Shown piece by piece: positions 1 to 64,000 of a stretch of 64,000 nt of DNA. Source of the stretch: an uncultured Clostridia bacterium (GTDB lineage Bacteria; Bacillota; Clostridia; Christensenellales; UBA1750). The first letter of the stretch is position 1, and the number at the start of each line of letters is the position of its first letter. The notes under the pieces are model-generated. The model worked only from the letters and a program-made list of their open reading frames with translations, searched no databases and was not told where the DNA came from. The stretch spans positions 1 to 64,000 of the forward strand of contig CAJFMX010000012.1 in the NCBI GenBank assembly GCA_904393115.1, in the 5' to 3' direction. Both the position numbers and the translations under genes were made by a program.

Positions 1-84
1 CCAGTTTCCTGTATCAATATTGAGATGCTCAATCCAAATATTTTTTCTGTTATCCTGTTTTCTGTCTTTGCCCCAAAATCTCAT
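1..84 (-). CDS. 5' end of an unidentified gene, cut by the window edge
   Basis: Only the first 28 codons are inside the window. The ATG at 84 has a strong Shine-Dalgarno (GGAGG, 93-97) eight bases upstream, which is the main support for a real gene. The peptide begins MRFWGKDRKQ and is basic and Trp-rich. It is too short to assign. It follows the 61-aa ORF after a 27-base gap, so the two may be cotranscribed. The stretch is about 35 % G+C, far below its neighbours, which hints at a gene of different origin or an island boundary. Function unknown. Confidence 0.6.
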   Translation of the reverse strand, partial: MRFWGKDRKQDNRKNIWIEHLNIDTGNW

Positions 85-111
85 CTGTATTTCCTCCATA
101 ATATATTTCTT

Positions 112-297
112 TTATTTCCTCCCCCTCTGTGAGGTTGGATTTTTCAGCAAGTCCGACTTCTGCGCAATCCGTTTCAGCCACTTCTTTTCCTCGGCTGACA
201 GCTTTTTGTAATTCAGTTTAAGCCGCTTGCAGATAAACATCATCGCCGCCTGCTCCGGATCGCTGTCCGGGCGGGCGGCTTCCTCGGCGTTCTGCAA
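112..297 (-). CDS. Small hypothetical protein (about 61 aa or longer)
   Basis: The protein is charged; its C-terminal half is a Lys-rich helix-like segment with the stretch NYKKLSAEEKKWLKRIA. The start used is a TTG preceded by GGGAG at five bases. The frame stays open for more than 35 codons upstream and reads plausibly as protein (for example SLPEDNPLGDFLQNAEEA), with no ATG or GTG there, so the true start may be a rare codon further up, overlapping the hslU 3' end. It lies downstream of hslU on the same strand. I do not recognise the family. Confidence 0.5.
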   Translation of the reverse strand: MQNAEEAARPDSDPEQAAMMFICKRLKLNYKKLSAEEKKWLKRIAQKSDLLKNPTSQRGRK

Positions 298-373
298 GAA
301 ATCTCCCAGAGGGTTGTCCTCCGGGAGACTGAAAATATCGTCTTTCTGCGCTTCCCGCAGGGGCGATTCTCTC

Positions 374-1741
374 TTAAATGATGTGCTTGGCCACGTCGAA
401 CTGCTGCATGGCGGCGCAGAGGTGCTCGCGCACGTACGCGCCGTCGATCGTGACGGTCTCGGGACCGTTTTCCCCGGCGGAGAAGGAGACCTCGTCCAGC
501 AGCTCCTCGATGAGGGTGTGCAGGCGGCGCGCGCCGATGTTCTCGCGGCTGTCGTTCATCTCCACGGCGATGTGCGCCATCTCGCGAAGGGCGTCCTCGG
601 TGAACTCCAGCTTCACGTCGTCCACGCCCAGCAGCGCCTGGTACTGCTTGATGAGCGCGTTCTCCGGCTGGGTGAGGATCTTGCGGAAGTCCTCTTCCGT
701 CAGGGGCTTCAGGTTCACCTGCACGGGGAAGCGGCCCTGCAGCTCCGGGATGAGGTCCGTGACCTTGGCCACGTGGAAGGCGCCGGCCGCGATGAAGAGC
801 ATGTGGTCGGTCTTGACCGGGCCGTACTTGGTGTTGACCGTGCAGCCCTCCACGATGGGCAGGATGTCGCGCTGCACGCCCTCGCGGGAGACGTCCGGGC
901 TGCCGGACTGCGAGCGGCCGGCGACCTTGTCGATCTCGTCGATGAAGAGGATGCCGTCCTCCTCCGCCTTGTAGATGGCTTCGCTGACGGCCTTGTCCAT
1001 GTCGATGAGCTTGGAGGTCTCCTCCGCCTTGAGGATCTTGCGCGCCTCGATGACGGAGACCTTGCGGATCTTTTTCTTCTTGGGCATCAGGCCGCCGAGC
1101 ATGTCATTGAGGGAGACGTCCGTGCCGGGCAGGGTCTCGCTGCTGGCGTTGTCCTCAACCTCGATCTCGATGATCTCGCCCTCCAGCGCGCCGCAGAGCA
1201 GGTCCATCTGCAGGCGCTCGCGCCGCTGCCTGCGGCTCTCGCGCTCCTCGGGCGGCTCGTCGGGCTTGCGCACCGGGCCGAGCAGCGCCTCGATGGGGTT
1301 GCGGTCGGCCTTCTTTTCGCCCTTTTCCTTGGCGATGAGCGCGTCCAGGATGCGCTCCTGGGCGTTCTGCTCGGCGGCGGCCTCCACGTCCTTGCCCATG
1401 CGCTCCTTGACCAGGCGCAGCGAGGTCTCCACCAGGTCGCGCACCATGGAGTCCACGTCGCGGCCCACGTAGCCGACCTCGGTGAACTTGGTGGCCTCCA
1501 CCTTGACCAGGGGCGCGTCCACGAGCTTGGCCAGGCGCCGCGCGATCTCCGTCTTGCCCACGCCCGTGGGGCCGACCATGAGGATGTTCTTCGGGGTGAT
1601 GTCCTCGCGGATCTCCGGGTCCAGGCGGGAGCGGCGGTAGCGGTTGCGCAGCGCGATGGCGACGGCGCGCTTGGCCTCGTCCTGGCCGATGATGTACTTA
1701 TCCAGTTCCTCGACGATTTGCCTTGGCGTCATGGTGTTCAT
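374..1741 (-). CDS. hslU: ATP-dependent protease ATPase subunit HslU (ClpY)
   Basis: AAA+ unfoldase ring that feeds unfolded proteins into the HslV peptidase in the cytosol. The 455-residue product has the family N terminus (MTPRQIVEELDKYIIGQ), Walker A GPTGVGKT at 57-64, a charged I-domain at roughly 105-245 that grips substrate, Walker B with DEID near 270, and a C-terminal small AAA domain. Length is normal for Firmicutes. A GTG at 1750 overlaps the hslV stop, but the ATG at 1741 is preferred because AGGAGGT (1751-1757) sits about ten bases upstream and homologues begin there. It is transcribed just after hslV, as the pair must assemble. In B. subtilis codY follows; here it does not. Confidence 0.96.
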   Translation of the reverse strand: MNTMTPRQIVEELDKYIIGQDEAKRAVAIALRNRYRRSRLDPEIREDITPKNILMVGPTGVGKTEIARRLAKLVDAPLVKVEATKFTEVGYVGRDVDSMVRDLVETSLRLVKERMGKDVEAAAEQNAQERILDALIAKEKGEKKADRNPIEALLGPVRKPDEPPEERESRRQRRERLQMDLLCGALEGEIIEIEVEDNASSETLPGTDVSLNDMLGGLMPKKKKIRKVSVIEARKILKAEETSKLIDMDKAVSEAIYKAEEDGILFIDEIDKVAGRSQSGSPDVSREGVQRDILPIVEGCTVNTKYGPVKTDHMLFIAAGAFHVAKVTDLIPELQGRFPVQVNLKPLTEEDFRKILTQPENALIKQYQALLGVDDVKLEFTEDALREMAHIAVEMNDSRENIGARRLHTLIEELLDEVSFSAGENGPETVTIDGAYVREHLCAAMQQFDVAKHII

Positions 1742-1746
1742 CTCTC

Positions 1747-2295
1747 TCACACCTCCTCGACCGTGATGTGGTCATTGGTGTACACGCAGATCTCCGAGGC
1801 GATCTCCATCGCCTTGCGGACGATCTCCTTGGGCGCAAGGTCCGTATTGCGCGCGAGCGCGCGCGCGGCGGAGAGCGCGTAATTTCCGCCCGAGCCGATG
1901 GCCAGCACGCCGTCGTCCGGCGCGATGACCTCGCCCGTGCCCGAGATCAGGAGCAGGTTGTCCTTGTCCGCGGCAAGGAGCATGGCCTGCAGCTGGCGCA
2001 TGCCCTTGTCCATGCGCCAGTTCTGCGCCAGCTCCACCGCGGCGCGGGGCAGGTTGCCCGCAAACTGCTCCAGGCAGGCCTCAAACTTTTCGCTCAGGGC
2101 AAAGGCGTCCGCAACGGAGCCCGCAAAGCCCACGACGACCTTCCCCTCGTAAATGCGGCGGACCTTCTTGGCGCCGTGCTTCATGATCGTGGTCTCGCCC
2201 ATGGTCACCTGGCCGTCGCCCGCGACGGCGGTCTTCCCATCTTTCTGCACCGCGACGATGGTCGTGCCGCGGAATGCGCTTCGATTTTCTTCCAT
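1747..2295 (-). CDS. hslV: ATP-dependent protease peptidase subunit HslV (ClpQ)
   Basis: Threonine peptidase of the HslUV two-ring protease, related to the proteasome beta subunit. The 182-residue precursor starts with a 10-residue propeptide; removal would expose the catalytic Thr11 in RGTTIVAV. The family signatures GDGQVTMG and [10 protein letters not shown] and the C-terminal [11 protein letters not shown] are present. B. subtilis ClpQ uses an N-terminal Ser, while this one has the more common Thr. SD GGAGG lies upstream of the ATG. It heads the hslV-hslU pair. Confidence 0.96.
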
Positions 2296-2395
2296 AAGAG
2301 TTCGTCCTCCGTACCCGTTTCTGACAATAGCCTATCACATTTTCAACGCCGGAAAAAGAGAAATGTTGCGCGCGCCGGCGCAGCGCGGCCAACCT

Positions 2396-3688
2396 TTACA
2401 GTTCGTTCACGATTTCGCCGATCCTTTGCAGGGAGCGCGCGGCGATGGCGGCATACCGCTCCTTCTTGACGCGGATCTTTTTCCCGGCAAGGGGCGCGAG
2501 CAGGCCGAAGGTCGCGTTCATGGGCTGGAAGTTGCGGTTCGCGCTCGCGACGTAGCGGCCCATGGCGCCGAGCACCGTCTCGTCCGTCCAGTCCGTGCGC
2601 GGCCGGCCGCTCAGGTCCTGGAACAGGGAGAGGCCCGCAACCATGCCCGAGGCCGCGGACTCGATGTAGCCCTCCACGCCCGTCATCTGCCCGGCAAAGT
2701 AGAGCCCCTCCCGGAAGCGGAAGTGGTCGTCCAGCAGCGTCGGGGAGTTGAGGAACGTGTTTCGGTGCATGACGCCGTAGCGCGCGTACTCCGCGTGCGC
2801 CAGGGCGGGGATCATGCCGAAGACCCGCCGCTGCTCCGGGAACTTGAGCCGCGTCTGAAAGCCCACGAGGTTGTAGAGCGTGCCGGCCGCGTCGTCCTGG
2901 CGGAGCTGCAGCACGGCGTAGGGCATCTTGCCCGTGCGCGGATCAACGAGGCCCACGGGCTTGAGCGGACCGAAGGCGAGCGTCTGCCGGCCGCGAGCCG
3001 CCATGACCTCCACGGGCATGCAGCCCTCGAAGACCTTGTCCTGCTCAAAGCCGTGCACCGGCGCGGTCTCCGCCGCAATCAGCGCGTCGTAGAAGGCGTT
3101 GTACTCCTCCTCGGTCATGGGGCAGTTGATGTAGTCGTCCTCGCCCCGGCCATAGCGGGAGGCGCGGAAGGCCCTGTCCATGTCCACGGATTCCAGGGTG
3201 ACGATGGGCGCGGCGGCATCGTAGAAGGAGAGCCCCTCCTGCCCGGTGAGGGCGACGATCGCCTGCGCAAAGGCGTCGCTGGTGAGGGGGCCGGTGGCGA
3301 TGATGGTCGGCCCCTCCGGCAGGGCGGTGACCTCGCCCTCCACGACCGTGCAGAGCGGGTGGCTGCGCAGGGCCGCGGTCACGCCGGCGCTGAACGTCTC
3401 CCGGTCCACGGCCATGGCGCCGCCCGCAGGCACGCGCGCGGCCTCCGCGCAGTCCATGATGAGCGAGCCCACGCGCCGCATCTCCTCCTTGAGCAGGCCG
3501 ACCGCGTTCTCGAGCCGGTCCGACCGCAGGGAGTTGGAGCAGACCAGCTCCGCAAAGCCGGGCATGTGGTGCGCAGGGGTGAACTTCTGCGGCTTCATCT
3601 CGTACAGCGCGACCTCGCACCCGCGCTTGAGGAGCTGCCATGCGGCCTCGCTGCCCGCAAGGCCCGCCCCGATGACGTTGACCTTCAT
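2396..3688 (-). CDS. trmFO: Methylenetetrahydrofolate-tRNA-(uracil-5-)-methyltransferase TrmFO
   Basis: Folate- and FAD-dependent enzyme that makes ribothymidine at U54 in the T-loop of tRNA. The 430-residue protein opens with the FAD-binding GxGxxG fold ([13 protein letters not shown]), then the TrmFO-specific [11 protein letters not shown] segment with a conserved Cys, and the GCMPVEVMA segment with the second conserved Cys. Length fits the family (about 435-450). The ATG at 3688 has AGGAGGAAGAGG directly upstream. Its start overlaps the stop of the preceding unknown gene by four bases (ATGA), so translation is probably coupled. Position between topA and hslV matches other Firmicutes. Confidence 0.96.
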
Positions 3689-4233
3689 CCTCTTCCTCCT
3701 TGTTTCTCTCCGTGCTCCGGCCGCTCCAGGCCCTTTGCGTCGTAGTATTCGTCGGAAAAGCGCAGCGCGCCCGCGTCGAATCCCGCCTGCAGCGCCTCGA
3801 TGTAGCCGTAGGGGTCGTCCATGGGCGATAGATCCAGCCCTTGGGCGATGCGCTCCAGCGCCTGCCGGACCGCGGGGCGCAGGCGGTTTTCCATCTCCGT
3901 CTTGGACTGCACAAACGCCGCAAACTGCGCCCGCGTCATGTCCCCGGCCTCCGCGATGGCGGCCGTGCCGCCGGTCGCCAAAATGAGGCGCAGAAAATCG
4001 CGGAAGTTCCGCGCCACCGGGCGGACGTTTTCCTCGCCAAGGGGCATGGGATTGACGCAGAAAATTGTCTCCCCCATGCCGTCTATGCGGCAAAAGTGCA
4101 CGCCCTCCACGTCCCAGCCCAGCGCGTGCGCGCCCAGCGGCGTGCAGAAATAGCCGCCCTGCTCCTCGCCCGGCGCAAAGCCGATGGCCTCGCCGTCCAC
4201 GCCCAGGCGCAAAAACCGCTCGTATTCCGTCAT
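3685..4233 (-). CDS. Hypothetical protein (182 aa) translationally coupled to trmFO
   Basis: Cytosolic-looking protein with no signal peptide or membrane segment. It begins [18 protein letters not shown]. The middle part, with a Gly/aromatic core followed by [18 protein letters not shown], faintly resembles SUKH/SMI1-type proteins, where a VA-x-SFxEFLxxLL helix closes the fold, but I would not name it on that. The C-terminal third is helical and acidic. The start at 4233 is supported by AGGAGGG seven bases upstream. The gene lies between topA and trmFO and overlaps trmFO by ATGA, suggesting coordinated production. Function unknown. Confidence 0.8.
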
Positions 4234-4292
4234 GTCCGTTCCCTCCTGCAAAAAAGGGGAGGTGACAAATCGTCACGCCCCCTTTCTGGATT

Positions 4293-6410
4293 TTATTCCG
4301 CCTCGTCCTGCGCGGGGGTCTCCACCTCCACGCGGTGCTTGCAGCTCTCGTTCGTGCAGACGTGCCAGGAGATATCCTTCTTCCGGTCGCGCTTGAGCAC
4401 CATGGGGCTGCCGCAGACCGGACAGCGGTCGTCCACGGGCATGTCCCAGGAGGTGAAGTCGCACTCCGGGTACCGCTCGCAGCCGTAGAACACGCGCCCG
4501 CGCTTGGTGTTGCGCACGAGGATCGCGCCGCCGCACTTGGGGCAGTGCGCGTCGATCGCGCGGACGATGGGCATGGTGTTGCGGCAGGCCGGGAAGTTCG
4601 GGCAGGCCAGGAACTTGCCGAACCGCCCCATCTTGTAGACCATCATGGCGCCGCACTTGTCGCACTGGACGTCCGAGACCTCGTCCTTGACCTCGACCTT
4701 CTCGATGTTCTTCTCCGCGGCCTCGAGCTGCTCGGAGAAGGGGCCGTAGAACTTCTCGATGACCTCGTGCCAGTCCTTGCCGTCCTCCTCGACCGTGTCC
4801 AGCTCCTCCTCCATGTCGGCGGTGAACTGCATGTCCACGATGGACTTGAAGTTCTCGGTCATCATCTCGGTCACCAGCACCCCCAGCTCCGTGGGGACCA
4901 GGGCCTTGTTTTCGCGCGTGACGTAGCCGCGGGCGAGGATGGTGGTGATGGTGGGCGCGTAGGTCGAGGGCCGGCCGATGCCCTTTTCCTCCATCGCGCG
5001 CACGAGGGAGGCTTCTGTGTAGCGGGGCGGGGGCTGGGTGAAGTGCTGCTCCGGCGCAAGGTCCGCCATGGTGACGCTGTCGCCGACGGCGACCTTGGGC
5101 AGGGCGGTCTCCTTCTCGGCGGGCTCGTCCTGCCCCTCCTCGTAGAGGACGGTGAAGCCCGCGAACTTCTTCTTCATGCCGCCGAAGCGGAACTGCGCGC
5201 CGCCGCCGGCAAGCTCGATGTTCAGCGTCTCGTAGACAGCGGGCGTCATCTGGGAGGCGAGGTACCGGTCGTAGATGAGCTTATAGAGCCGGTACTGGTC
5301 GCGCGTGAGGGACGCCTTGACCTTTTCCGGGGAATAGAGGGCGTGGGTCGGGCGGATGGCCTCGTGCGCGTCCTGCGCGTTCTTGCGGCCCTTGAAGACG
5401 TTGGGCGTCTCGGGCAGGTATTCCGGGCTGAAGTTGTCGGCGATGTACTCGCGCGCGGCGGTGAGCGCCTCGTCGGAAAGGCGCGTGGAGTCCGTGCGGA
5501 TGTAGGAGATGAGGCCGACGCTGCCCTCGCCCTCGATGTCCACGCCCTCGTAGAGCATCTGGGCGATCTGCATGGTCTTCTTCGTGGTGAAGGAGAGCTT
5601 GCGCACCGCCTCCTGCTGCAGGTTGGAGGTGGTGAAGGGCGGCGGCGGGTTCTTGCGCCGCTCCCCGCTCTTTACGGCGGTGACCGAATAGGTCTGCCCG
5701 AGCAGGAAGTCGCGGACCTCCTTGGCCTGCGCCTCCGAGGTGATCTCGGTTTTTTCGTCGCCCTTGCCCACGTACTTGGCCACAAATTTCTGGTTTCCAT
5801 CGGTGAATTTGGCGGTGATGGTCCAGTATTCCTGGGGCACGAAGGCGTCGATCTCGGCCTCGCGGTCGACGATCATGCGCGTTGCGACGGACTGCACGCG
5901 CCCGGCGGACAGGCCCTTGCGGACCTTGGCCCAGAGCAGCGGGCTGATCTTGTAGCCGACCAGGCGGTCGAGCACGCGGCGCGCCTGCTGCGCGTCCACG
6001 AGCTGCAAATTGATGGGCCGCGGCTTCTTCATCGCGGCCTTGACAGCCTGGGCCGTGATCTCGTTGAACTCCACGCGGCAGTCGGAAGCCGGGTCGATCT
6101 TCAAAATATTGGCCAGGTGCCAGGAGATGGCCTCGCCCTCGCGGTCCGGGTCGGTCGCCAGGATCACTTTGGACGCGCCGCGGGCCTCCTTGCGGATTTT
6201 CTCCAAGATCTCGCCCCGGCCGCGAATGGTGATGTAGCGGGGCTCGAAATTGTGCTCCACGTCCACGCCAATCTGGCTCTTGGGCAGGTCGCGGACGTGG
6301 CCGTTGCAGGCCTCGACCTTGTAGCCCCTGCCCAGGAACTTGCCGATGGTCTTGGCCTTCGCAGGGGACTCCACGATGACCAATTTATATTTGCTGCTGG
6401 CTGCTGCCAT
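4293..6410 (-). CDS. topA: DNA topoisomerase I
   Basis: Type IA topoisomerase that relaxes negative supercoils by breaking one strand. The 705-residue protein carries the N-terminal TOPRIM domain ([17 protein letters not shown] and the acidic TDPDREGEA near 86-94), the catalytic Tyr293 in ISYIRTDST, and three C-terminal four-Cys zinc ribbons beginning [16 protein letters not shown] and CPVCGSPM. Length is normal for Firmicute TopA. It sits downstream of dprA with a 28-base gap, the usual dprA-topA-trmFO order, and is probably cotranscribed. Confidence 0.97.
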
Positions 6411-6438
6411 ACTCTACCCCCGTAAACTCCATTGCAAA

Positions 6439-7578
6439 TCAAGATTTTGTCGCATAGGTGCGACCTGCCGACTGGTCTATTATTCCCTTCAATTCCAGCA
6501 TTGTCAAGAGCGAATTTAATTTTGCCGCGGAAAACTGCGTCCGCGCGATCAGCTCGTCGAAGGAGAGCGGCTCCCGGCGCAGGGCCTGCAGCACCCGTTC
6601 CTCCTCCTCGGTCACGGCCGGCGCGGCCTGCCCGGCCGGCACGGCCTGCCCGGCCGGCGCGGCCTGCCGCCCCGCCGCGGGCGGCCCGTCCTCCCCGTCC
6701 TCCGCGTCCGCCATCCCAAACGCCTGGAGCACATCGCGGCTGCAAAGCACCGTTTCCGCGCTCGTGCGCATCAGGCGGTTGGTGGAATAGCTCGCGGGCG
6801 AATCGATGTTGCCGGGCACGGTCATCAGCTCCCGGCCGTATTCCACGGCAAGGCCGGCCACCAGCAGCGTGCCGGACCTTTGCCCGGCCTCCGTCACCAG
6901 CGTCGCGCGGGAGAGCGCCGCCAGCAGCCGGTTGCGCGGCAGGAGCGTCGCCCGGCTCGCGCGCGTGCCCGGGGGATATTCGCTCACCAGCAGGCCCTTG
7001 CGCGCGATCTCCTCCTGCAGGGGGCCGACCGCCGCGGGGTAGGCGACGTCCAGGCCGTTTGCAAGGACGGCGATGGTCTTTCCGCCCGCGTCCAGCGCCG
7101 CGCGGTGCGCCACGCTGTCCAAGCCCTCCGCAAGGCCCGACACGATGGTAAGGCCCGCGCGCGCAAGCTCCGCGGCGAGCTTTTCCGTGATCCTGCGGCC
7201 ATAGCTCGTGTGCCGGCGCGTGCCGACAAGGGTGAGCAGGCGCTCGCCCTGGAGCAGTCCGAGGTCGCCCCGGGCGTACAGCGCGCAGGGCGGGTCGTAG
7301 ATGTCGCGAAGCGCCTCCGGATAGGCGGGGCTTGCGGGCGTCAGGATGCGCACGCCCGCCCGGCGGCAGGCCCGGACGTGGTCGTTGATCTCCTCCTGCC
7401 GCCGCGCCTCGAGCAGGCTGGCGGCCAGCGCCTCCCCCACGGCCTCGCGCAGCTCCGGCTCCTGCGCGGCGAGGAGCGCCTCCTCGCCCCCGAAGAACTC
7501 CACGAGCTGGCGCGCCCTTCCCGCGCCCAGGCCGCGCACGCGGCTCAGCCAGATCCAAACGCCCTCTGCCCTCGTCAT
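6439..7578 (-). CDS. dprA: DNA-processing protein DprA
   Basis: Single-strand DNA binding protein that loads RecA on incoming DNA during transformation and in recombination. The 379-residue protein has an N-terminal SAM/helix-hairpin-helix region, then the Rossmann-like core with VGTRRHTSYG, GLAEGLDSVAHR, LLPRNRLLAALS and RSGTLLVAGLA, then a low-complexity linker near 295-320 and a C-terminal winged-helix domain (DprA_WH, from about 322). The linker is made of repeated PAGQA units encoded by an 18-bp tandem repeat (6616-6669). It is next to topA as in most Firmicutes. Confidence 0.95.
   Translation of the reverse strand: MTRAEGVWIWLSRVRGLGAGRARQLVEFFGGEEALLAAQEPELREAVGEALAASLLEARRQEEINDHVRACRRAGVRILTPASPAYPEALRDIYDPPCALYARGDLGLLQGERLLTLVGTRRHTSYGRRITEKLAAELARAGLTIVSGLAEGLDSVAHRAALDAGGKTIAVLANGLDVAYPAAVGPLQEEIARKGLLVSEYPPGTRASRATLLPRNRLLAALSRATLVTEAGQRSGTLLVAGLAVEYGRELMTVPGNIDSPASYSTNRLMRTSAETVLCSRDVLQAFGMADAEDGEDGPPAAGRQAAPAGQAVPAGQAAPAVTEEEERVLQALRREPLSFDELIARTQFSAAKLNSLLTMLELKGIIDQSAGRTYATKS
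6616..6669. repeat. Three tandem 18-bp repeats inside dprA
   Basis: Three consecutive 18-bp units (6616-6633, 6634-6651, 6652-6669) differ at only two positions. They are in frame and encode the PAGQA-type linker before the winged-helix domain of DprA. Such a unit can gain or lose copies by slippage without breaking the frame. Confidence 0.85.
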
Positions 7579-7587
7579 GGTGCATCC

Positions 7588-9120
7588 CTACTTCCAATAT
7601 TTTTCGTTCGTCCCCCGATAGGAAGCCGCCTCGGCCACGTGCTCCGCCTGCACGCGCGCCTCCCCAGCCATGTCCGCGATGGTGCGGGCAATGCGCAGCA
7701 CGCGCGCATAGCCGCGCATGGAGAGCTGCAAGCGCCGCATGCACAGGGCGAGCGCGTCCCGCGCGTCCTTGGTCGGGTTGCAGATCTCCTCCAGGCGGTT
7801 GGCGGGCAGGCGCGCGTTGCAGAAGAAGTCCTCGCCCGCATAGCGCGCGTTCTGCGCCGCGCGCACGCGCTCGACGCGGCGGCGCACGGTCTCGCTGTCC
7901 TCCGCGGGCGCGGCCGCAGGGCCGAACACCTCGTCCGGCTCCACGGCGTCCATCTCCACCACCATGTCGATGCGGTCGAGCAGCGGGCCGGAGATGCGGC
8001 TCAGGTACCGCTGGACCTCGTGCGGCGTGCAGCGGCAGGTCCGCGTGCGCGAGCCGTAGTTGCCGCACGGGCAGGGGTTCATCGCGCAGACGAGCTGGAA
8101 CCGCGCCGGGTACACGCACCGCGCGTTGACGCGGGAGATGGTCACCACGCCGTCCTCCATGGGCTGGCGCAGGGCCTCGAGCACCGCGCGCGGAAACTCC
8201 GGCAGCTCGTCCAGGAACAGCACGCCGTTGTGCGCCTTGGAGATCTCGCCCGGCGCCGCGGCGCGGCCGCCGCCGATGAGCGCCACGGCGCTTGTCGTGT
8301 GGTGCGGCGCGGAGAAGGGCCGCCGCGTCATCAGTCCCCCGGAAACCTCGCCGGATACGGAGTGGATGACCGTCGTCTCCAGCGCCTCCTGCTCGGTCAT
8401 GCGCGGCAGGATGCCGGGCAGGCAGCGCGCGAGCATGGTCTTGCCCGAGCCCGCCGTGCCGATGAGCAGCAGGTTGTGCCCGCCGCTGGCGGCGATCTCC
8501 AGCGCCCTGCGCGCGGCGTACTGCCCGCGCACGGACGCCAGGTCCACCTCCGGCCGCACGTCCTCGGCAAGGTCTGCGTACCGGACCGGGGTGAGCGGCG
8601 CGATCTCCGCCTCCCCGCAGAGGAAGGCCGCGGCCTGCCGCAGGCTCTCGACGGGATAGAGCGCGATGCCGCTCAGGCACGCGCACTCCCGCGCGTTCTG
8701 CGCGGGCAGGAGCGCCCGCTCGATCCCCGCCCGGCGCGCCGCAAGGAGCATGGGCAGCGCGCCCGTCACCGGCGCGAGGGACCCGTCCAGGGACAGGGTG
8801 CCAAGGGCCAGCGCCCCGCGGAGCCTCTCCTGCGGGATGCGGCCCGAGGCCGCGAGGATGCCCAGCGCGATGGGCAGGTCGTACCAGGGCCCCTCCTTCT
8901 TGATGTCCGCAGGGGCCAGGTTGATCGTGATCTGCGCCACGGGGAAGGGAAAGCCGCTGTTGCGCAGGGCGGTGCGCACGCGCTCGCGCGACTCGCGCAC
9001 CGCCGCGTCCGGCAGGCCCACGACATCCACCATGGGCAGGCCGTCGCGCACGTCCACCTCCACACGCATGGGGTAGCCCTCGATTCCCTGCCGGCCGCAG
9101 CTGGTTACGGTCGATAGCAT
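7588..9120 (-). CDS. yifB: YifB/ComM family Mg-chelatase-like AAA ATPase
   Basis: AAA+ protein of the ComM/YifB family; ComM is a helicase that promotes branch migration during natural transformation. The 510 residues show an N-terminal Lon-protease-like ChlI fold (GLPDAAVRESRERV, TINLAPADIKKEG), Walker A GTAGSGKT near 220, the AAA region with FSAPHHTTS, Walker B VLFLDELPEF, a zinc-finger-like Cys cluster (CAMNPCPCGNYG), and the C-terminal Mg_chelatase_C domain ending in the arginine-rich helices RGYARVLRIARTIAD. It lies directly upstream of dprA, so two transformation or recombination proteins are adjacent. Confidence 0.94.
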   Translation of the reverse strand: MLSTVTSCGRQGIEGYPMRVEVDVRDGLPMVDVVGLPDAAVRESRERVRTALRNSGFPFPVAQITINLAPADIKKEGPWYDLPIALGILAASGRIPQERLRGALALGTLSLDGSLAPVTGALPMLLAARRAGIERALLPAQNARECACLSGIALYPVESLRQAAAFLCGEAEIAPLTPVRYADLAEDVRPEVDLASVRGQYAARRALEIAASGGHNLLLIGTAGSGKTMLARCLPGILPRMTEQEALETTVIHSVSGEVSGGLMTRRPFSAPHHTTSAVALIGGGRAAAPGEISKAHNGVLFLDELPEFPRAVLEALRQPMEDGVVTISRVNARCVYPARFQLVCAMNPCPCGNYGSRTRTCRCTPHEVQRYLSRISGPLLDRIDMVVEMDAVEPDEVFGPAAAPAEDSETVRRRVERVRAAQNARYAGEDFFCNARLPANRLEEICNPTKDARDALALCMRRLQLSMRGYARVLRIARTIADMAGEARVQAEHVAEAASYRGTNEKYWK

Positions 9121-9151
9121 CTCCCTTCCCCCTCTCTCTTTTCTCCTGCGC

Positions 9152-9559
9152 TCAGCCGCGCTGCTCCCGGAAGACCAGGAGCTTGTTGCCCACGAAGTTG
9201 ACCGCCATGGACCCCACGACCGAGATGGCCTTGCCGATGTAGCGGTTCATCTGCAACCGCTCCTGCGTCAGCACCAGGATCCCCGTCGAGACCGCCAGCG
9301 CCGCCAGGTTCACCGCCAGGAAGCACGCGAGCTGGCGGCGCGTCATCGGCTCCCGCTGGGCAAACGTCCAGCGCTTGTTCAGCACCAGGCTGTTGCACAG
9401 GCCCAGGCTGTAGCCGATGATCTGCGCCAGAACGTAGTTTTCCGCAAAGAAGGGGATGAACAGCAGGAGCGTATAGGAAAGGTAGTCCACCAGGGTGTTG
9501 ATTACGCCCACCAGGCCGAACTTTACGGCCTGCACAAAGAGCGCCTTGAGCTTTTCCAC
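9152..9559 (-). CDS. GtrA family membrane protein
   Basis: Small four-helix membrane protein of the GtrA/DPMS3 family. Members are thought to help flip or present polyprenyl-linked sugars to glycosyltransferases. The 135 residues contain four hydrophobic segments, the typical opening (VKFGLVGVINTLVDY) and the closing basic FVGNKLLVF motif. The start is a GTG at 9559 with GGGAGG eight bases upstream. It follows the giant GT-C glycosyltransferase gene by 17 bases, which fits a lipid-linked sugar supply role for that enzyme. Confidence 0.9.
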   Translation of the reverse strand: MEKLKALFVQAVKFGLVGVINTLVDYLSYTLLLFIPFFAENYVLAQIIGYSLGLCNSLVLNKRWTFAQREPMTRRQLACFLAVNLAALAVSTGILVLTQERLQMNRYIGKAISVVGSMAVNFVGNKLLVFREQRG

Positions 9560-9576
9560 GATGCATGCCTCCCTTC

Positions 9577-12500
9577 TCAGTACAGCGTCCACGAGGGCAG
9601 CCAGTTCAGGAGCGACGCGTGCAGCTCCGTCATGGGCACGCCCGTGAGCACCGGGTAGAACAGCAGGAACAGCGCCAGCACCACGCCCATGAAGACGAAC
9701 ATGGCCGTCCTTGCCCACCGCTTCTTGTCGTACAGGTCCTCGAAGAACAGCACCGTGCACAGGACGATGAAGGGCACGGACGCAAAGTAGTGGTACACGA
9801 ACGTCACGCGCGGCACGAGCACCCAGGGCAGGTAGTTGGCGCAGAACCCGATCAGCAGCCACCACAGGCGCGGGTCGCGCTTGCCGTAGCCCCGGACCGC
9901 GCGCACCGCCACCCAGATCAGGCACGCAAGGCCTGCCCACCACACCGCCGGGCTGCCCAGGGCCGAGATGGACGAGACCCACCCCACCGGCATGGAGTCG
10001 GAGACATAGTACCAGATGTTGCGGATGTCCAGCGGCCACTGCCACCACGGCGACTCAAAGGGATGGCTGTCGAACACGCCCTTGTGGTAGTTGAACATGT
10101 GCAGCTGGTAGTTCCAGACCTCCTTGAGGCCGTGGTGCGGCGCGTCGATGCGCAGGAACTGATAGTAGGAGCCGATGTAGATGGCCAGCGGGATGATCCC
10201 GAAGAACACCACGCAGGCGAGGATGGTCTTGACCGCCTTGCCTTTAAAGACCGCGGCGATGTGCTCGCAGGTTTCGCGGCGCTCGGCGGAAAGGTTGCCC
10301 GCCGCAAGGTCGCGCTTGGCCGCAAGATACTCCTGCACCCGCGTGCCGAAGATCCAGAAGAACAGCACCGCAAGGCCCGCGGCCGCGTAGATGCCGATCC
10401 ACTTGCTCGCCATGCCAAGGCCCATGAAGAACCCGGACAGCGCCAGGGGCACGAAGGTCTTCCAGAGCTTGTCGTGGTAGAAGCTCATGTACGCGTAGCG
10501 CAGCAGGAACGCAAAGCTCAGGATGATGAAGAGCACCGGGTAGGAATCGATCGTGCCCAGGCGCGTCTGCGCAAGGTGCATGAAGTCGAACGTCATCAGG
10601 AACGTCCCAAAGAAGGCGAACAGGGGCCTGCGGAACAGCGTCTTGCACAGCAGGTACATCGCCGGCACCATGAGCACGCCCGCGAGCGTCCCCGCAAAGC
10701 GCCAGCCGAACGGCGTCATGCCAAAGGCCGCGATGGACCAGGAGATGAACACCTTGCCCAGCGGCGGGTGCGTGTTCTCGTACCACTCCATGTTGTGGAG
10801 CTGCTCGTAGGCGGTGCGGCCGTGGTAGACCTCGTCAAAGTACATGCTGTTCCTATAGGAGATCTCCGCCGGCACGATGGACTGCTCGTCGGCGAGGGCC
10901 TCGGCCGTGCAGGAGGCGATGGGCAGAATCGTCCCATCCTCCCCGAAGAGCGCGACCTCAAAGAGCTTGATCTCGTCCTTGGTCACCGTAAGGCGCACAT
11001 AGCGCGCGTCCTCCTCCAGCGCCACGGAGTGCCACTTGAACATGTCGTGCACGCCCACGCTCTGCTCTACCGCGCCGGACCAGTTCGCGCCGTCTGTGCT
11101 GAACTCCACCGTGAAGTCGCCGTAGGGGATCTCCCCGTAATAGCGGAACTCCGTCAGGCGCTCTTCCTGCCCCAGGTCGAGGACCGCGCTGTCGCCCGCT
11201 TCGCCCGTCCAGAGCGTCTGCGGCGCGGTCATGTCCCCGAGCTGGTAGAACGCCAGCACCGCGTACACGAGCGTCAGCGCGCCCATGAGCAGCCAGTCCA
11301 CGCGGCCCATGCGCAGGGAGGCCCGGTCCCCCGTGCCCGCGGCGTCCGGCAGGCGCGGCCCGACGACCTGGCGCCTGCACGGCGGCAGGCCGTCGTCCGT
11401 GGAGAGACGCTTGCCGCCGAAGCACAGGTCCGCAGCGGTGAGGAGCAGGCAGGCCAGCAGCGCGAGGTTCACCACCGCGACCACCGTGCCCAGCGCCTGG
11501 TTTTCCGCAAGGACGTGCTCGTTCTGCAGGACGATGTAGATGTTCACGGCGTTTGTCGCGCTAAAGCCCGCAAAGATCCCGTACAGCCGCCTGTCCGCGT
11601 AGAGCACGGCCGCCAGCAGCAGCAGCGCGAGCGCCGGGAACATGTACCGCTCGTGCATGCGCACGCCGAGGCAGAACGCGCCCGCCAGGATCAGCGCCGC
11701 GCAGAGGGGAATGGCGCGCCGGTCGCGGCTCTTGAAGAAGAACACGAGGCCCACAACGACGCTGGCCAGCAGGCCGACCGTCCCCCAGACCGCGTAGGGC
11801 AGGCCCAGGAGCGCCGCGCCCTGGTCCACCCAGTTCGCGCCCGCGGCAAAGAAGAAGTTCAGGGCGTTGACCGTGGCATACGGGTAGGAGGAGAGCGTGG
11901 AGAGGTACTTCTCCACGAGGAAGGCCGGCTCCTGGCGCACGAGGAAGGGCAGCGAGATCGCCGCGATCACGCCAAGGCACGCCGCAACGCCGGCAAGGAG
12001 CCGCTTTGCGCCGCGCCTGGGTTCCTCCAGGATCTCCAGCGCATAGCCGAAGAGCGGGATCGTGCCCAGCATCAGCGCCTGGGGCTTGACCGCCACCGCG
12101 ACGCCGTAGAGGATCGCCGCGCGCAGCGTCTTCTCCTGCAGGAAGGCGTCCACCACCAGCAGGATCAGCAGGACCAGCACCGCGTCCATCTGCCCCCACA
12201 TGGCGCTGTCCAGAATCGCCGCGGGCATGCAGGCATAGGCCGCGCCCGCCAGCAGCGCCCACTTGGGCTTGCCGGCGCGCAGCGCGATGCGATAGAGCAA
12301 GTACGCCGCCGCAAGGTCGCAGGCGATGGCCGGGAGCTTGAGCAGCACCAGGTACGGCGCGGTGTTCGCCGTAAGGCCCAGCAGATTGGCCACGAGCGCC
12401 TGCAGGCCCAGAACGTAGAGGTAGCCGGGCGGATAGTCGCAGAAGCCCTGCGCGTAGAAGTCCGCAGGCCCGACCTGCGCGAGCGTCTGTCCCCAGCTCG

Positions 12501-13311
12501 TAAAGCAGTTGATGTCCACCTCGTAGCCCGGGTTCACGGCCGCAAGGAAGAGGCGCAGCGCGCCCGCCGCCGCGAGGATCGCGCCAAAGAGACGCCCCGC
12601 GCGCGCTTTTTCGATCTCCACGCCGCGCAGGCGGTAGACAAAGGCGCAGACCAGCAGCGCAAACGCCGCCGCGACGAAGGTCTGCATCGGAATCCAGTCC
12701 GCGCCCTCCGTCTCGTCCGAGGCGGCGCTCACGGGCGCATCCTGCAGGCTCTGCACCGTCACGCCCGCGGGCACCTCGTCCACGGCCTCGACCACGACGT
12801 CGTCAAACCAGGCCGAGCCCACGTTCTCCTCGCCGTAGAAGCCCACGCGCAGGGCCACGGTGATCTCTCCCTGGAAGAAGCCGGTCTTTCCATACAATTC
12901 GACCGGCACCCACTGCCCGTCCGTGTCCGCATAGTCCTGCGACACGGCAAGGCTCCCGGAGACGGAGAGGTTGCCGCCCGTGCGCTCGGGGTCGCCGCCC
13001 TCCGCCTTCATGCGCGCGGAGATCCGGTAAGTCGTGTTGCCCCGGACGGCGACCGTCTGCTCCAGCCGCGCGTCGTTTTCCGAAAAGTTTTGCAGGCGCA
13101 CGCAGCGGTTTCCGTCCACTTCCTCCGTCCAATAGGTGGAGACGGTCTCGTCCTGCGTCCAGGCCGCATAGGTCCAGCCCACGGGCAGGCCGCTCTCGTC
13201 CCATTGGGAAAAGTCGCCGTTTTGCACCAGGTTTTCCGCAGCCTGCGCGCCGAGCGGCAGCGCCAGCGCCAGCAGCAGGAGCAGGCAGCAGATCCAGATC
13301 TTTCGTCTCAT
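9577..13311 (-). CDS. Giant PMT-like glycosyltransferase with two GT-C modules and a discoidin domain
   Basis: Membrane glycosyltransferase predicted to use polyprenyl-phosphate sugar donors at the outer face of the membrane. The 1244 residues read as: signal peptide (1-24); a carbohydrate-binding-like beta domain (about 25-185, starting AENLVQNGDFSQW); a first multi-helix GT-C module (about 210-640) with the acidic YEVDINCF (Asp266) and FCDYPPGYLY; an F5/8-type C (discoidin-like) domain (about 690-795); and a second PMT-type module (about 810-1244) with the classic MYFDEVYHG (Asp826, Glu827) and ENTHPPLGK. The two catalytic modules in one chain are unusual. SD GAGG lies upstream of the ATG at 13311. 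It is followed by gtrA, and yraN is 13 bases upstream. Substrate unknown; protein O-glycosylation or wall polymer decoration are both possible. Confidence 0.9.
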   Translation of the reverse strand: MRRKIWICCLLLLLALALPLGAQAAENLVQNGDFSQWDESGLPVGWTYAAWTQDETVSTYWTEEVDGNRCVRLQNFSENDARLEQTVAVRGNTTYRISARMKAEGGDPERTGGNLSVSGSLAVSQDYADTDGQWVPVELYGKTGFFQGEITVALRVGFYGEENVGSAWFDDVVVEAVDEVPAGVTVQSLQDAPVSAASDETEGADWIPMQTFVAAAFALLVCAFVYRLRGVEIEKARAGRLFGAILAAAGALRLFLAAVNPGYEVDINCFTSWGQTLAQVGPADFYAQGFCDYPPGYLYVLGLQALVANLLGLTANTAPYLVLLKLPAIACDLAAAYLLYRIALRAGKPKWALLAGAAYACMPAAILDSAMWGQMDAVLVLLILLVVDAFLQEKTLRAAILYGVAVAVKPQALMLGTIPLFGYALEILEEPRRGAKRLLAGVAACLGVIAAISLPFLVRQEPAFLVEKYLSTLSSYPYATVNALNFFFAAGANWVDQGAALLGLPYAVWGTVGLLASVVVGLVFFFKSRDRRAIPLCAALILAGAFCLGVRMHERYMFPALALLLLAAVLYADRRLYGIFAGFSATNAVNIYIVLQNEHVLAENQALGTVVAVVNLALLACLLLTAADLCFGGKRLSTDDGLPPCRRQVVGPRLPDAAGTGDRASLRMGRVDWLLMGALTLVYAVLAFYQLGDMTAPQTLWTGEAGDSAVLDLGQEERLTEFRYYGEIPYGDFTVEFSTDGANWSGAVEQSVGVHDMFKWHSVALEEDARYVRLTVTKDEIKLFEVALFGEDGTILPIASCTAEALADEQSIVPAEISYRNSMYFDEVYHGRTAYEQLHNMEWYENTHPPLGKVFISWSIAAFGMTPFGWRFAGTLAGVLMVPAMYLLCKTLFRRPLFAFFGTFLMTFDFMHLAQTRLGTIDSYPVLFIILSFAFLLRYAYMSFYHDKLWKTFVPLALSGFFMGLGMASKWIGIYAAAGLAVLFFWIFGTRVQEYLAAKRDLAAGNLSAERRETCEHIAAVFKGKAVKTILACVVFFGIIPLAIYIGSYYQFLRIDAPHHGLKEVWNYQLHMFNYHKGVFDSHPFESPWWQWPLDIRNIWYYVSDSMPVGWVSSISALGSPAVWWAGLACLIWVAVRAVRGYGKRDPRLWWLLIGFCANYLPWVLVPRVTFVYHYFASVPFIVLCTVLFFEDLYDKKRWARTAMFVFMGVVLALFLLFYPVLTGVPMTELHASLLNWLPSWTLY

Positions 13312-13324
13312 GGTTTCATCCTCG

Positions 13325-13699
13325 TCATACAAAATATCTTCCGCGCGCGAGCGGAAAGGCGTTTTCGATGTGGCGCACGTCCAGGCGCGCGCCATCGAAC
13401 CCGACCGAAACCACGTCAAACCGCGCAGGCCGGCCCAACAGGCCATGCTCCGCTAGATAAACGACGGCCGCGCGCGAAATGCGCCGCTGTTTTGCCGCGT
13501 CCACGGCAAAGGGCGCGTCGTCCCGGTCCTTGCGGAGCTTGACCTCGACAAAGACCAGCGTCTCGCCCTCGCGCATGAGCAGGTCGACCTCGTCCCGCCC
13601 GACGCGCAGGTTTGCGCCGACAAAGCGCAGGCCCTTTGCCTCTAAATAGGCCCGCGCGGCGCGCTCGCCCATGGCGCCGCGGTCCCCGTGGGCGCTCAT
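13325..13699 (-). CDS. yraN: YraN family (UPF0102) putative endonuclease
   Basis: Restriction-endonuclease-like fold protein of unknown biological role. The 124 residues carry the catalytic-type signature DEVDLLMREG followed by LVFVEVKLRK, i.e. the D...ExK active site of the PD-(D/E)XK superfamily. Length is normal. Its ATG overlaps the rnhB stop (ATGA), and the rnhB-yraN pairing is common in Firmicutes. Confidence 0.92.
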   Translation of the reverse strand: MSAHGDRGAMGERAARAYLEAKGLRFVGANLRVGRDEVDLLMREGETLVFVEVKLRKDRDDAPFAVDAAKQRRISRAAVVYLAEHGLLGRPARFDVVSVGFDGARLDVRHIENAFPLARGRYFV

Positions 13700-14328
13700 T
13701 TCGGCGCAAAGGCCGAGCGGATGAAGAGCCTGCGGTGCGCGGGGCAGGGGCCGTAGGCGCGCAGGGCCTCGTAGTGGGCCTGGGTTCCGTATCCCTTGTG
13801 CTGGGCAAAGCCGTACTGCGGGTACTGCGCGTCCAGCTCCAGCATCATCCGGTCTCGGGTGACCTTGGCCACGATCGAGGCCGCGGCGATGGAATAGCTC
13901 ACCGCGTCGCCGTGGACGATGCCCTCCTGCGGCACGGAAACGTCCAGGTCGCGCTCCGCGTCCACGAAGACGCGCGCCGGCTTTGCCAGCTCGATGGCGC
14001 GCTTCATGGCAAGGCGCGCGGCCTGCTTGATGTTGAGGGTCTCGATCTCCTCGACCGAGGCCACGCCCACGCCCACGGAGACGGCGCAGCGCAGGATCTC
14101 CTCGCAGAGGGCCTCGCGCTTCTTCTCCGCGACCTTCTTGCTGTCGTTGATGTCCGGGAGCAGGGGCTCGGGCGGCATGACGACGCAGGCCGCCACCACC
14201 GGGCCGGCCAGCGGCCCGCGCCCGGCCTCGTCCACGCCGCCAACGAGCGCGCCCGCCTCCCAGAGGGGCCGCTCGCGCTCGGTCATGCGCATGAGGCGCT
14301 CCTGCTTAGTCTCCCGTTTCCCTGCCAT
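13696..14328 (-). CDS. rnhB: Ribonuclease HII
   Basis: Removes RNA from RNA-DNA hybrids and misincorporated ribonucleotides. The 210 residues include the family motif GVDEAGRGPLAGPVV with the first two acidic catalytic residues, then FVDAERDL and the SIVAKVTRDRMM block that supply the remaining ones. The ATG at 14328 is preferred over one at 14334 because GGGAGG lies six bases upstream. The gene starts inside the 3' end of rbgA, giving a 23-base overlap, as in the conserved rbgA-rnhB pair. Confidence 0.95.
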   Translation of the reverse strand: MAGKRETKQERLMRMTERERPLWEAGALVGGVDEAGRGPLAGPVVAACVVMPPEPLLPDINDSKKVAEKKREALCEEILRCAVSVGVGVASVEEIETLNIKQAARLAMKRAIELAKPARVFVDAERDLDVSVPQEGIVHGDAVSYSIAAASIVAKVTRDRMMLELDAQYPQYGFAQHKGYGTQAHYEALRAYGPCPAHRRLFIRSAFAPK

Positions 14329-15217
14329 TTTCATCCTCCCCTTCGGGCGCTTGCACCGGGGCCTCCAGCGTCAGGCGGCCCATCTTGCCGCTGCGGAACT
14401 CGTCCAGGATCAGGGCCGAGGCGCGCTCGGTGTCCGGCCGCGCGCCGGGCAGGAGCCAGCCGCGGCGGCGGCAGGCCTCCTCCAGGAGCTGCTCCCCGCT
14501 CTTCTCCGCGTCCATGTCGATCTTAAGGCGCGCCTTGGCGCCCTCGGGCGCGCGGTCGCGCAAAAATTCCAGGAGTTCGGCGCTCAGCCGCTCGTTGTCC
14601 ATGATCTCCCCGCGGATGGAGCCGAGGAACGCCAGGCGCCGCGCCGCCTCCTTGTCCTCGAACTTGGGCCAGAGCATGCCGGGGGTGTCCAAAAACTCCA
14701 GGTACGGGCCCACGACGATCCACTGCTTGCCGCGGGTGACGCCGGGGCGGTTGCCGGCCTTGGCGGCCGCGGAGCCGCGCAGGCGGTTGATGAAGGTGGA
14801 CTTTCCCACGTTCGGGATGCCCACGATCATGGCGCGCACGGTCTTGTTCACGCCCTTGGCCTTCATGCGCTCCACGACCGGCCTTGCCGCGCGCTCCACC
14901 AGGGACACGGCCTCCTTCACGCCCTTGCCGGCGTTTGCGGAAAAGGAGATCGCGTCCCACCCGCGCGCGCGGTAGGCGCGGATCCAGGCGCGCGTCGCCT
15001 CCGGATCGGCAAGGTCCGCCTTGTTGAGCACGACCACGCGCGGCTTTGTGCCGAACAGGTCGTCAAAATCGGGGTTGCGCGTGGAGGCCGGCGCGCGCGC
15101 GTCGACCATTTCGATGACCACGTCCACGAGCTTGACGCTCTCTGCGAGCATGCGCCGGGCCTTGGCCATGTGTCCGGGGTACCACTGTATATCCAAACTG
15201 CTTTCCTCCATGGTCAT
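14306..15217 (-). CDS. rbgA: Ribosome biogenesis GTPase RbgA (YlqF)
   Basis: Circularly permuted GTPase needed for late assembly of the 50S subunit. In the 303-residue protein the G4 motif (VLNKADL, near 80) comes before G1 (GIPNVGKST, near 132) and G3 (DTPGM), the expected permuted order. The N-terminal WYPGHMAKARR and the C-terminal helical RNA-binding region are typical. It has its own promoter (15229-15257) after the rplS terminator and is followed by rnhB. Confidence 0.95.
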   Translation of the reverse strand: MTMEESSLDIQWYPGHMAKARRMLAESVKLVDVVIEMVDARAPASTRNPDFDDLFGTKPRVVVLNKADLADPEATRAWIRAYRARGWDAISFSANAGKGVKEAVSLVERAARPVVERMKAKGVNKTVRAMIVGIPNVGKSTFINRLRGSAAAKAGNRPGVTRGKQWIVVGPYLEFLDTPGMLWPKFEDKEAARRLAFLGSIRGEIMDNERLSAELLEFLRDRAPEGAKARLKIDMDAEKSGEQLLEEACRRRGWLLPGARPDTERASALILDEFRSGKMGRLTLEAPVQAPEGEDENGRETGD

Positions 15218-15228
15218 TTTTCCCTACT

Positions 15229-15257
15229 ACTATACACCGAGCGATTCTTCTCCGCAA
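15229..15257 (-). promoter_or_regulatory. Predicted sigma-A promoter of rbgA
   Basis: The -35 box TTGCGG (15252-15257) and -10 box TATAGT (15229-15234) are 17 bases apart and end about a dozen bases before the rbgA start. It lies just after the rplS terminator hairpin, so it would restart transcription for rbgA-rnhB-yraN. Confidence 0.55.
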
Positions 15258-15267
15258 GGCTTGCGGC

Positions 15268-15303
15268 AAAAAAGGCCGCATCCGGAGCGGATGCGGCCTT
15301 TTT
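15268..15303 (-). terminator. Intrinsic terminator after rplS
   Basis: A perfect 11-bp stem (15274-15284 with 15288-15298) around a three-base loop is flanked by an A run on one side and a T run on the other. It is the expected end of the rplS transcript and is symmetric enough to work in both directions. Confidence 0.9.
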
Positions 15304-15313
15304 GCTTCCCGTT

Positions 15314-15661
15314 TTACTTGGAGCTGTCCTTGACCTTGGCGGCCTTGCCGAAGCGGTCGCGCAGGTAGTACAGCTTGGCGCGGCGGACCTTGCCGCGACG
15401 GACGACCGTGATGCTGTCCACGCGCGGGCTGTGGATGGGGAACGTGCGCTCAACGCCGATGCCGTAGGAAACGCGGCGGACCGTGAAGGTCTCGCGGCAG
15501 GAGCCGTTGCGGCGGGCGATGACGGTGCCCTCAAAGGCCTGCAGGCGCTCGCGGTTGCCCTCGACGACCTTGACCTGGACGCGGACGGTGTCGCCGATGG
15601 AGAACTTGGGAATGTCGGTACGGAGCTGCTCCATTTCGATGGCGCGGATGATCTCGTTCAT
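15314..15661 (-). CDS. rplS: 50S ribosomal protein L19
   Basis: Large-subunit protein at the interface with the 30S subunit. The 115 residues match the family closely, with the signatures [29 protein letters not shown] and [14 protein letters not shown]. The ATG at 15661 has AAGGAG eight bases upstream. It is transcribed from its own promoter (15772-15800) with a leader of about 100 bases and ends at the hairpin 15268-15303, so it is a single-gene unit after trmD. Confidence 0.97.
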
Positions 15662-15771
15662 TGTTGTTTCTCCTTCCCTGTGTAGACGTTCATGCTCTTG
15701 CCGGATCGCGCGGAAAACAGCGCGGCGGTCGAAACAGCAGCGGACCGTCCCATTGATGGTCAACGGATGGT

Positions 15772-15800
15772 ATTATACCATTGGAACCGGCAAAAATCAA
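15772..15800 (-). promoter_or_regulatory. Predicted sigma-A promoter of rplS
   Basis: The -35 TTGATT (15795-15800) and a perfect -10 TATAAT (15772-15777) are 17 bases apart, just downstream of the trmD stop. It leaves a leader of about 100 bases before L19, long enough for autogenous control, though I see no named element in it. Confidence 0.8.
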
Positions 15801-15806
15801 GCAAAT

Positions 15807-16610
15807 TCAAGGATTCTCCGGTAAATTTTGTGCGCTCTCGCCCTCCTGCGGCCGCTTTTTCTTGCGGCGCGGGCGCTTTGGCGGCATCTCCTCCCAGCCG
15901 AGGTAGACGCGGTCCTGCTGGGTCAGGGGCGCGCGCTCCAGCAGCTCGGGCCGGCGCTCGCGCGTGATGTCCAGGCTCCGCTCCCGCCGCCAGGTGCGGA
16001 TGTTGGCGTCGTGGCCGGAGAGGAGCACCTCCGGGACCTCGCGCCCCTCGTAGAGGGCGGGGCGGGTGTACTGCGGGTACTCCAGCAGGCCATCGGAGAA
16101 GCTCTCCTCCTGCGCGGACTCCCCGCTGCCCAGCACCCCGGGGATGTGGCGGGAGAGGCAGTCGATGACGACCATGGCCGCCAGCTCCCCGCCGGTGAGC
16201 ACGTAGTCGCCGATGGAGATCTCCTCGTCGATCCACTCGTCCACGGCGCGCTGGTCCACGCCCTCGTAGTGGCCGCAGAGGAAGATGAGGTTCTCCTCCT
16301 GCGCGAGCTCCCGCGCGCGCTGCTGGGTGAGGGTCTTTCCCCGGGGCGAGAGCAGGATGTGCCGCGCGGGGAAGTCCTGCACCGCGGCGCGGAAGCAGTC
16401 GTAGATGGGCTGGGGCGTCATCACGAGCCCCGCGCCGCCGCCGTAGGGGTAGTCGTCGCAGCGGTTGTGCTTGTTCTTCGTATAGGCGCGGATGTCGATG
16501 GGCTCGATGGAGAGGATGCCGCGCTCGATGGCGCGGCCCGTGATGCTCCGGCCCAGCACCGGCAAAAACATCTCCGGAAAGAGCGTCAGAATCTTAATCC
16601 GCATCGTCAT
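15807..16610 (-). CDS. trmD: tRNA (guanine-37-N1)-methyltransferase TrmD
   Basis: Methylates G37 next to the anticodon to prevent frameshifting. The 267-residue SPOUT enzyme has the N-terminal LTLFPEMF opening and the trefoil-knot SAM site (ILLSPRGKTLTQ, LCGHYEGVDQR, IGDYVLTGGE). A Lys/Arg-rich tail (PPKRPRRKKKRP) extends past the usual C terminus. The start overlaps the 3' end of rimM by 17 bases, so the rimM-trmD pair is coupled as in most bacteria. Confidence 0.97.
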   Translation of the reverse strand: MTMRIKILTLFPEMFLPVLGRSITGRAIERGILSIEPIDIRAYTKNKHNRCDDYPYGGGAGLVMTPQPIYDCFRAAVQDFPARHILLSPRGKTLTQQRARELAQEENLIFLCGHYEGVDQRAVDEWIDEEISIGDYVLTGGELAAMVVIDCLSRHIPGVLGSGESAQEESFSDGLLEYPQYTRPALYEGREVPEVLLSGHDANIRTWRRERSLDITRERRPELLERAPLTQQDRVYLGWEEMPPKRPRRKKKRPQEGESAQNLPENP

Positions 16611-17115
16611 ACACCGCGATTTCCGAAAGGGCCGCGCTGTCCAGCTCCATGCGCGCGCCCTCGACGTCCACGGCGCGCAGCGCGCGCTTGAGCGCGGGGA
16701 AGCGGAAGGTTCTCTTCCCCCGGACCTCGTAGACGTCGTTTCCGCCCGCCTGCATCACGTCCGCAAGGCGGCCGAGCTCCCGCCCCGCCTCGTCGACGAC
16801 CTGCATGCCGATCAGGTCCGCGATGTAGTAGCGGCCCTCGGGCAGGGGCGCCGCCTCCGCGCGGGGGACGAAGAGCTCCCGGCCGCGCAGGGCCTCGGCC
16901 GCGTCGCGGTCCTCCACGCCCGCAAGGCTGAGATACGCGTAGCCCTCCCGCGTGCGCGCGGCGCGCACCGCAAGCGCCTCCCCGCCCGTTTCGTCCAGGA
17001 ACACGCGCGCAAGGTCCAGGAACCGCTCCGGATCGTCCGTGAGCGGGAGGACCTTGATCTCCCCGCGCACGCCCTGGGGCTTGATCACCTGGCCGATCAT
17101 CAGATATTCCTTCAT
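16594..17115 (-). CDS. rimM: 16S rRNA processing protein RimM
   Basis: 30S maturation factor that binds S19. The 173 residues comprise the N-terminal RimM beta-barrel (IGQVIKPQGVRGEIKVLPLTD) and the C-terminal PRC-barrel (YYIADLIGMQVVDEAGRELG). The ATG at 17115 has AAGGAGG upstream. It is preceded by a 175-base hairpin-rich spacer (17116-17290) and overlaps trmD at its end. Confidence 0.95.
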   Translation of the reverse strand: MKEYLMIGQVIKPQGVRGEIKVLPLTDDPERFLDLARVFLDETGGEALAVRAARTREGYAYLSLAGVEDRDAAEALRGRELFVPRAEAAPLPEGRYYIADLIGMQVVDEAGRELGRLADVMQAGGNDVYEVRGKRTFRFPALKRALRAVDVEGARMELDSAALSEIAVYDDAD

Positions 17116-17290
17116 GAAGAACCTCCTTGCTTCCAACGCGAAAAGGGGGCATTCGCCGCGGCGAACGCTCCCCCCTTTCCCTCCCCGGCTTTCTTCGGGG
17201 ATGCGCGAAGGGGCGGAAACTGCGCCCCTTCCTCTTCCATCCGCAGCGGCGGCATGTGCGCCGCAGGCGGCGTTGTTTCGCGGATCGCCG
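17116..17290 (-). other. Hairpin-rich spacer between khpA and rimM
   Basis: No ORF of its own is convincing. Going leftward on the - strand it can form a GC-rich hairpin at about 17206-17230 and a long imperfect one at about 17145-17185 that ends in CCCCCTTTTC, resembling a weak terminator or attenuator just before the rimM ribosome binding site. It may set the level of rimM-trmD relative to khpA and rpsP. Confidence 0.5.
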
Positions 17291-17518
17291 TCAGACGATT
17301 TCCACAAGCACGTTCTGACCGGTCTTCAGGCTTGCGGCCTTGACCACGGCGCGAATCGCCTTGGCGATGCGGCCCTGCTTGCCGATGACCTTGCCCATGT
17401 CCTCCGGAGCTACGCGGAGCTCCAGGATGAGCGCCTGGTCGCCGGGCACCTCCCGGACCTCGACGAGGTCGGGATGGTCCACCAGGCAGCACGCGATGTA
17501 CTTGACCAACTCTGCCAT
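17291..17518 (-). CDS. khpA: KH-domain RNA-binding protein KhpA (YlqC)
   Basis: Small RNA chaperone-like protein that partners with KhpB/EloR and affects cell elongation in Gram-positive bacteria. The 75 residues form a single KH domain with the GxxG loop in KVIGKQGRIAKAIR. Position between rpsP and rimM is conserved in Firmicutes. Confidence 0.94.
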   Translation of the reverse strand: MAELVKYIACCLVDHPDLVEVREVPGDQALILELRVAPEDMGKVIGKQGRIAKAIRAVVKAASLKTGQNVLVEIV

Positions 17519-17564
17519 GACTGCGCCCTCCTTCCAGTGCCGGAGCGTCGCGGGGAAAAACGCC

Positions 17565-17810
17565 TTACTCGATCGCGCCGCCCTTGCGCAGCACGGTCTT
17601 GACCGTCTGGGTGGGCTGCGCGCCCACGCTCAGCCAGTACTTGGCGCGCTCGACGTCCAGGGTGATGGCCTTGTCGTCCTTGACGGGGTTGTAGGTGCCG
17701 ATCTCCTCGATGAACCGGCCGTCGCGGGGGGTGCGGCTGTCGGCCACGACCACGCGATAGAAGGGCTCGCCCTTCATGCCCATGCGCTTCAAGCGAATCT
17801 TCACTGCCAT
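17565..17810 (-). CDS. rpsP: 30S ribosomal protein S16
   Basis: Assembly protein of the 30S subunit. The 81 residues show the family opening [24 protein letters not shown] (N-terminal strand) and the GTYNPVKDD motif. SD AGGAGG lies upstream of the ATG at 17810. It has a promoter right upstream (17844-17872) after ffh, so it may be transcribed apart from the SRP genes. Confidence 0.97.
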
Positions 17811-17843
17811 TGTAGGATACCTCCTGCGTATCGTTTGAATTTT

Positions 17844-17872
17844 TTTATATCATTCCAATCGCTTGGAATCAA
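17844..17872 (-). promoter_or_regulatory. Predicted rpsP promoter with a dyad in its spacer
   Basis: The -35 TTGATT (17867-17872) and -10 TATAAA (17844-17849) are 17 bases apart. A perfect interrupted palindrome, ATTCCAA-4-TTGGAAT at 17852-17869, fills the spacer and runs into the -35 box. This is where an operator would block RNA polymerase. No regulator is identified. Confidence 0.65.
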
Positions 17873-17880
17873 TATCTCTC

Positions 17881-19218
17881 TTAGAACTTGAACGGGAGCC
17901 TGCGCCCCTTCTTGCCCATCTTCCCCATCTTGCCGAACTGCTTCATCATGGCCTGGGTCTGCTCAAACTGCTTGAGGAGCTGATTGACCTGCTGGACCGT
18001 GGCGCCGGAGCCGGCGGCGATGCGCTTTTTGCGCGAGGCGTTGAGCAGCGCGGGGTTGCGCCGCTCCCGCGGGGTCATGGAGAGGATGATGGCCTCGGTG
18101 TGGCCGAGGTTCTTCTTCATCTCTTCCTCGTCGACCTCGGCGGCGATCTTGTTTCCGCCCGGGAGCATGGAGAGCATGTCCGCCATGCCGCCCATCTTGC
18201 GCATCTGCTGGAACTGGTCGAGGAAGTCCTCGAGGGTGAACTGGTTCTTGCGGATCTTCTGCTCCAGGTCCGCGGCGCGCTGCTCGTCGACCAGGGCCGT
18301 GGCCTTGTCGATGAGCGTCAGCACGTCGCCCATGCCCAGGATGCGGGAGGCCATGCGGTCCGGGTAGAAGGGCTCGATCTGGTCGAGCTTTTCGCCGACG
18401 GAGGAGAACTTGATGGGCTTGCCGGTCACGGCCTTGATGGACAGCGCCGCGCCGCCGCGGGTGTCGCCGTCCAGCTTTGTGAGCACGACGCCCGTGATGT
18501 TCAGCTTTTCGTCGAAGGTCTTTGCGACGTTGACGGCCTCCTGGCCGGTCATGGCGTCGACGACGAGCAGGATTTCCTGCGGCCGGAGCTCGCCTTTGAG
18601 GTTCTCCAGCTCCTGCATGAGCGCGTCGTCGATCTGCAGGCGGCCCGCGGTGTCGACGATCATCACGTCGCGCAGGGCGCGGATGGCCTCGCGCTTGCCC
18701 GCGCGGACGATCTCCACCGGGTCACCCTGCCCCATCTCAAAGACGGGGACGCCGACCTGGCCGCCCACCACCTGCAGCTGCTTGATGGCCGCCGGGCGGT
18801 AGACGTCCGCCGCGACAAGCAGGGGCTTTTTGCCCTGCTTGAGCAGCATGCCGGCTAGCTTTCCGGCCAGCGTGGTCTTGCCCGCGCCCTGCAGGCCGAC
18901 GAGCATGATCACCGTCGGCGGGTTGCCCGTGAACTCGAGCTTGGCCTGCGTGCCGCCCATCAGCGCCGTCATCTCCTCGCGGACGATCTTGATGACGGTC
19001 TGGCCCGCGTTCAGGGTGGTGAAGATCTCCTCGCCCACCGCGCGGTCGGTCACGCGCTTGACAAAGTCCTTGACCACAAGGTAGTTGACGTCCGCCTCGA
19101 GCAGGGCCATGCGGACCTCGCGCATCGCGTCCTTGACGTCCTTCTCGGTCAGCTTGCCGCGGTTGTTGAGTTTTTGGAACGCCGCCTGCAGCTTTTCTGC
19201 AAGTCCTTCAAACGCCAT
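17881..19218 (-). CDS. ffh: Signal recognition particle protein Ffh
   Basis: GTPase that with SRP RNA binds signal sequences on nascent chains and docks to FtsY. The 445 residues contain the N domain, the G domain with GLQGAGKTTLAGKLA (near 107), DTAGRL and TKLDGDTRGG, and the Met-rich M domain from about 300 (FLDQFQQMRKMGGMADMLSM). The ATG overlaps the end of ylxM by 11 bases, so the two are coupled. The sequence ends in a basic Gly/Lys tail. Confidence 0.97.
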   Translation of the reverse strand: MAFEGLAEKLQAAFQKLNNRGKLTEKDVKDAMREVRMALLEADVNYLVVKDFVKRVTDRAVGEEIFTTLNAGQTVIKIVREEMTALMGGTQAKLEFTGNPPTVIMLVGLQGAGKTTLAGKLAGMLLKQGKKPLLVAADVYRPAAIKQLQVVGGQVGVPVFEMGQGDPVEIVRAGKREAIRALRDVMIVDTAGRLQIDDALMQELENLKGELRPQEILLVVDAMTGQEAVNVAKTFDEKLNITGVVLTKLDGDTRGGAALSIKAVTGKPIKFSSVGEKLDQIEPFYPDRMASRILGMGDVLTLIDKATALVDEQRAADLEQKIRKNQFTLEDFLDQFQQMRKMGGMADMLSMLPGGNKIAAEVDEEEMKKNLGHTEAIILSMTPRERRNPALLNASRKKRIAAGSGATVQQVNQLLKQFEQTQAMMKQFGKMGKMGKKGRRLPFKF

Positions 19219-19549
19219 AGACGCCCTCCTTCTGCATTTCCTCGAGTATGCGCCGGGCCGCGCCCGCGTCGCCGCGCTCCAGCGCGTCCTGCGCCAGGGC
19301 GACGGCGCGGTGGAGCCTTCTGTACTTTTCGACCAGGCGGAGCTTGCCTTCCATGTCGGTCAGCGTCTTTTCCGCCTTGCGCAGGGCGTCGTGCACGGCC
19401 TGGCGGGAGACCCCGAAGCTCTCCGCGATCTCGGAGAGGGAGAGGTCCTCCTCCACGCGCAGGCGCATCATCTCGCCCTGCTTTTCGGTCAGGAGCGGGC
19501 CGTAGAAGTCCAACAGCATCGCAAGCTCTGCGTTGTGCGCGGGTTCCAT
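19208..19549 (-). CDS. ylxM: YlxM family DNA-binding protein, SRP-associated
   Basis: Helix-turn-helix protein, sigma-70 region-4-like, that precedes ffh in Firmicutes; in streptococci YlxM stimulates SRP GTPase activity. The 113 residues show the HTH segment LSLSEIAESFGVSRQAVHDALRK (split here: LSLSEIAESFG, VSRQAVHDALRK) and a C-terminal coiled helix. The ATG at 19549 has GGAGG seven bases upstream. It is driven by a consensus promoter (19598-19626) set inside a long inverted repeat. Confidence 0.93.
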   Translation of the reverse strand: MEPAHNAELAMLLDFYGPLLTEKQGEMMRLRVEEDLSLSEIAESFGVSRQAVHDALRKAEKTLTDMEGKLRLVEKYRRLHRAVALAQDALERGDAGAARRILEEMQKEGVYGV

Positions 19550-19575
19550 GCGCTCGCCTCCGTTCCCTGTGAAGC

Positions 19576-19634
19576 AAAACTGCTTGACACCTTGGGCATT
19601 ATACACGCTCGCCCCCCGGTTGTCAAGCAGTTTT
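19576..19634. repeat. 14-bp perfect inverted repeat bracketing the ylxM promoter
   Basis: Arms at 19576-19589 (AAAACTGCTTGACA on the + strand) and 19621-19634 are exact reverse complements separated by 31 bp. One arm contains the -35 box, the other begins at the predicted transcription start. This geometry suggests a regulator with two half sites around the promoter, although no binding protein is identified. Confidence 0.75.
19598..19626 (-). promoter_or_regulatory. Consensus sigma-A promoter of ylxM-ffh
   Basis: Perfect boxes: -35 TTGACA (19621-19626) and -10 TATAAT (19598-19603), spacer 17. The start would fall near 19591. Both the -35 and the initially transcribed region lie in arms of an inverted repeat. 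Confidence 0.9.
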
Positions 19635-19703
19635 ACTTTACGCCGTGATTTTTTCCGAATCTTTCCCACATTTTCGGGGGCCTTCCCCCCATCCTCTGCG
19701 GCG

Positions 19704-20029
19704 TCAGTCCCGCAGGGACAGGCGCATGTACCCTTTGGCGGGCGCAAACCCCAGACTGCGGTACAGCGGCTCCCCCATCTGCGTCGATTCGAGCAGCAGA
19801 CTCCCTGCGCCGCGCGCACGCGCATCCTCGATGCAGGCGCGCACAACGCGCGCGGCCACGCCCTGCCGCCGATATTCCGGCGCCGTGTAGACGTTCATGA
19901 GAAACGCGCAGCGGCCCGTCGGGTTGGAACCCATGGGCAGCTCGTCATGGGAATCACCGTGCCCACCCCGGCAATCCGCTCCGCGTCCTGTGCACCCGCG
20001 CGGCGCAGAACGATCTGCGCGCGCGTCAA
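19704..20029 (-). pseudogene. Decayed GNAT acetyltransferase
   Basis: Remnant of a GCN5-related N-acetyltransferase. A TTG at 20029 overlaps the ftsY stop and starts MTRAQIVLRRAGAQDAERI, a typical GNAT N terminus. This frame then stops soon after. A second frame resumes with ELPMGSNPTGRCAFLMNVYT and carries the acetyl-CoA loop EYRRQGVAARVV and the end PLYRSLGFAPAKGYMRL. Roughly 50 residues of the middle of the domain are missing, so there is an internal deletion as well as a frameshift. The intact ancestor was probably the last gene of the smc-ftsY operon. Confidence 0.75.
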
Positions 20030-20943
20030 AAGATCGCCTCGGCGTACTCGCGGGCGTTGAAGACCTGCAGGTCCTCCTTCTTCTCCCCCACACCCACGAA
20101 GTAGACGGGGAGCTGCAGCTCCTCCTTGATGGAGATGACGACCCCGCCCTTGGAGGTGCCGTCCAGCTTTGTCAGCACGATGCCGGACAGGTCCACCGCG
20201 TCGCGGAAGACGCGCGCCTGCGTCACGCCGTTCTGCCCGGTCGCGCCGTCGAGCACGAGCAGCACGTGCACGTCCGCCTGGGGGAAGTCGCGGTCGATCA
20301 CGCGGCGGATCTTCTTGAGCTCCTCCATGAGGTGGGACTTGTTGTGCAGGCGTCCGGCCGTGTCCACGATGAGCAGGTCCGCCCGCTTCGCCTTGGCCGA
20401 GGCCACGGCGTCAAAGACCACCGCAGCCGGGTCCGCGCCCTCGCCGTGGGCGACGATGGGCACGCCCGCGCGCTGCGCCCAGATGGTGAGCTGCTCGGTC
20501 GCCGCCGCGCGGAAGGTGTCCGCCGCGGCCAGGATCACGCTCTTTCCCTCGTCCTTGAAGTGGCAGGCGAGCTTGCCGATGGTCGTGGTCTTTCCCACGC
20601 CGTTTACGCCCACGACCAGGATCACCGACGGGGACTTGGGGCGGAAGGGCTCGGCCTGCATCATGTCCGCGACGATCTCCTTGAGGATGCCGCGCACGGC
20701 CTCCGGGTTCCCCTCGCGGCGGCGGCGCACCTCGTCCTTGAGGCGGGCGATGATCTCCTCCGTGGTCTTGACGCCGATGTCCGCGCCGATGAGCACGGCC
20801 TCCAGGTCGTCGTAAAAGTCGTCGTCCAGCTCCTTGTAGACGCCCGTGAGCTGGTCGATGGCGTGGGTGATGGACTCGCGTGTCTTGGTCATGCCCTCGC
20901 GCAGGCGGGCAAACAGCCCCTTCTTTTCCCTATTCTCCGTCAT
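20026..20943 (-). CDS. ftsY: Signal recognition particle receptor FtsY
   Basis: Membrane-associated GTPase that receives the Ffh-ribosome complex. The 305 residues have a short NG-type architecture without the long acidic A domain of E. coli. The G motifs are GVNGVGKTTTIGKLA (near 110), DTAGRLHNK and TKLDGTSKGG. The start at 20943 overlaps the smc stop by 14 bases, and smc-ftsY is a conserved pair. Its 3' end runs into the GNAT remnant. Confidence 0.97.
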   Translation of the reverse strand: MTENREKKGLFARLREGMTKTRESITHAIDQLTGVYKELDDDFYDDLEAVLIGADIGVKTTEEIIARLKDEVRRRREGNPEAVRGILKEIVADMMQAEPFRPKSPSVILVVGVNGVGKTTTIGKLACHFKDEGKSVILAAADTFRAAATEQLTIWAQRAGVPIVAHGEGADPAAVVFDAVASAKAKRADLLIVDTAGRLHNKSHLMEELKKIRRVIDRDFPQADVHVLLVLDGATGQNGVTQARVFRDAVDLSGIVLTKLDGTSKGGVVISIKEELQLPVYFVGVGEKKEDLQVFNAREYAEAIF

Positions 20944-23900
20944 GGCTCTCCTCCTCCAATTGTTCTTCCAAATCGCGCAGCTGCACCGAGACCATGCGGG
21001 AAACGCCCTTCTCCTCCATGGCCACGCCGTAGAGCGCGTCGCAGCGCTCCATGGTGCCCTTGCGGTGGGTGATGACGATGAACTGCGTGTCCCGGCTGTA
21101 CTGCTTGAGATAGTCTGCAAAGTTCGCCACGTTCGCCTCGTCCAGCGCCGCCTCGATCTCGTCCAGGATGCAGAACGGGGAGGGCCGGATCTCCAGCATG
21201 GCAAAGAGAATCGCAATGGCCGTCAGCGCCCGCTCCCCGCCCGAGAGCAGGGAGAGCAATTGCAGCTTCTTTCCCGGCGGCTGGGCCACGATGTCGATTC
21301 CGCAGGTGAGGACGTTCTTTTCGTCCTGGAGCTGCAGCTTTGCCGTGCCGCCGCCAAAGAGCCTTGTGAACGTGCGCGCAAAGTGCTCGTTGATGCGCTG
21401 GAACTGCTCGGCAAACTGTTCCTCCATCTTCTTCTGCAGCTCGTCCAGGATCTCCTGCAGGTCGCGCTGGGCCTTGCGCAGGTCCGCGCGCTGGCGCTCC
21501 ATGTCGTCGTAGCGCCCGCGCGTCTCCTCGTACTCGTCCAGCGCGCCGACGTTGACCGCGCCAAGGCTGCGGATCTCGCGGCGCAATTCGTCGATGCGGC
21601 CGCGCGAAGCGGCCTCGTCGTAGTCCGGGTCGCACTCCGGCCGCGCGGTTTCCAGCGTCAGCTCGTACCGCTCCCAGATGCGGTCCTGGAGCTGCTTGAG
21701 CTCCGCCGCCCACCGCCCCTGGGCGAGCTGCAGGCGGTGCAGGCTCTCCTGCGCCTGCGCGGCGCGGGTGCGCTCGCCCTCCAGGCGCGCCTCCAGGTCG
21801 GCGATCCTGCCGCGCAGCGCCTCCCGCGCGCGGGACTCCGCCTCCAGCGTCTCGTTCTGCGCCGCAAGGGTTTCCCGCAGGCGGGCGAGCGCGGCCTGCT
21901 TTTCGGCAAGGCGCCCTTCGTCCGCGGCCATGCGCTCAAGAAGCGCATTCCGGCTGCGCTCGCGGATGGCGGCCGCGGCGCGCAGCTCCTGCTCGCTGCC
22001 CTGGAAGCGCTTTTCGTCGCGCTGGGCCATCTCCCACTCGGCCTGGCGGCCCGCCTCGTTGGCGCGCGCCTCGGCCAGATGCGCGCGGAGGTCTTCCAGC
22101 GCCTCCCGGCGCTGGACCAGCTCCGCCGTCATGCGGGCGATGTCCTCCTGCGTCGTGGCGGAGGCGCGCTCGGCGCTGCCCGTGCGCGCGTCCATGCGCC
22201 GGATCTCCTCGTCGATCTCCCCGATGCTGTCCCGGAGCTGCTCCCGCTCCAGCGCCGCCTTCTGCTGGCGGTCGCGGGCGGCCTCCTCCGCGTCGCCTGC
22301 GCGCTTTAGGCGCTCCTGCTCGCGGGCGACGGCGATGTCCTGCTGGTGCGCGCGCTCGCGGGCCTGGGCGACCTCCTCCTGGGCGCGCGCAAGGTCCCCG
22401 CCGATGCTCTCCACGCGCGCCTGCAGGGCCTCGCCGCGGCTCTTGAGCGTCTCGACGGCCGCGCGGTGCTCGTCGATCTCCCGCTGGCGCGAGAGGATCG
22501 AGGTGGAGCGCGCGCTGACGGAGCCGCCCGTCATGGACCCGCCCGAGTGCATGACGTCCCCGGCGAGGGTCACCAGGCGGAAGGCGTGCCGCCCGGCGCG
22601 CATGATGGCGATGCCCGCGTCCAGGTCCCGGGCGATGACGGTGCGGCCCAACAGGTTCTCCGCCACGGGGCGGAACCGCTCGTCGTACCCCACCAGCTCC
22701 GAGGCGAGGCCGAGGCAGCCGTCCATCTGCAGGACCTGCCGCTCGGCCGGGCTGAGCACGCGCCCGCGCACGGAGCTGAGCGGCAGAAAGGTCGCGCGGC
22801 CCATGCGGTTCTGCCGAAGGTACTCGATCATGACCTTGGCGTCCTCCTCGCGGGCGCAGACGAGGTTCTGCATCGCGCCGCCCAGGGCCATCTCCACGGC
22901 GCGCTCGATCTCCTTGGGCACGCGCAGCAGCCCCGCGACCACGCCGTAGAGCCCCGGCGCGCCGCGGAAGCGCCGCAGCACCTCGCGCACGGAGTTCTGG
23001 TATCCCTCGTAGTCGCGCTGCATCTGCTCGAGCATCTTCAGGCGCGACTGCGCCTCGCGCAGCGCGCCGGCCGTGCGCTGGATGTTGACGCCGAGCTGCT
23101 GGCTCTCCACCTGCAGGGCGGCCTGGCGGTCCATGGCGCGGTCGCGCGCGCCCTCCAGCTCGCCGCAGGTCTCCTGCGCCGCGCGCAGCAGCGCCTCGGC
23201 CTTCTCCCGCTCGGCCGACGCGGCCTCCAGGGCGCCGGCCCGCTCCTGCGCGCCGCCTTCCAGCGCGTCCAGGCGGGCCTGCAAGCCCTCGCGCGTGGCG
23301 GCCAGGCGGGCCTGCGCGCTCTTTACGTCGCTCAGGGCGTTGAAGGAGCGGATCATCTCCTCCTTGCCGCGCTCGATCGTCTCCTCCCGCGCGGCGACGT
23401 CCTGCGCGGCCTCCTCGGCCTGGCCCTCCAGGTCGCGGATGCGCGCGCGGATCTCCGCAAGGTCGCGGGCGTACTTCTCCTGCTTGCCGCGGCTCTCCTG
23501 CTGCTGGCGGGCCAGGGCGCTGCGCTGGGACTCGTCCTTTTCTTTCTCCTGGGCCAGGCGCTCGGCCTCCTTTTTCGCCGAGGCGATGCGCTCGCGCAGG
23601 AGGTTTGCGTCGCCCTCCTGGATCTGCGCGCTGCGCGTATCCTCGAGCACGCGGGCGTGCAGATCGGACAGGCGGGCGTCCGCGTCGAGGATGCCCTGCT
23701 CCATCTCGGCCCTCTCGCGGCGGCCGGCCTCCTCCTTCGCCTTTGCCGCCTGCATCTGCGCCTCGGTTTCGGCGATCTGGCCGTCCACCTGCTCCAGGTT
23801 TCCGGTCAGGCGGTCGTGGTTGTAGGCAAAGGAGCTGATCTCCAGGCGGCGCAGCTCGTCCGTGAGCCTGCGGTAGCGCCGGGCGTCGGCGGCCTGGCGC

Positions 23901-24517
23901 TCCAGGTCCGGCAGCCTGCCCCCGATTTCGCCCAGGATGTCCTCCACGCGCTCCAGGTTCTGGTTCGTGTTCTCCATGCGGCGCTCGGCCTCGGCCCGGC
24001 GCGCCTTGTACTTGGTGATGCCCGCGGCCTCCTCAAAGACGTTGCGCCGCTCCTCGCTCTTGACGGAGAGGATCTCGTCGATGCGGCCCTGGCCGATGAG
24101 GGAATAGCCCTCCTTGCCGATGCCCGTGTCGCGCAGCAGGTCGACGATGTCCTTCAGGCGGCAGGGGGCCTTGTTGAGGCAGTACTCGCTGTCGCCGTTG
24201 CGGTAGACGCGCCGGGTGATCATCACCTCGGCAAAGGAGACGGGCAGCGCCCCGTCCTCGTTGTCAAAGACGAGGCTGACCTCGCAGTAGGCCTGGGCCT
24301 TGCGCGTCTGCGTTCCGCCGAAGATGACGTCCTCCATCTTGGCGCCGCGCAGGGTCTTTGCGCTCTGTTCGCCCAGGACCCAGCGGACCGCGTCGGCGAT
24401 GTTGCTCTTGCCGCTGCCGTTGGGCCCGACCACGCCCGTCACCCCGTCGGGGAAGACCATCTCCACGCGGTCTGCAAAGGACTTGAACCCGTAGATTTCC
24501 AATCTCTTCAGTCGCAA
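20930..24517 (-). CDS. smc: Chromosome segregation protein SMC
   Basis: Condensin ATPase that works with ScpA and ScpB to compact and separate origins. The 1195 residues have Walker A GPNGSGKS at 31-38, long coiled coils on both sides of a central hinge (about 500-640), and the C-terminal ABC signature LLSGGERALTAIA with Walker B CILDEIEAALD. Length is standard. The start is a TTG at 24517 aligned with the family opening (LKRLEIYGFKSFAD), with GAGGG about seven bases upstream. It follows rnc by ten bases. Confidence 0.97.
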   Translation of the reverse strand: MRLKRLEIYGFKSFADRVEMVFPDGVTGVVGPNGSGKSNIADAVRWVLGEQSAKTLRGAKMEDVIFGGTQTRKAQAYCEVSLVFDNEDGALPVSFAEVMITRRVYRNGDSEYCLNKAPCRLKDIVDLLRDTGIGKEGYSLIGQGRIDEILSVKSEERRNVFEEAAGITKYKARRAEAERRMENTNQNLERVEDILGEIGGRLPDLERQAADARRYRRLTDELRRLEISSFAYNHDRLTGNLEQVDGQIAETEAQMQAAKAKEEAGRRERAEMEQGILDADARLSDLHARVLEDTRSAQIQEGDANLLRERIASAKKEAERLAQEKEKDESQRSALARQQQESRGKQEKYARDLAEIRARIRDLEGQAEEAAQDVAAREETIERGKEEMIRSFNALSDVKSAQARLAATREGLQARLDALEGGAQERAGALEAASAEREKAEALLRAAQETCGELEGARDRAMDRQAALQVESQQLGVNIQRTAGALREAQSRLKMLEQMQRDYEGYQNSVREVLRRFRGAPGLYGVVAGLLRVPKEIERAVEMALGGAMQNLVCAREEDAKVMIEYLRQNRMGRATFLPLSSVRGRVLSPAERQVLQMDGCLGLASELVGYDERFRPVAENLLGRTVIARDLDAGIAIMRAGRHAFRLVTLAGDVMHSGGSMTGGSVSARSTSILSRQREIDEHRAAVETLKSRGEALQARVESIGGDLARAQEEVAQARERAHQQDIAVAREQERLKRAGDAEEAARDRQQKAALEREQLRDSIGEIDEEIRRMDARTGSAERASATTQEDIARMTAELVQRREALEDLRAHLAEARANEAGRQAEWEMAQRDEKRFQGSEQELRAAAAIRERSRNALLERMAADEGRLAEKQAALARLRETLAAQNETLEAESRAREALRGRIADLEARLEGERTRAAQAQESLHRLQLAQGRWAAELKQLQDRIWERYELTLETARPECDPDYDEAASRGRIDELRREIRSLGAVNVGALDEYEETRGRYDDMERQRADLRKAQRDLQEILDELQKKMEEQFAEQFQRINEHFARTFTRLFGGGTAKLQLQDEKNVLTCGIDIVAQPPGKKLQLLSLLSGGERALTAIAILFAMLEIRPSPFCILDEIEAALDEANVANFADYLKQYSRDTQFIVITHRKGTMERCDALYGVAMEEKGVSRMVSVQLRDLEEQLEEESHDGE

Positions 24518-24527
24518 TGCTCCGCCC

Positions 24528-25184
24528 TCACAGTCCCTGCCGGCTCAGCGCGTCGCGCGCGGCCTGCTGCTCGGCGTGCTTTTTGCTGCTGCCCTCGCCG
24601 CGCCCGGTGACGGCCCCGCAGAGCTCGACCTCCGCAAAGAAGGTGCGCATGTGCGCAGGCCCCTCCTCCCCGACGATGCGGTAGACGGGCGTTTCCCCGG
24701 TCACGGACTGCGCCAGTTCCTGGTACTCGGTCTTGTAGTCGTGCACGCGCGGCGCGTCCGCGATGGGCACGACCGCTTCGATCAGGCGGCGCGCATCCTC
24801 CATGCCGCCGTCCAGGTACATCGCGCCCAGGAGGGCCTCCATGGCGTCGGCCAGGATGGAGGGCTTTTCGCGCCCGCCGCCGCGCTCCTCGCCGATGCCC
24901 AGCAGCAGGTTTTCCCCCAGGTGCAGGCGGCGCGCGGCGACCTCCAGCGCGCTCTCCTGCACGCAGCGCGCGCGCAGGCGCGAGAGCTTGCCCTCCGGCA
25001 GGTCGGGGTACTGCTTGTAGAGCCGGACGCTCGTGCAGAGCTGCAGCACCGCGTCGCCCAGGAACTCCAGGCGCTGGTTGTGCACGTGCGTCTCCCCGGC
25101 GTAGGAGGGATGCGTCATGGCCAGCTTCAGCAGGGACTTGTCTCGAAAGGTGTAGCCGATGGCCTGTTCCAACTTTTCAAACAT
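24528..25184 (-). CDS. rnc: Ribonuclease III
   Basis: Double-strand-specific endonuclease for rRNA precursors and structured RNAs. The 218 residues hold the catalytic domain with HPSYAGE and the signature QRLEFLGDAVLQL, the second acidic site DAMEALLGAMYLDGG, and a C-terminal dsRNA-binding domain (DYKTEYQELAQ to KKHAEQQAARDAL). The first residue of the signature is Gln where Glu is usual. ATG at 25184; the acpP-rnc-smc-ftsY order is conserved. Confidence 0.96.
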   Translation of the reverse strand: MFEKLEQAIGYTFRDKSLLKLAMTHPSYAGETHVHNQRLEFLGDAVLQLCTSVRLYKQYPDLPEGKLSRLRARCVQESALEVAARRLHLGENLLLGIGEERGGGREKPSILADAMEALLGAMYLDGGMEDARRLIEAVVPIADAPRVHDYKTEYQELAQSVTGETPVYRIVGEEGPAHMRTFFAEVELCGAVTGRGEGSSKKHAEQQAARDALSRQGL

Positions 25185-25204
25185 TGCCTGTCCTTTCCTC
25201 GTCC

Positions 25205-25280
25205 GGCATACATCAGCCAGGGGCGCGCCCGGGCTCATGTATGCCTACGCACCGAAAGAAGCCTGTTCCCCCGGTGCGTA
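25205..25280 (-). other. Two tandem hairpins between acpP and rnc
   Basis: Two perfect 9-bp stems follow one another: 25205-25213 with 25237-25245, enclosing the palindrome GGGCGCGCCC, and 25246-25254 with 25272-25280. There is no T run, so they are less likely to be simple terminators. They could be RNase III or processing sites at the head of the rnc message. Confidence 0.6.
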
Positions 25281-25300
25281 CGCGAATGATGCCGATTGAT

Positions 25301-25528
25301 TTACTTCTGATTTTCCTCGATGTAGCGCATGGCGTCGGCGACGGTCTTGAGCTTGGTCAGGTCCTCGTCCGGGATCTCGATGCCAAACTCCGTCTCCATC
25401 TCCATCACCATCGCAACCACGTCCAGCGAATCCGCCTTGAGGTCCTCGATCAGCCGGGACTCCGGCTGGATCGTGGAGGCGTCGATGCCGAGCTGGTCGG
25501 CGATCATTGCCGCGATCTTTTCAAACAC
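25301..25528 (-). CDS. acpP: Acyl carrier protein
   Basis: Carries growing acyl chains on a phosphopantetheine arm in fatty-acid synthesis. The 75 acidic residues contain the modification site Ser34 in LKADSLDVVAMVM. The start is a GTG at 25528 with AGGAGG upstream. It lies between plsX and rnc; fabD and fabG, which usually stand between plsX and acpP, are absent here. Confidence 0.96.
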   Translation of the reverse strand: MFEKIAAMIADQLGIDASTIQPESRLIEDLKADSLDVVAMVMEMETEFGIEIPDEDLTKLKTVADAMRYIEENQK

Positions 25529-25559
25529 GCTCTTCTCCTCCTCTCCGTCTCTGTGCTGT

Positions 25560-26579
25560 CTATTTCGCCGCATCGCCCGCGGCCGCGCTGAGCTGCCCGG
25601 CGATGATGTCGACCACCTTGCCCTCGACCATGGTGCGCGCCTGCCGGATGGCGCAGGCATAGGCGTGCGCCTTGGACGAGCCGTGCGCCTTGACCACGGC
25701 CCCCGTCACGCCCAGCAGCGCCGCGCCGCCGTACTGCTCGTAGTCCAGCTCGTTCTTCAGGCCCTTGAGCGCGGGCTTGACGAGCAGCGCGCCCACCTTG
25801 GAGCGCGTGGAGGAGAGCAGGCCGTCCTTGAGCTTGCCGAGGATGAGCTGCGCCGCGCCCTCGGTGGACTTGAGCAGGATGTTGCCGGCAAAGCCGTCGC
25901 AGACGATCACCTGCACGCAGCCGGTGAGCGCGTCGCGCGCCTCGACATTGCCGTAGAAGTCCACCAGCGGGTGGTCCCGCAGCAGCGGGAAGGTCGACTT
26001 GGCCAGGTCGTTGCCCTTCTCGTCCTCCGCGCCGATGTTGAGCAGGCCGACCTTGGGCTTGTCCACGCCCATCACGCCGCGCATGTAGGCCTGGCCCATG
26101 AGCGCGAACTGGACCAGGTACTCCGGCTTGCAGTCCACGTTCGCGCCGCAGTCGATGAGCATGACCGGCTTGCCGGCCGCCGTGGGCAGCAGGGGCGCCA
26201 GGGCCGGCCGGTTGATGCCGCGGATGCGCCCGATGCGGAAGATTCCCCCCGCAAGCGCCGCGCCCGTGGATCCGGCGGTGACCGCCGCGTCCGCCTCGCC
26301 CGCCTTGACCGCGTCCATGGTCTTGACCAGGGACGCGTTGAGCTTGCGGCGGATGGCCAGCGTGGGGCTCTCGTGGTTGGTGATGACGTCCGGCGCGTCG
26401 ATGATGCGCACGCGCGCCTCGTCGTGCGGCCGGCCGGCCAGGAGCTTGCGCACCTCCTCCTGCGCGCCGCAGAAGATGACGTGGATGTCCGGCATTTCCC
26501 GCATGGCCTCCAGCGCGCCGTCCAGCACGCAGTCGGGCGCGTTGTCCCCGCCGTAGACGTCCACCGCAATTCGGATCAT
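25560..26579 (-). CDS. plsX: Phosphate acyltransferase PlsX
   Basis: Converts acyl-ACP to acyl phosphate for phosphatidic acid synthesis by PlsY. The 339 residues start with IAVDVYGGDNAP, where most members have DAMGGD, and keep the conserved NHESPTLAIRRK, VTAGSTGAALAGG, LIDCGANVDCKP and CDGFAGNILLKS blocks. ATG at 26579 with GGGGAGG upstream. It directly precedes acpP, giving a lipid precursor unit from its own promoter. Confidence 0.96.
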   Translation of the reverse strand: MIRIAVDVYGGDNAPDCVLDGALEAMREMPDIHVIFCGAQEEVRKLLAGRPHDEARVRIIDAPDVITNHESPTLAIRRKLNASLVKTMDAVKAGEADAAVTAGSTGAALAGGIFRIGRIRGINRPALAPLLPTAAGKPVMLIDCGANVDCKPEYLVQFALMGQAYMRGVMGVDKPKVGLLNIGAEDEKGNDLAKSTFPLLRDHPLVDFYGNVEARDALTGCVQVIVCDGFAGNILLKSTEGAAQLILGKLKDGLLSSTRSKVGALLVKPALKGLKNELDYEQYGGAALLGVTGAVVKAHGSSKAHAYACAIRQARTMVEGKVVDIIAGQLSAAAGDAAK

Positions 26580-26613
26580 GCTCGTTCCTCCCCTATGCAA
26601 AAATTCCTCTCTC

Positions 26614-26642
26614 ATGATAGCAGAGAACGCGGTCAAATGCAA
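26614..26642 (-). promoter_or_regulatory. Predicted promoter of plsX-acpP
   Basis: The -10 TATCAT (26614-26619) and -35 TTGCAT (26637-26642) are 17 bases apart. A closer TTGACC is only 11 bases from the -10 and does not fit. No FapR-like operator was recognised. Confidence 0.5.
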
Positions 26643-26663
26643 GATTGCCGCGTTTTTCGGCCC

Positions 26664-27497
26664 TCACCGGGCGCGGCTGCGCAGGAAGCGGGGCACGCCC
26701 ATCTCCACGTTGCTCCCGATGACGCCGGTTGCCGCCGCCTTGAGCTCGGGCCTTGCGTTCGCCACGGCGTAGCACTCGTCCGCCACGCGGAACATGGGCA
26801 GGTCGTTCAGGTTGTCGCCGAAGCAGACGATGCGCGGGATGCCCGTGAGCTTCCGGAGCTTGTCCACGCCCGTGGCCTTTGTCGCGTCGAACCGGGAAAT
26901 CTCCAGCCAGTACCACTCGGGCTTGTAGGCGTCGCTGGTAAAGCTCGTGTGGGCGAAGTCCAGCGCGCGGGCCTTGGGCTCGAGCGGCAGGAGCGTCTCC
27001 CGGCGCGCAAACGACGAAAGGTAGAACACCTCGCCCTGGAAGAGCTCCTCCATCGTCCCGACCGGCCGCAGGCGCGGGTCGCCCGCGCGGTCGCGCGCGT
27101 ACTCGCGGATGCCCTCGCTCTCCAAGGACTTGAGCCAAGAGACCTTCTGCCTGCCGTCGATCTGCGCGTAGACCATGGGCGACAGGCCCGCGTCCAGGAA
27201 GACCCGGGCGACGCGCTGCATCTGCTGCGCGTCAAAGAGGCAGCGGTCGATGTCCCGGCCCGTGACGGGGTCCACGAGGAACGCGCCGTTGTAGGCGACC
27301 ACCGGGTGTTTCAGGTGCAGCTGGCGCACGATGGGCGCAGCCGAGGTCCAGGACCGCGCCGTGGCGACCGTAAAGGGCAGCCCCGCGTCCAGCATCTCGT
27401 TGAGCAGCGGCACGGCCTCCTCCGGCAGGCGCGGCTGCGCGCCCAGGAGCGTTCCGTCCAGTTCCGAGACATAGAGCGTATCGCGGGCGAATTCCAT
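26664..27497 (-). CDS. Cof-type HAD family protein with altered nucleophile
   Basis: Member of the Cof/IIB branch of the HAD superfamily, normally sugar-phosphate or nucleotide phosphatases. The 277 residues have the cap domain and an intact motif IV (GDNLNDLPMF). Motif I reads YVSELDGTLL: the position of the catalytic nucleophile, Asp in nearly all members, is Glu12 (codon 27462-27464), while the general acid Asp14 is kept. This may weaken or abolish phosphatase activity. SD AAGGAGG precedes the ATG. It lies between the rpmF terminator and the plsX promoter. Confidence 0.9.
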   Translation of the reverse strand: MEFARDTLYVSELDGTLLGAQPRLPEEAVPLLNEMLDAGLPFTVATARSWTSAAPIVRQLHLKHPVVAYNGAFLVDPVTGRDIDRCLFDAQQMQRVARVFLDAGLSPMVYAQIDGRQKVSWLKSLESEGIREYARDRAGDPRLRPVGTMEELFQGEVFYLSSFARRETLLPLEPKARALDFAHTSFTSDAYKPEWYWLEISRFDATKATGVDKLRKLTGIPRIVCFGDNLNDLPMFRVADECYAVANARPELKAAATGVIGSNVEMGVPRFLRSRAR

Positions 27498-27531
27498 GCA
27501 CAGGCCCTCCTTTTTTCCGCGAAAAAATAGG

Positions 27532-27567
27532 CAAAAGCCCGACGGACCGTGAGTGGTTCGCCGGGCT
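27532..27567 (-). terminator. Intrinsic terminator after rpmF
   Basis: The stem formed by AGCCCG.CG (from 27536) and CG.CGGGCT (to 27567) is followed on the - strand by TTTTG. It lies 15 bases past the L32 stop. Confidence 0.8.
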
Positions 27568-27581
27568 GGTGTTTTCCAAGC

Positions 27582-27773
27582 TTACGCCTGCTTTTCTTCC
27601 TCGATCTTGATGACCTGCTTGCCGTCGTAGTAACCGCACTTCTTGCAGACGCGGTGGGCGAGCTTCATCGTCTTGCACTGCGGGCAAGCGACGATGCCGG
27701 GCATCGAGAGCTTCCAGTTGGCGCGGCGGGAGTTCCGGCGGGCCTTGGAGACTTTCCCCTTGGGTACTGCCAT
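27582..27773 (-). CDS. rpmF: 50S ribosomal protein L32
   Basis: The 63 residues match the zinc-binding form of L32: basic N terminus [17 protein letters not shown], then [20 protein letters not shown] with two Cys pairs. It is the second gene of the conserved ylbN-rpmF pair and ends at the hairpin 27532-27567. Confidence 0.97.
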
Positions 27774-27778
27774 GGTTT

Positions 27779-28294
27779 TTACACCTCCTTATCGTCTTTG
27801 TCGTCGAGCAGCGCTTTCAATGCGGAAAACGCCGACCGCTCCAGCGCGGGGTCGCACCCGCAGGAGCCAAGATTCAGGTTCTGACCGCACAAGGGACACA
27901 GTCCCTTGCAATCCTCCCGGCAGAGGAACTGCATGGGGAGGTTTATGGCGATATTGGCCACCGTAAGATCGGTCAGATCCACCTCGGAACCTTCAAAAAG
28001 GTACGCGTCGGGATGATCCGGATCAGGCTGCCTGACAAAGATTTCGTCAAAGGGCACTTTCATGTCGAACCGCGCCTCCTCGAGGCACCGGGCACAGGGA
28101 GAAACCAGGGCCGCGGTCAGTTCGCCATGCAGCGCGACAGAATCGCCGATTCCGGTCATGTATCCGTGCAGGGCGACGTCGCCGGAAAACCCAATCTGGT
28201 CGGCCTGAAACTCCTCCACAGGCGCAGGGACCCGAAGGTCGAACTCCAGGTTTTCGCCCGGCTGCTTCAGAGCCTTTTCCACATTGAGCATCAT
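27779..28294 (-). CDS. yceD: DUF177 family protein (YceD/YlbN)
   Basis: Protein found just ahead of rpmF in most bacteria and linked to 23S rRNA accumulation. The 171 residues show the family [10 protein letters not shown] motif in the middle and a C-terminal [18 protein letters not shown] cysteine cluster. It has a consensus promoter at 28326-28354. Confidence 0.93.
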
Positions 28295-28325
28295 ACGCTG
28301 TCACCTCGCACACAACCATTTTCCA

Positions 28326-28354
28326 ATTATAGAGGGCAAGCCCCGTTTTGTCAA
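28326..28354 (-). promoter_or_regulatory. Consensus sigma-A promoter of yceD-rpmF
   Basis: Perfect -35 TTGACA (28349-28354) and -10 TATAAT (28326-28331) with a 17-base spacer, downstream of the ackA stop. Confidence 0.9.
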
Positions 28355-28406
28355 CGAATTTTTTGCGCGTAACAGAAATTTAGTCTGTTTTTCCGCGCGT
28401 CCTGCC

Positions 28407-29609
28407 TTACGCCTTCTTGCCGCAGAGCTCGAGGGTGTCGCGCGCGATGGCCAGCTCCTCGTTGGTCTTGACGACCAGGATCTTGACCTTGGAATCCGCG
28501 GCCTCGATGAACCCGTCGGAGCGGGTGACGTCGTTCTTGGCCTCATCGAGCTTGACGCCCATGAACTCCAGGCCCTCGACCGCCGCCTTGCGGATGTGGC
28601 CGACGTTCTCGCCGATGCCGCCGGTGAAGACGATCGCGTCCACGCCGCCCATGGCCGCCGCATAGCCGGCGATGTACTTCTTCAGGCGGTAGGTCATCAT
28701 CTTGATGGCCAGCGTCGCGCGCTCGTTGCCCTCCTCCATCGCGGCGGTCAGGTCGCGCATGTCGGAGGAGATGCCGGAGATGCCAAGCAATCCGGACTTC
28801 TTGTTGAGGATGTTGGTCATCTCCTCAATGTCGATGCCGTCGCGCTTCATGATGTACTGCAGGGTCGCGGGATCCAGGTCGCCGGAGCGGGTGCCCATGA
28901 CCATGCCCTCCAGAGGCGTGATGCCCATGGACGTGTCCACGCACTTGCCGTCCACGACCGCGGACAGGGAGGAACCGTTGCCCAGGTGGCAGATGACCAG
29001 GCGCAGGCCCTTGCCGTCCGCAGAGCCGAGCATCTCGGCCGCGCGCTTGGAGACAAAGCGATGGGACGTGCCGTGGAAGCCGTACTTGCGCACCTTCAGG
29101 CGCGTGTAGTAGTCATAGGGCACGGCGTACATGTAGGCGTAGGGCGGCATGGTCTGGTGGAAGGCCGTGTCGAACACCGCGACGTTGGGGGTATCGGGCA
29201 TCATCTTCTGGCAGGCCTCGATGCCCTGGATGTTGGCGGGGTTGTGCAGCGGCCCGAGGATGATGTTGTCGTAGATGGCCTCCATGACCTTGGGGTTGAC
29301 GACCTGGCTCTCGGTGAAGGACGCGCCGCCGTGCAGCACGCGGTGGCCGACCGCGTCGATCTGCTTCATGTCGGAGATGACGCCCTTCTCCTTGTCGGTC
29401 AGGGCCTTGACGATGTACTCCATGGCCTCGGCGTGGTTCTTGAGCGGCGCGTTGAACACGATTTCCCCCTTGGCGGAAGACTGCTTGACGTTGCTGCCCT
29501 CGATGCCGATGCGCTCGGCCTGGCCCTTGGCGATGACGCTCTCGTCGTCCATGTCGATGAGCTGGTACTTGATGGAGGACGAACCCGCGTTGATGACGAG
29601 GATCTTCAT
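28407..29609 (-). CDS. ackA: Acetate kinase
   Basis: Makes ATP and acetate from acetyl phosphate, the main substrate-level phosphorylation step of acetogenic fermentation. The 400 residues carry the ASKHA motifs LVINAGSSSIKY, VFDTAFHQTMP, KYGFHGTSHRFV and CHLGNGSSLSAV. ATG at 29609. It follows pta, so acetyl-CoA to acetate conversion is encoded as one unit. Confidence 0.97.
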   Translation of the reverse strand: MKILVINAGSSSIKYQLIDMDDESVIAKGQAERIGIEGSNVKQSSAKGEIVFNAPLKNHAEAMEYIVKALTDKEKGVISDMKQIDAVGHRVLHGGASFTESQVVNPKVMEAIYDNIILGPLHNPANIQGIEACQKMMPDTPNVAVFDTAFHQTMPPYAYMYAVPYDYYTRLKVRKYGFHGTSHRFVSKRAAEMLGSADGKGLRLVICHLGNGSSLSAVVDGKCVDTSMGITPLEGMVMGTRSGDLDPATLQYIMKRDGIDIEEMTNILNKKSGLLGISGISSDMRDLTAAMEEGNERATLAIKMMTYRLKKYIAGYAAAMGGVDAIVFTGGIGENVGHIRKAAVEGLEFMGVKLDEAKNDVTRSDGFIEAADSKVKILVVKTNEELAIARDTLELCGKKA

Positions 29610-29698
29610 GTGCTTTCTCCCTCTTTTTTCCGAAATCAAGGGAAGAGGGACGGAGTTCTTCCGCCCTTCCCCCCAGATGTTCTATTTTTTGTCTTTTT

Positions 29699-30688
29699 TT
29701 ACTTCTGCTGGGCCTGCACGGCGGTCAGCGCGCACAGGGAGACGATGTCGTCCACCGAGCAGCCGCGGGACAGGTCGTTGACCGGACGGGCCAGGCCCTG
29801 CATGACCGGGCCGATGGCCTCGGCGCCCGCCAGGCGCTGCACGAGCTTGTAGCCGATGTTGCCCGCCTCCAGCGAGGGGAAGATGAGGACGTTGGCGTGG
29901 CCGGCGACCGTGGAGCCGGGGGACTTGAGCTGGCCGACCTTCTCGACCAGGGCGGCGTCCGCCTGCAGCTCGCCGTCGACGTTCAGCTCCGGCGCGAGCT
30001 CCTTGACGCGGGCCGTGGCCTTGGCGACCTTGTCGACCATGTCGCCCTTGCCGCTTCCCTTGGTGGAGAAGGAGAGCATGGCGACCTTGGGCTCGGCGAT
30101 CTCGGCGATGTCGCGGGCGGTCTTGGCCGAGGCGATGGCGATGGCGGCCAGCTGCTCGGCGTCCGGCTCGATGTTGACGGCGCAGTCCGCAAAGATCATG
30201 ACGCCGTCCTGGCCGTAGGCCTTGTTCGGGATCTCCATGACAAAGCAGGAGGAGGCGGTGGTGACGCCGGGCTGGGTCTTGATGATCTGCAGGGCCGGGC
30301 GCAGGGTGTCGGCGGTGGAGTGAATCGCGCCGGAGACCATGCCGTCGGCGGCGTTCTTCTTCATCATCATGGTGCCGAAGAACGTCTCGTCCTTCATGGT
30401 GGCCAGCGCCTTTTCCGGGGTCATGCCCTTGGCCTTGCGCAGCTCATAGAGCGTGTCCGCGTACTCCTGCAGGCAGTCGGCCTTGGCAGGGTTGAGGATG
30501 GTGGCGCCCGTCAGGTCCTCGCCATAGGCGGCGATCTTCTCCTCGTCGCCCAGAAGGATGACGTCGCAGATGCCCTCCTTGAGCAGGATGGCGGCGGCCT
30601 TCACGGTGCGCTCCTCCGCGCCCTCGGGCAGGACGATGCGCTTTTTGTCGGCCTTGGCCTTGGCCTTAATGCGATCCATCAAAGACAT
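29699..30688 (-). CDS. pta: Phosphate acetyltransferase
   Basis: Converts acetyl-CoA and phosphate into acetyl phosphate for AckA. The 329 residues are the short Pta form without the N-terminal DRTGG domain. The core blocks MVSGAIHSTADTLRP, MIFADCAVNIEP, MLSFSTKGSGKGD and ANVLIFPSLEAGNIGYK are clear. ATG at 30688 with AAGGAGG upstream. Its promoter faces the divergent tmcAL gene, and the 89-base gap to ackA contains a weak stem but no convincing terminator. Confidence 0.97.
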   Translation of the reverse strand: MSLMDRIKAKAKADKKRIVLPEGAEERTVKAAAILLKEGICDVILLGDEEKIAAYGEDLTGATILNPAKADCLQEYADTLYELRKAKGMTPEKALATMKDETFFGTMMMKKNAADGMVSGAIHSTADTLRPALQIIKTQPGVTTASSCFVMEIPNKAYGQDGVMIFADCAVNIEPDAEQLAAIAIASAKTARDIAEIAEPKVAMLSFSTKGSGKGDMVDKVAKATARVKELAPELNVDGELQADAALVEKVGQLKSPGSTVAGHANVLIFPSLEAGNIGYKLVQRLAGAEAIGPVMQGLARPVNDLSRGCSVDDIVSLCALTAVQAQQK

Positions 30689-30766
30689 TTTACTTTTCCT
30701 CCTTGCCTGTGTTACCATATAGAGTAGCCCCGCGGGGCTGGTTTGCGATGGGTCTTGCCGGTTTCC

Positions 30767-30795
30767 ATTATAGCGCGTTTTGGCGGATTTGAAAA
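30767..30795 (-). promoter_or_regulatory. Predicted promoter of pta-ackA
   Basis: A perfect -10 TATAAT (30767-30772) pairs with a weak -35 TTTTCA (30790-30795) at 17 bases. The leader includes the perfect palindrome AGCCCCGCGGGGCT (30726-30739) about 40 bases before the start codon. Confidence 0.65.
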
Positions 30796-30865
30796 GGCAA
30801 AACTTGCGCAAACTCGCCTCCCTGCGCGGCAAAATGCGAAACAAAGCACAAAGGAGGCGCCGATT

Positions 30866-32017
30866 TTGGAGAAGGTTTGCGGCGTGATCTGTGAATACAA
30901 TCCCCTGCACCGCGGGCATGCGCATCACCTGGAGCGCGCGCGGGCGCTTACGGGCGCGGATTTCGTCGTCTGCGCGATGTCCGGCCCCTTCGTGCAGCGC
31001 GGGGAGCCGGCGGTCCTGGACAAGTGGACGCGCGCGCAGGCGGCGCTGCTCGCGGGCGCGGACCTGGTGCTGGAGCTGCCGGCGCTCTTTGCGGTGCGCG
31101 CCGCGCCGGACTTTGCCTTCGGCGGCGCTGCGCTGCTGGCGGGCCTTGGGGTGGTGACGCACCTCTCCTTTGGGGCGGAGGATGCGGACCTTGCGCACCT
31201 GACCGACCTTGCCGCGCCGGAGAGCGCGGAGGAGTCCGCGCGCATCCGGGCCTACCTGGAGGGCGGGCACTCGCATCCGCAGGCGCGGGCGCTGGCGCGC
31301 GGCCGCCAGCTGCCGCCGAACGTGACCCTGGGCGTGGAGTACCTGCGCGCGCTGCGCCGCCTGGGCAGCGGCATGGAGCCCGTGCCCGTGCCCCGCGAAA
31401 CCGCCCACAACGACGAGCGTCTGCACGCGCTCTCCTCGGCCACGGCCGTGCGCAGGGCGCTCGCGGCCGGGGACGAGGCCGGCGCGCGCCAGGCGCTCCC
31501 CCCCGAGGCCGCGGACCTGCAGCTGCGCGCCCTGCCGCAGCCCCTGCCCGCCCTCTCGTCCTTCTCCTCCATCCTCCTCTACCTCCTGCGCACGACGCCG
31601 CCCGAGGCGCTGCGCGAGCGCTTCGCCATCGCGGAGGGGCTGGAGAACCGCCTCTGCCGGGAGGCGCTCGCCGCACCGGACGCAGACGCGCTCCTTGCGG
31701 CGGTGCAGTGCCGGCGCTATCCGGCGGCGCGGCTGCGCAGGCTGCTCGTGCAGATCCTGCTCGGCCTGGACGCCGCGGCCGTGCGTGCGCATCCGGCGCC
31801 GGAGTACGCGCGCGTGCTCGGCTTCCGCAAGCGCGCCGAGCCGCTGCTGCGCGCCATCTCCCGGCAGGGGAGCCTCCCGCTCGTGACCAAGGTCGCGGAC
31901 GCGCCCGCAGGCGGCCTGCTCTCCCTGGACCTTGCCGCGCAGGACGTGTGGGACCTGGCCGCGGGCCATCCCGGCCGCCGCGACTTCACCGAGCGCCTGC
32001 GCATCCTCGCCGACTGA
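30866..32017 (+). CDS. tmcAL: tRNA(Met) cytidine acetate ligase TmcAL (YlbM)
   Basis: Uses acetate and ATP to make N4-acetylcytidine at the wobble position of elongator tRNA-Met. The 383 residues have the nucleotidyltransferase opening GVICEYNPLHRGHAHHL with the HxGH-type motif, then SGPFVQRGEPAVLDKW, typical of YlbM. The start is a TTG at 30866 with AAAGGAGG eight bases upstream. It is divergent from pta-ackA, which generates the acetate this enzyme uses. One of the few + strand genes. Confidence 0.93.
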   Translation: MEKVCGVICEYNPLHRGHAHHLERARALTGADFVVCAMSGPFVQRGEPAVLDKWTRAQAALLAGADLVLELPALFAVRAAPDFAFGGAALLAGLGVVTHLSFGAEDADLAHLTDLAAPESAEESARIRAYLEGGHSHPQARALARGRQLPPNVTLGVEYLRALRRLGSGMEPVPVPRETAHNDERLHALSSATAVRRALAAGDEAGARQALPPEAADLQLRALPQPLPALSSFSSILLYLLRTTPPEALRERFAIAEGLENRLCREALAAPDADALLAAVQCRRYPAARLRRLLVQILLGLDAAAVRAHPAPEYARVLGFRKRAEPLLRAISRQGSLPLVTKVADAPAGGLLSLDLAAQDVWDLAAGHPGRRDFTERLRILAD

Positions 32018-32259
32018 TCCGCCAAAACGCCGCGCGGCCGCCGCAAATGGTTCTGCGGCGTCCGCGCGGTTCGCGTGTCGGCAAAGCCGACGCGCCAAAG
32101 CCTGAAAAGCGGGCCTGCGGCCCGCCTCCCCGGCTTTTCGCCCTCCGGGCTCAAAACGCTCGCCTGCAGGGGCGCTGACGCGCCCCTCCGTGGGCGTACA
32201 CGCCGCCGCTGCGGATTGCAGAGAAACGGGGAGTCCTATAAGCTGGCCGCGCGGCGTTT
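32018..32259. other. Intergenic region made of successive hairpins
   Basis: There is no gene between the convergent tmcAL and patatin genes. The 242 bases hold at least four GC-rich inverted repeats: a long one at about 32028-32070, GTCGGC-AAA-GCCGAC near 32082-32096, GCGGGCC-TGC-GGCCCGC near 32109-32125, and GGGGCGC-TGAC-GCGCCCC near 32170-32187. They may end transcription from both sides, but T runs are lacking. Confidence 0.6.
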
Positions 32260-33081
32260 TCAGCCCTCTTTTGCGGGCGGGAACTCTTCGTGCAGGAGCT
32301 CCCGCTTTTGCCGCATGGCTTCGAGGATCTCCGGCATGCGGCGCTCGGCCTCCTCGCGGCCGATGCGGATGCACTCCTCCGCCTGCGCGATGGAGGCGGG
32401 GTTGATGTGGGAGAGCGCCGGCACGAGCGTAAAATCCGCCGTGCTGATGGTGTGCTGCATGACCTGCCACTCCATGATCTCCAGGGAGTGGAGGATGACC
32501 CGGGCGATGCCGTCGCACTGCGCGGGCTCCCCGCGGTAGCCCACGTCCACGGCCAGCACAAAGTCCGCGCCCATGGCCCGCGCCGTGGTCACGGGCACGC
32601 GGTCCACCACGCCCCCGTCGACATAGGTGCGGCCGTCGCGCTTATAGGGCTTGAAGATGCCGGGGATGGAGATCGAGGCGCGGATGCCCTGGTAGACGAG
32701 GCCCTCGCTGAGCACGGCGCGCTCGCCGCGCTCCAGGTCCGTGGCCACGGCCGCAAAGGGGATCTGGGTCTGGGCAAAGGTCTTGTTCCCGGTGAGCGTG
32801 CGCACCAGGAGCTCGACGCGGTTGCCGGCGATGATCCCCTCCGTGGGCAGGGCGACGTCGACCAGGTCCTTTTCGTCGATGGAGGAGCAAAAGCGCTCCA
32901 TGAGCCGCAGATTCATGCCGCAGGCGTACACGCCGCCCACCAGCGCGCCCATGCTCGTACCGGCGATGAGGTCCGGCGCAAGGCCGTGCTTTTCCAGCGC
33001 CTGCAGCACGCCGATGTGCGCCAGACCGCGGAAGGCGCCGCCCCCGAGGGCCACGCCGAGGCGAAGGGGTTGCTCCTGCAT
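32260..33081 (-). CDS. Patatin-like phospholipase family protein (RssA/YlbK type)
   Basis: Predicted serine lipid hydrolase. The 273 residues contain the oxyanion glycine loop LGGGAFRGLAHIGV, the nucleophile elbow GTSMGALVGG (Ser of GTSMG) and the catalytic Asp in YVDGGVVDRVPV, so the Ser-Asp dyad is complete. There is no signal peptide. ATG at 33081 with GGAGGAG upstream. It is divergent from ylbJ, matching the ylbJ-ylbK neighbourhood of Bacillus. Confidence 0.93.
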   Translation of the reverse strand: MQEQPLRLGVALGGGAFRGLAHIGVLQALEKHGLAPDLIAGTSMGALVGGVYACGMNLRLMERFCSSIDEKDLVDVALPTEGIIAGNRVELLVRTLTGNKTFAQTQIPFAAVATDLERGERAVLSEGLVYQGIRASISIPGIFKPYKRDGRTYVDGGVVDRVPVTTARAMGADFVLAVDVGYRGEPAQCDGIARVILHSLEIMEWQVMQHTISTADFTLVPALSHINPASIAQAEECIRIGREEAERRMPEILEAMRQKRELLHEEFPPAKEG

Positions 33082-33139
33082 AATGTCTCCTCCTCTTTTC
33101 ATAGATTGCACTGGATGTACGCGGAAAGGGGGGCTGCGC

Positions 33140-34237
33140 ATGCGCCAATGGCTGCGCAAACTGGTCCAGGGGTTGGTGCTGGGCGCGCTTCTTGCGCTGC
33201 TCTTTCTCTATCCGCAGGCCGCGATGCAGGGCGTGCGGGAGGGGCTCTCCCTCTGGGCGAACGCGGTGCTGCCCGCGCTCCTGCCGTTTTTCGTGCTGAC
33301 CTCGCTTCTGTTGGAGGGCGGAATGCTCCGCCTGCTCGCGCCCCTGGCCGCGCCGCTGTGCCGCCTGTTCCGCATCCCGCGGGAGGCGGGCGGCGTGCTG
33401 CTTTCCGGGTGGCTCTCCGGCGCGCCCAACGGCGCGCGGCTGGCCGCCTCGCTTGCAAAGCGCGGGGAGCTGACCGGGCCGGAGGCTTCGCGCCTGCTTT
33501 CCGCCGCAACGGTGACGAGCCCGCTCTTCCTCGTGGGGACGGTGGGGCAGGCGCTGGGCAGTCCGGCGCTGGGCGGGCTGATTTATGGTATCCATCTGCT
33601 CGCCGCGATATGCAACGGCGTCCTCTGGCGGGGGCGCGGCGCGCACGCGGCGCGCGCGCCGCACGCCGCCCCGCCGCCCGCCTCCGCGGCGCTGCTGCAC
33701 GTCCTGCCGGAGGCCCTGCGCACGAGCTGCCTGTCCGCGCTCTTCATCGGCGGGGCGATCGCGGTCTTCTCCGCGCTCTCGAGCGTGCTCACGGCGCTGG
33801 GCGCGGTGGAGGCGCTGCAGCGCACGCTGCTCTTCCTCCTGCCGCCGGAGGCGGTGCCGGCCCTGCTCGCCGGCGCGCTGGAGGTCAGCAACGGCTGCCA
33901 GCTCGCGGCGTCCTGCGCGCTGTCGCTCCCGGTGCGCGCCTCCATGCTGTGCGCGCTGTGCGCCTTTGGCGGGCTGTCGGTGTTCTGCCAGGCGCAGGTC
34001 TTTCTGGACGGCCTGGCGCCTGCGCGGACCTATCTCCTCGGCCGGCTGACGCACGCGGGCCTCTCCTTCGCGCTCTGCCGCGCGGTTTTCCTGTTCTTTG
34101 GGTCGTCCCTGCCCACGTTCGCCGCGCAGGGGGCGGCCGCCTCCCTCGCGCCCGCAAATCCCCTTGCGGTGCCGGCGCTGCTCCTGTGCCTGGGCTTTTC
34201 CCTGCTGCCCTGGAGGCGGCTCCTGCGCCCGCGCTGA
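33140..34237 (+). CDS. ylbJ: Sporulation integral membrane protein YlbJ
   Basis: Polytopic membrane protein with the nucleoside-recognition (Gate) domain. In B. subtilis ylbJ is a sigma-E gene needed for heat-resistant spores. The 365 residues hold about eight membrane segments and the conserved SGWLSGAPNGARLAASL and ATVTSPLFLVGTVG blocks. The start ATG at 33140 follows a G-rich SD (AAAGGGGGG). Its location next to the patatin, coaD and rsmD genes supports the call. Confidence 0.88.
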   Translation: MRQWLRKLVQGLVLGALLALLFLYPQAAMQGVREGLSLWANAVLPALLPFFVLTSLLLEGGMLRLLAPLAAPLCRLFRIPREAGGVLLSGWLSGAPNGARLAASLAKRGELTGPEASRLLSAATVTSPLFLVGTVGQALGSPALGGLIYGIHLLAAICNGVLWRGRGAHAARAPHAAPPPASAALLHVLPEALRTSCLSALFIGGAIAVFSALSSVLTALGAVEALQRTLLFLLPPEAVPALLAGALEVSNGCQLAASCALSLPVRASMLCALCAFGGLSVFCQAQVFLDGLAPARTYLLGRLTHAGLSFALCRAVFLFFGSSLPTFAAQGAAASLAPANPLAVPALLLCLGFSLLPWRRLLRPR

Positions 34238-34292
34238 GGGGGAATGCAAAAAGGAAGGGGCCTTCTCCCCCTCCCCGATCGATGCTGCGCTT

Positions 34293-34769
34293 CTATCTTC
34301 CGCCGCGGGCCGCGTTGTTGCCGTCCCCGCCGCTTGTGACCTCCAGGCGGTTCTGGTGGACGTCGTCCAGCACGCGCTTTAAGTGCTGCTCGACGTTGCC
34401 CAGCACGTCGTTGAGGTAGGCGGTGCAGCTGTCGGCCTCCTCGTCCGCCTTGGCCACGGCGTCCTTGACGATGGCGTTGGCGCGGCGCTGGGCCTCCTGG
34501 ACGATGGCGTGGTTGCTGACCATCTGCTCGAACTGCTGCTGCGCGTCGGCGATGATCTGCTCCGCCTGGCGCTGGGCGTCGGCGAGGATCTGCTCGCGGT
34601 CGCGCACGATGACCTCCGCGTCCTTGACGTCGTCCGGAAGGGTGACGCGCAGTTCGCTGACGATGTCCAGGCACTTTTCCACATCGACCAGGCGCTTGCC
34701 CGTCAGCGGCACGGTCGCCGACTTGCTCAGCTCCTCGTCCAGATATTCCAAAAGAGCCATTACGTTCAT
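34293..34769 (-). CDS. Coiled-coil protein, DivIVA- or ATPase-stalk-like
   Basis: The 158 residues have a short N-terminal part (ALLEYLDEELSKSATVPLTGKRL) and a long Ala/Gln/Glu coiled coil with repeated ADAQRQAEQ-type heptads, then a Gly/Asn tail. There are no membrane segments. Similar proteins beside coaD in Clostridia are annotated as ATPase or DivIVA-like without known role. The start overlaps the coaD stop (ATGA); a second ATG lies at 34760. Possibly a cell-division or envelope scaffold, which is inference. Confidence 0.8.
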   Translation of the reverse strand: MNVMALLEYLDEELSKSATVPLTGKRLVDVEKCLDIVSELRVTLPDDVKDAEVIVRDREQILADAQRQAEQIIADAQQQFEQMVSNHAIVQEAQRRANAIVKDAVAKADEEADSCTAYLNDVLGNVEQHLKRVLDDVHQNRLEVTSGGDGNNAARGGR

Positions 34770-35263
34770 TTCTCGTTCTCCTTTCGGGGGTTCTTCTGCG
34801 CGAGCGCGGAAAGCACCGGCGCAGGCACCAGCGCGGAAACGTCCCCGCCCAGCGCGTGGATCTCGCGCACGAGGGAGGAGCTGATGTACCCGTGCTCAGG
34901 CTTTGCCAGCAGGAACAGCGTCTCGATCTCGGGCGCCATGTAGTGATAGCCTGCCGCAAGCGTCGTCTCATATTCAAAATCCGTCACCGAGCGAAGGCCC
35001 CGGATCATGGTGCGCGCGCCAACCTGGCGCGCGACGTCCACCGTCGCCCCGGCGCTGCAGAGCACGCGGACGTTGGACAGGCCCTTTACGCTCTCCTCGA
35101 TGCTGCGCACGCGCGCCTCCTCGGGCAGATAGGGCGTCTTCTTCGGGTTGCTCAGGACGGCAACGACCACCTCGTCGTACAGGGGCGAAAGCCGCTGGAC
35201 GATGTCCAGGTGCCCCACCGTGAAGGGATCAAAGGAACCGGGATACAGCGCAACGCGCTTCAT
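34766..35263 (-). CDS. coaD: Phosphopantetheine adenylyltransferase
   Basis: Fourth step of coenzyme A synthesis. The 165 residues match the family: YPGSFDPFTVGHLDIVQR with the TxGH nucleotidyltransferase motif, VLSNPKKTPYL, RGLRSVTDFEYE and the C-terminal YISSSLVREI. ATG at 35263. It lies 17 bases after rsmD, the conserved rsmD-coaD pair. Confidence 0.97.
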   Translation of the reverse strand: MKRVALYPGSFDPFTVGHLDIVQRLSPLYDEVVVAVLSNPKKTPYLPEEARVRSIEESVKGLSNVRVLCSAGATVDVARQVGARTMIRGLRSVTDFEYETTLAAGYHYMAPEIETLFLLAKPEHGYISSSLVREIHALGGDVSALVPAPVLSALAQKNPRKENEK

Positions 35264-35280
35264 CTTCTGCGCCTCTCCTT

Positions 35281-35823
35281 TCACGCCCGCGCAAGGAAGT
35301 GCAGGCGGGACTTTCCGTATTTTCTGCTGTCCGCAATGCACAGGGCTTCCGGCACGGCAAAGGCCTCCTCCTGTGCGGTCTCTGCGACGATCACGCACCC
35401 GGGCGCGAGCGCATCCGCGGCCACAAGGCCCGCAAGCGCCTTGTCCACGAGCCCTTTGCGATAGGGCGGATCGAGAAACACGACGTCGAAGGACTCGCCC
35501 GCAAGGCGCGCAAGCGCGTCCATCGCATCGCAGCAGAGCAGGCGCGAGCGGTCCTGCGCGCGCAGGGCCTCGATGTTTTTTTGGATCACGGCGCAAGCCT
35601 GGCGGGAAACGTCGCAAAACACGGCGCTCTGCGCGCCGCGGGACAGGGCCTCCAGCCCCAGCGCGCCCGACCCGGCAAACAGGTCCAGCACCTTTGCGCC
35701 GCGCACGCGCGTCTGCAGGATGTTGAAGAGCGCCTCCCGCGTTCTGTCGAGCGTCGGGCGGGTGTTCTCCCCTTCCAGCGTCGCAAGTTTTCTCCCTCTG
35801 GCCTGCCCGGAAATGATTCTCAT
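35281..35823 (-). CDS. rsmD: 16S rRNA (guanine-966-N2)-methyltransferase RsmD
   Basis: Methylates G966 of 16S rRNA in the assembled 30S. The 180 residues open with MRIISGQARGRKL and contain the SAM loop VLDLFAGSGALGLEALSRGA and the catalytic DPPY. It heads the rsmD-coaD-coiled-coil operon from the promoter at 35861-35889. Confidence 0.95.
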   Translation of the reverse strand: MRIISGQARGRKLATLEGENTRPTLDRTREALFNILQTRVRGAKVLDLFAGSGALGLEALSRGAQSAVFCDVSRQACAVIQKNIEALRAQDRSRLLCCDAMDALARLAGESFDVVFLDPPYRKGLVDKALAGLVAADALAPGCVIVAETAQEEAFAVPEALCIADSRKYGKSRLHFLARA

Positions 35824-35860
35824 GCGTCAGCCTCCTCCGAATCAAACCTTCGGTCCTATC

Positions 35861-35889
35861 ATCATACCACAAAAGCGGGTCCGTCACAA
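35861..35889 (-). promoter_or_regulatory. Predicted promoter of rsmD-coaD
   Basis: The -10 TATGAT (35861-35866), with a TG one base upstream, and the -35 TTGTGA (35884-35889) are separated by 17 bases, about 40 bases before the rsmD start. Confidence 0.65.
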
Positions 35890-36002
35890 CAAAAACCTGC
35901 TGGGTTTTGAAAGTTTCCCGCATAATCGGCGCGCAAGGGGTCAAACTATTCTTGCCGAAAGCGATTCGGCAGTATCGTTGGTCACTCCTCCTACTCTACA
36001 CT

Positions 36003-36027
36003 AGAGGCCGCAAAGCCTCTTTTTTTT
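36003..36027 (+). terminator. Orphan intrinsic terminator on the + strand
   Basis: The stem AGAGGC/GCCTCT (36003-36008 with 36015-36020) runs into eight T. No coding gene on the + strand ends here. Confidence 0.7.
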
Positions 36028-36043
36028 GCGCGTTTTTGCGCGG

Positions 36044-36075
36044 AAAAAAAGGGGCTTTTCCGGCAAGCCCCTTTT
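36044..36075 (-). terminator. Intrinsic terminator after the 199-aa membrane protein gene
   Basis: The stem GGGGCTT/AAGCCCC (36051-36057 with 36065-36071) is followed on the - strand by seven T (36044-36050), just past the stop at 36080. Confidence 0.85.
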
Positions 36076-36079
36076 GGAC

Positions 36080-36679
36080 CTAAGCGGTCTTTTTTTTCCG
36101 CCTGCGCGCGACACGGCGGCGCTTCTCCTTCTTGGCCTTTTCCATCATCCGCACCTGGCGCGCCCACATCTTGGGTCCGGCCATGTAGCCGATCCCCACG
36201 CACAGCGCGAAGACCACCGGCGCGGCCAGATAGAACCAGGGCAGCAGGCCGTCCACATATTGGAAGATGCCCAGCACCGCGCCCTGCGAAATGCGCACGC
36301 ACAGCGTCACGAGCACCGGCGGTTCCTGCCCGCACGCGACCGCGACGACCGCAATCAGCAAAAGCGGCGCCATGCCGAGGAACCCCGCGGCCCAGCCCTT
36401 TGCCGGGCGGTACATGCGCGCCCGCTCCGCCGCGGTGATCTCGTGGCCGCGCTCCCTCTGCTGCCGCTCCATGAGCGCAGCGTACTTGCAGTCCTGCGTT
36501 CCGCGCTGGAGGCCGTCGTAGACCATGGCGGCCAGCACCGCCAGGGAGTAAACAACCGTCAGCGCGATGTTAAGCCACTCATAGTCGCCCATAAAGGATT
36601 GGATGAATACCAGGCTCACCAGCGTGAGCGTCAGCAGGAGCAGAAGCGTCGTGCCTGCAAACTTGGCGATGTCCTTCAT
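36080..36679 (-). CDS. Uncharacterised four-helix membrane protein
   Basis: The 199 residues contain about four membrane segments (near 8-28, 36-54, 98-116 and 145-168) and a very basic C terminus (KEKRRRVARRRKKK). Between helices two and three is a cytosolic-looking loop (MERQQRERGHEITAAE). No family recognised. ATG at 36679 with GGAGG about 13 bases upstream. It follows the 5-formyltetrahydrofolate cyclo-ligase gene and ends at a strong terminator. Confidence 0.8.
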   Translation of the reverse strand: MKDIAKFAGTTLLLLLTLTLVSLVFIQSFMGDYEWLNIALTVVYSLAVLAAMVYDGLQRGTQDCKYAALMERQQRERGHEITAAERARMYRPAKGWAAGFLGMAPLLLIAVVAVACGQEPPVLVTLCVRISQGAVLGIFQYVDGLLPWFYLAAPVVFALCVGIGYMAGPKMWARQVRMMEKAKKEKRRRVARRRKKKTA

Positions 36680-36686
36680 TCCCGTC

Positions 36687-37235
36687 TCAACCTCCGATGC
36701 GTAGAATGCCCGTCTCGCATGCGAGCGCGTCCATGAACACGTCGTGCGCTCCCGTGGGCACGGCGCCGACGATGCAATCAGTATAGCATATTCCGAGCAA
36801 AAATGCGTGAACTTTTCCCAAATATCGATCGTAATATCCGCCGCCGTATCCGAGGCGGCCGCCGCGGCGGTCGAACGCCAGGCCCGGGCAGAGCACAAGG
36901 TCGATCTCCTCCGGCGGCACGACCTCGCCCCGGGGCTCCAGGATGCCGAAGGCCCCGGGCGCAAGGTCCTCCCTCGCGCGGAGGCGCACCGCGTCCATCT
37001 CCCCCTTTTCCCGGCAGACCGGTAGGCACACGGCCTTGCCCGCGCGCAGCGCCGCCTCGATCGCGGGGAAGAGGTCCGCCTCGCTGCCGGTCGCGGCATA
37101 GGCAAAGACGCAGTGCGCGCGCGCAAACTCCGGCAGCGCCTGGACCTGCGCGCAGATCTGCGCGCTCCTGCGAGCCCGGTCGCCGACCGCCGCGCGCACG
37201 CGCCGGGCCTCGGCGCGCAGGGCGCGCTTATCCAT
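36687..37235 (-). CDS. 5-formyltetrahydrofolate cyclo-ligase
   Basis: ATP-dependent enzyme that returns 5-formyl-THF to 5,10-methenyl-THF. The 182 residues show the N-terminal MDKRALRAEARRVRA and the C-terminal substrate-binding signature CPGLAFDRRGGRLGYGGGYYDRYL. It overlaps the alr 3' end by eight bases and is likely cotranscribed with alr. Confidence 0.93.
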   Translation of the reverse strand: MDKRALRAEARRVRAAVGDRARRSAQICAQVQALPEFARAHCVFAYAATGSEADLFPAIEAALRAGKAVCLPVCREKGEMDAVRLRAREDLAPGAFGILEPRGEVVPPEEIDLVLCPGLAFDRRGGRLGYGGGYYDRYLGKVHAFLLGICYTDCIVGAVPTGAHDVFMDALACETGILRIGG

Positions 37236-38355
37236 CCGCTTCCCCGCCCTCCTGCCCGGGATAGACGCGGGGCACGCGGGCGGAGATGCCGGTCATGATC
37301 TCGTAGGGGATGGTTTCGGCAAGGCCGGCGAGCTCCTCGCTCGTGATCTCCTCCCCGCCCTGACGGCCCAGGAGCACGGCCTCGTCCCCCGGCCGGACAG
37401 AAAGGCCCGTGACGTCGAGCATGATCTGGTCCATGCAGACCGATCCGACGACCGGCACGCGCACGCCGTGCACCAGCGCCTGCGCGCGGCAGGAGAAGGC
37501 GCGGCGGTAGCCGTCCGCGTAGCCGATGGGCAGCGTCGCGATGTCCGTCTCCCGCTGGGCGCAGAAGCGGCGGCCGTAGCTGACCGTCTCCCCGGGCGCG
37601 ATGCGCTTGACGTGGGAGACGCGCGTGACAAGGCGCATGGCCGGCCGCAGCGGCAGGGTGTGCATGGGATCGAAGCCGTAGAGCGCGATCCCTGCGCGGA
37701 TGCGGTCGTACCGCGCCTGCGGATAGCGCACCGCGGCGGCGGAGGCCGCGGCGTGGCGCTCCGGGCGCAGGCCGTATTCCGCGGCGACGGCGAGCATCCG
37801 GTCAAAGCGCTCGAGCTGCTCGAGGGTAAAGTCGCTCTCCGGGTCGTCCGCGGCGGCGCAGTGCGTCATGGCGCCGGTGATCTCGACGTGAGGACAGAGC
37901 CGCGCCGCCTCCAGCAGGTCGCGGAGCTCTTCCTCCGTGCGCACGCCGATGCGGTTCATGCCCGTGTCGATCTTCAGATGCGCCTTGGCGTGCACGCCGA
38001 GGGACTTTGCCGCCCCCTCCAGCGCCAGCAGCGCGTCGCGCGTGAAGACCACCTCCGTGATGCCGTATTCCGCGGCGGCGAGGGCGCCGGGGCCATCGGT
38101 CGCGCCCAGCATGAGGATGGGCGCCTCGATCCCGGCCTCCCGCAGCTCGATTCCCTCCTCGATCAGGGCCACGGCGAACATGTCCGCCCCCGCGGCGCGC
38201 AGCGCGCGCGCGACGGGCACCGCGCCGTGCCCGTAGGCGTCCGCCTTGACGACGGCCAGCGCTGGGCTTCCGCCCGCCGCGGCGCGCAGCGCCCTGTAGT
38301 TGCTGCAGATCGCGTCCAGGTCGATCTCCAGCCTTGTCGGTCGTATGGTGTGCAT
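37228..38355 (-). CDS. alr: Alanine racemase
   Basis: PLP enzyme that supplies D-alanine for peptidoglycan; in spore formers a racemase can also tune L-alanine germination. The 375 residues have the PLP lysine Lys37 in AVVKADAYGHGA, the barrel domain, and the catalytic Tyr260 in TVSYGRRF of the C-terminal beta domain. Both catalytic bases are present. ATG at 38355; the neighbours are a carboxylesterase upstream and the folate cyclo-ligase downstream. Confidence 0.96.
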   Translation of the reverse strand: MHTIRPTRLEIDLDAICSNYRALRAAAGGSPALAVVKADAYGHGAVPVARALRAAGADMFAVALIEEGIELREAGIEAPILMLGATDGPGALAAAEYGITEVVFTRDALLALEGAAKSLGVHAKAHLKIDTGMNRIGVRTEEELRDLLEAARLCPHVEITGAMTHCAAADDPESDFTLEQLERFDRMLAVAAEYGLRPERHAAASAAAVRYPQARYDRIRAGIALYGFDPMHTLPLRPAMRLVTRVSHVKRIAPGETVSYGRRFCAQRETDIATLPIGYADGYRRAFSCRAQALVHGVRVPVVGSVCMDQIMLDVTGLSVRPGDEAVLLGRQGGEEITSEELAGLAETIPYEIMTGISARVPRVYPGQEGGEADG

Positions 38356-38400
38356 GGGGATACTCCTTTGCTTTGCGGAAAGATTTGCGCGCGGGCTCCC

Positions 38401-39900
38401 TTAGAGGATGCCCTCGCGGATGCAGGCCTCCATGAAGTCCGCCTGCTGCGCCCGCGGCACCGCGCCCATGTGCGGGTCCGCGCCCAGGAGCAGGCACTGC
38501 TTGTCGCCCGCCGCGTGCTTCTCCCACCGGGGAAGGCCCTCGCCGTTGGGGTCGCCGGTCTTGACAAAGTTCGCCCAATAGTCCATCATGCGCTCCGAGG
38601 CCCGGTAGTCCTCCTCGCGCCAGGGCCGCCAGCCCGTGTAGAGCGTGCCGAACTGGTAGACCAGCTCCGCCGAGTGGAAGGGCCCGACCACGGTGCCGTC
38701 GGCGTTGGGCAGGGTCTGCACAAAGGAATAGAGGTAGGCGTCGCAGCCCTGCGCCATCTGGTACTCGGCGGTCATGCGCATGCCGGCGAAGGTGCGCGCC
38801 GTGCGGGCAAAGCTGACGACGCGGCCGGCCTGCTCGTCGTTCTCCGCGGGGAAGACCTTGCGATACTCCTCCGCGCGCGCGCCGAACTCCTTGGCCGACT
38901 CCAGGTAGTTTGCATAGTCGTCCGGCTGCGTCTCGTGCAGGCAGTCCTCGTCTGCCGTGCAGCCCATGATGACGGGCACGCGGTTCTGCCGCCCGGCGGC
39001 AAAGCGCGTGATGTAGTCCTCGGGGATGACGGCGCCGTCGATGATGGGCCGGAACCAGAGGCCGCTCTCGTCCGTCGCGTCCAGGATCTGCTGGGGCGTG
39101 CAGGCGCGCATCTCGGCCAGGTTCCGGCAGCCCAGGGCCGCCTGGAGCTTTAAGCCCTGCGCCTCGGCGTCGGCGACGGTCGCGCCGGCCATGGCGCGGC
39201 CGAAGGCGGAAGCGCTCTGCCCGATCGCCGCGCGGAAGAGACCGCGGGTCTGATCGGTCGCGAGCATGGCGGAAACGGACATGGAGCCGGCGCTCTGGCC
39301 GTCGATGGTGACCTTTTCCGGGTCGCCGCCAAAGGCGGCGATGTTCTCGTGCACCCAGCGCAGCGCGGCGATCTGGTCCATGAACCCATAGTTTCCGGAG
39401 GTTCCGCCCTGCTCGCGCGTCAGCTCCGGGTGGGCCATGAAGCCCAGCGCGCCCATGCGGTAGTTGATCGTGACCACGACGATGCCCTTTGCCGCGAGCG
39501 TCTCCCCGATGAACTGGAGCGCGCCGCCGGACCCCTCGCGGAAGCCGCCGCCGTGGATCCACACCAGCACGGGCAGCTTCTCGCCGGGCTTTGCCGGGGT
39601 CCACACGTTCAGGGCGAGCCCCTTCGCCTCGTCCATCACCTTCTCATTGGGATAGAACTCGATCTGATAAAAGGAGCCCTTGGGCAGGGTGACCTGCGGG
39701 CAGTCCGGGGCGTAGCGGGTGGCGTCGCGCACGCCCGGCCAGGGCTCCACCGGCTGCGGCGCGCGCCAGCGGTTTTCGCCCGTGGGCGGTGCGGCGTAGG
39801 GGATCCCGAGGAAGGCCCAGACCTCCGGCTTGCGCTCGCAGCGCTTTCCCTGCAGCTTGCCGTCCCGAATGGACGCGATTCCGTTTGTCTCTGTGAACAT
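38401..39900 (-). CDS. Type B carboxylesterase (PnbA-like)
   Basis: Alpha/beta-hydrolase of the carboxylesterase/lipase family. The 499 residues have the oxyanion loop WIHGGGF (near 114-120), the nucleophile Ser203 in GQSAGSMS, and the likely catalytic His in GPFHSAELVYQFGT. The third member of the triad is probably an acid in the ADEDCLHE region. There is no signal peptide, so it is cytosolic. ATG at 39900; own promoter at 39939-39967. Confidence 0.93.
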   Translation of the reverse strand: MFTETNGIASIRDGKLQGKRCERKPEVWAFLGIPYAAPPTGENRWRAPQPVEPWPGVRDATRYAPDCPQVTLPKGSFYQIEFYPNEKVMDEAKGLALNVWTPAKPGEKLPVLVWIHGGGFREGSGGALQFIGETLAAKGIVVVTINYRMGALGFMAHPELTREQGGTSGNYGFMDQIAALRWVHENIAAFGGDPEKVTIDGQSAGSMSVSAMLATDQTRGLFRAAIGQSASAFGRAMAGATVADAEAQGLKLQAALGCRNLAEMRACTPQQILDATDESGLWFRPIIDGAVIPEDYITRFAAGRQNRVPVIMGCTADEDCLHETQPDDYANYLESAKEFGARAEEYRKVFPAENDEQAGRVVSFARTARTFAGMRMTAEYQMAQGCDAYLYSFVQTLPNADGTVVGPFHSAELVYQFGTLYTGWRPWREEDYRASERMMDYWANFVKTGDPNGEGLPRWEKHAAGDKQCLLLGADPHMGAVPRAQQADFMEACIREGIL

Positions 39901-39938
39901 GTTCTGCACCCCTCTTCCAAATGGTTTCATGCTCTTTT

Positions 39939-39967
39939 ATTGTATTCCTCCCGGCGGCTTTCGTCAA
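39939..39967 (-). promoter_or_regulatory. Predicted promoter of the carboxylesterase gene
   Basis: The -35 TTGACG (39962-39967) and -10 TACAAT (39939-39944) are 17 bases apart, following the atp operon terminator. Confidence 0.8.
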
Positions 39968-39983
39968 GGCGGCGAAAAAAGCG

Positions 39984-40030
39984 AAGAAAGGGGAGCGGAA
40001 AACCGGTTTTGGTTTTCCGCTCCCCTTCTT
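39984..40030 (-). terminator. Terminator of the ATP synthase operon
   Basis: A very long hairpin: the arm 39984-40004 pairs with 40011-40030 with one bulged A and a six-base loop, ending CCCCTTTCTTC on the - strand. It lies 12 bases past the atpC stop. Confidence 0.9.
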
Positions 40031-40041
40031 TGGCGCGTTCA

Positions 40042-40455
40042 CTAGTTGTTGATGCTGTGGCGGGATACCGCGCGGAGCCTGGCCATGGCGTGGGCGAGGT
40101 TCGCCTTGGTGATGAGGAACTCGCGCTGGCTCTGGGCCTGGCGGAGCTTCTCCTTCTCGCGCGCCTCCTCCTCGCGGGCGAGGCGCTCGTCGATCTCCTC
40201 CGGCCACTCGGCCATCTGGCAGAGCAGCAGGACGCGCTTGCGGTCGACCATGGCATAGCCGTCGGCGGTGACGCACTCGCGCCACTCGTCGTTCTGCTTG
40301 ATGCGCACGGTGCCGCTCTTGAGCACGAGCACCAGCGGCGCGTGGCCCGCCATCACGCCCAGCTCCCCGTTTTCGCCGGGCAGAATGACCATCTGCACGG
40401 GCTCCTTGAGGAACTGGCGCTCCGGGGTGGTGATTTCCAGTTCAAACTCTGCCAT
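40042..40455 (-). CDS. atpC: ATP synthase subunit epsilon
   Basis: Rotor-stalk subunit that couples and inhibits F1. The 137 residues have the N-terminal beta sandwich (FELEITTPERQFL, PGENGELGVMAGHAPLV) and the C-terminal two-helix inhibitory hairpin rich in Glu/Arg. Last gene of the operon, six bases after atpD. Confidence 0.96.
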   Translation of the reverse strand: MAEFELEITTPERQFLKEPVQMVILPGENGELGVMAGHAPLVLVLKSGTVRIKQNDEWRECVTADGYAMVDRKRVLLLCQMAEWPEEIDERLAREEEAREKEKLRQAQSQREFLITKANLAHAMARLRAVSRHSINN

Positions 40456-40461
40456 GGCGCA

Positions 40462-41871
<1,410 letters not shown>

Positions 41872-42747
41872 CTACCCTTCCAGCGCGTCCGCGCCCGAGA
41901 TGATCTCGGCAAGCTCGTTTGTGATGGCGCTCTGGCGGGCGCGGTTCAGCTCGTGGCTGAGCTTGTCGATCATTTCGTTCGCGTTGCGCGTTGCCGAATC
42001 CATCGCGTTCATGCGGGCGCACTGCTCGCTTGCGAAGGACTGCACCAGCACGCTGTAGATTATGCCGATCAAGTACTGCGGAATGAGCAGCTCCATCAGG
42101 TTCGTGATGGAGGGCTCATAGATGATCTGGTCGTGTTCCTCGTCCCCGGTGACCTTGGCCTCCACGTCGTCGAAGTCCTCCACGCGCACGGGCAGCAGGC
42201 GGACGACCTCCGGCCGCTGCACCATGGTGGAGATGCGGTGCGTGTAGACGACGTAGACCTCGTCCAGCATGCGCTTGTTGTAGAGCTCCAGCACCGTCTC
42301 TGCGATCTGGTGCGCGTGGTAGAGGGTCGGGTCCTGGATGACGTGGGTGAACTCGATGTCGATCGTATAGCCGCGGCGCTCCAGGAAGTCCCTGGCCATC
42401 TGGCCGATGCAGAAGATGTTGCTCTCCTCAAAGCCCTTCATGTGCTCCACGGCCAGGTTCATCACGTTGCTGTTGTAGCCGCCGGCAAGGCCCTTGTCCG
42501 CCGCGATGATGATGTGCGCGGCGCGGTTTCCCTCCGGCGCCTGCAGGTAGCGGTGCGACTGGCCCTCCGCGTGCATCAGGACGTCCTTGATGGTCTGGCG
42601 CACTTCTTTGAGGTAGATGGCGTTGGCGTCATAGCGCGCCAGACCCTTTTTCATCTTGGAGGTGGAGATCATCTGCATGGCCTTTGTGATCTGCAGCGTC
42701 TGCGAGACCACGCGCATGTGGTGGCGGATATCGGCTATGCTCGCCAT
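41872..42747 (-). CDS. atpG: ATP synthase subunit gamma
   Basis: Central stalk of F1. The 291 residues have the N-terminal helix (ADIRHHMRVVSQTLQITKAM), the DKGLAGGYNSNV segment, and the conserved C-terminal helix ASEQCARMNAMDSATRNA. Upstream SD GAGGTGAG. It is seven bases after atpA. Confidence 0.97.
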   Translation of the reverse strand: MASIADIRHHMRVVSQTLQITKAMQMISTSKMKKGLARYDANAIYLKEVRQTIKDVLMHAEGQSHRYLQAPEGNRAAHIIIAADKGLAGGYNSNVMNLAVEHMKGFEESNIFCIGQMARDFLERRGYTIDIEFTHVIQDPTLYHAHQIAETVLELYNKRMLDEVYVVYTHRISTMVQRPEVVRLLPVRVEDFDDVEAKVTGDEEHDQIIYEPSITNLMELLIPQYLIGIIYSVLVQSFASEQCARMNAMDSATRNANEMIDKLSHELNRARQSAITNELAEIISGADALEG

Positions 42748-42754
42748 GTTCTTC

Positions 42755-44608
42755 TCACCTCTTGAAGTATTCCTGCGCCGCGTTGACGATGCTGTGCTCC
42801 GTCTCCTCGTCGACCTCGCGGCTCTGCTCGATGCGCAGCAGGATCTGCGGATAGTGCTTGCGCACAAAGTCGATGAAGTCCACCTTGAACTGCGCGATCT
42901 CCCTGGCCGGCACCTGGGTGACGAGCCCGCGGGTCATGACGTAGAGCAGCACGACCTGCTCCTGCATGGGCATGGGCGCGTACTGGTCCTGCTTGAGGAG
43001 CTCGGTGAGCTTTTCGCCCTGGGCGAGCAGGTCCCGCGTCGCGGTGTCCAGATCCGAGCCGAACTGCGCGAAGACCGCCAGCTCTCTGTACTGGGCAAGG
43101 TCCAGGCGCAGCTGGCCGGAGACCTTGCGCATGGCCTTGGTCTGGGCGTTGCCGCCCACGCGCGAGACGGACAGGCCGCCGTTTACGGCCGGCCGCACGC
43201 CGGAGTGGAACAGCTCGCTCTCCAGGAAGATCTGGCCGTCGGTGATGGAGATGACGTTGGTCGGGATGTAGGCCGAGATGTCGCCGGCCATGGTCTCGAT
43301 GATGGGCAGGGCCGTCATCGAACCGCCGCCCAGGCGGTCGGAGAGCTTGGCCGCGCGCTCCAGGAGCCTGGAGTGCAGGTAGAAGACGTCGCCGGGGTAG
43401 GCCTCGCGTCCCGGGGGACGGCGCAGCAGCAGGGAGATGGCGCGGTAGGAGACGGCGTGCTTGGACAAGTCGTCGTAGATGATGAGCGCGTCCTTGCCGT
43501 TGTACATGAACTCCTCGGCCATGGCGCAGCCGGCGTAGGGGGCGATGTACTGCATGGGCGCCGTGTCCGAAGCCGTGGCCGCCACGATCGTGGTGTACTC
43601 CATGGCGCCGTACTCCTCCAGGGTCTTGCGGACCGAGGCGATGGTCGAGGCCTTCTGGCCGATGGCCACGTAGATGCACAAAACGCCCGTGTTCTTCTGG
43701 TTCAGGATCGTGTCCACGGCGATGGCGGTCTTGCCGGTCTGCCTGTCGCCGATGATGAGCTCGCGCTGGCCGCGGCCGATGGGGACCATGGCGTCGATGG
43801 CCAGGTATCCCGTCTGCAGCGGGGTCTTGACCGCGCCGCGCTCGATGATGGGCGGGGCCTCGGCCTCGATGGGGCGGAACGCCTTGGCGCGGATGGGCTC
43901 GCGGCCGTCGATGGGGCGGCCCAGGGGGTCGACCACGCGGCCGAGCAGGCTCTCGCCCACCGGCACGGAGACGACGCGGCCCGTGCCCTCGACCTTGCTG
44001 CCCTCCTCGATGTCGTCGGTCTTGTCCAGCAGGATGACGCCGACGTTGTCGCGCTCGAGGTTGAAGGCGATGCCGAACTTGTCCCCGTCAAAGCGCAGCA
44101 GTTCGTTGTTTCGGCAGCCGTTCAGGCCCGAAACGTGCGCGATGCCGTCGCCGACGGAGAGCACGTACCCCACCGGCAGCACCTCGGAGCGGGTGCGGAA
44201 CCCGCTCATGCGGCGCACGCGCTTTTCCAGCTCTTCCATGTCGACGCTGGAGAGCTTGCTCTTTCTCTTCTTCTTGGGCTTGCCGTCGCTGTCCAGGACG
44301 ATCTGCCCCGCCTCGTCGCGCTCGTCCTCGACGGTCGCGACGGTGTTGAGCCCCTCCAGCCACTCGAAGTTGTCCGCATCGGAGGCAAAGTCGATGTCTC
44401 CGCTGTCGTCCTTGATGGTGAGCCTCTTTTTGATGGTGCCGTCGTAGACGCGGCCGTCGATCTCCACGCGGATGCCGCCGATGAGGGACTTGTCCGTCTG
44501 GGGGACGAGCTGCACCTGATCCTGAAGGCTCTCGGAGAACTTTTCCTCGACGTGGTGAATCTGCTCCGGCGTGAGCTTCACGGGGGCGTACAAAAAGCCT
44601 TTTAGCAT
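42755..44608 (-). CDS. atpA: ATP synthase subunit alpha with fused delta C-terminal domain
   Basis: Non-catalytic nucleotide-binding subunit of F1, here 617 residues instead of about 505. Residues 1-68 are homologous to the C-terminal domain of subunit delta (OSCP): [17 protein letters not shown], then [17 protein letters not shown] and TIKKRL, matching the end of AtpH. A linker (69-118) is acidic, then strongly basic (KPKKKRKSK at 110-118). The alpha part begins near 119 and is complete, with [17 protein letters not shown], Walker A GDRQTGKT at 287-294, and the [21 protein letters not shown] region. Only one base separates it from the atpF stop, and there is no separate atpH. The frame is continuous, so this is a genuine fusion and not an assembly break inside one gene. 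Confidence 0.95.
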
Positions 44609-44609
44609 A

Positions 44610-45101
44610 TCACTTCACCTCGGAAAGGAATTCCTCCATCAGCTTCTGATGGTCTTCGGGCTTGATTTCGCGCTCGAGGATGCGGCTGGCCAGGGCGACG
44701 GAGAGCTCCATCACCTGGTCGTGCATGGCCTCCAGCTGGCGGCGCTTTTCCTCCTGCGCCTCCTGCTTGGCGTTCTCGATGATGACGCCGGCCTGCTTCT
44801 GCGCCTCCTCGCGGATGGACTTGGCGTCCTTGTCCGCCTGCGCCATGATCTGTGCGACCTGGGTTTCGGCATCGCTGCGCGCCTTGTGCAGGATCTCGTC
44901 GCCCTGCGCGCGGATGGCGTCGGCCTCCGCCTTTTCGGCGTCGAGCTCCTCGCGCTCCTTGGCAAAGCGCTCCTGCCGGCTCTTCATGAACTTGGCGACA
45001 GGCTTGTACAGCAAGAGGCGGAAGACGATGTAGAGGATGACGATGTTGACCAGGTGCATCAACAGACTGACCGGATTGATGATTGCGCTTAATCCTTCCA
45101 T
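44610..45101 (-). CDS. atpF: ATP synthase subunit b
   Basis: Peripheral stalk subunit. The 163 residues have one N-terminal membrane helix (about 12-30, [18 protein letters not shown]) followed by a long charged coiled coil. Length is ordinary, so the missing delta part is not fused here, unlike the b-delta fusion of mycobacteria. Its stop is one base from the start of the delta-alpha fusion, which it must contact. Confidence 0.96.
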
Positions 45102-45125
45102 GTCTCTGTTTCTCCTTGTGGTCCG

Positions 45126-45350
45126 TTACATCAGGAAGATGATGATCAGCGCCACGACGAAACCGTAGATGGCGGTGGACTCCGCCAGAACCATGCCCAA
45201 CATCATCGTCGAGCGGATGTTGCCGGCCGCTTCCGGCTGGCGGGCGACCGCTTCGACGGACTTGCCGGTGGCAATGCCCATGGAGATACCGGCACCCATG
45301 CCGGTGAGAACCGCGAGACCAGCGCCGATGGCGAGCAGACCGTTTTCCAT
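45126..45350 (-). CDS. atpE: ATP synthase subunit c
   Basis: Proteolipid that forms the ion-translocating rotor ring. The 74 residues form a two-helix hairpin joined by the polar loop ARQPEA. The ion-carrying carboxylate is Glu57 in VLAESTAIYGF. Glu-Ser-Thr at 57-59 is the pattern of sodium-binding rings, but the helix-1 position that is Gln in those rings is Met24 here. Coupling ion is therefore uncertain. Confidence 0.96.
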   Translation of the reverse strand: MENGLLAIGAGLAVLTGMGAGISMGIATGKSVEAVARQPEAAGNIRSTMMLGMVLAESTAIYGFVVALIIIFLM

Positions 45351-45382
45351 ATTGTTTCTACCTCCAAGTGTTTGTTTGTCGC

Positions 45383-46042
45383 TTATTCGATGGCTTCCGA
45401 TACGTAGGAGAGCGTAAGCGTGATGAAGATGTAGGCCTGAATGGCCGAATCGAAGAAGTTAAAGTACAGGGACAGCGCCGCCGGAATCGCAATCGCGAAG
45501 TACTGCAGCGCGCCATAGATCAGCTCCATGACGATCATGCCGGCGAGGATGTTGCCGTAGAGTCGGCACGCCATGGAGATCGGGACCGCAACGTCGGTGA
45601 GGATCGGGATGATCGGGATGGGCTTGACGTAGTGCTTCATGCGGCCAAAGAAGCCCTTTTTGCGAAAGCCCATGTAGTTGATCCAGAAGAAGGTGCCAAG
45701 TCCCAGCGCCAGCGTCATGGAAAGGTCCGTCGTGGGCGCGCGGATGCCGATCAGCTCCACCATGCAGCACCCGAAGATGTACAGGCCGATCGTCGCGCAG
45801 TAGGGCGCGATCTCCTCCCACACGCTGCCGACTTCCGTCTTGGAGTACTTCTGGATGGTTTCCACTCCAAGCTCCAACAGGTTTTGCAGTCCCTTGGGCA
45901 CTTCGGTGAAGTTCTTGGATTTGATCTTGACCGCTATGGCCAGCGCGATGAGCACGACCATGACGCCCCAGGCGACCACCACCGACTGCCCTACATTGAC
46001 GTCGCCAATGTAGAATGCTTCCGGTGTGATTTCCAGCTCCAT
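45383..46042 (-). CDS. atpB: ATP synthase subunit a
   Basis: Stator membrane subunit with the ion half-channels. The 219 residues have about five to six membrane helices and the essential Arg in SMACRLYGNILAGM. The residue after NILAG is Met where Glu or His is common. Located ahead of atpE in the usual order. Confidence 0.95.
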   Translation of the reverse strand: MELEITPEAFYIGDVNVGQSVVVAWGVMVVLIALAIAVKIKSKNFTEVPKGLQNLLELGVETIQKYSKTEVGSVWEEIAPYCATIGLYIFGCCMVELIGIRAPTTDLSMTLALGLGTFFWINYMGFRKKGFFGRMKHYVKPIPIIPILTDVAVPISMACRLYGNILAGMIVMELIYGALQYFAIAIPAALSLYFNFFDSAIQAYIFITLTLSYVSEAIE

Positions 46043-46046
46043 TTCA

Positions 46047-46319
46047 TCATCTCCTGCCGTCCAAGTAGTTTTTTAGGAACATGACGCCCAGCATCAGCAG
46101 GTCCCCCGCCGCCGCAAGCACCATGAACCACAGCGACACCAGCGCGGCAAGGACCAGAATGATTAGGTGCGTCAGGGGCTTTAAGAAGACCAGGAGCAGG
46201 ACGTGCTTGCTGTCCAGTCCCTTTTTGAGAATCCTGCGGGTCATGAAGAAGTTGAAACCGCCGCCAAGCAGACCCCACAGCAGCCCCAATGCGTCCGGGA
46301 ACCATTCAAATGCCCCCAT
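46047..46319 (-). CDS. AtpI-like membrane protein
   Basis: First gene of the atp operon, in the place of subunit I, an assembly helper for the c ring or Mg transporter. The 90 residues have three hydrophobic segments and the start GAFEWFPDALGLLWGLLGG. Sequence support for the family is modest; position is the main argument. The ATG at 46319 has GGGGAGG eight bases upstream. Confidence 0.75.
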   Translation of the reverse strand: MGAFEWFPDALGLLWGLLGGGFNFFMTRRILKKGLDSKHVLLLVFLKPLTHLIILVLAALVSLWFMVLAAAGDLLMLGVMFLKNYLDGRR

Positions 46320-46351
46320 CGCATCGCCTCCCCTTGTGCGTCTCTCCAAGC

Positions 46352-46380
46352 ATCATACGCTCAACGTTCTATTTTGTAAA
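46352..46380 (-). promoter_or_regulatory. Predicted promoter of the atp operon
   Basis: The -35 TTTACA (46375-46380) and -10 TATGAT (46352-46357) have a 17-base spacer, about 30 bases before the first gene. Between here and the bioY promoter (46381-46515) I see nothing further. Confidence 0.75.
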
Positions 46381-46515
46381 GACCCTTTGGACGATTAACG
46401 ATTATTTTTCATTCATGATCGACACGTTCTGTTCATAGATTTTCTTACATCTATTATCTTCCGAAACTGCCGCTTTTCCCGCGCCGGCTCGCCCGTCGGC
46501 CCCGAAGATTCCCCC

Positions 46516-46544
46516 TTGACAAAGCGCTCCGTTGCCCCTATATT
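46516..46544 (+). promoter_or_regulatory. Predicted promoter of bioY
   Basis: Perfect -35 TTGACA (46516-46521) and -10 TATATT (46539-46544) with a 17-base spacer. The -10 overlaps the BirA operator. Confidence 0.88.
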
Positions 46545-46574
46545 GTAAACCGTAAACCTTCAATTGGTTTACAA
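46543..46574. promoter_or_regulatory. BirA operator controlling bioY
   Basis: The perfect inverted repeat TTGTAAACC (46543-46551) and GGTTTACAA (46566-46574), 14 bp apart, matches the Firmicute BirA site. It covers the end of the -10 box and the start region, so biotin-loaded BirA would shut bioY off. Confidence 0.9.
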
Positions 46575-46594
46575 TAAAAGGAGGAATCCGCATC

Positions 46595-47149
46595 GTGAAA
46601 CACGGTTCAACCAAACGCTTGATTCTATGCGCCCTGTTCTGCGCGCTGATCGCCATCGGCGCGCAGATCACCATCCCCGTGCCCTACGGCGCCTTTACGC
46701 TGCAGCTTCTCTTCGTTTTGCTGGCCGGATTCCTCCTGCCTGCGCGCGACGGGTTCCTGACGATGCTGGCCTATCTTCTGCTGGGCCTCGTGGGCGCGCC
46801 GGTCTATGCCGGGTTTTCCGGCGGGCTCTCCTCCCTCGTGTCGCCGACGTTCGGCTTTGTGCTGGGGATGGCCGCCGCCTGCCCCGCGGTGTCCTGGCTG
46901 TTTCGCCGCCTGCGGGGGCGCGTGCGGCCCTTCCCGGCCGCGGTGCTGTCGGGCCTTGCCGGCATCGCGATGACCTACCTGTTCGGCGCGGTCTACGGGT
47001 ACTTTGTGATGACCCTGGTGCTGAACCAGGCGGTCAGCCCCTGGTTCGTCGTGTGGACCTTCTGCCTGATGTACCTGCCCTTTGACGCGGCAAAGCTGCT
47101 GTTTGCGGCGGTGGCCTCGTCCGCGCTTGCGCGACGCCTGCCCCGCTGA
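46595..47149 (+). CDS. bioY: Biotin transporter BioY
   Basis: Substrate-binding S component for biotin uptake, working with an ECF energy module. The 184 residues have six membrane segments and the family blocks AQITIPVPYGAFTLQL and GAPVYAGFSGG. The start is a GTG at 46595 with AAGGAGG ten bases upstream. It stands alone, with a BirA operator in front and a terminator behind, so it is probably regulated by biotin. The organism therefore likely scavenges biotin. Confidence 0.96.
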   Translation: MKHGSTKRLILCALFCALIAIGAQITIPVPYGAFTLQLLFVLLAGFLLPARDGFLTMLAYLLLGLVGAPVYAGFSGGLSSLVSPTFGFVLGMAAACPAVSWLFRRLRGRVRPFPAAVLSGLAGIAMTYLFGAVYGYFVMTLVLNQAVSPWFVVWTFCLMYLPFDAAKLLFAAVASSALARRLPR

Positions 47150-47166
47150 GCGGCGCAAAGACAAAC

Positions 47167-47200
47167 GGGGGGCGCGCTGCCGATCCGCAGCGCGCCCCCG
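47167..47200. terminator. Bidirectional terminator between bioY and the glycerol-3-phosphate operon
   Basis: The 13-bp stem GGGGGCGCGCTGC/GCAGCGCGCCCCC (47168-47180 with 47187-47199) has a six-base loop and T-rich flanks on both strands. It separates the convergent bioY and DUF1667 genes. Confidence 0.85.
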
Positions 47201-47212
47201 CTCGCTTTCTCT

Positions 47213-47581
47213 TTAGCGCTTTTTTTCCGCAACGCGCCTTGTGGCCACGACGTTTGCGCCGGTGCCTGCGACGTTCTCGACGATGCGGTCGCCCACGCGC
47301 ACGGGCGCGCGGACGCCCGCCCGGCGGATGGCCGCCAGCACCTCGGGGATGCGGGCCTTGGGCACGGGCGCGTCGGTCTTGACCGAGCACATGAGCTGCT
47401 CCCCGTGCTGCACGGGCACGGAGGAGGTGACGGTGCGCATGGGCGCGGTGAACTCCTGCACGCCATAGGCCTTTCCGCGGGGACAGGTGTTGCCCTGGAC
47501 CTGGACCGCGCCGTCCTCGTCTTCCCAGACGGTCAGCCGGCAGCCCACCGGGCAGGAAATGCAGACGAATTCCTTCTTCAT
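47213..47581 (-). CDS. DUF1667 domain protein, partner of the glycerol-3-phosphate oxidoreductase
   Basis: Small redox-type protein, 122 residues, with an N-terminal CISCPVGC motif followed by another Cys in NTCPRGKAYG, suggesting an iron-sulfur or metal site. DUF1667 genes nearly always follow the two flavoproteins found here. It is the last gene of the trio, probably an electron transfer component. Confidence 0.9.
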   Translation of the reverse strand: MKKEFVCISCPVGCRLTVWEDEDGAVQVQGNTCPRGKAYGVQEFTAPMRTVTSSVPVQHGEQLMCSVKTDAPVPKARIPEVLAAIRRAGVRAPVRVGDRIVENVAGTGANVVATRRVAEKKR

Positions 47582-47584
47582 GGC

Positions 47585-48832
47585 TCAGCCCTCCTCCACG
47601 CGCACGACGACGTCGCCCGTGACGTCGCCCAGGTCGATGACGGTCTTTTCCATCTCGCCGGGCGTCATGATGCGCTTCTTGACGGATTTGATCTCCTTGC
47701 CGCCGCTTGTGACGGTCAGGCGCGCGGGCTGGAAGGCGGCGCTGACGCGGAAGTAGAGGGCGGCCTTGCCCTCGCCCTTGACCAGGCGCTGCGGCACGAC
47801 GTAGCGCGCGCCGCCCTCGGGCAGGACGCGCACGGTCTCCGCCTTCTGCAGCGTGCCCAGGGCGAACTTGGCCGCGTTCTCGCCGGCGATGGCCGCCTCC
47901 TCGCTGACGTTGTCGACCAGGTCGTGCACGTGGAGCACGTTTCCGCAGGCGAAGATGCCGGGCACGGTGGTCTGGCGCTCGGCGTCCACCTGCGCGCCGG
48001 AGGTGACGCGGTCCATCTGGGCGCCGGTTCCCTTTGTCAGCTCGTTCTCCGGGATGAGGCCGACGGAGAGCAGGAGCGTGTCGCAGGGAACGAAGCGCGC
48101 GGTCTCCATCTTGGGCGCGCGCGTCGCGGGATCGACCTCGGCGATCGTCACGCCCTCCACGCGCTCCTTGCCGTGGATGTCCACGACCGTGGTGTTGAAG
48201 TGCAGGGGGATGCCGTTGTCCTCCAGGCACTGCACGATGTTGCGGTTCAGCCCGCTGGAATAGGGCATGATCTCGCAGACCATCTCGACCTTTGCGCCTT
48301 CCCAGACCATGCGGCGCGCCATGATGAGCCCGATGTCGCCCGACCCCAGGATCACCACGCGCCGCCCGGGCATCATGCCCTCCATGTTGACCAGGCGCTG
48401 CGCGCAGCCGGCGGTGTACACGCCCGCCGGGCGCGTGCCGGGGATGTTCAGCGCGCCGCGGGTGCGCTCGCGGCAGCCCATGGCCAGGACCACGGCCTTG
48501 GCCTGCACGCGCACCATGCCGTTCTCGCCGGAGACGGCGGTGAGGCGCTTGTCCGCGTCGACGGACAGAACCATGGTGTTGAGCATCACCTCGATGGAGT
48601 CGATCTTCTCCACCTCGTCAATAAAGCGCTGGGCGTACTCCGGGCCGGTCAGCTCCTGGCCGAAATAGTGCAGGCCAAAGCCGTTGTGGATGCACTGCTG
48701 CAAAATTCCTCCGGGGAACGCGTCCCGCTCCAGCACCAGGACCGAGCGCGCCCCGGCCTTGTGCGCCGCCAGCGCCGCCGCAAGTCCCGCCGGGCCGCCG
48801 CCGACGACGGCCACATCGACATTCCGCATCAT
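47585..48832 (-). CDS. FAD/NAD(P)-dependent oxidoreductase (glycerol-3-phosphate trio, middle gene)
   Basis: Pyridine-nucleotide-disulfide-type flavoprotein. The 415 residues have the FAD site VAVVGGGPAGLAAALAA, the NAD site VVILGSGDIGLIMARRM, and a conserved GCRERTRGALNIPGTRPAG loop. It starts four bases from the stop of the GlpA-like gene. In clostridia and spirochaetes this enzyme is expected to pass electrons from the GlpA-like subunit to NAD or another acceptor, which is inference from gene context. Confidence 0.92.
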   Translation of the reverse strand: MMRNVDVAVVGGGPAGLAAALAAHKAGARSVLVLERDAFPGGILQQCIHNGFGLHYFGQELTGPEYAQRFIDEVEKIDSIEVMLNTMVLSVDADKRLTAVSGENGMVRVQAKAVVLAMGCRERTRGALNIPGTRPAGVYTAGCAQRLVNMEGMMPGRRVVILGSGDIGLIMARRMVWEGAKVEMVCEIMPYSSGLNRNIVQCLEDNGIPLHFNTTVVDIHGKERVEGVTIAEVDPATRAPKMETARFVPCDTLLLSVGLIPENELTKGTGAQMDRVTSGAQVDAERQTTVPGIFACGNVLHVHDLVDNVSEEAAIAGENAAKFALGTLQKAETVRVLPEGGARYVVPQRLVKGEGKAALYFRVSAAFQPARLTVTSGGKEIKSVKKRIMTPGEMEKTVIDLGDVTGDVVVRVEEG

Positions 48833-50278
48833 TTACCTTTCCTCCTGCCTGGTGCGCCCGACGATCATGCGGGAGGCGCCGCCGTTCTTGGTGATCTTCT
48901 CCATGGGGATTCCGCCGTACTTCTCGATCAGCTCCATCACGCGCGGCGCGCAGAAGCCGCCCTGGCACCGGCCCATGCCCGCGCGGGTGCGGCGCTTGAC
49001 GCCGTCCACCGTGGGCTTGCCCAGCGTCCGCTCGATGGCGTGGGCGATCTCGGCCTCCGTCACGGTCTCGCACCGGCAGATGATGCGGCCGTAGCGCGGG
49101 TCCTTGGCGATGGCCTGCTCCCGCTCCTCCTCCGTCATGGTGCGGAAGGGCTTCGCGTGCTCGCGGATGGGGTTGAAATCCGCGCGCTCGGGCAGGAAGA
49201 GCCCGGCGCGGCGCAGGGCCTCCACCGTCTCCAGCGCGATGGCCGGGGCGCTGCTCAGGCCCGGCGAGCAGATGCCCGCCGCCTGGATGAGGCGGGGGTT
49301 TGCCGGGGAGACGCCCAGGATGAAGTCCCCGGTCGAGGGAATGGCGCGGATGCCCGCAAAGGCCGTGATGGGCTGGTTCAGCGGCACGCCGGGCATGGAG
49401 CGCCGGCCCGTCGCCTTGAGGAAGTCAAGCCCCGCCTGGGTGACGGAGGTATCCTCCTTGCCGGAATTGTCCACGGCCGTGGGGCCCACGAACGCGTTCT
49501 CATCCACCGTGGGCGAGACGAGCACGCCCTTGCCCAGGCGGCTGGGCGCCTGGAAGATCACCCGCTGCACAAAGCCGGAGGCCGCGCGGTCCAGCAGCAT
49601 GTACTCCCCTTTTCTGCCGGAGATGGAGAAGCTGTCGTCGCCCATGAGGCGGGAGATCTCGTCCGCGTGCAGGCCCGCCGCGTTGACCACGTAGCGGGAG
49701 CGGAAGAGCACGTTCTTGTCGTTCTCCACCTCCACCGCGTCGCGCAGCGTCGTGATCTTTTCCGCGTGGAAGTCGAAGTAGAACTCCACGCCGTTGTCGT
49801 GCGCGTTCTCCGCGCAGGCGATGGTCATTTCGTACGGACAGGTGATGGCGCCCGTCGGCGCCCAGAGCGCGCCCACGACCTCCTCCGAGATGCCGGGCTG
49901 CTTTTCCATCGCCTGGGCGCGGTCCAGGATCTCCAGGCCGGGCACGCCGTTTTTCACGCCGTTGTCGTAGAGCCTGCGCACCTGGTCCATGTCCTCCTGG
50001 GAAAAGGCCAGCACCAGCGAGCCGATCCGCTTGAGCGGCACGCGGAGCTGCTCGCACCACTCGTCGTACAGGGCGTTGCCCGCGACGTTGACGCGCGCCA
50101 TGTTGCTGCCCGGCTCACAGTCGTACCCGGCGTGCACGATGGCGGAATTGGCGCGCGAGGCGCCCATGGCCACGTCCGCGCCCGCCTCGAGCACGGCCAC
50201 GCGCACCTTGTAGCGGGACAGTTGCCGCGCAATGGCGCAGCCGATTACGCCCGCGCCGATTACGACCACATCATACAT
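48833..50278 (-). CDS. GlpA-like FAD-dependent glycerol-3-phosphate dehydrogenase
   Basis: Oxidises glycerol-3-phosphate to dihydroxyacetone phosphate. The 481 residues have the DAO-type FAD site VVVIGAGVIGCAIARQLS, NSAIVHAGYD, and a C-terminal BFD-like [2Fe-2S] domain with CRCETVTEAEI and GRCQGGFC, typical of GlpA-type enzymes. ATG at 50278 with GGGAGGG upstream and a consensus promoter. It heads the operon whose next genes are the flavoprotein and DUF1667. glpK lies 8 kb to the right; no glpF was found in this window. Confidence 0.92.
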   Translation of the reverse strand: MYDVVVIGAGVIGCAIARQLSRYKVRVAVLEAGADVAMGASRANSAIVHAGYDCEPGSNMARVNVAGNALYDEWCEQLRVPLKRIGSLVLAFSQEDMDQVRRLYDNGVKNGVPGLEILDRAQAMEKQPGISEEVVGALWAPTGAITCPYEMTIACAENAHDNGVEFYFDFHAEKITTLRDAVEVENDKNVLFRSRYVVNAAGLHADEISRLMGDDSFSISGRKGEYMLLDRAASGFVQRVIFQAPSRLGKGVLVSPTVDENAFVGPTAVDNSGKEDTSVTQAGLDFLKATGRRSMPGVPLNQPITAFAGIRAIPSTGDFILGVSPANPRLIQAAGICSPGLSSAPAIALETVEALRRAGLFLPERADFNPIREHAKPFRTMTEEEREQAIAKDPRYGRIICRCETVTEAEIAHAIERTLGKPTVDGVKRRTRAGMGRCQGGFCAPRVMELIEKYGGIPMEKITKNGGASRMIVGRTRQEER

Positions 50279-50318
50279 ACTCTCTTGCCCTCCCCAAAGC
50301 TGTCTTTGTTCCTGTATC

Positions 50319-50347
50319 ATTGTAAACGCTCCTCCCCCTTCTGTCAA
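50319..50347 (-). promoter_or_regulatory. Predicted promoter of the glycerol-3-phosphate operon
   Basis: The -35 TTGACA (50342-50347) and -10 TACAAT (50319-50324) have a 17-base spacer, right after the terminator of the metallo-hydrolase gene. Confidence 0.85.
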
Positions 50348-50374
50348 CGACTCGCTTTTTCGATTTTTCCCAAC

Positions 50375-50403
50375 AAAAAAGGACGGCGAACGCCGTCCTT
50401 TTT
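50375..50403 (-). terminator. Intrinsic terminator after the metallo-hydrolase gene
   Basis: GGACGGCG/CGCCGTCC stem (50381-50388 with 50391-50398) flanked by A and T runs; perfect and symmetric, thus bidirectional in form. Confidence 0.9.
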
Positions 50404-50419
50404 CTGCAATCGGTGTTTT

Positions 50420-51052
50420 TTATTCCTGGCCCATGGGCTTTTCGAACACGACGACCTTGGGCATCATGGGCGTGATCTCGATCTCGGATCCGGAAACGCG
50501 CTCCACGCCCTCGCCCATCCGGGAGAGGAAGTCCTCCGCGCCGGAGACCGCAACGGTCAGGCCCGGCGTCTTGTAGTGCATGGGGATGGTTGTGCGGGGC
50601 TGGATGAGCTTGACGAGCTCGGCGGCCTGCTCGCCGTCGATGGTGTAGTTGCCGCCAACGGGCAGCAGGAGCACGTCCACCTTCTGCAGCGCGCCGAGCA
50701 CGTTGTGGTCCGGGATGCAGCCAATGTCGCCCAGGTGCGCCACGCGCGTGCCGTCCATCTGGATGACAAAGACGATGTTGTGGCCGCGCTTTGCGCCCTG
50801 CTCGTCGTCGTGGGCGGTGTTGTAGCCCATGATGGACAGGTCTGCGATCTTGTGCATGCCCGCGTCGTCCACGATGGCGGGCTCGCCCTTGACGGCCTCG
50901 ACCGCGTTGTGGTCGTGGTGGCCGTGGGACACGGTCACGATGTCCGCGCGCACGTCCGGGAAGCGCAGGCCGATCTCCCCGTAGGGATCGGTCACGATGG
51001 TCTTGCTGCCGAGAATGCGAAAGCTGGAATGTCCAAGCCACTGTATCTTCAC
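50420..51052 (-). CDS. Metallo-beta-lactamase fold hydrolase (UlaG-like, UPF0173)
   Basis: Metal-dependent hydrolase of unknown substrate. The 210 residues start KIQWLGHSSFRI and have the metal motif VSHGHHDHNAVEAV, HLGDIG and a C-terminal PMHYKT, the pattern of UPF0173. A GTG at 51052 is chosen because GGAGG lies nine bases upstream; a TTG two codons earlier is possible. It overlaps or abuts the 171-aa gene and ends at a terminator. Confidence 0.92.
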   Translation of the reverse strand: MKIQWLGHSSFRILGSKTIVTDPYGEIGLRFPDVRADIVTVSHGHHDHNAVEAVKGEPAIVDDAGMHKIADLSIMGYNTAHDDEQGAKRGHNIVFVIQMDGTRVAHLGDIGCIPDHNVLGALQKVDVLLLPVGGNYTIDGEQAAELVKLIQPRTTIPMHYKTPGLTVAVSGAEDFLSRMGEGVERVSGSEIEITPMMPKVVVFEKPMGQE

Positions 51053-51054
51053 TG

Positions 51055-51570
51055 TCAATTTCCTCCCTTGTTCGTCGAGTGGATCTGTCTATGCAAAACG
51101 ACCTGCCTGGCCGCAGCAGGCAGCATCGAGAGCGTTCTTCCCTCGCGGAGGCACTCGGCGTACAGCGCGCCCATCTGCTCCAGGAGGCGTTCGGCAGCGC
51201 GCGCCGCGCGCCGCGGGTCTTCGTCCAGGTCCAGGCAAAGGCGGCAGAGCCTGGGCGCGTCCTCTCCCCCCAGGGCGAACCCGTGCGAGAGGATCTGGTA
51301 CAGGAGCGTGTCCTCCGGGGACCGCTCCGGCCGGACGCGCAGGCGCGGCGTCGCCGCATCCATCTCCCGGAGGATGCGCGCCTGCGCGGCGTCCGCAAGC
51401 GTCACAAACGTATTCGCCCCCTCGACCCTTGCAACAAAGTCCGGGTCCGCCACCGGCCCTGCGCCGTAGAGGCGGAAGTGGCCGCGGGCATAGGGCGGCG
51501 GCAGCACGAAGGGGCGCGCGCCCGTCTCCTCCTCCAGCCGGCGGCAGAGGCGCGCGAGTTCCTCCCTCAC
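51055..51570 (-). CDS. Hypothetical protein (171 aa)
   Basis: Arg- and Leu-rich soluble protein. The first half suggests a small alpha/beta region (GARPFVLPPPYARGHFRLYG), the second half is helical (RRAARAAERLLEQMGALYAE). No recognised motif. Its GTG start overlaps the DUF1934 stop (GTGA), so it is translated as part of that operon. Codon use looks like the neighbours. Function unknown. Confidence 0.75.
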   Translation of the reverse strand: MREELARLCRRLEEETGARPFVLPPPYARGHFRLYGAGPVADPDFVARVEGANTFVTLADAAQARILREMDAATPRLRVRPERSPEDTLLYQILSHGFALGGEDAPRLCRLCLDLDEDPRRAARAAERLLEQMGALYAECLREGRTLSMLPAAARQVVLHRQIHSTNKGGN

Positions 51571-51992
51571 GCGGTGTGGTGGAACTGCACGCTGACGCGG
51601 TTCAGCCCGACGTATTGGTTCTGCACGTGCATGTGGTATTCCAGCTCAATCCGCCCCTCCGCCTCGCCCATGGCGTACATCACGCGCGTGGGCAGGGCTT
51701 CCATGTCCAGCCGGCCAAAGGGCGTGGAGTAGGTGCTGACGTACTTGCAGCCCTGCTTGAGGATCAGGCGCATGCTGGCCTCCCCCTCGCGGGAGAGCAT
51801 GACGGTGTCGCCCTTCAGCTCGATTACGGCCTGGCCCGTCAGGCCCGAATCCCCCGTCTCCTCGTATTCCAGGACCGCGGCGTCCTTGGTCTTGTGCAGG
51901 GTCGCGGCCGTGGTCAGTTCCATGACCGCCTGCTGGCCGTCCTCCTGCACCTGCGTGGATGTCATCTGCAGGATGACCTTCTGATCGTCCAT
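51567..51992 (-). CDS. DUF1934 (YwiB-like) beta-barrel protein
   Basis: The 141 residues form a lipocalin-like barrel expected for DUF1934: alternating strands such as VILQMTSTQVQEDG, YSTPFGRLDMEALP and GRIELEYHMHVQNQYVG. Biological role is unknown; such proteins are often near arginyl-tRNA synthetase in Firmicutes, which is not the case here. ATG at 51992 with GGGAGGAG upstream. Confidence 0.88.
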   Translation of the reverse strand: MDDQKVILQMTSTQVQEDGQQAVMELTTAATLHKTKDAAVLEYEETGDSGLTGQAVIELKGDTVMLSREGEASMRLILKQGCKYVSTYSTPFGRLDMEALPTRVMYAMGEAEGRIELEYHMHVQNQYVGLNRVSVQFHHTA

Positions 51993-52027
51993 GATCTCCT
52001 CCCATTTCAGCATCAAAAGCTACGTCT

Positions 52028-52056
52028 AGCGTACCCCATTGCAGGGAGGATTGCAA
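52028..52056 (-). promoter_or_regulatory. Possible promoter of the DUF1934 operon
   Basis: The -35 TTGCAA (52051-52056) and -10 TACGCT (52028-52033) are 17 bases apart. The match is moderate. The remaining spacer up to the ypeB stop (52057-52149) holds nothing I recognise. Confidence 0.45.
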
Positions 52057-52149
52057 CACCTTTCCCAAACTCTTTACACAATTCCACCATCTGAAACAGC
52101 ATTGTTCACAATTTCTGCACATTCAACGCGCTTTGCTCCACTTGCCGCG

Positions 52150-53460
52150 CTAAACGACGGCCTCTCCCTCCTCCTCGACGACCACCTGCAGGATCTCCTC
52201 GGCCGCGCCGGTTTCGGCGTTGAGGTAGACGAGGTACTCCTGTCCGTCGGCCGTGCCGCGCAGCTCATAGCAGAGGATCTCCTGGCTGTAGTGCGGGATG
52301 AGCGCCAGCCTCGTGGACGAGATCTCCAGCGAGGGCGCCAGGGCGACCGCTTCCTCCGGCTCCATGCGCGCGGCGGAGAAGTCCCGCTGCACGTGGTTGC
52401 GCAGGTAGTTGTTCGCCTCCACGCCGACGACCTGCCCCGTCTCCAGGGAGACCTGCACCTTGATCAAATCCGGATAGAGGCGCACGCCGTCCTGCACGGG
52501 CACGAAGTTGAACGTCACCATGCCGAAGTTCACCTGGTAATAGGCGGGCTCCACCTCGCCATACTGCCGGCTCTGCAGGAAGGCGAGCGCGCTTGCCCGG
52601 CAGGTGTCCACGCTGTGGTTCGTCTCCCCGGGCGAGAACTCCGGCACCATCATCAGGACGTGCCCGCCGGTCTTTGTCACCTGCAGGTGGATCACGCCCG
52701 CATCCGTCGTGTTCACCGCGATGCCGTAGCAGGGGATCTCCCCTTCCACGCCCTGCTCCGGCGCGATGGACTCGATGCGCTCCGGGCCGATGTAGGCCTT
52801 GGCGATCTCCAGCGCGGCGTCCTCGTCCACGCTCTGCGTCCCCAGGGCCTTGGGCGGCGTGCGCGCGGCCTGGGAGAAGGCGCCGTCATAGATCAGCGAG
52901 GGAACGGGCGTGGAGGGCTTGGCAAATTCCGCGTAAGGGTCCCCTTCCTCGTCCGGCTGGGCCGGCTGGGTCGAGAGGGCGGCGCTGGCCACGTCCTGGG
53001 CGCTGAGGCCCTGGACGGCGTAGTTGAGCGCGCGGCAGCGCTCCAGGAGGGATTCCAGCTGGTCCTCGTCCTCCTGGGAGATGCTCTCGCCCTTGGCCAC
53101 CTTCTGCGCCAGCGCGCCGGAGAACTCCGAGAGCCGGTTGACAAAGGCGAGCACCTCCTCCATGCTCTGATGGGACCCGGGCAGGGAGGCGAGCTCCCGC
53201 CCCGCGCCGTCGGCCTGGCGATAGACCTCGGAGAGCAGGATCACGTCCTGCTTGGCGCCGTCGGAGACCGTGAGCTTGCCGAGCTTGACCTCCAGGTCGT
53301 CCATCTCCCCGACCAGCTGGAAAAAGGAGCGCTCATACATGGCCTGCAGCTGCATCCGGTAGCGGCGGTGGCGGACGTTCTCCACAACGCCCCAGACCAC
53401 CGCGCCGGTGAGCACCACGGCCAGCACCGCGATGACGGCGTTCTTCCATCTCTTGTCCAT
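52150..53460 (-). CDS. ypeB: Germination protein YpeB
   Basis: Inner-spore-membrane protein that stabilises the lytic enzyme SleB until germination. The 436 residues have an N-terminal membrane anchor (about 8-27), an alpha-helical region, and two or three PepSY-like repeats in the C-terminal half (EDAALEIAKAYIGPERIE, THSV-type region, and EPEEAVALAPSLEISSTRLA). The partner sleB lies directly upstream, the conserved sleB-ypeB pair. Confidence 0.92.
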   Translation of the reverse strand: MDKRWKNAVIAVLAVVLTGAVVWGVVENVRHRRYRMQLQAMYERSFFQLVGEMDDLEVKLGKLTVSDGAKQDVILLSEVYRQADGAGRELASLPGSHQSMEEVLAFVNRLSEFSGALAQKVAKGESISQEDEDQLESLLERCRALNYAVQGLSAQDVASAALSTQPAQPDEEGDPYAEFAKPSTPVPSLIYDGAFSQAARTPPKALGTQSVDEDAALEIAKAYIGPERIESIAPEQGVEGEIPCYGIAVNTTDAGVIHLQVTKTGGHVLMMVPEFSPGETNHSVDTCRASALAFLQSRQYGEVEPAYYQVNFGMVTFNFVPVQDGVRLYPDLIKVQVSLETGQVVGVEANNYLRNHVQRDFSAARMEPEEAVALAPSLEISSTRLALIPHYSQEILCYELRGTADGQEYLVYLNAETGAAEEILQVVVEEEGEAVV

Positions 53461-53478
53461 GCTCTTCCTCCTCGCGCG

Positions 53479-54156
53479 TCAAATGGCAAAGTAGTGCTTG
53501 CCGATGACCGTCATCACCGTGCGCGAGTAGATCCACGAGGACGTGGTGCGCGCGGGGTTGTAGTAATAGATGCAGCCGCCGGTCGGGTCCCAGCCGTTCA
53601 TGGCGTCCTGCGCGGCGCGCACGGCCTGGGCGTCCGGCTCCATGTTGATCTGCCCGTCGGCGACCACGTCAAAGGCGCCGGATTGGTAGATCACGCCGGA
53701 GATCGTGTTGGGAAAGGAGGCGTGCTCCACGCGGTTGAGCACCACCGCCGCAACGGCCACCTGGCCAAGATACGGCTCCCCGCGCGCCTCCGCGTAGACC
53801 AGGCGCGCAAGCAGGTCCAGGTTCTTGCTGCGGCCGGTGCTCGTCGAGGCGCCGCCGGACGACGAGGCCGCGTTGATGCCCAGCGCCGCAAACGTCGCGT
53901 CCCCGACCACGCCGTCCGCCGTAAGGCCGTTCTTTCGCTGGAAGTGGACCACGGCCTCGTAGGTGTCCTGGCCGAACACGCCGTCCGCCGCACCCTTTAG
54001 GTACCCCCACTTCTGCAACTTACGCTGCACTTGCCGGACCATCTCCCCGCTGCTCCCCCAGTAGAGGCTCGTCGCCGCCGCTGCCGGCACCGTCGCCGTC
54101 AGCAGCAGCAGAATCGCAAGAAGCAGCGCCGTCTTCCGCATGTTCCTCAAACGCAT
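53479..54156 (-). CDS. sleB: Spore cortex-lytic enzyme SleB
   Basis: Lytic transglycosylase that digests cortex peptidoglycan at germination. The 225 residues have a signal peptide (about 1-28), a peptidoglycan-binding domain (VRQVQRKLQKWGYLKG, DTYEAVVHFQRKNG) and the C-terminal Hydrolase_2 domain with the catalytic Glu in YAEARGEPYLGQVAVAA. The ATG at 54156 has GGAG seven bases upstream. The 5' end overlaps the 3' end of spoIIR by 137 bases in another frame. Confidence 0.92.
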   Translation of the reverse strand: MRLRNMRKTALLLAILLLLTATVPAAAATSLYWGSSGEMVRQVQRKLQKWGYLKGAADGVFGQDTYEAVVHFQRKNGLTADGVVGDATFAALGINAASSSGGASTSTGRSKNLDLLARLVYAEARGEPYLGQVAVAAVVLNRVEHASFPNTISGVIYQSGAFDVVADGQINMEPDAQAVRAAQDAMNGWDPTGGCIYYYNPARTTSSWIYSRTVMTVIGKHYFAI

Positions 54157-54709
54157 TTGCAATCTCCTCTCTGATCCCTCGCAGCCAGTTTGCCAGGCTG
54201 GATTCAAACCGGATCTCCCCTTCGTAGTCCTCGCCGGAAAAGCACAGCGGCGGGTACATCACGCACCACCAGTTGCGCCCCTTGGCGTCACCCAGCAGAA
54301 TGCGCAGGGCCTGATAATCGCCCGCCGGAACGACCTGGCCGCCGTACACCCGCTCCGGGAAGGGAAAGACGCCAAACTCCGTGCGGACCTCCTGCGCAAA
54401 GCCCATCTCCGCGGCGGCGCTCTCGGCGGTCCGCTGGGCCAGGTCCAGGTTGTCCTGCACGATCTGCGCCGCCTCCGCCCCGGAGGACGCGCCCTGCAGC
54501 AGCGGCGTAAAGGCCGCAAGGATCGCGTCGCGGACGTGAAGCTTGATCTCCTGCTGCGCCTGCGTGTCGTCGTGGGCGAGGATGTGGATGCGCACGAGGT
54601 CTCCGCTGCGCACGGCGCTCTGCAGGTCCGTGGGATGCTCCCAGCCCACGGCGTAGACGGCCGCGCAAAGAAGGACGAACGATAGGCATGCAAAAAGCCA
54701 ATGCTTCAC
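54020..54709 (-). CDS. spoIIR: Stage II sporulation protein R
   Basis: Forespore protein secreted across the septum to trigger SpoIIGA and so activate sigma-E. The 229 residues have an N-terminal signal/anchor and the family features LVRIHILAHDDTQAQQEIKLHVRDA (shown in part), FPFPERVYGGQVVPAGDY, NWWCVMYPPLCF. The last 40 residues are Ala/Gly/Asp-rich and are read from DNA that also encodes the SleB signal peptide. The start is a GTG at 54709 enclosed in a stable hairpin. Confidence 0.92.
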   Translation of the reverse strand: MKHWLFACLSFVLLCAAVYAVGWEHPTDLQSAVRSGDLVRIHILAHDDTQAQQEIKLHVRDAILAAFTPLLQGASSGAEAAQIVQDNLDLAQRTAESAAAEMGFAQEVRTEFGVFPFPERVYGGQVVPAGDYQALRILLGDAKGRNWWCVMYPPLCFSGEDYEGEIRFESSLANWLRGIREEIANAFEEHAEDGAASCDSAAADGDGAGSGGDEPLLGEQRGDGPASAA

Positions 54710-54744
54710 GGTTACTCACCCCTTTCCCCGTGTAGCATTGGCTT
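54695..54744 (-). other. Hairpin spanning the spoIIR start
   Basis: Arms 54695-54705 and 54734-54744 are perfect 11-bp complements. On the - strand the second arm is followed by TTTTTG. The SD-like GGGG and the GTG start lie in the loop. It could end ispE read-through, hold back spoIIR translation, or both. Confidence 0.65.
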
Positions 54745-54762
54745 GTTTTTCCGGTTTTATGC
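54733..54762 (-). promoter_or_regulatory. Candidate forespore (sigma-F type) promoter of spoIIR
   Basis: GCATA (54758-54762) and GCCAATGCTA (54733-54742) are 15 bases apart. The first fits the sigma-F -35; the second only partly fits its -10. The call rests mainly on spoIIR being a sigma-F gene elsewhere. Confidence 0.35.
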
Positions 54763-54779
54763 GGTTGTTTGCGGCGCGA

Positions 54780-55646
54780 TCAGAGGAATTTTACGCCCAC
54801 GTCCACGCTCTGCGCGGCGCAGCACTCCGGGTAGACGCGCTTTAGGTCCACGGCGGTTTCCGCCGCCCGCTCCCAGGAGTCGAACAGGCCGAACACCGCC
54901 GAGCCGCTGCCCGACATGCGCGCGTGCAGCGCGCCCCGCCCGCGCAGCAGCGCGAGCGCATCGGCGATGCCGGGCTGCCGCTCCAGGGCGACGGATTCGA
55001 GCACGTTCCCCATGCAGGCGATCAGGCTGCGGACGTCCCCCGCCTCCATGGCGCGGGCCGCGCCGGCCGTGTCCGGGTGCCGGGAGACCTTCGCCAGGTC
55101 CAGCGCGCCGAAGATCTCCTTGGTCAGCAGCCCCTCGCAGGGCTTGAGGATCACCAGGTGCAGCGGCAGCCGGCTGCGCACGGGCGCAAGGTCCGTGCCG
55201 ATCCCGGTCGCGCGCTGGCAGCCCCCCGCGATGCAGAAGGGCACGTCCGCGCCAAGGCGCGCGCCCAGCGCCTGCAGGCGCTCCGGCGGATACTGCAGGT
55301 TCCAGAGCGCGTTTAGGCCCACCAGGGCCGCCGCCGCGTCGCCGCTGCCGCCGCCCAGGCCCGCCGCGACGGGAACGTGCTTCTCCAAGGCAATTTTTGC
55401 GCGCGGCGCAATGCCGGCGTCCTCCGCCAGCAAGCGCGCCGCGCGCAAGATCAGGTTCTGCGGGTCGGGGCGCAGGGCCCCCTCTATCGTCAGCTCCAGG
55501 TCCTCCGCCTCGCGCAGGCGGAGCGTGTCGCACAGGCTCACGGACTGCATGAGCAGGTCCACCTCGTGGTATCCATCCGCGCGCCGGCGCAGCACATCCA
55601 CCGTCAGGTTGACCTTGGCGCGCGCCTGCAAGCAATACTCCCTCAC
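54780..55646 (-). CDS. ispE: 4-diphosphocytidyl-2-C-methyl-D-erythritol kinase
   Basis: GHMP kinase of the MEP isoprenoid pathway. The 288 residues show the N-terminal ARAKVNLTVDVLRRRADGYHEV, the ATP-binding glycine loop PVAAGLGGGSGDAAAAL, and the C-terminal MSGSGSAVFG. A GTG at 55646 is chosen because homologues begin there; the frame is open 15 codons further up. spoIIR follows. Confidence 0.95.
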   Translation of the reverse strand: MREYCLQARAKVNLTVDVLRRRADGYHEVDLLMQSVSLCDTLRLREAEDLELTIEGALRPDPQNLILRAARLLAEDAGIAPRAKIALEKHVPVAAGLGGGSGDAAAALVGLNALWNLQYPPERLQALGARLGADVPFCIAGGCQRATGIGTDLAPVRSRLPLHLVILKPCEGLLTKEIFGALDLAKVSRHPDTAGAARAMEAGDVRSLIACMGNVLESVALERQPGIADALALLRGRGALHARMSGSGSAVFGLFDSWERAAETAVDLKRVYPECCAAQSVDVGVKFL

Positions 55647-55694
55647 AATGCCTTCCCCCAAGCGTTCTCTTCTGGGGAAAGCATAGCACACATC

Positions 55695-57215
55695 CTAAAA
55701 CGAGGTCAAGCGCCGATAGACCAGCACGGGCGATTTTCCCTCGGGATTTCGCTGGCGCAGCTCCTCCTCCGCGATGCGGTAGCGCCGCGCGACCTCCCAG
55801 AGCGTCTCCTCGGGCTTGGGGTAGTAGAGCACCGCGCCCACGGGCAGGGCCACCGGCTCGCCCTCCTCCGCGATCTCGGTCACGACGGCCACGTCCGCCG
55901 TGCCCACGCGCTCGGCCCGCAGCGTCAGGGGAATGCGCACCTGCGCCTGGCTCTGGGAGACGCGCTCGGCCGTGACGTAGCCCATCTCCACGGCGCGCAC
56001 GTCCGCCCGGCCGTCGACCTCCGGAAACTCCAGCGCGAAGGGCACCTCGCGCTCATAGACGGCAAGGGGCACCTCGCCCCCGGTTCGGTACAGGAGGCTC
56101 ACGCGCATCAGGCCCTCCGCCTGCGCGCTCTCCTCGCCGACGATGTCCAGCGCAACGGGCGCGGCGAACGCGCCGAGGATCTCCCCAAGGCCCGGCGAGG
56201 CCGCGGGCAGTTCGACCTCCAGCAGCAGGGTCTGCGTCTGCTCCAGCTGCTCGTCTTCGTGGATGAAGCGCACTTCCTCCTGCACGGCGGCAAAGGGGTC
56301 CTCCGTCAGGGGGTAGGCGTCGGCGAGGACCTCCGTCGCGGCCGGCTCCTTGGCCTCCGCCTCCAGCTCCAGGATGTACTCGATGCGCAGATTCCCCTCC
56401 TGCACGTCGTCGTCCTGGTTGAACACGACCTCGCTCTTGAGCCCGCGCACGTGCGCGGTGACGATCGCCTGCACGCCCGGGCGGAAGCCTTCGCCCTCGA
56501 TCTCCTCGGAAAAGGGGATCGTCTCGCTCTGCCAGCCCACGGGGCCGCCGGCCTCCGCCCCGGACAGGAGGCTGTCCACCGTGACCGAGCCGGTGACCTC
56601 GACCTCCCCGTCCTCGACCAGGACGTTGTCCACCTGCACCCGCGCGCCGGAGTTGACCACGCGCGTATAGGCCGGGTCCGTAAGGGGGAAGTTCTCCGCA
56701 AAGGCCTCGCGCTCCTGGGCGCGGACCGCCTGGTTGAGCGTCTCCAGGCGCGCGGTCTTGACCGCCATGGCCACCGGCGCATCCACGCCCGTGGCCAGCG
56801 CCTCCACGGCCGGCTGCACGACAAAGCCCTCCAGGCACAGCGTCGCGGAGAAGTCCATCCGGCCGTCCTTCTCCTCCGCGCCGGCGCTGCACACCGTCGC
56901 GCGGACGGTTGCGCGCATCTTGGGCGCGGCCTCCTCCACCTGCAGCACAGCGCTGAAGCTCGCCTGTGCGTCGCGGGAAAAGAGCTCTCCCGCCTGCGTC
57001 AGGTACAGCGCGGAGAATTCCGTCGTTCCCTGCACCGCGACGCCCCCGGTCTGCACTTCCACTGTGCCGATGGACGGCAGGGCGCGGCAGCTCACGAGGG
57101 AGACGTTGCGGTCCCCGCCCGAGAGCATGACCGAGGTTTCGGCCGTCGCCTGCGCGCTCCCCTGGCCGACCAGGCGTTCCACGGGGATGTTTTCCTTGAG
57201 CAATTTGCCTGCCAT
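55695..57215 (-). CDS. sipL: SipL-like spore coat morphogenesis protein (SPOCS and LysM)
   Basis: Clostridial protein that binds SpoIVA and anchors the coat to the forespore. The 506 residues carry repeated DUF3794/SPOCS regions and a C-terminal LysM domain (YYPKPEETLWEVARRYRIA). N terminus MAGKLLKENIPVERLVGQG. ATG at 57215 with AAGGAGG upstream. It lies right after spo0A. Naming as SipL rests on the SPOCS plus LysM architecture. Confidence 0.88.
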   Translation of the reverse strand: MAGKLLKENIPVERLVGQGSAQATAETSVMLSGGDRNVSLVSCRALPSIGTVEVQTGGVAVQGTTEFSALYLTQAGELFSRDAQASFSAVLQVEEAAPKMRATVRATVCSAGAEEKDGRMDFSATLCLEGFVVQPAVEALATGVDAPVAMAVKTARLETLNQAVRAQEREAFAENFPLTDPAYTRVVNSGARVQVDNVLVEDGEVEVTGSVTVDSLLSGAEAGGPVGWQSETIPFSEEIEGEGFRPGVQAIVTAHVRGLKSEVVFNQDDDVQEGNLRIEYILELEAEAKEPAATEVLADAYPLTEDPFAAVQEEVRFIHEDEQLEQTQTLLLEVELPAASPGLGEILGAFAAPVALDIVGEESAQAEGLMRVSLLYRTGGEVPLAVYEREVPFALEFPEVDGRADVRAVEMGYVTAERVSQSQAQVRIPLTLRAERVGTADVAVVTEIAEEGEPVALPVGAVLYYPKPEETLWEVARRYRIAEEELRQRNPEGKSPVLVYRRLTSF

Positions 57216-57284
57216 ATCGATCCTCCTTACCCATGTTGAGCCCTTACCCGTACTCAATGGATCTATATGGCGGCACGCCCTTGG

Positions 57285-58058
57285 TTATGCGCTCTTTTCG
57301 ATGGAGAGCCGGTCGGCGATCAGCGCGATGAATTCGCCGTTTGTCGGCTTTTCGTGCTTGACGTAGAGCTTGGAGCCGAAGAGCATGTTGATGTTCTCCA
57401 TCTGCCCGCGCGTCCAGGCGACGTCGATGGCGTGGCGGATGGCCCGCTCGACCTTGGAGGAGGTGGTGTTGAAGTTGAGGGCGACCGTCGGGTAGAGGTC
57501 CTTGGTGATGGCGTTGATCATCTCCCGGTCGTTGACCACGAGCTTGATGGCCTCGCGCAGGAAGTGATAGCCCTTGATGTGCGCCGGAATCCCCATGGAC
57601 AAAAAGATGTTCGCAATGCGCTCGTCCAGGGAACAGTTCGCCGGCTGCGGCGCGCGCACGGGCGCGTCGGCCTGCACCTCCACCGGCTGATTCCGCTCCA
57701 CGATGCGCTGGTAGACCGCGCTGAGCTCAAAGGGCTTGAGGATGTAATAGTCGCTGCCCAGATTGATGGCGCGCTGGATGAAGTCGTCCCGCATCAGCGC
57801 CGTCACGGCGATGATGTGCGGGCGGTGCGGCAGATTCTCCTTTTGGATCTGTGCCAGCACGCCGAAGCCGTCGAGCCTGGGCATGACCATGTCCAGCAGA
57901 AGGACATCCACCGGCTTGCTGCGCAGAATGTCCATGACCTGCAGCCCGTCCTCCGCCGTGCCCACGACCTCGATGTCTTCCTTGTCCTGAAGATAGGAGC
58001 TGAGCACTTCCAGCACGACCGTGCTGTCATCCGCAATAAGAACCTTGATCTTTTCCAC
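57285..58058 (-). CDS. spo0A: Sporulation master regulator Spo0A
   Basis: Response regulator that commits the cell to sporulation. The 257 residues have a receiver domain with the acidic pocket IADDS and the phospho-acceptor Asp56 in LLLDMVMPRLDG, a linker, and the Spo0A DNA-binding domain (DERIANIFLSMGIPAHIKGY, VERAIRHAIDVAWTRG). The GTG at 58058 follows AGGAGG by nine bases. spoIVB, the usual upstream neighbour in Bacillus and Clostridium, is missing; glpK stands there instead. Confidence 0.97.
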   Translation of the reverse strand: MEKIKVLIADDSTVVLEVLSSYLQDKEDIEVVGTAEDGLQVMDILRSKPVDVLLLDMVMPRLDGFGVLAQIQKENLPHRPHIIAVTALMRDDFIQRAINLGSDYYILKPFELSAVYQRIVERNQPVEVQADAPVRAPQPANCSLDERIANIFLSMGIPAHIKGYHFLREAIKLVVNDREMINAITKDLYPTVALNFNTTSSKVERAIRHAIDVAWTRGQMENINMLFGSKLYVKHEKPTNGEFIALIADRLSIEKSA

Positions 58059-58177
58059 CAGAAGACGCCTCCTCATCAATCGTTCTCGGAGCGCTTTCTC
58101 CCTCGCCCGATAAAAGATACTTTCCGTATAAATTTCAGCAGGCATGTTTGAAAGTTGCTCCCTTTTCAGATGAGAGT

Positions 58178-58206
58178 ATTTTAGACCAAATTCCTCCGCT
58201 CGTCAA
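58178..58206 (-). promoter_or_regulatory. Predicted promoter of spo0A
   Basis: The -35 TTGACG (58201-58206) and -10 TAAAAT (58178-58183) have a 17-base spacer, leaving a leader of about 110 bases. A vegetative sigma-A type; no complete sigma-H promoter was found. Confidence 0.8.
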
Positions 58207-58344
58207 CTGGTTTATGTGCTTTTTTGCGGATTTAGCGCGCAAACAATCATGCATTACTTGAAATTCTCTTGCTGTGTTCCCCTTTCCGCTCTGCGGCGCT
58301 TCATCTTTTCCGAGGAAATGGCGAAGAAAAAACTACTGTCGGGA

Positions 58345-58394
58345 TTTGTCAAATTTTGTCAAAGGCGGCCTTCCCCTTCGTTTCATTCGACAGA
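58345..58394. promoter_or_regulatory. Cluster of Spo0A-binding (0A) boxes
   Basis: Two identical TTTGTCAAA boxes stand head to tail at 58345-58353 and 58355-58363, one helical turn apart, and a third, reverse-oriented TTCGACAGA at 58386-58394 matches at eight of nine positions. They lie about 140-190 bp upstream of the spo0A promoter and just past the glpK stop, as expected for autoregulation. Confidence 0.75.
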
Positions 58395-58412
58395 ATCCCG
58401 ACGCAGTCGACA

Positions 58413-59903
58413 TCATTCCGCCCAGCGCATGGCGCGCAGCACCGCGCGGTGCCACTGCTTGAGGCGCGCTGCGCGCTCGTCCTCGACAAACTTCGGCTGG
58501 AAAACCTTTTCTGCGCGCCAGATCGCGCGGACCTGCTCGCGGCTCTCCCAGAATCCCACGGCAAGGCCCGCCAGCAGCGCGGCGCCCAGGGCCGTGGTCT
58601 CCGTCACGGCCGGCCGCACCACGGGAACGCCCAGGATGTCCGCCTGGAACTGCATCAGGAACTCGTTCGCGCTGGCGCCGCCGTCGGCCCGCATCTGGGA
58701 AAGGGGCGTGGCGCTGTCGCGCGCCATGGCCTCCATGACGTCCGCGGTCTGGAAGGCGATGGCCTCCAGCGCGGCGCGGACGATGTGCGCGCGGCCGGCC
58801 CCGCGCGTCAGGCCCACGAGGGTCCCGCGGCCGTACATGTCCCAATAGGGCGCGCCCAGGCCCGTAAAGGCCGGGACGAGGTAGACCCCGGCCGTATCCG
58901 GCACGGACAGGGCGACGGCCTCGGACTCCGCCGCCGAGCCGATGAGCTTCATCTCGTCCCGGAGCCACTGCACGACGGCCCCGGCGACAAAGACCGATCC
59001 CTCCAGGGCGTACTCGGTCCTTCCGCCCATGCGCCAGGCCACGGTTGTCAGCAGGCCGTTCTGCGAGGCGACGGCCTCCTCGCCGGTCTGCATGAGCAGG
59101 AATCCGCCCGTGCCGTACGTCGTCTTGACCATGCCCCGGTCGAAGCACGCCTGGCCAAAGAGCGCCGCCTGCTGGTCGCCCGCGATGCCCGCGATGGGGA
59201 TCTCCGCGCCGAGGATCTCCTTGTCCAGGGTCCCGATCACGCCGCTGGAGTCCACGACCTCGGGCAGGATGGCGCGGGGGATCTCCATGCGCTCGAGCAG
59301 TTCGTCGTCCCAGGCAAGGGTGTGGATGTTGAAGAGCATCGTGCGCGAGGCGTTGGAGACGTCGGTGACGTGGACGTGCTCGCGCGTGAGGTTCCAGATC
59401 AGCCAGGCGTCCACCGTGCCAAAGAGCAGCTCCCCCGCCTGCGCGGCGACGCGCGCGCCCGGGACGTTGCGCAGAATCCACTGGATCTTCGTGGCGCAGA
59501 AGTAGGCGTCCGGCACAAGGCCCGTCTTTTCGCGGATCATGGGCTCCGCGCCCTCGGCCTTGAGGCGCTCGATCTCCTCGGCCGTGCGCCGGCACTGCCA
59601 GACGATGGCGTTGCACACGGGCTTGCCGGTCTTTCGATCCCAGAGGATCGTGGTCTCGCGCTGGTTCGTGATGCCGATGGCGGCGATCTCCTCCGGGGCG
59701 ATGCCCGCCTTCTTCACGGCCTGGCGCAGGGCCTCGACCTGCGAAGAGAGGATCTGCTGCGGATCGTGCTCGACCCAGCCGGGCTTGGGATAGATCTGCG
59801 GGAACTCGATCCCGTGCGCGGCCACGACCGCGCCGCTGGCGTCGACGACCACCGCGCGGGAGCTGGTCGTGCCCTGGTCCAATGCGACGATGTATTTTTT
59901 CAC
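58413..59903 (-). CDS. glpK: Glycerol kinase
   Basis: Phosphorylates glycerol to glycerol-3-phosphate, feeding the GlpA-like trio at 47-50 kb. The 496 residues have [15 protein letters not shown], the GlpK signatures ([24 protein letters not shown] in part, [16 protein letters not shown]), and [14 protein letters not shown]. The start is a GTG at 59903 with GGGGAGG upstream. Located upstream of spo0A on the same strand. Confidence 0.97.
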
Positions 59904-59955
59904 TCTGTTCTGCCTCCCCGTTTTTTTCGTTCTGCATCGGGTCTTTCTCGGTTTC

Positions 59956-59984
59956 ATTATAGCAAAGCGCTCCCGTGTCAACAA
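59956..59984 (-). promoter_or_regulatory. Predicted promoter of glpK
   Basis: A perfect -10 TATAAT (59956-59961) with TTGTTG (59979-59984) at 17 bases. A perfect TTGACA (59976-59981) overlaps it but would give only 14 bases, too short for a normal sigma-A promoter. Confidence 0.6.
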
Positions 59985-60043
59985 GCCCGGACGGCGCATA
60001 GGATGGACGGAGGGCAAAGGCCCGCAAGAAAGGAGCATCTGCC

Positions 60044-60280
60044 ATGGAACGATCGAGTACATACGCAGGCGGCGCTGCCGCCAAGGCCGCGCGCACGCGC
60101 GAAGGGGACCGCTGGGTCGCCCTGCGGACGCTGCGCAACCCCACGACCACCATCCAGGACGCGGCGGGCGCGCCCGCCGGGCCGCCGGAGTCCGCGCCCG
60201 CCCCCGAGCGCCGCCCCGTGCTCTACGAGGCGGTCGTCCGGCGCCACCTGGAAGCGCGCCAGCGCATCGGCAACCCGTAA
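60044..60280 (+). CDS. Small Ala/Arg-rich protein (78 aa), lone + strand gene
   Basis: The ATG at 60044 has AAAGGAG nine bases upstream. The 78 residues are rich in Ala, Arg and Pro, with no membrane segment, and end in a basic helix ([18 protein letters not shown]). A strong terminator follows the stop by four bases, which makes a genuine transcription unit likely. Upstream, CATAGGAT (59997-60004) resembles the -10 of mother-cell sporulation promoters (CATAnnnT). Function unknown; a small spore protein is a guess. Confidence 0.6.
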
Positions 60281-60284
60281 ACGG

Positions 60285-60316
60285 AAAGCGCGCAGGGCGT
60301 TCGCCCTGCGCGCTTT
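60285..60316. terminator. Strong terminator after the 78-aa gene
   Basis: A 15-bp perfect stem (60285-60299 with 60302-60316) built on GCGCGCAGGGCG/CGCCCTGCGCGC, with A and T runs at its feet. It would serve the + strand small gene and the - strand DUF4340 gene. Confidence 0.9.
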
Positions 60317-60338
60317 TTGTCGTGCAAGATTCGGGAGG

Positions 60339-61910
60339 TTATTCCTCTTCCTCGTCGAGGTTGCCCGCGGCAAGGTCTGCCATCGTGGGCAGGATGGAGT
60401 CCACCTGGTCCTTCTTGCAGATCAGGTCCACGCTGCCCTCGCGGCGGACGCAGTAGTTGTTGATGTCGTAGGGCAGGTACTCCACGGTGATGGGCTCGGT
60501 GCCGTTGTTGAAGGTATAGGTCACCGTGAGCACGGGCGTCTGGCTCTCGTCGACGAGCTCCTCGTCCACAAGGCCCGAGATCGTCACGCCGATGATGGTC
60601 TGGTAGGCCGTCTTGAAGGCGTCCTCCTGCACCTCGGCGCCGTCCAGGAAGAAGGTCTCCAGGTAATCGGGCGAGCCGTTGGCCAGGGTCTTGAGCGCCC
60701 CGTCCTCGTCGTACTGCTCCTGGCGCTCGATGGTCATGGTGTAGGCGGTCGCGCCGTCGGTGACGTCCACGCGGTCGACCTCCGTGATGCTGATGATGTT
60801 GGTGAACATATCCAGGTAATGGGTCACCTGGAAGTCCTCTGCAAACGCGAGGTAGGACGTGCTGATGGTGAATACGTCGTTGGTGTCGTCAATGGTGCAG
60901 TAATAGTGGATGTCGTCGCCCTCCACCAGGTCGCCCAGGTGCAGCGTGCGGGAGGAGCCGTCCAGGTCCGTCACCGTGATGGAGAACCAGGGGGTATCCA
61001 GGCCGTAGTCGGCGAGGTCATCCACCGTGCCCAGGTACTCATACAGGCCGCAGTCGCTCACGCTCATCACCAGCTCGCTGACCGCGCCGCTGTCCAGCCA
61101 GAGCGTGCGCGGCTCGGTCATCTGCCAGGTGCCGGTTGCAAAGGTGGTGGGGTTCTCCGCGGGCTGGAAGGTGATGCGGTCCTGCCCCTCCTGCTCGATG
61201 ACGACGGAGGCGGTGTTCGTGATGTCCGTGCTGATCTCCGGCATCTCCAGGCTGCGGTAGCGCAGGAGCGAGCCGCCGAAGATGTTCGCAAAGTAGGGCC
61301 GCAGGATGTAGACGTCGTTTTCGCCCTGCACGCAGGCGTAGATCTGGCCGGTGAGGGACTGCACATCGCCCAGCTCCAGCACCAGGGAGGTATTGTCGCT
61401 GTAGTTGACCGTCAGCGTGCAGGAGGGGGTGTCCAGGCCGTAGGTCGAGAGATCCTGCGCATCGGCCTCCACGAGCTGGTCAGCCTCCATGTCCGCCGCG
61501 TTGACAAAGGCAGCCGAGCAGGTGCTCTGGTTGAGCTGCGCATCGTCCATGATGTCCACGTGGAAGACCTCGTCCGCAGTGCCGTCCTCGGCGGTGACCT
61601 CCTCCTTGGTGATGGTGAAGGTGTTTTCGCCGTCGATGTGGATGCTGACGACGTCCTCCGTGACGTGGTCGGAGAGCGCGACGGCCTGCGACTCGGTCTG
61701 CACGTTCTCCTCCTCCTGGTTCAGCAGGCCCGGCAGGAAGAGCGCCAGCACCGCCGCAAGGACGATGACCGCGCCGGCCGTCACCAGGACGGCCAGGCGG
61801 TTGACGGGCTTTTTCGCCTTGTGTTCCTTTCGCAGGGAGGCGCCAAGGTCAATCTTCTCCACCGGCTCCTCTTCCTGCAAGTCCTCGGTTCTGCGGGGTT
61901 CGTCTGCCAT
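60339..61910 (-). CDS. DUF4340 domain protein of a Gld-type ABC cluster
   Basis: The 523 residues have an N-terminal cytosolic part, one membrane helix (about 38-60, RLAVLVTAGAVIVLAAVL) and a large extracellular beta-rich DUF4340 region with repeated lipoprotein-like units. The gene starts immediately after the gldG stop (TAA then ATG). It is the usual third member of GldF/GldG-type ABC export clusters of unknown substrate. Confidence 0.9.
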   Translation of the reverse strand: MADEPRRTEDLQEEEPVEKIDLGASLRKEHKAKKPVNRLAVLVTAGAVIVLAAVLALFLPGLLNQEEENVQTESQAVALSDHVTEDVVSIHIDGENTFTITKEEVTAEDGTADEVFHVDIMDDAQLNQSTCSAAFVNAADMEADQLVEADAQDLSTYGLDTPSCTLTVNYSDNTSLVLELGDVQSLTGQIYACVQGENDVYILRPYFANIFGGSLLRYRSLEMPEISTDITNTASVVIEQEGQDRITFQPAENPTTFATGTWQMTEPRTLWLDSGAVSELVMSVSDCGLYEYLGTVDDLADYGLDTPWFSITVTDLDGSSRTLHLGDLVEGDDIHYYCTIDDTNDVFTISTSYLAFAEDFQVTHYLDMFTNIISITEVDRVDVTDGATAYTMTIERQEQYDEDGALKTLANGSPDYLETFFLDGAEVQEDAFKTAYQTIIGVTISGLVDEELVDESQTPVLTVTYTFNNGTEPITVEYLPYDINNYCVRREGSVDLICKKDQVDSILPTMADLAAGNLDEEEE

Positions 61911-63383
61911 TTACAGGTGCCTCCTTTTCAGCCAGACCACAACGCCCGCCGCCAGCACCACAATGGGCATGAGGAACACGCCGACGCCGGCCATGGCGTA
62001 CATCTCCGCCGTGCTCGTAAAGCGCAGGCTGTTGGTCATCAGGTTCTTGCCGATGATGGTCACGGTATCCGTCTCGCCGTTCATCCAGCGGATGGCGCCC
62101 AGCAGCAGGTCCGTATTGCCCGAAATGCCGTAGAAGGTGGAGGAGGTCACGAATCCGGCGCTGCCGAAGACCACGATCTTGGCGCCCGCGTCGTTGCCGT
62201 CCATATCGATTTCGCGCAGGGCGATTCCCACGTTCAGCGGGCCGCTCAGGTCGCCTTCCTCCTGCTCCACGACCGTGGAGTTCAGGTCCACCTTGGCGTA
62301 GGAATCCGCGGAGGTCGTCAGGATCGCCTGGGCTTCAATGTCGTCGTGCTCGATGGCCGGCAGCGACAGGGAGGTCGCATAGGGCAGCACCGCGACCTGC
62401 TCGTTCTCGGTCAGGCCCGCGGTCACGGCGTGGTCCTCCGCCGTGGGCACGATGTAGGCCGGGCTGCGGTAGTAGGCGTTCTCGTTGCCCTCGATGACGA
62501 GGGTGTGATCCACGGAGATGCCGTACAGGTCGAGCAGCGACTCAAACCCGGGCAGCTCCGGACAGGTGGCGTCCGTCAGGTACAGCATGTAGCCGCCGTT
62601 CTCCAGGAAGGAGCGGATGGCCACGCGCTCGTCCTCGCTCAGGTCCGTCTGCGGGGCGGCGATGATGAGGATGTCACCCTGCTTGAGCTTGTCCATGTCG
62701 GTGAGGGAGATGCTGTCCACGACCAGGTTCTCGCCCTCGATGTAGTCCACAAGGTAGCTCAGGTCGCTGACGGAGGCCTCCTGGTGGCCGGTGAGGAAGT
62801 AGGCGTTGTTGATCTCGTCCGCCGTGACAAAGGAGATGGCGTTGGTCAGCTTCTGCTCGCCGATGAAGGAGCGCAGCGTGAGCTGGTAGGAGCTGGTGTA
62901 CCCAAACTCATACATGTCGTACTGGTCGATGACGCGGTAGCGCGAGCCGTCCTCGTTGGTGACGATGACGGAGTTGACCGAAAGGCTCTCGCTGGTGAAC
63001 TGCTGGGCAAAGGTCGGGTTCTGGATGGGGTCCACGACCGTCACGGTGATGTAGTCCGGCGCCAGGCGGCGGTAGTTTTCCAGCAGGTTTTCCACGGTCT
63101 GGGACTCCGAACCCGTCTGCATCAGCGCGTAGATGTGCACCGGCTCGTCGATGGCCGAGACCACGCGCTCCGTCTGCTCCGAGATGGTGTAGAGCCGGTT
63201 GCTGGAGAGGTCGTAGGAAAGGCCCCAGACGTTGTCCAAGGTCGAGATGACGATGTTCAGCAGGATCGTGATGACGATGACCGCCACAACAAGCAGCGTG
63301 GCAAAGCCGCCGTGGCGCAGCCTTCTGGAGCTGAACAAAGAGGTCTTCTTCTGCTTCTGCTCGTTTTTCTGCTCATTGCTCAT
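61911..63383 (-). CDS. gldG: GldG-family ABC-type transport protein
   Basis: The 490 residues have an N-terminal membrane helix (about 30-52), a large extracytoplasmic GldG/ABC_transp_aux domain (YDLSSNRLYTISEQTERVV, then an alpha/beta part with IIAAPQTDLSEDER) and a C-terminal membrane helix before KRRHL. In Bacteroidetes GldG works in gliding; in Firmicutes the substrate is unknown. ATG at 63383 with GAGGG upstream; it follows the permease gene by four bases. Confidence 0.9.
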   Translation of the reverse strand: MSNEQKNEQKQKKTSLFSSRRLRHGGFATLLVVAVIVITILLNIVISTLDNVWGLSYDLSSNRLYTISEQTERVVSAIDEPVHIYALMQTGSESQTVENLLENYRRLAPDYITVTVVDPIQNPTFAQQFTSESLSVNSVIVTNEDGSRYRVIDQYDMYEFGYTSSYQLTLRSFIGEQKLTNAISFVTADEINNAYFLTGHQEASVSDLSYLVDYIEGENLVVDSISLTDMDKLKQGDILIIAAPQTDLSEDERVAIRSFLENGGYMLYLTDATCPELPGFESLLDLYGISVDHTLVIEGNENAYYRSPAYIVPTAEDHAVTAGLTENEQVAVLPYATSLSLPAIEHDDIEAQAILTTSADSYAKVDLNSTVVEQEEGDLSGPLNVGIALREIDMDGNDAGAKIVVFGSAGFVTSSTFYGISGNTDLLLGAIRWMNGETDTVTIIGKNLMTNSLRFTSTAEMYAMAGVGVFLMPIVVLAAGVVVWLKRRHL

Positions 63384-63387
63384 GGTC

Positions 63388-64000
63388 TTAACCCTCACTC
63401 CATCTTCTCTTTTCGGTCGTGTACACCGTCAGCAGCAGGAAGACCCCCGCAAAGCTGATCATGTAGATCACGCCCGTAAGGCTCAAAATTCCCGAAGAGA
63501 AATCCGTAAACCGCGCAAAGAGGGAGACCCACTCCAGCGCCGTGCACAGCCAGGACAGCATCGTCACGCTGGACATGGACGCAATGATCGAATCCAGCAG
63601 GTACAAAAACAGGATCACCACAAACGTGCTGATGGCCGAGGCCACCTGGTTTTCCGAAAGGTTGGACATGAACAGGCCCACCGCGATCAGGCAGCAGCCC
63701 ATCAGGAAGAAGCCCAGATAGTTGACAAACACCTCAATGGCTGAAACGTTGCCGTAGACCGAGAGGATGATGACGTACAGCCCGGTGCACACCAGCGTCA
63801 GGAAGAACACCGCGCACGCCGCGAGGAACTTGCCGCAGACGATCGACCACAGCGACAGGGGCGAGGTCAAAAGGAGCTGGTCCGACTTGGACCGCCTCTC
63901 GTCGCTCATCAGGCGCATGGTCAGGATCGGCACGATCAGGATGAAGATGAACGAGACGTTCGAAAAGAGCGTGCCGACGGAGGAGCTGGCGCTCAGCACG
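63388..64000 (-). CDS. ABC-2 type permease (GldF-like), 5' end outside the window
   Basis: At least 203 C-terminal residues are visible, with five or so membrane helices and the typical cytosolic DERRSKSDQLLLTSPLS coupling segment of ABC-2 permeases. The frame runs through the right edge, so the start is not seen. With gldG and the DUF4340 gene it forms an export system; the ATPase gene is expected further right. Confidence 0.9.
   Translation of the reverse strand, partial: VLSASSSVGTLFSNVSFIFILIVPILTMRLMSDERRSKSDQLLLTSPLSLWSIVCGKFLAACAVFFLTLVCTGLYVIILSVYGNVSAIEVFVNYLGFFLMGCCLIAVGLFMSNLSENQVASAISTFVVILFLYLLDSIIASMSSVTMLSWLCTALEWVSLFARFTDFSSGILSLTGVIYMISFAGVFLLLTVYTTEKRRWSEG

Follow-up and report, generated by a model that had tools for sequence, protein, structure and literature searches.

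The window, a 64,000-nucleotide stretch of DNA from an uncultured Clostridia bacterium, contains at positions 9577-13311 on the minus strand a gene for a fused, two-module GT-C protein of 1244 amino acids (plus stop). Both the open reading frame and the folds confirm an earlier note on this DNA, which had described one chain with two GT-C modules and the signatures YEVDINCF (residues 264-271) and FDEVYH (residues 825-830). All features given below lie on this same strand. The gene is followed, as the note had stated, by gtrA (9152-9559; PF04138, 95 bits; start codon approximate), which encodes a putative flippase for a lipid-linked sugar and adjoins the fusion gene in 11 of 11 genomes of the family. 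The note was also right that the gene is inserted into a conserved housekeeping order: the arrangement rnhB-yraN-X-comM-dprA-topA, where X is the slot of the fusion, is kept throughout the taxonomic order. The fusion is full-length in all 11 of these family genomes and forms one open reading frame at 72 of 78 named loci, which rules out a strain-limited or chimeric frame. This conservation within the family, together with active-site residues that are invariant in 56 of 56 diverse homologues, shows that the open reading frame is not a product of chance.

Domain architecture of the fused protein

The N-terminus consists of a signal peptide (residues 1-25; 13237-13311), read from the sequence, and a carbohydrate-binding-like beta-sandwich (residues 26-180; 12772-13236), both of which the note had proposed. 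For the beta-sandwich, an AF2 model searched with Foldseek gave CBM16, CBM4, CBM61 and a hyaluronan-binding module as the best PDB folds, with Pfam CBM_4_9 below its cut-off, and a sequence search of this domain against the PDB returned a weak hyaluronate-lyase match alone (E 0.13). An anchor helix in the AF2 model (residues 207-227; 12631-12693) precedes module 1.

Module 1 (residues 235-633; 11413-12609) has the fold of the ALG6/ALG3/PIG-M group of GT-C proteins, with profile matches and with structural matches to ALG6 (VIA-align Z 27.7), ALG3 (27.4), GPI mannosyltransferase I (25.0) and PimE (20.2); PIG-U, a non-catalytic subunit of the GPI transamidase, is also among the matches. Enzymes of the ALG6, ALG3, PIG-M and PimE type extend glycans or glycolipids. 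The signature YEVDINCF contains D266 (12514-12516), the predicted catalytic acid/base, and is followed by the motifs DYPP (residues 292-295; 12427-12438), WGQMD (372-376; 12184-12198), KPQ (409-411; 12079-12087) and HERY (553-556; 11644-11655). D266, DYPP, WGQ, KPQ and HERY are invariant in all 56 of the diverse fused homologues, and we assign putative roles to these residues by analogy with ALG6. Module 1 shares its fold and the ALG6 motifs DYPP and HE(K/R) with ALG6, ALG3, GPI mannosyltransferase I and PimE, but identity to these proteins is only about 11-13%, and only module 1 is fused to a PMT module. None of the Pfam families GT87, Alg6_Alg8, PIG-U and ALG3 exceeded its cut-off on module 1 (GT87 24.7 versus 25; PIG-U 22.5 versus 24.5), PMT_4TMC had no match within it, and GT87 was matched by 32 of 41 homologues at E values up to 0.01. 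We therefore assign module 1 to no single GT family.

A linker (residues 634-664; 11320-11412), the place where natural splits occur, joins module 1 to module 2. The second module, described in the note as PMT-type, is indeed so: in Pfam it exceeds the cut-offs of PMT (52.5 bits) and of PMT_4TMC (95.1 bits), and its fold is that of PMT/GT39, with Pmt4 matched at Z 36.7 and an rmsd of 2.6 across 425 residues. PMT-type modules initiate protein O-glycans. FDEVYH (10822-10839), with the predicted catalytic residues D826 and E827, and HPPLGK (residues 848-853; 10753-10770) align with the DE and HPP motifs of Pmt1/2/4, and both FDE (56 of 56) and HPPLGK are invariant in the homologues. The score for the NCBIfam bacterial Pmt equivalog NF058602 is far under the cut-off (55.7 versus 800 bits), and we therefore class module 2 as a PMT-family module and not as this equivalog. 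The earlier note had placed the F5/8C domain between the two modules. We find instead that this CBM32-like domain (residues 699-790; 10942-11217), which exceeds the Pfam cut-off if its segment is scanned alone, lies after the first transmembrane helix of module 2 (residues 670-688; 11248-11304; AF2) and just before FDEVYH in the remainder of the module (residues 815-1244; 9580-10869), and so forms an insertion within extracellular loop 1 of the PMT. Module 2 differs from eukaryotic Pmt1/2/4 in this insert, in having no MIR domain and in being fused to a second GT-C. Since the two modules match different families by fold, tandem duplication of one GT-C is ruled out.

Distribution of the fusion and its partner genes

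The same fusion is present in approximately 40 Paenibacillus species and in many uncultured Clostridia, and is old and widespread. Two-gene versions also occur, with natural splits into two coupled genes that retain both sites, and the fused or coupled arrangement is preserved in distant lineages. In the split homologues G031 and G057, where the frame is interrupted by TAG, a fresh ATG and a sequence resembling a ribosome site lie downstream of the stop, which rules out stop-codon recoding. Of the two observations that the earlier note had set against its own proposal, homologues with the halves as separate proteins are indeed found, but the conservation described above is the reverse of a recent fusion limited to one strain.

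A related clade without the PMT half retains the CBM and the membrane part of module 1, but the module-1 motifs are gone in 28 of 28 proteins, and a GT2 gene is gone too. Retention of the module-1 motifs is therefore linked to the PMT half, probably through a single evolutionary event. In addition, a stand-alone and predicted-active module 1 is found beside other GT-C-like proteins, so that module 1 appears able to work without this PMT. Such a module 1 is accompanied by a GT2, GtrA and a large membrane protein of another kind.

In Paenibacillus, both a GT2 and GtrA adjoin the fusion gene. In the source genome GtrA is adjacent and a GT2 similar to PgfS/GtrB, a predicted polyprenyl-P-sugar synthase, is encoded apart from the fusion gene on contig C7 (C7:99276-100196), which completes the GT2-GtrA-GT-C set. 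By raw counts that ignore kinship, GT2 is present in 35 of 36 relatives with the PMT half versus 2 of 25 without it. The GT2 is nearer to PgfS/GtrB than to Dol-P-Man synthase, and PgfS is the best NCBIfam match of the Paenibacillus protein, although below the cut-off (NF047588, 293 versus 500 bits). These partner genes are what a pathway based on a lipid-linked sugar would need. An LPKTG wall protein with (S/T)P repeats is encoded at seven of the Paenibacillus loci, at five of them together with a sortase; a search of the source genome, taken piece by piece, for a repeat-type acceptor yielded neither a match to PF00746 nor an (S/T)P x5 tract.

Relation to known glycosylation systems

In three-component GtrB-GtrA-GT-C systems, a GT2 makes a polyprenyl-P-sugar, GtrA flips it and a GT-C transfers the sugar (PMC8035078, PMC11127046). 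The fusion system has the same three partners and logic, but differs in that one polypeptide combines two unlike GT-C catalytic modules and that the acceptor is probably a protein. The Pgf system of S. mutans (PgfS, PgfM1, PgfE and PgfM2), where PgfM1 and PgfM2 act in sequence on LPXTG-type surface proteins (PMC5856776), is similar in its PgfS-like GT2 and, by predicted role, in its two sequential membrane proteins; it differs in that its components are encoded separately and PgfM1 belongs to the PMT-2 type, and the Paenibacillus GT2 falls below the PgfS equivalog cut-off. A further parallel is Cbes_1864 of Caldicellulosiruptor bescii, a GT39 that is needed for cellulase glycosylation, acts on proteins and holds a carbohydrate-binding domain in loop 1, as does module 2 (PMC6151902). 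At the locus L162, very likely from Caldicellulosiruptor and with the ORF length (1701 bp) and context of Cbes_1864, a PMT-type module of this kind is directly followed by a module-1 homologue as two genes, whereas the source protein unites both in a single chain and has a CBM-like domain at the N-terminus in addition. The accessible part of the Cbes_1864 study leaves the neighbouring GT-C gene aside. The open-licence literature that we searched contained no description of such a fusion, nor of any single GT-C chain that unites two unlike catalytic modules.

A two-step reading and its alternatives

We consider it probable that the protein is a single-chain, two-site extracytoplasmic O-glycosyltransferase, where module 2 starts the glycan on Ser/Thr and module 1 lengthens it. 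The PgfS/GtrB-type GT2 would load polyprenyl phosphate with a sugar, which need not be mannose, and GtrA would carry the lipid-linked sugar outward. The PMT module (D826/E827) would then link the first sugar to a Ser/Thr residue in an exported protein, and the ALG6-like module (D266) would attach a second sugar onto the first from a donor of the same class, with the N-terminal and PMT-loop carbohydrate-binding domains probably gripping the acceptor or the nascent glycan. Two sugars added in succession from two acidic sites is what the earlier note had suggested; both sites are intact and this is the best-supported reading, with succession itself something that we infer. It is supported by the initiating and extending types of the two folds, by the invariance of the signature residues of both sites in the 56 homologues, by the association with GT2 and GtrA, by the repeat proteins in seven Paenibacillus operons, by natural splits that keep both sites, and by the experimental parallels of Cbes_1864 and PgfM1/PgfM2. 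Loss of the module-1 motifs where the PMT half is missing is expected if the acceptor of module 1 is the PMT product. Against this reading we count that the motif loss is probably one event, that the co-occurrence counts ignore kinship, and also the stand-alone module 1, the lack of a repeat-type acceptor match in the source genome and the non-adjacent GT2 there.

The stand-alone module 1, together with fold relatives that act on lipid-linked glycans or glycolipids, would also suit two active sites with different acceptors, proteins for module 2 and a wall polymer or glycolipid for module 1, with the fusion sharing only donor supply and location. We regard this as unlikely, given that module-1 motifs are lost with the PMT half and that the fused or coupled state is retained over distant lineages. 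A non-catalytic module 1 that serves the PMT module as platform or receptor, which the earlier note had offered as its other option, may apply in the PMT-less sister clade, where the membrane part persists without its motifs, and PIG-U among the fold matches points the same way; for the source protein the invariance of the module-1 signature residues makes it improbable. We give as little weight to teichoic-acid-like or other wall polymers, and not proteins, as the target. The GT2-GtrA-GT-C set is standard in Gram-positive glycosylation of LTA, WTA and wall polysaccharide (PMC8035078), and the source genome yielded no repeat-type acceptor, but the Pfam and Pmt4 matches of module 2, the LPKTG repeat proteins within seven operons and the protein targets of Cbes_1864 (PMC6151902) all argue otherwise. 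That both modules add the first sugar, as a one-chain version of the two-subunit yeast Pmt1-Pmt2 complex (6p25, which also came up in the fold search), is very improbable, since module 1 is not a PMT by fold or by Pfam.

More tentatively, we propose for the two-step enzyme that its PMT and ALG6-like sites could pass a nascent O-glycan between them via the built-in carbohydrate-binding domains, and that this arrangement may be ancient in Firmicutes, may have passed to an archaeon and may, in Paenibacillus, work together with a sortase that anchors mucin-like proteins in the wall. If confirmed, the fusion would provide an accessible model for the initiation and extension of lipid-linked O-glycosylation, with cultured Paenibacillus and natural split versions at hand. 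It would also suggest that the GT-C gene beside the cellulase-glycosylating GT39 encodes the enzyme for the second step there, and would make the mucin-like LPKTG proteins candidate acceptors.

Two GT-C modules in one protein

The fusion gene (9577-13311, minus strand) encodes a protein of 1244 aa in which we found all the motifs that had been named in the earlier note. Our Pfam scan placed PMT (residues 815-1047) and PMT_4TMC (residues 1062-1241) over the cut-off, as well as F5/8C when its segment was scanned alone, with GT87 (residues 293-546) a fraction under the cut-off and CBM_4_9 (residues 27-110) below it; residues 26-180, at the N-terminus, fold as a beta-sandwich that resembles CBM16, CBM4 and CBM61. 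Using an AlphaFold2 model of residues 206-1244 (56 sequences; pLDDT 91.5, pTM 0.73, with the relative orientation of the modules not secure) and VIA-align, we observe that the C-terminal module 2 matches Chaetomium Pmt4 (Z 36.7, rmsd 2.6 over 425 residues) and yeast Pmt1 (Z 35.8), and that the N-terminal module 1 matches yeast ALG6 (Z 27.7, rmsd 3.2 over 387), ALG3 (Z 27.4), GPI mannosyltransferase I (Z 25.0), PIG-U (21.5) and PimE (20.2). A module-1 profile search returned GPI mannosyltransferase 1 (E 7e-11) and, weakly, ALG6 (E 0.08), with DYPP aligned on DYPP and HER on HEK. Since module 1 is nearest to ALG6/ALG3 and module 2 to Pmt4, these are two different kinds of GT-C, and these structure and profile matches reject a tandem duplication of one GT-C.

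The F5/8C domain had been placed between the two modules, and the model corrects this: its strands (residues 701-789) sit past the first transmembrane helix of module 2 (670-688) and ahead of FDEVYH, which starts at residue 825. As modelled, F5/8C is therefore built into extracellular loop 1 of the PMT module, immediately ahead of the catalytic motif. In eukaryotic PMTs it is loop 4 that bears the accessory MIR domain, which is reportedly missing from bacterial PMTs (PMC12331936).

Both sites are conserved across 56 diverse fused homologues. Invariant in all 56 are D266, W273, Y286, D292-Y-P-P295, W372, Q374, K409, Q411 and H553-E-R-Y556 of module 1, and F825-D-E827, H848-P-P850, K853, R917, H1076, R1168, Y1173 and H1174 of module 2, with mean column identity of 0.59 in the module-2 core, 0.50 in module 1, 0.42 in the F5/8C insert and 0.24 in the linker. 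It is highly probable that both sites are catalytic.

Distribution, split and half versions of the fusion

The suggestion that the fusion could be recent and limited to one strain does not hold. Full-length fusions are present in 11 of 11 genomes of the family, and matches of any kind in 53 of 61 close relatives and, order-wide, in 128 of 198 genomes, many relatives being metagenome-assembled. Of 78 loci returned from GTDB contigs, 72 pass as one ORF covering both modules, in Christensenellales, approximately 40 Paenibacillus, one Methanocellaceae archaeon, and Lachnospiraceae, whose versions lack the N-terminal CBM. Our phylum survey found matches in 18 of 299 genomes: 3 have the fused gene, 1 that is Paenibacillus-like has a split pair, and the others carry halves or two-gene versions. 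What these counts describe is an old, recurrent fusion and not a local one. On the Methanocellaceae contig (L108:7968-12012) an ArnF-like flippase and a GT2, not GtrA, adjoin the fusion gene; the flanking genes read by eye as archaeal (ArgRS, aRF1), and the fusion was probably acquired from Firmicutes. Two Lachnospiraceae loci (L090:11050-13536 and L097) carry an approximately 820-aa protein, YfhO-like by eye, 3′ of the fusion gene, with a GT2 next in L090.

Across the order, the yraN-comM slot contains the fused gene, two adjacent genes, the PMT half only or the N-half only. Separate halves in homologues, as the earlier note envisaged, thus do exist as two-gene versions. In our tree, the split pairs of Paenibacillus branch from within the fused proteins, so that their split is secondary. 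The split points lie in the cytoplasmic linker, by ATGA-type overlap (L104, L130) or by TAG and a new start (L023, L028), and all motifs are kept in split pairs; in L122 (8617-11502), the PMT gene, second of the pair, encodes a separate signal peptide along with a further CBM-like domain.

N-half-only proteins occupy this slot in Christensenellales-type genomes (L118-L121, L126-L129, L131-L149, L152). DYPP and HERY were found in none of the 28 examined (10 and 18 in two sets); of the other motifs, just scattered matches to WGQ or K(P/L)Q occur, and the signal peptide is mostly lipobox-like. These proteins group in a single clade (98/92) whose basal member is a fused protein, so that the motifs were probably lost in one event, not 28; this lipobox-bearing CBM and membrane protein is a candidate pseudoenzyme family. 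Module 1 also stands alone with motifs intact in five loci (L153, 5696-11270, and L154-L157). Nearby are GT2, GtrA and another membrane protein, approximately 700 aa long and GT-C-like by eye, so module 1 can work with other initiating enzymes.

Partner genes and candidate acceptors

GtrA, a putative flippase of lipid-linked sugar, adjoins the fusion gene in 11 of 11 family genomes, and the Paenibacillus order is fusion-GT2-GtrA-sortase (clusters present in 40, 38 and 23 loci, all taxa counted). In the window's genome, the putative polyprenyl-P-sugar synthase GT2 lies away from the fusion gene (C7:99276-100196) and is 54% identical to that of the Paenibacillus operon. Among 61 relatives, with GT2 counted at E up to 1e-40, 35 of the 36 that have a PMT half carry it, versus 2 of the 25 that do not, including 0 of 15 N-half-only genomes (Fisher p 2e-13, uncorrected for phylogeny). 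Two intact sites and the partner set are established at the sequence and model level. PgfS is the NCBIfam model that GT2 matches best, its closest PDB match is GtrB, and Dol-P-Man synthase ranks much lower, so mannose is not to be assumed. A single ORF on contig 1 of the window's genome (L116:812-1906) reads as a GT2 domain then a GtrA domain, and would be a second system for lipid-linked sugar.

In seven Paenibacillus-group loci (L051, L055, L058, L062, L079, L081, L082), a secreted protein that consists for the most part of PT/SP repeats, with LPKTGE, a hydrophobic segment and basic residues at its end, is encoded after gtrA, with a sortase gene next in five (L051, L055, L062, L081, L082); four of the seven genes are broken by assembly gaps within the repeats. 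Judged from their sequences, these mucin-like proteins (e.g., L051:12566-14191, L062:13414-14715, L079:13539-14954) are candidate acceptors. A search of the window's genome for a PT/SP-repeat LPKTG-type protein found none.

Two-enzyme parallels and a proposed mechanism

The C. bescii GT39 enzyme Cbes_1864 has a carbohydrate-binding domain in loop 1, and is needed to glycosylate secreted cellulases with Thr/Pro linkers and to grow on crystalline cellulose (PMC6151902). In L162, the module-2 ORF (566 codons plus stop, 1701 bp) has the exact length of Cbes_1864. It adjoins a multi-domain cellulase of GH9/GH5 type that carries TP linkers, and a module-1 homologue lies directly 3′ of the ORF; by context, L162 and L163 are very likely Caldicellulosiruptor. 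The two-gene pair lies beside GH9-type cellulases with TP linkers in L162:3846-10201, L163:3763-11620 and L161:1955-7012, the last another cellulolytic genome. In S. mutans, PgfS, PgfM1 and PgfM2 act in sequence to modify surface adhesins: without PgfM1 there is no modification, and without PgfM2 an intermediate remains (PMC5856776).

The mechanism that we consider most likely, with somewhat better than even confidence in the whole scheme, is that GT2 would make the lipid-linked donor, GtrA would flip it, module 2 would put the first sugar on Ser/Thr and module 1 would add the second, with the CBM-like domains holding the acceptor; activity, order of addition, sugar and acceptor are what we infer here. 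The Cbes_1864 and Pgf systems, likened by description, are consistent with a two-enzyme, start-and-extend logic, which in this family may be fused into one chain.
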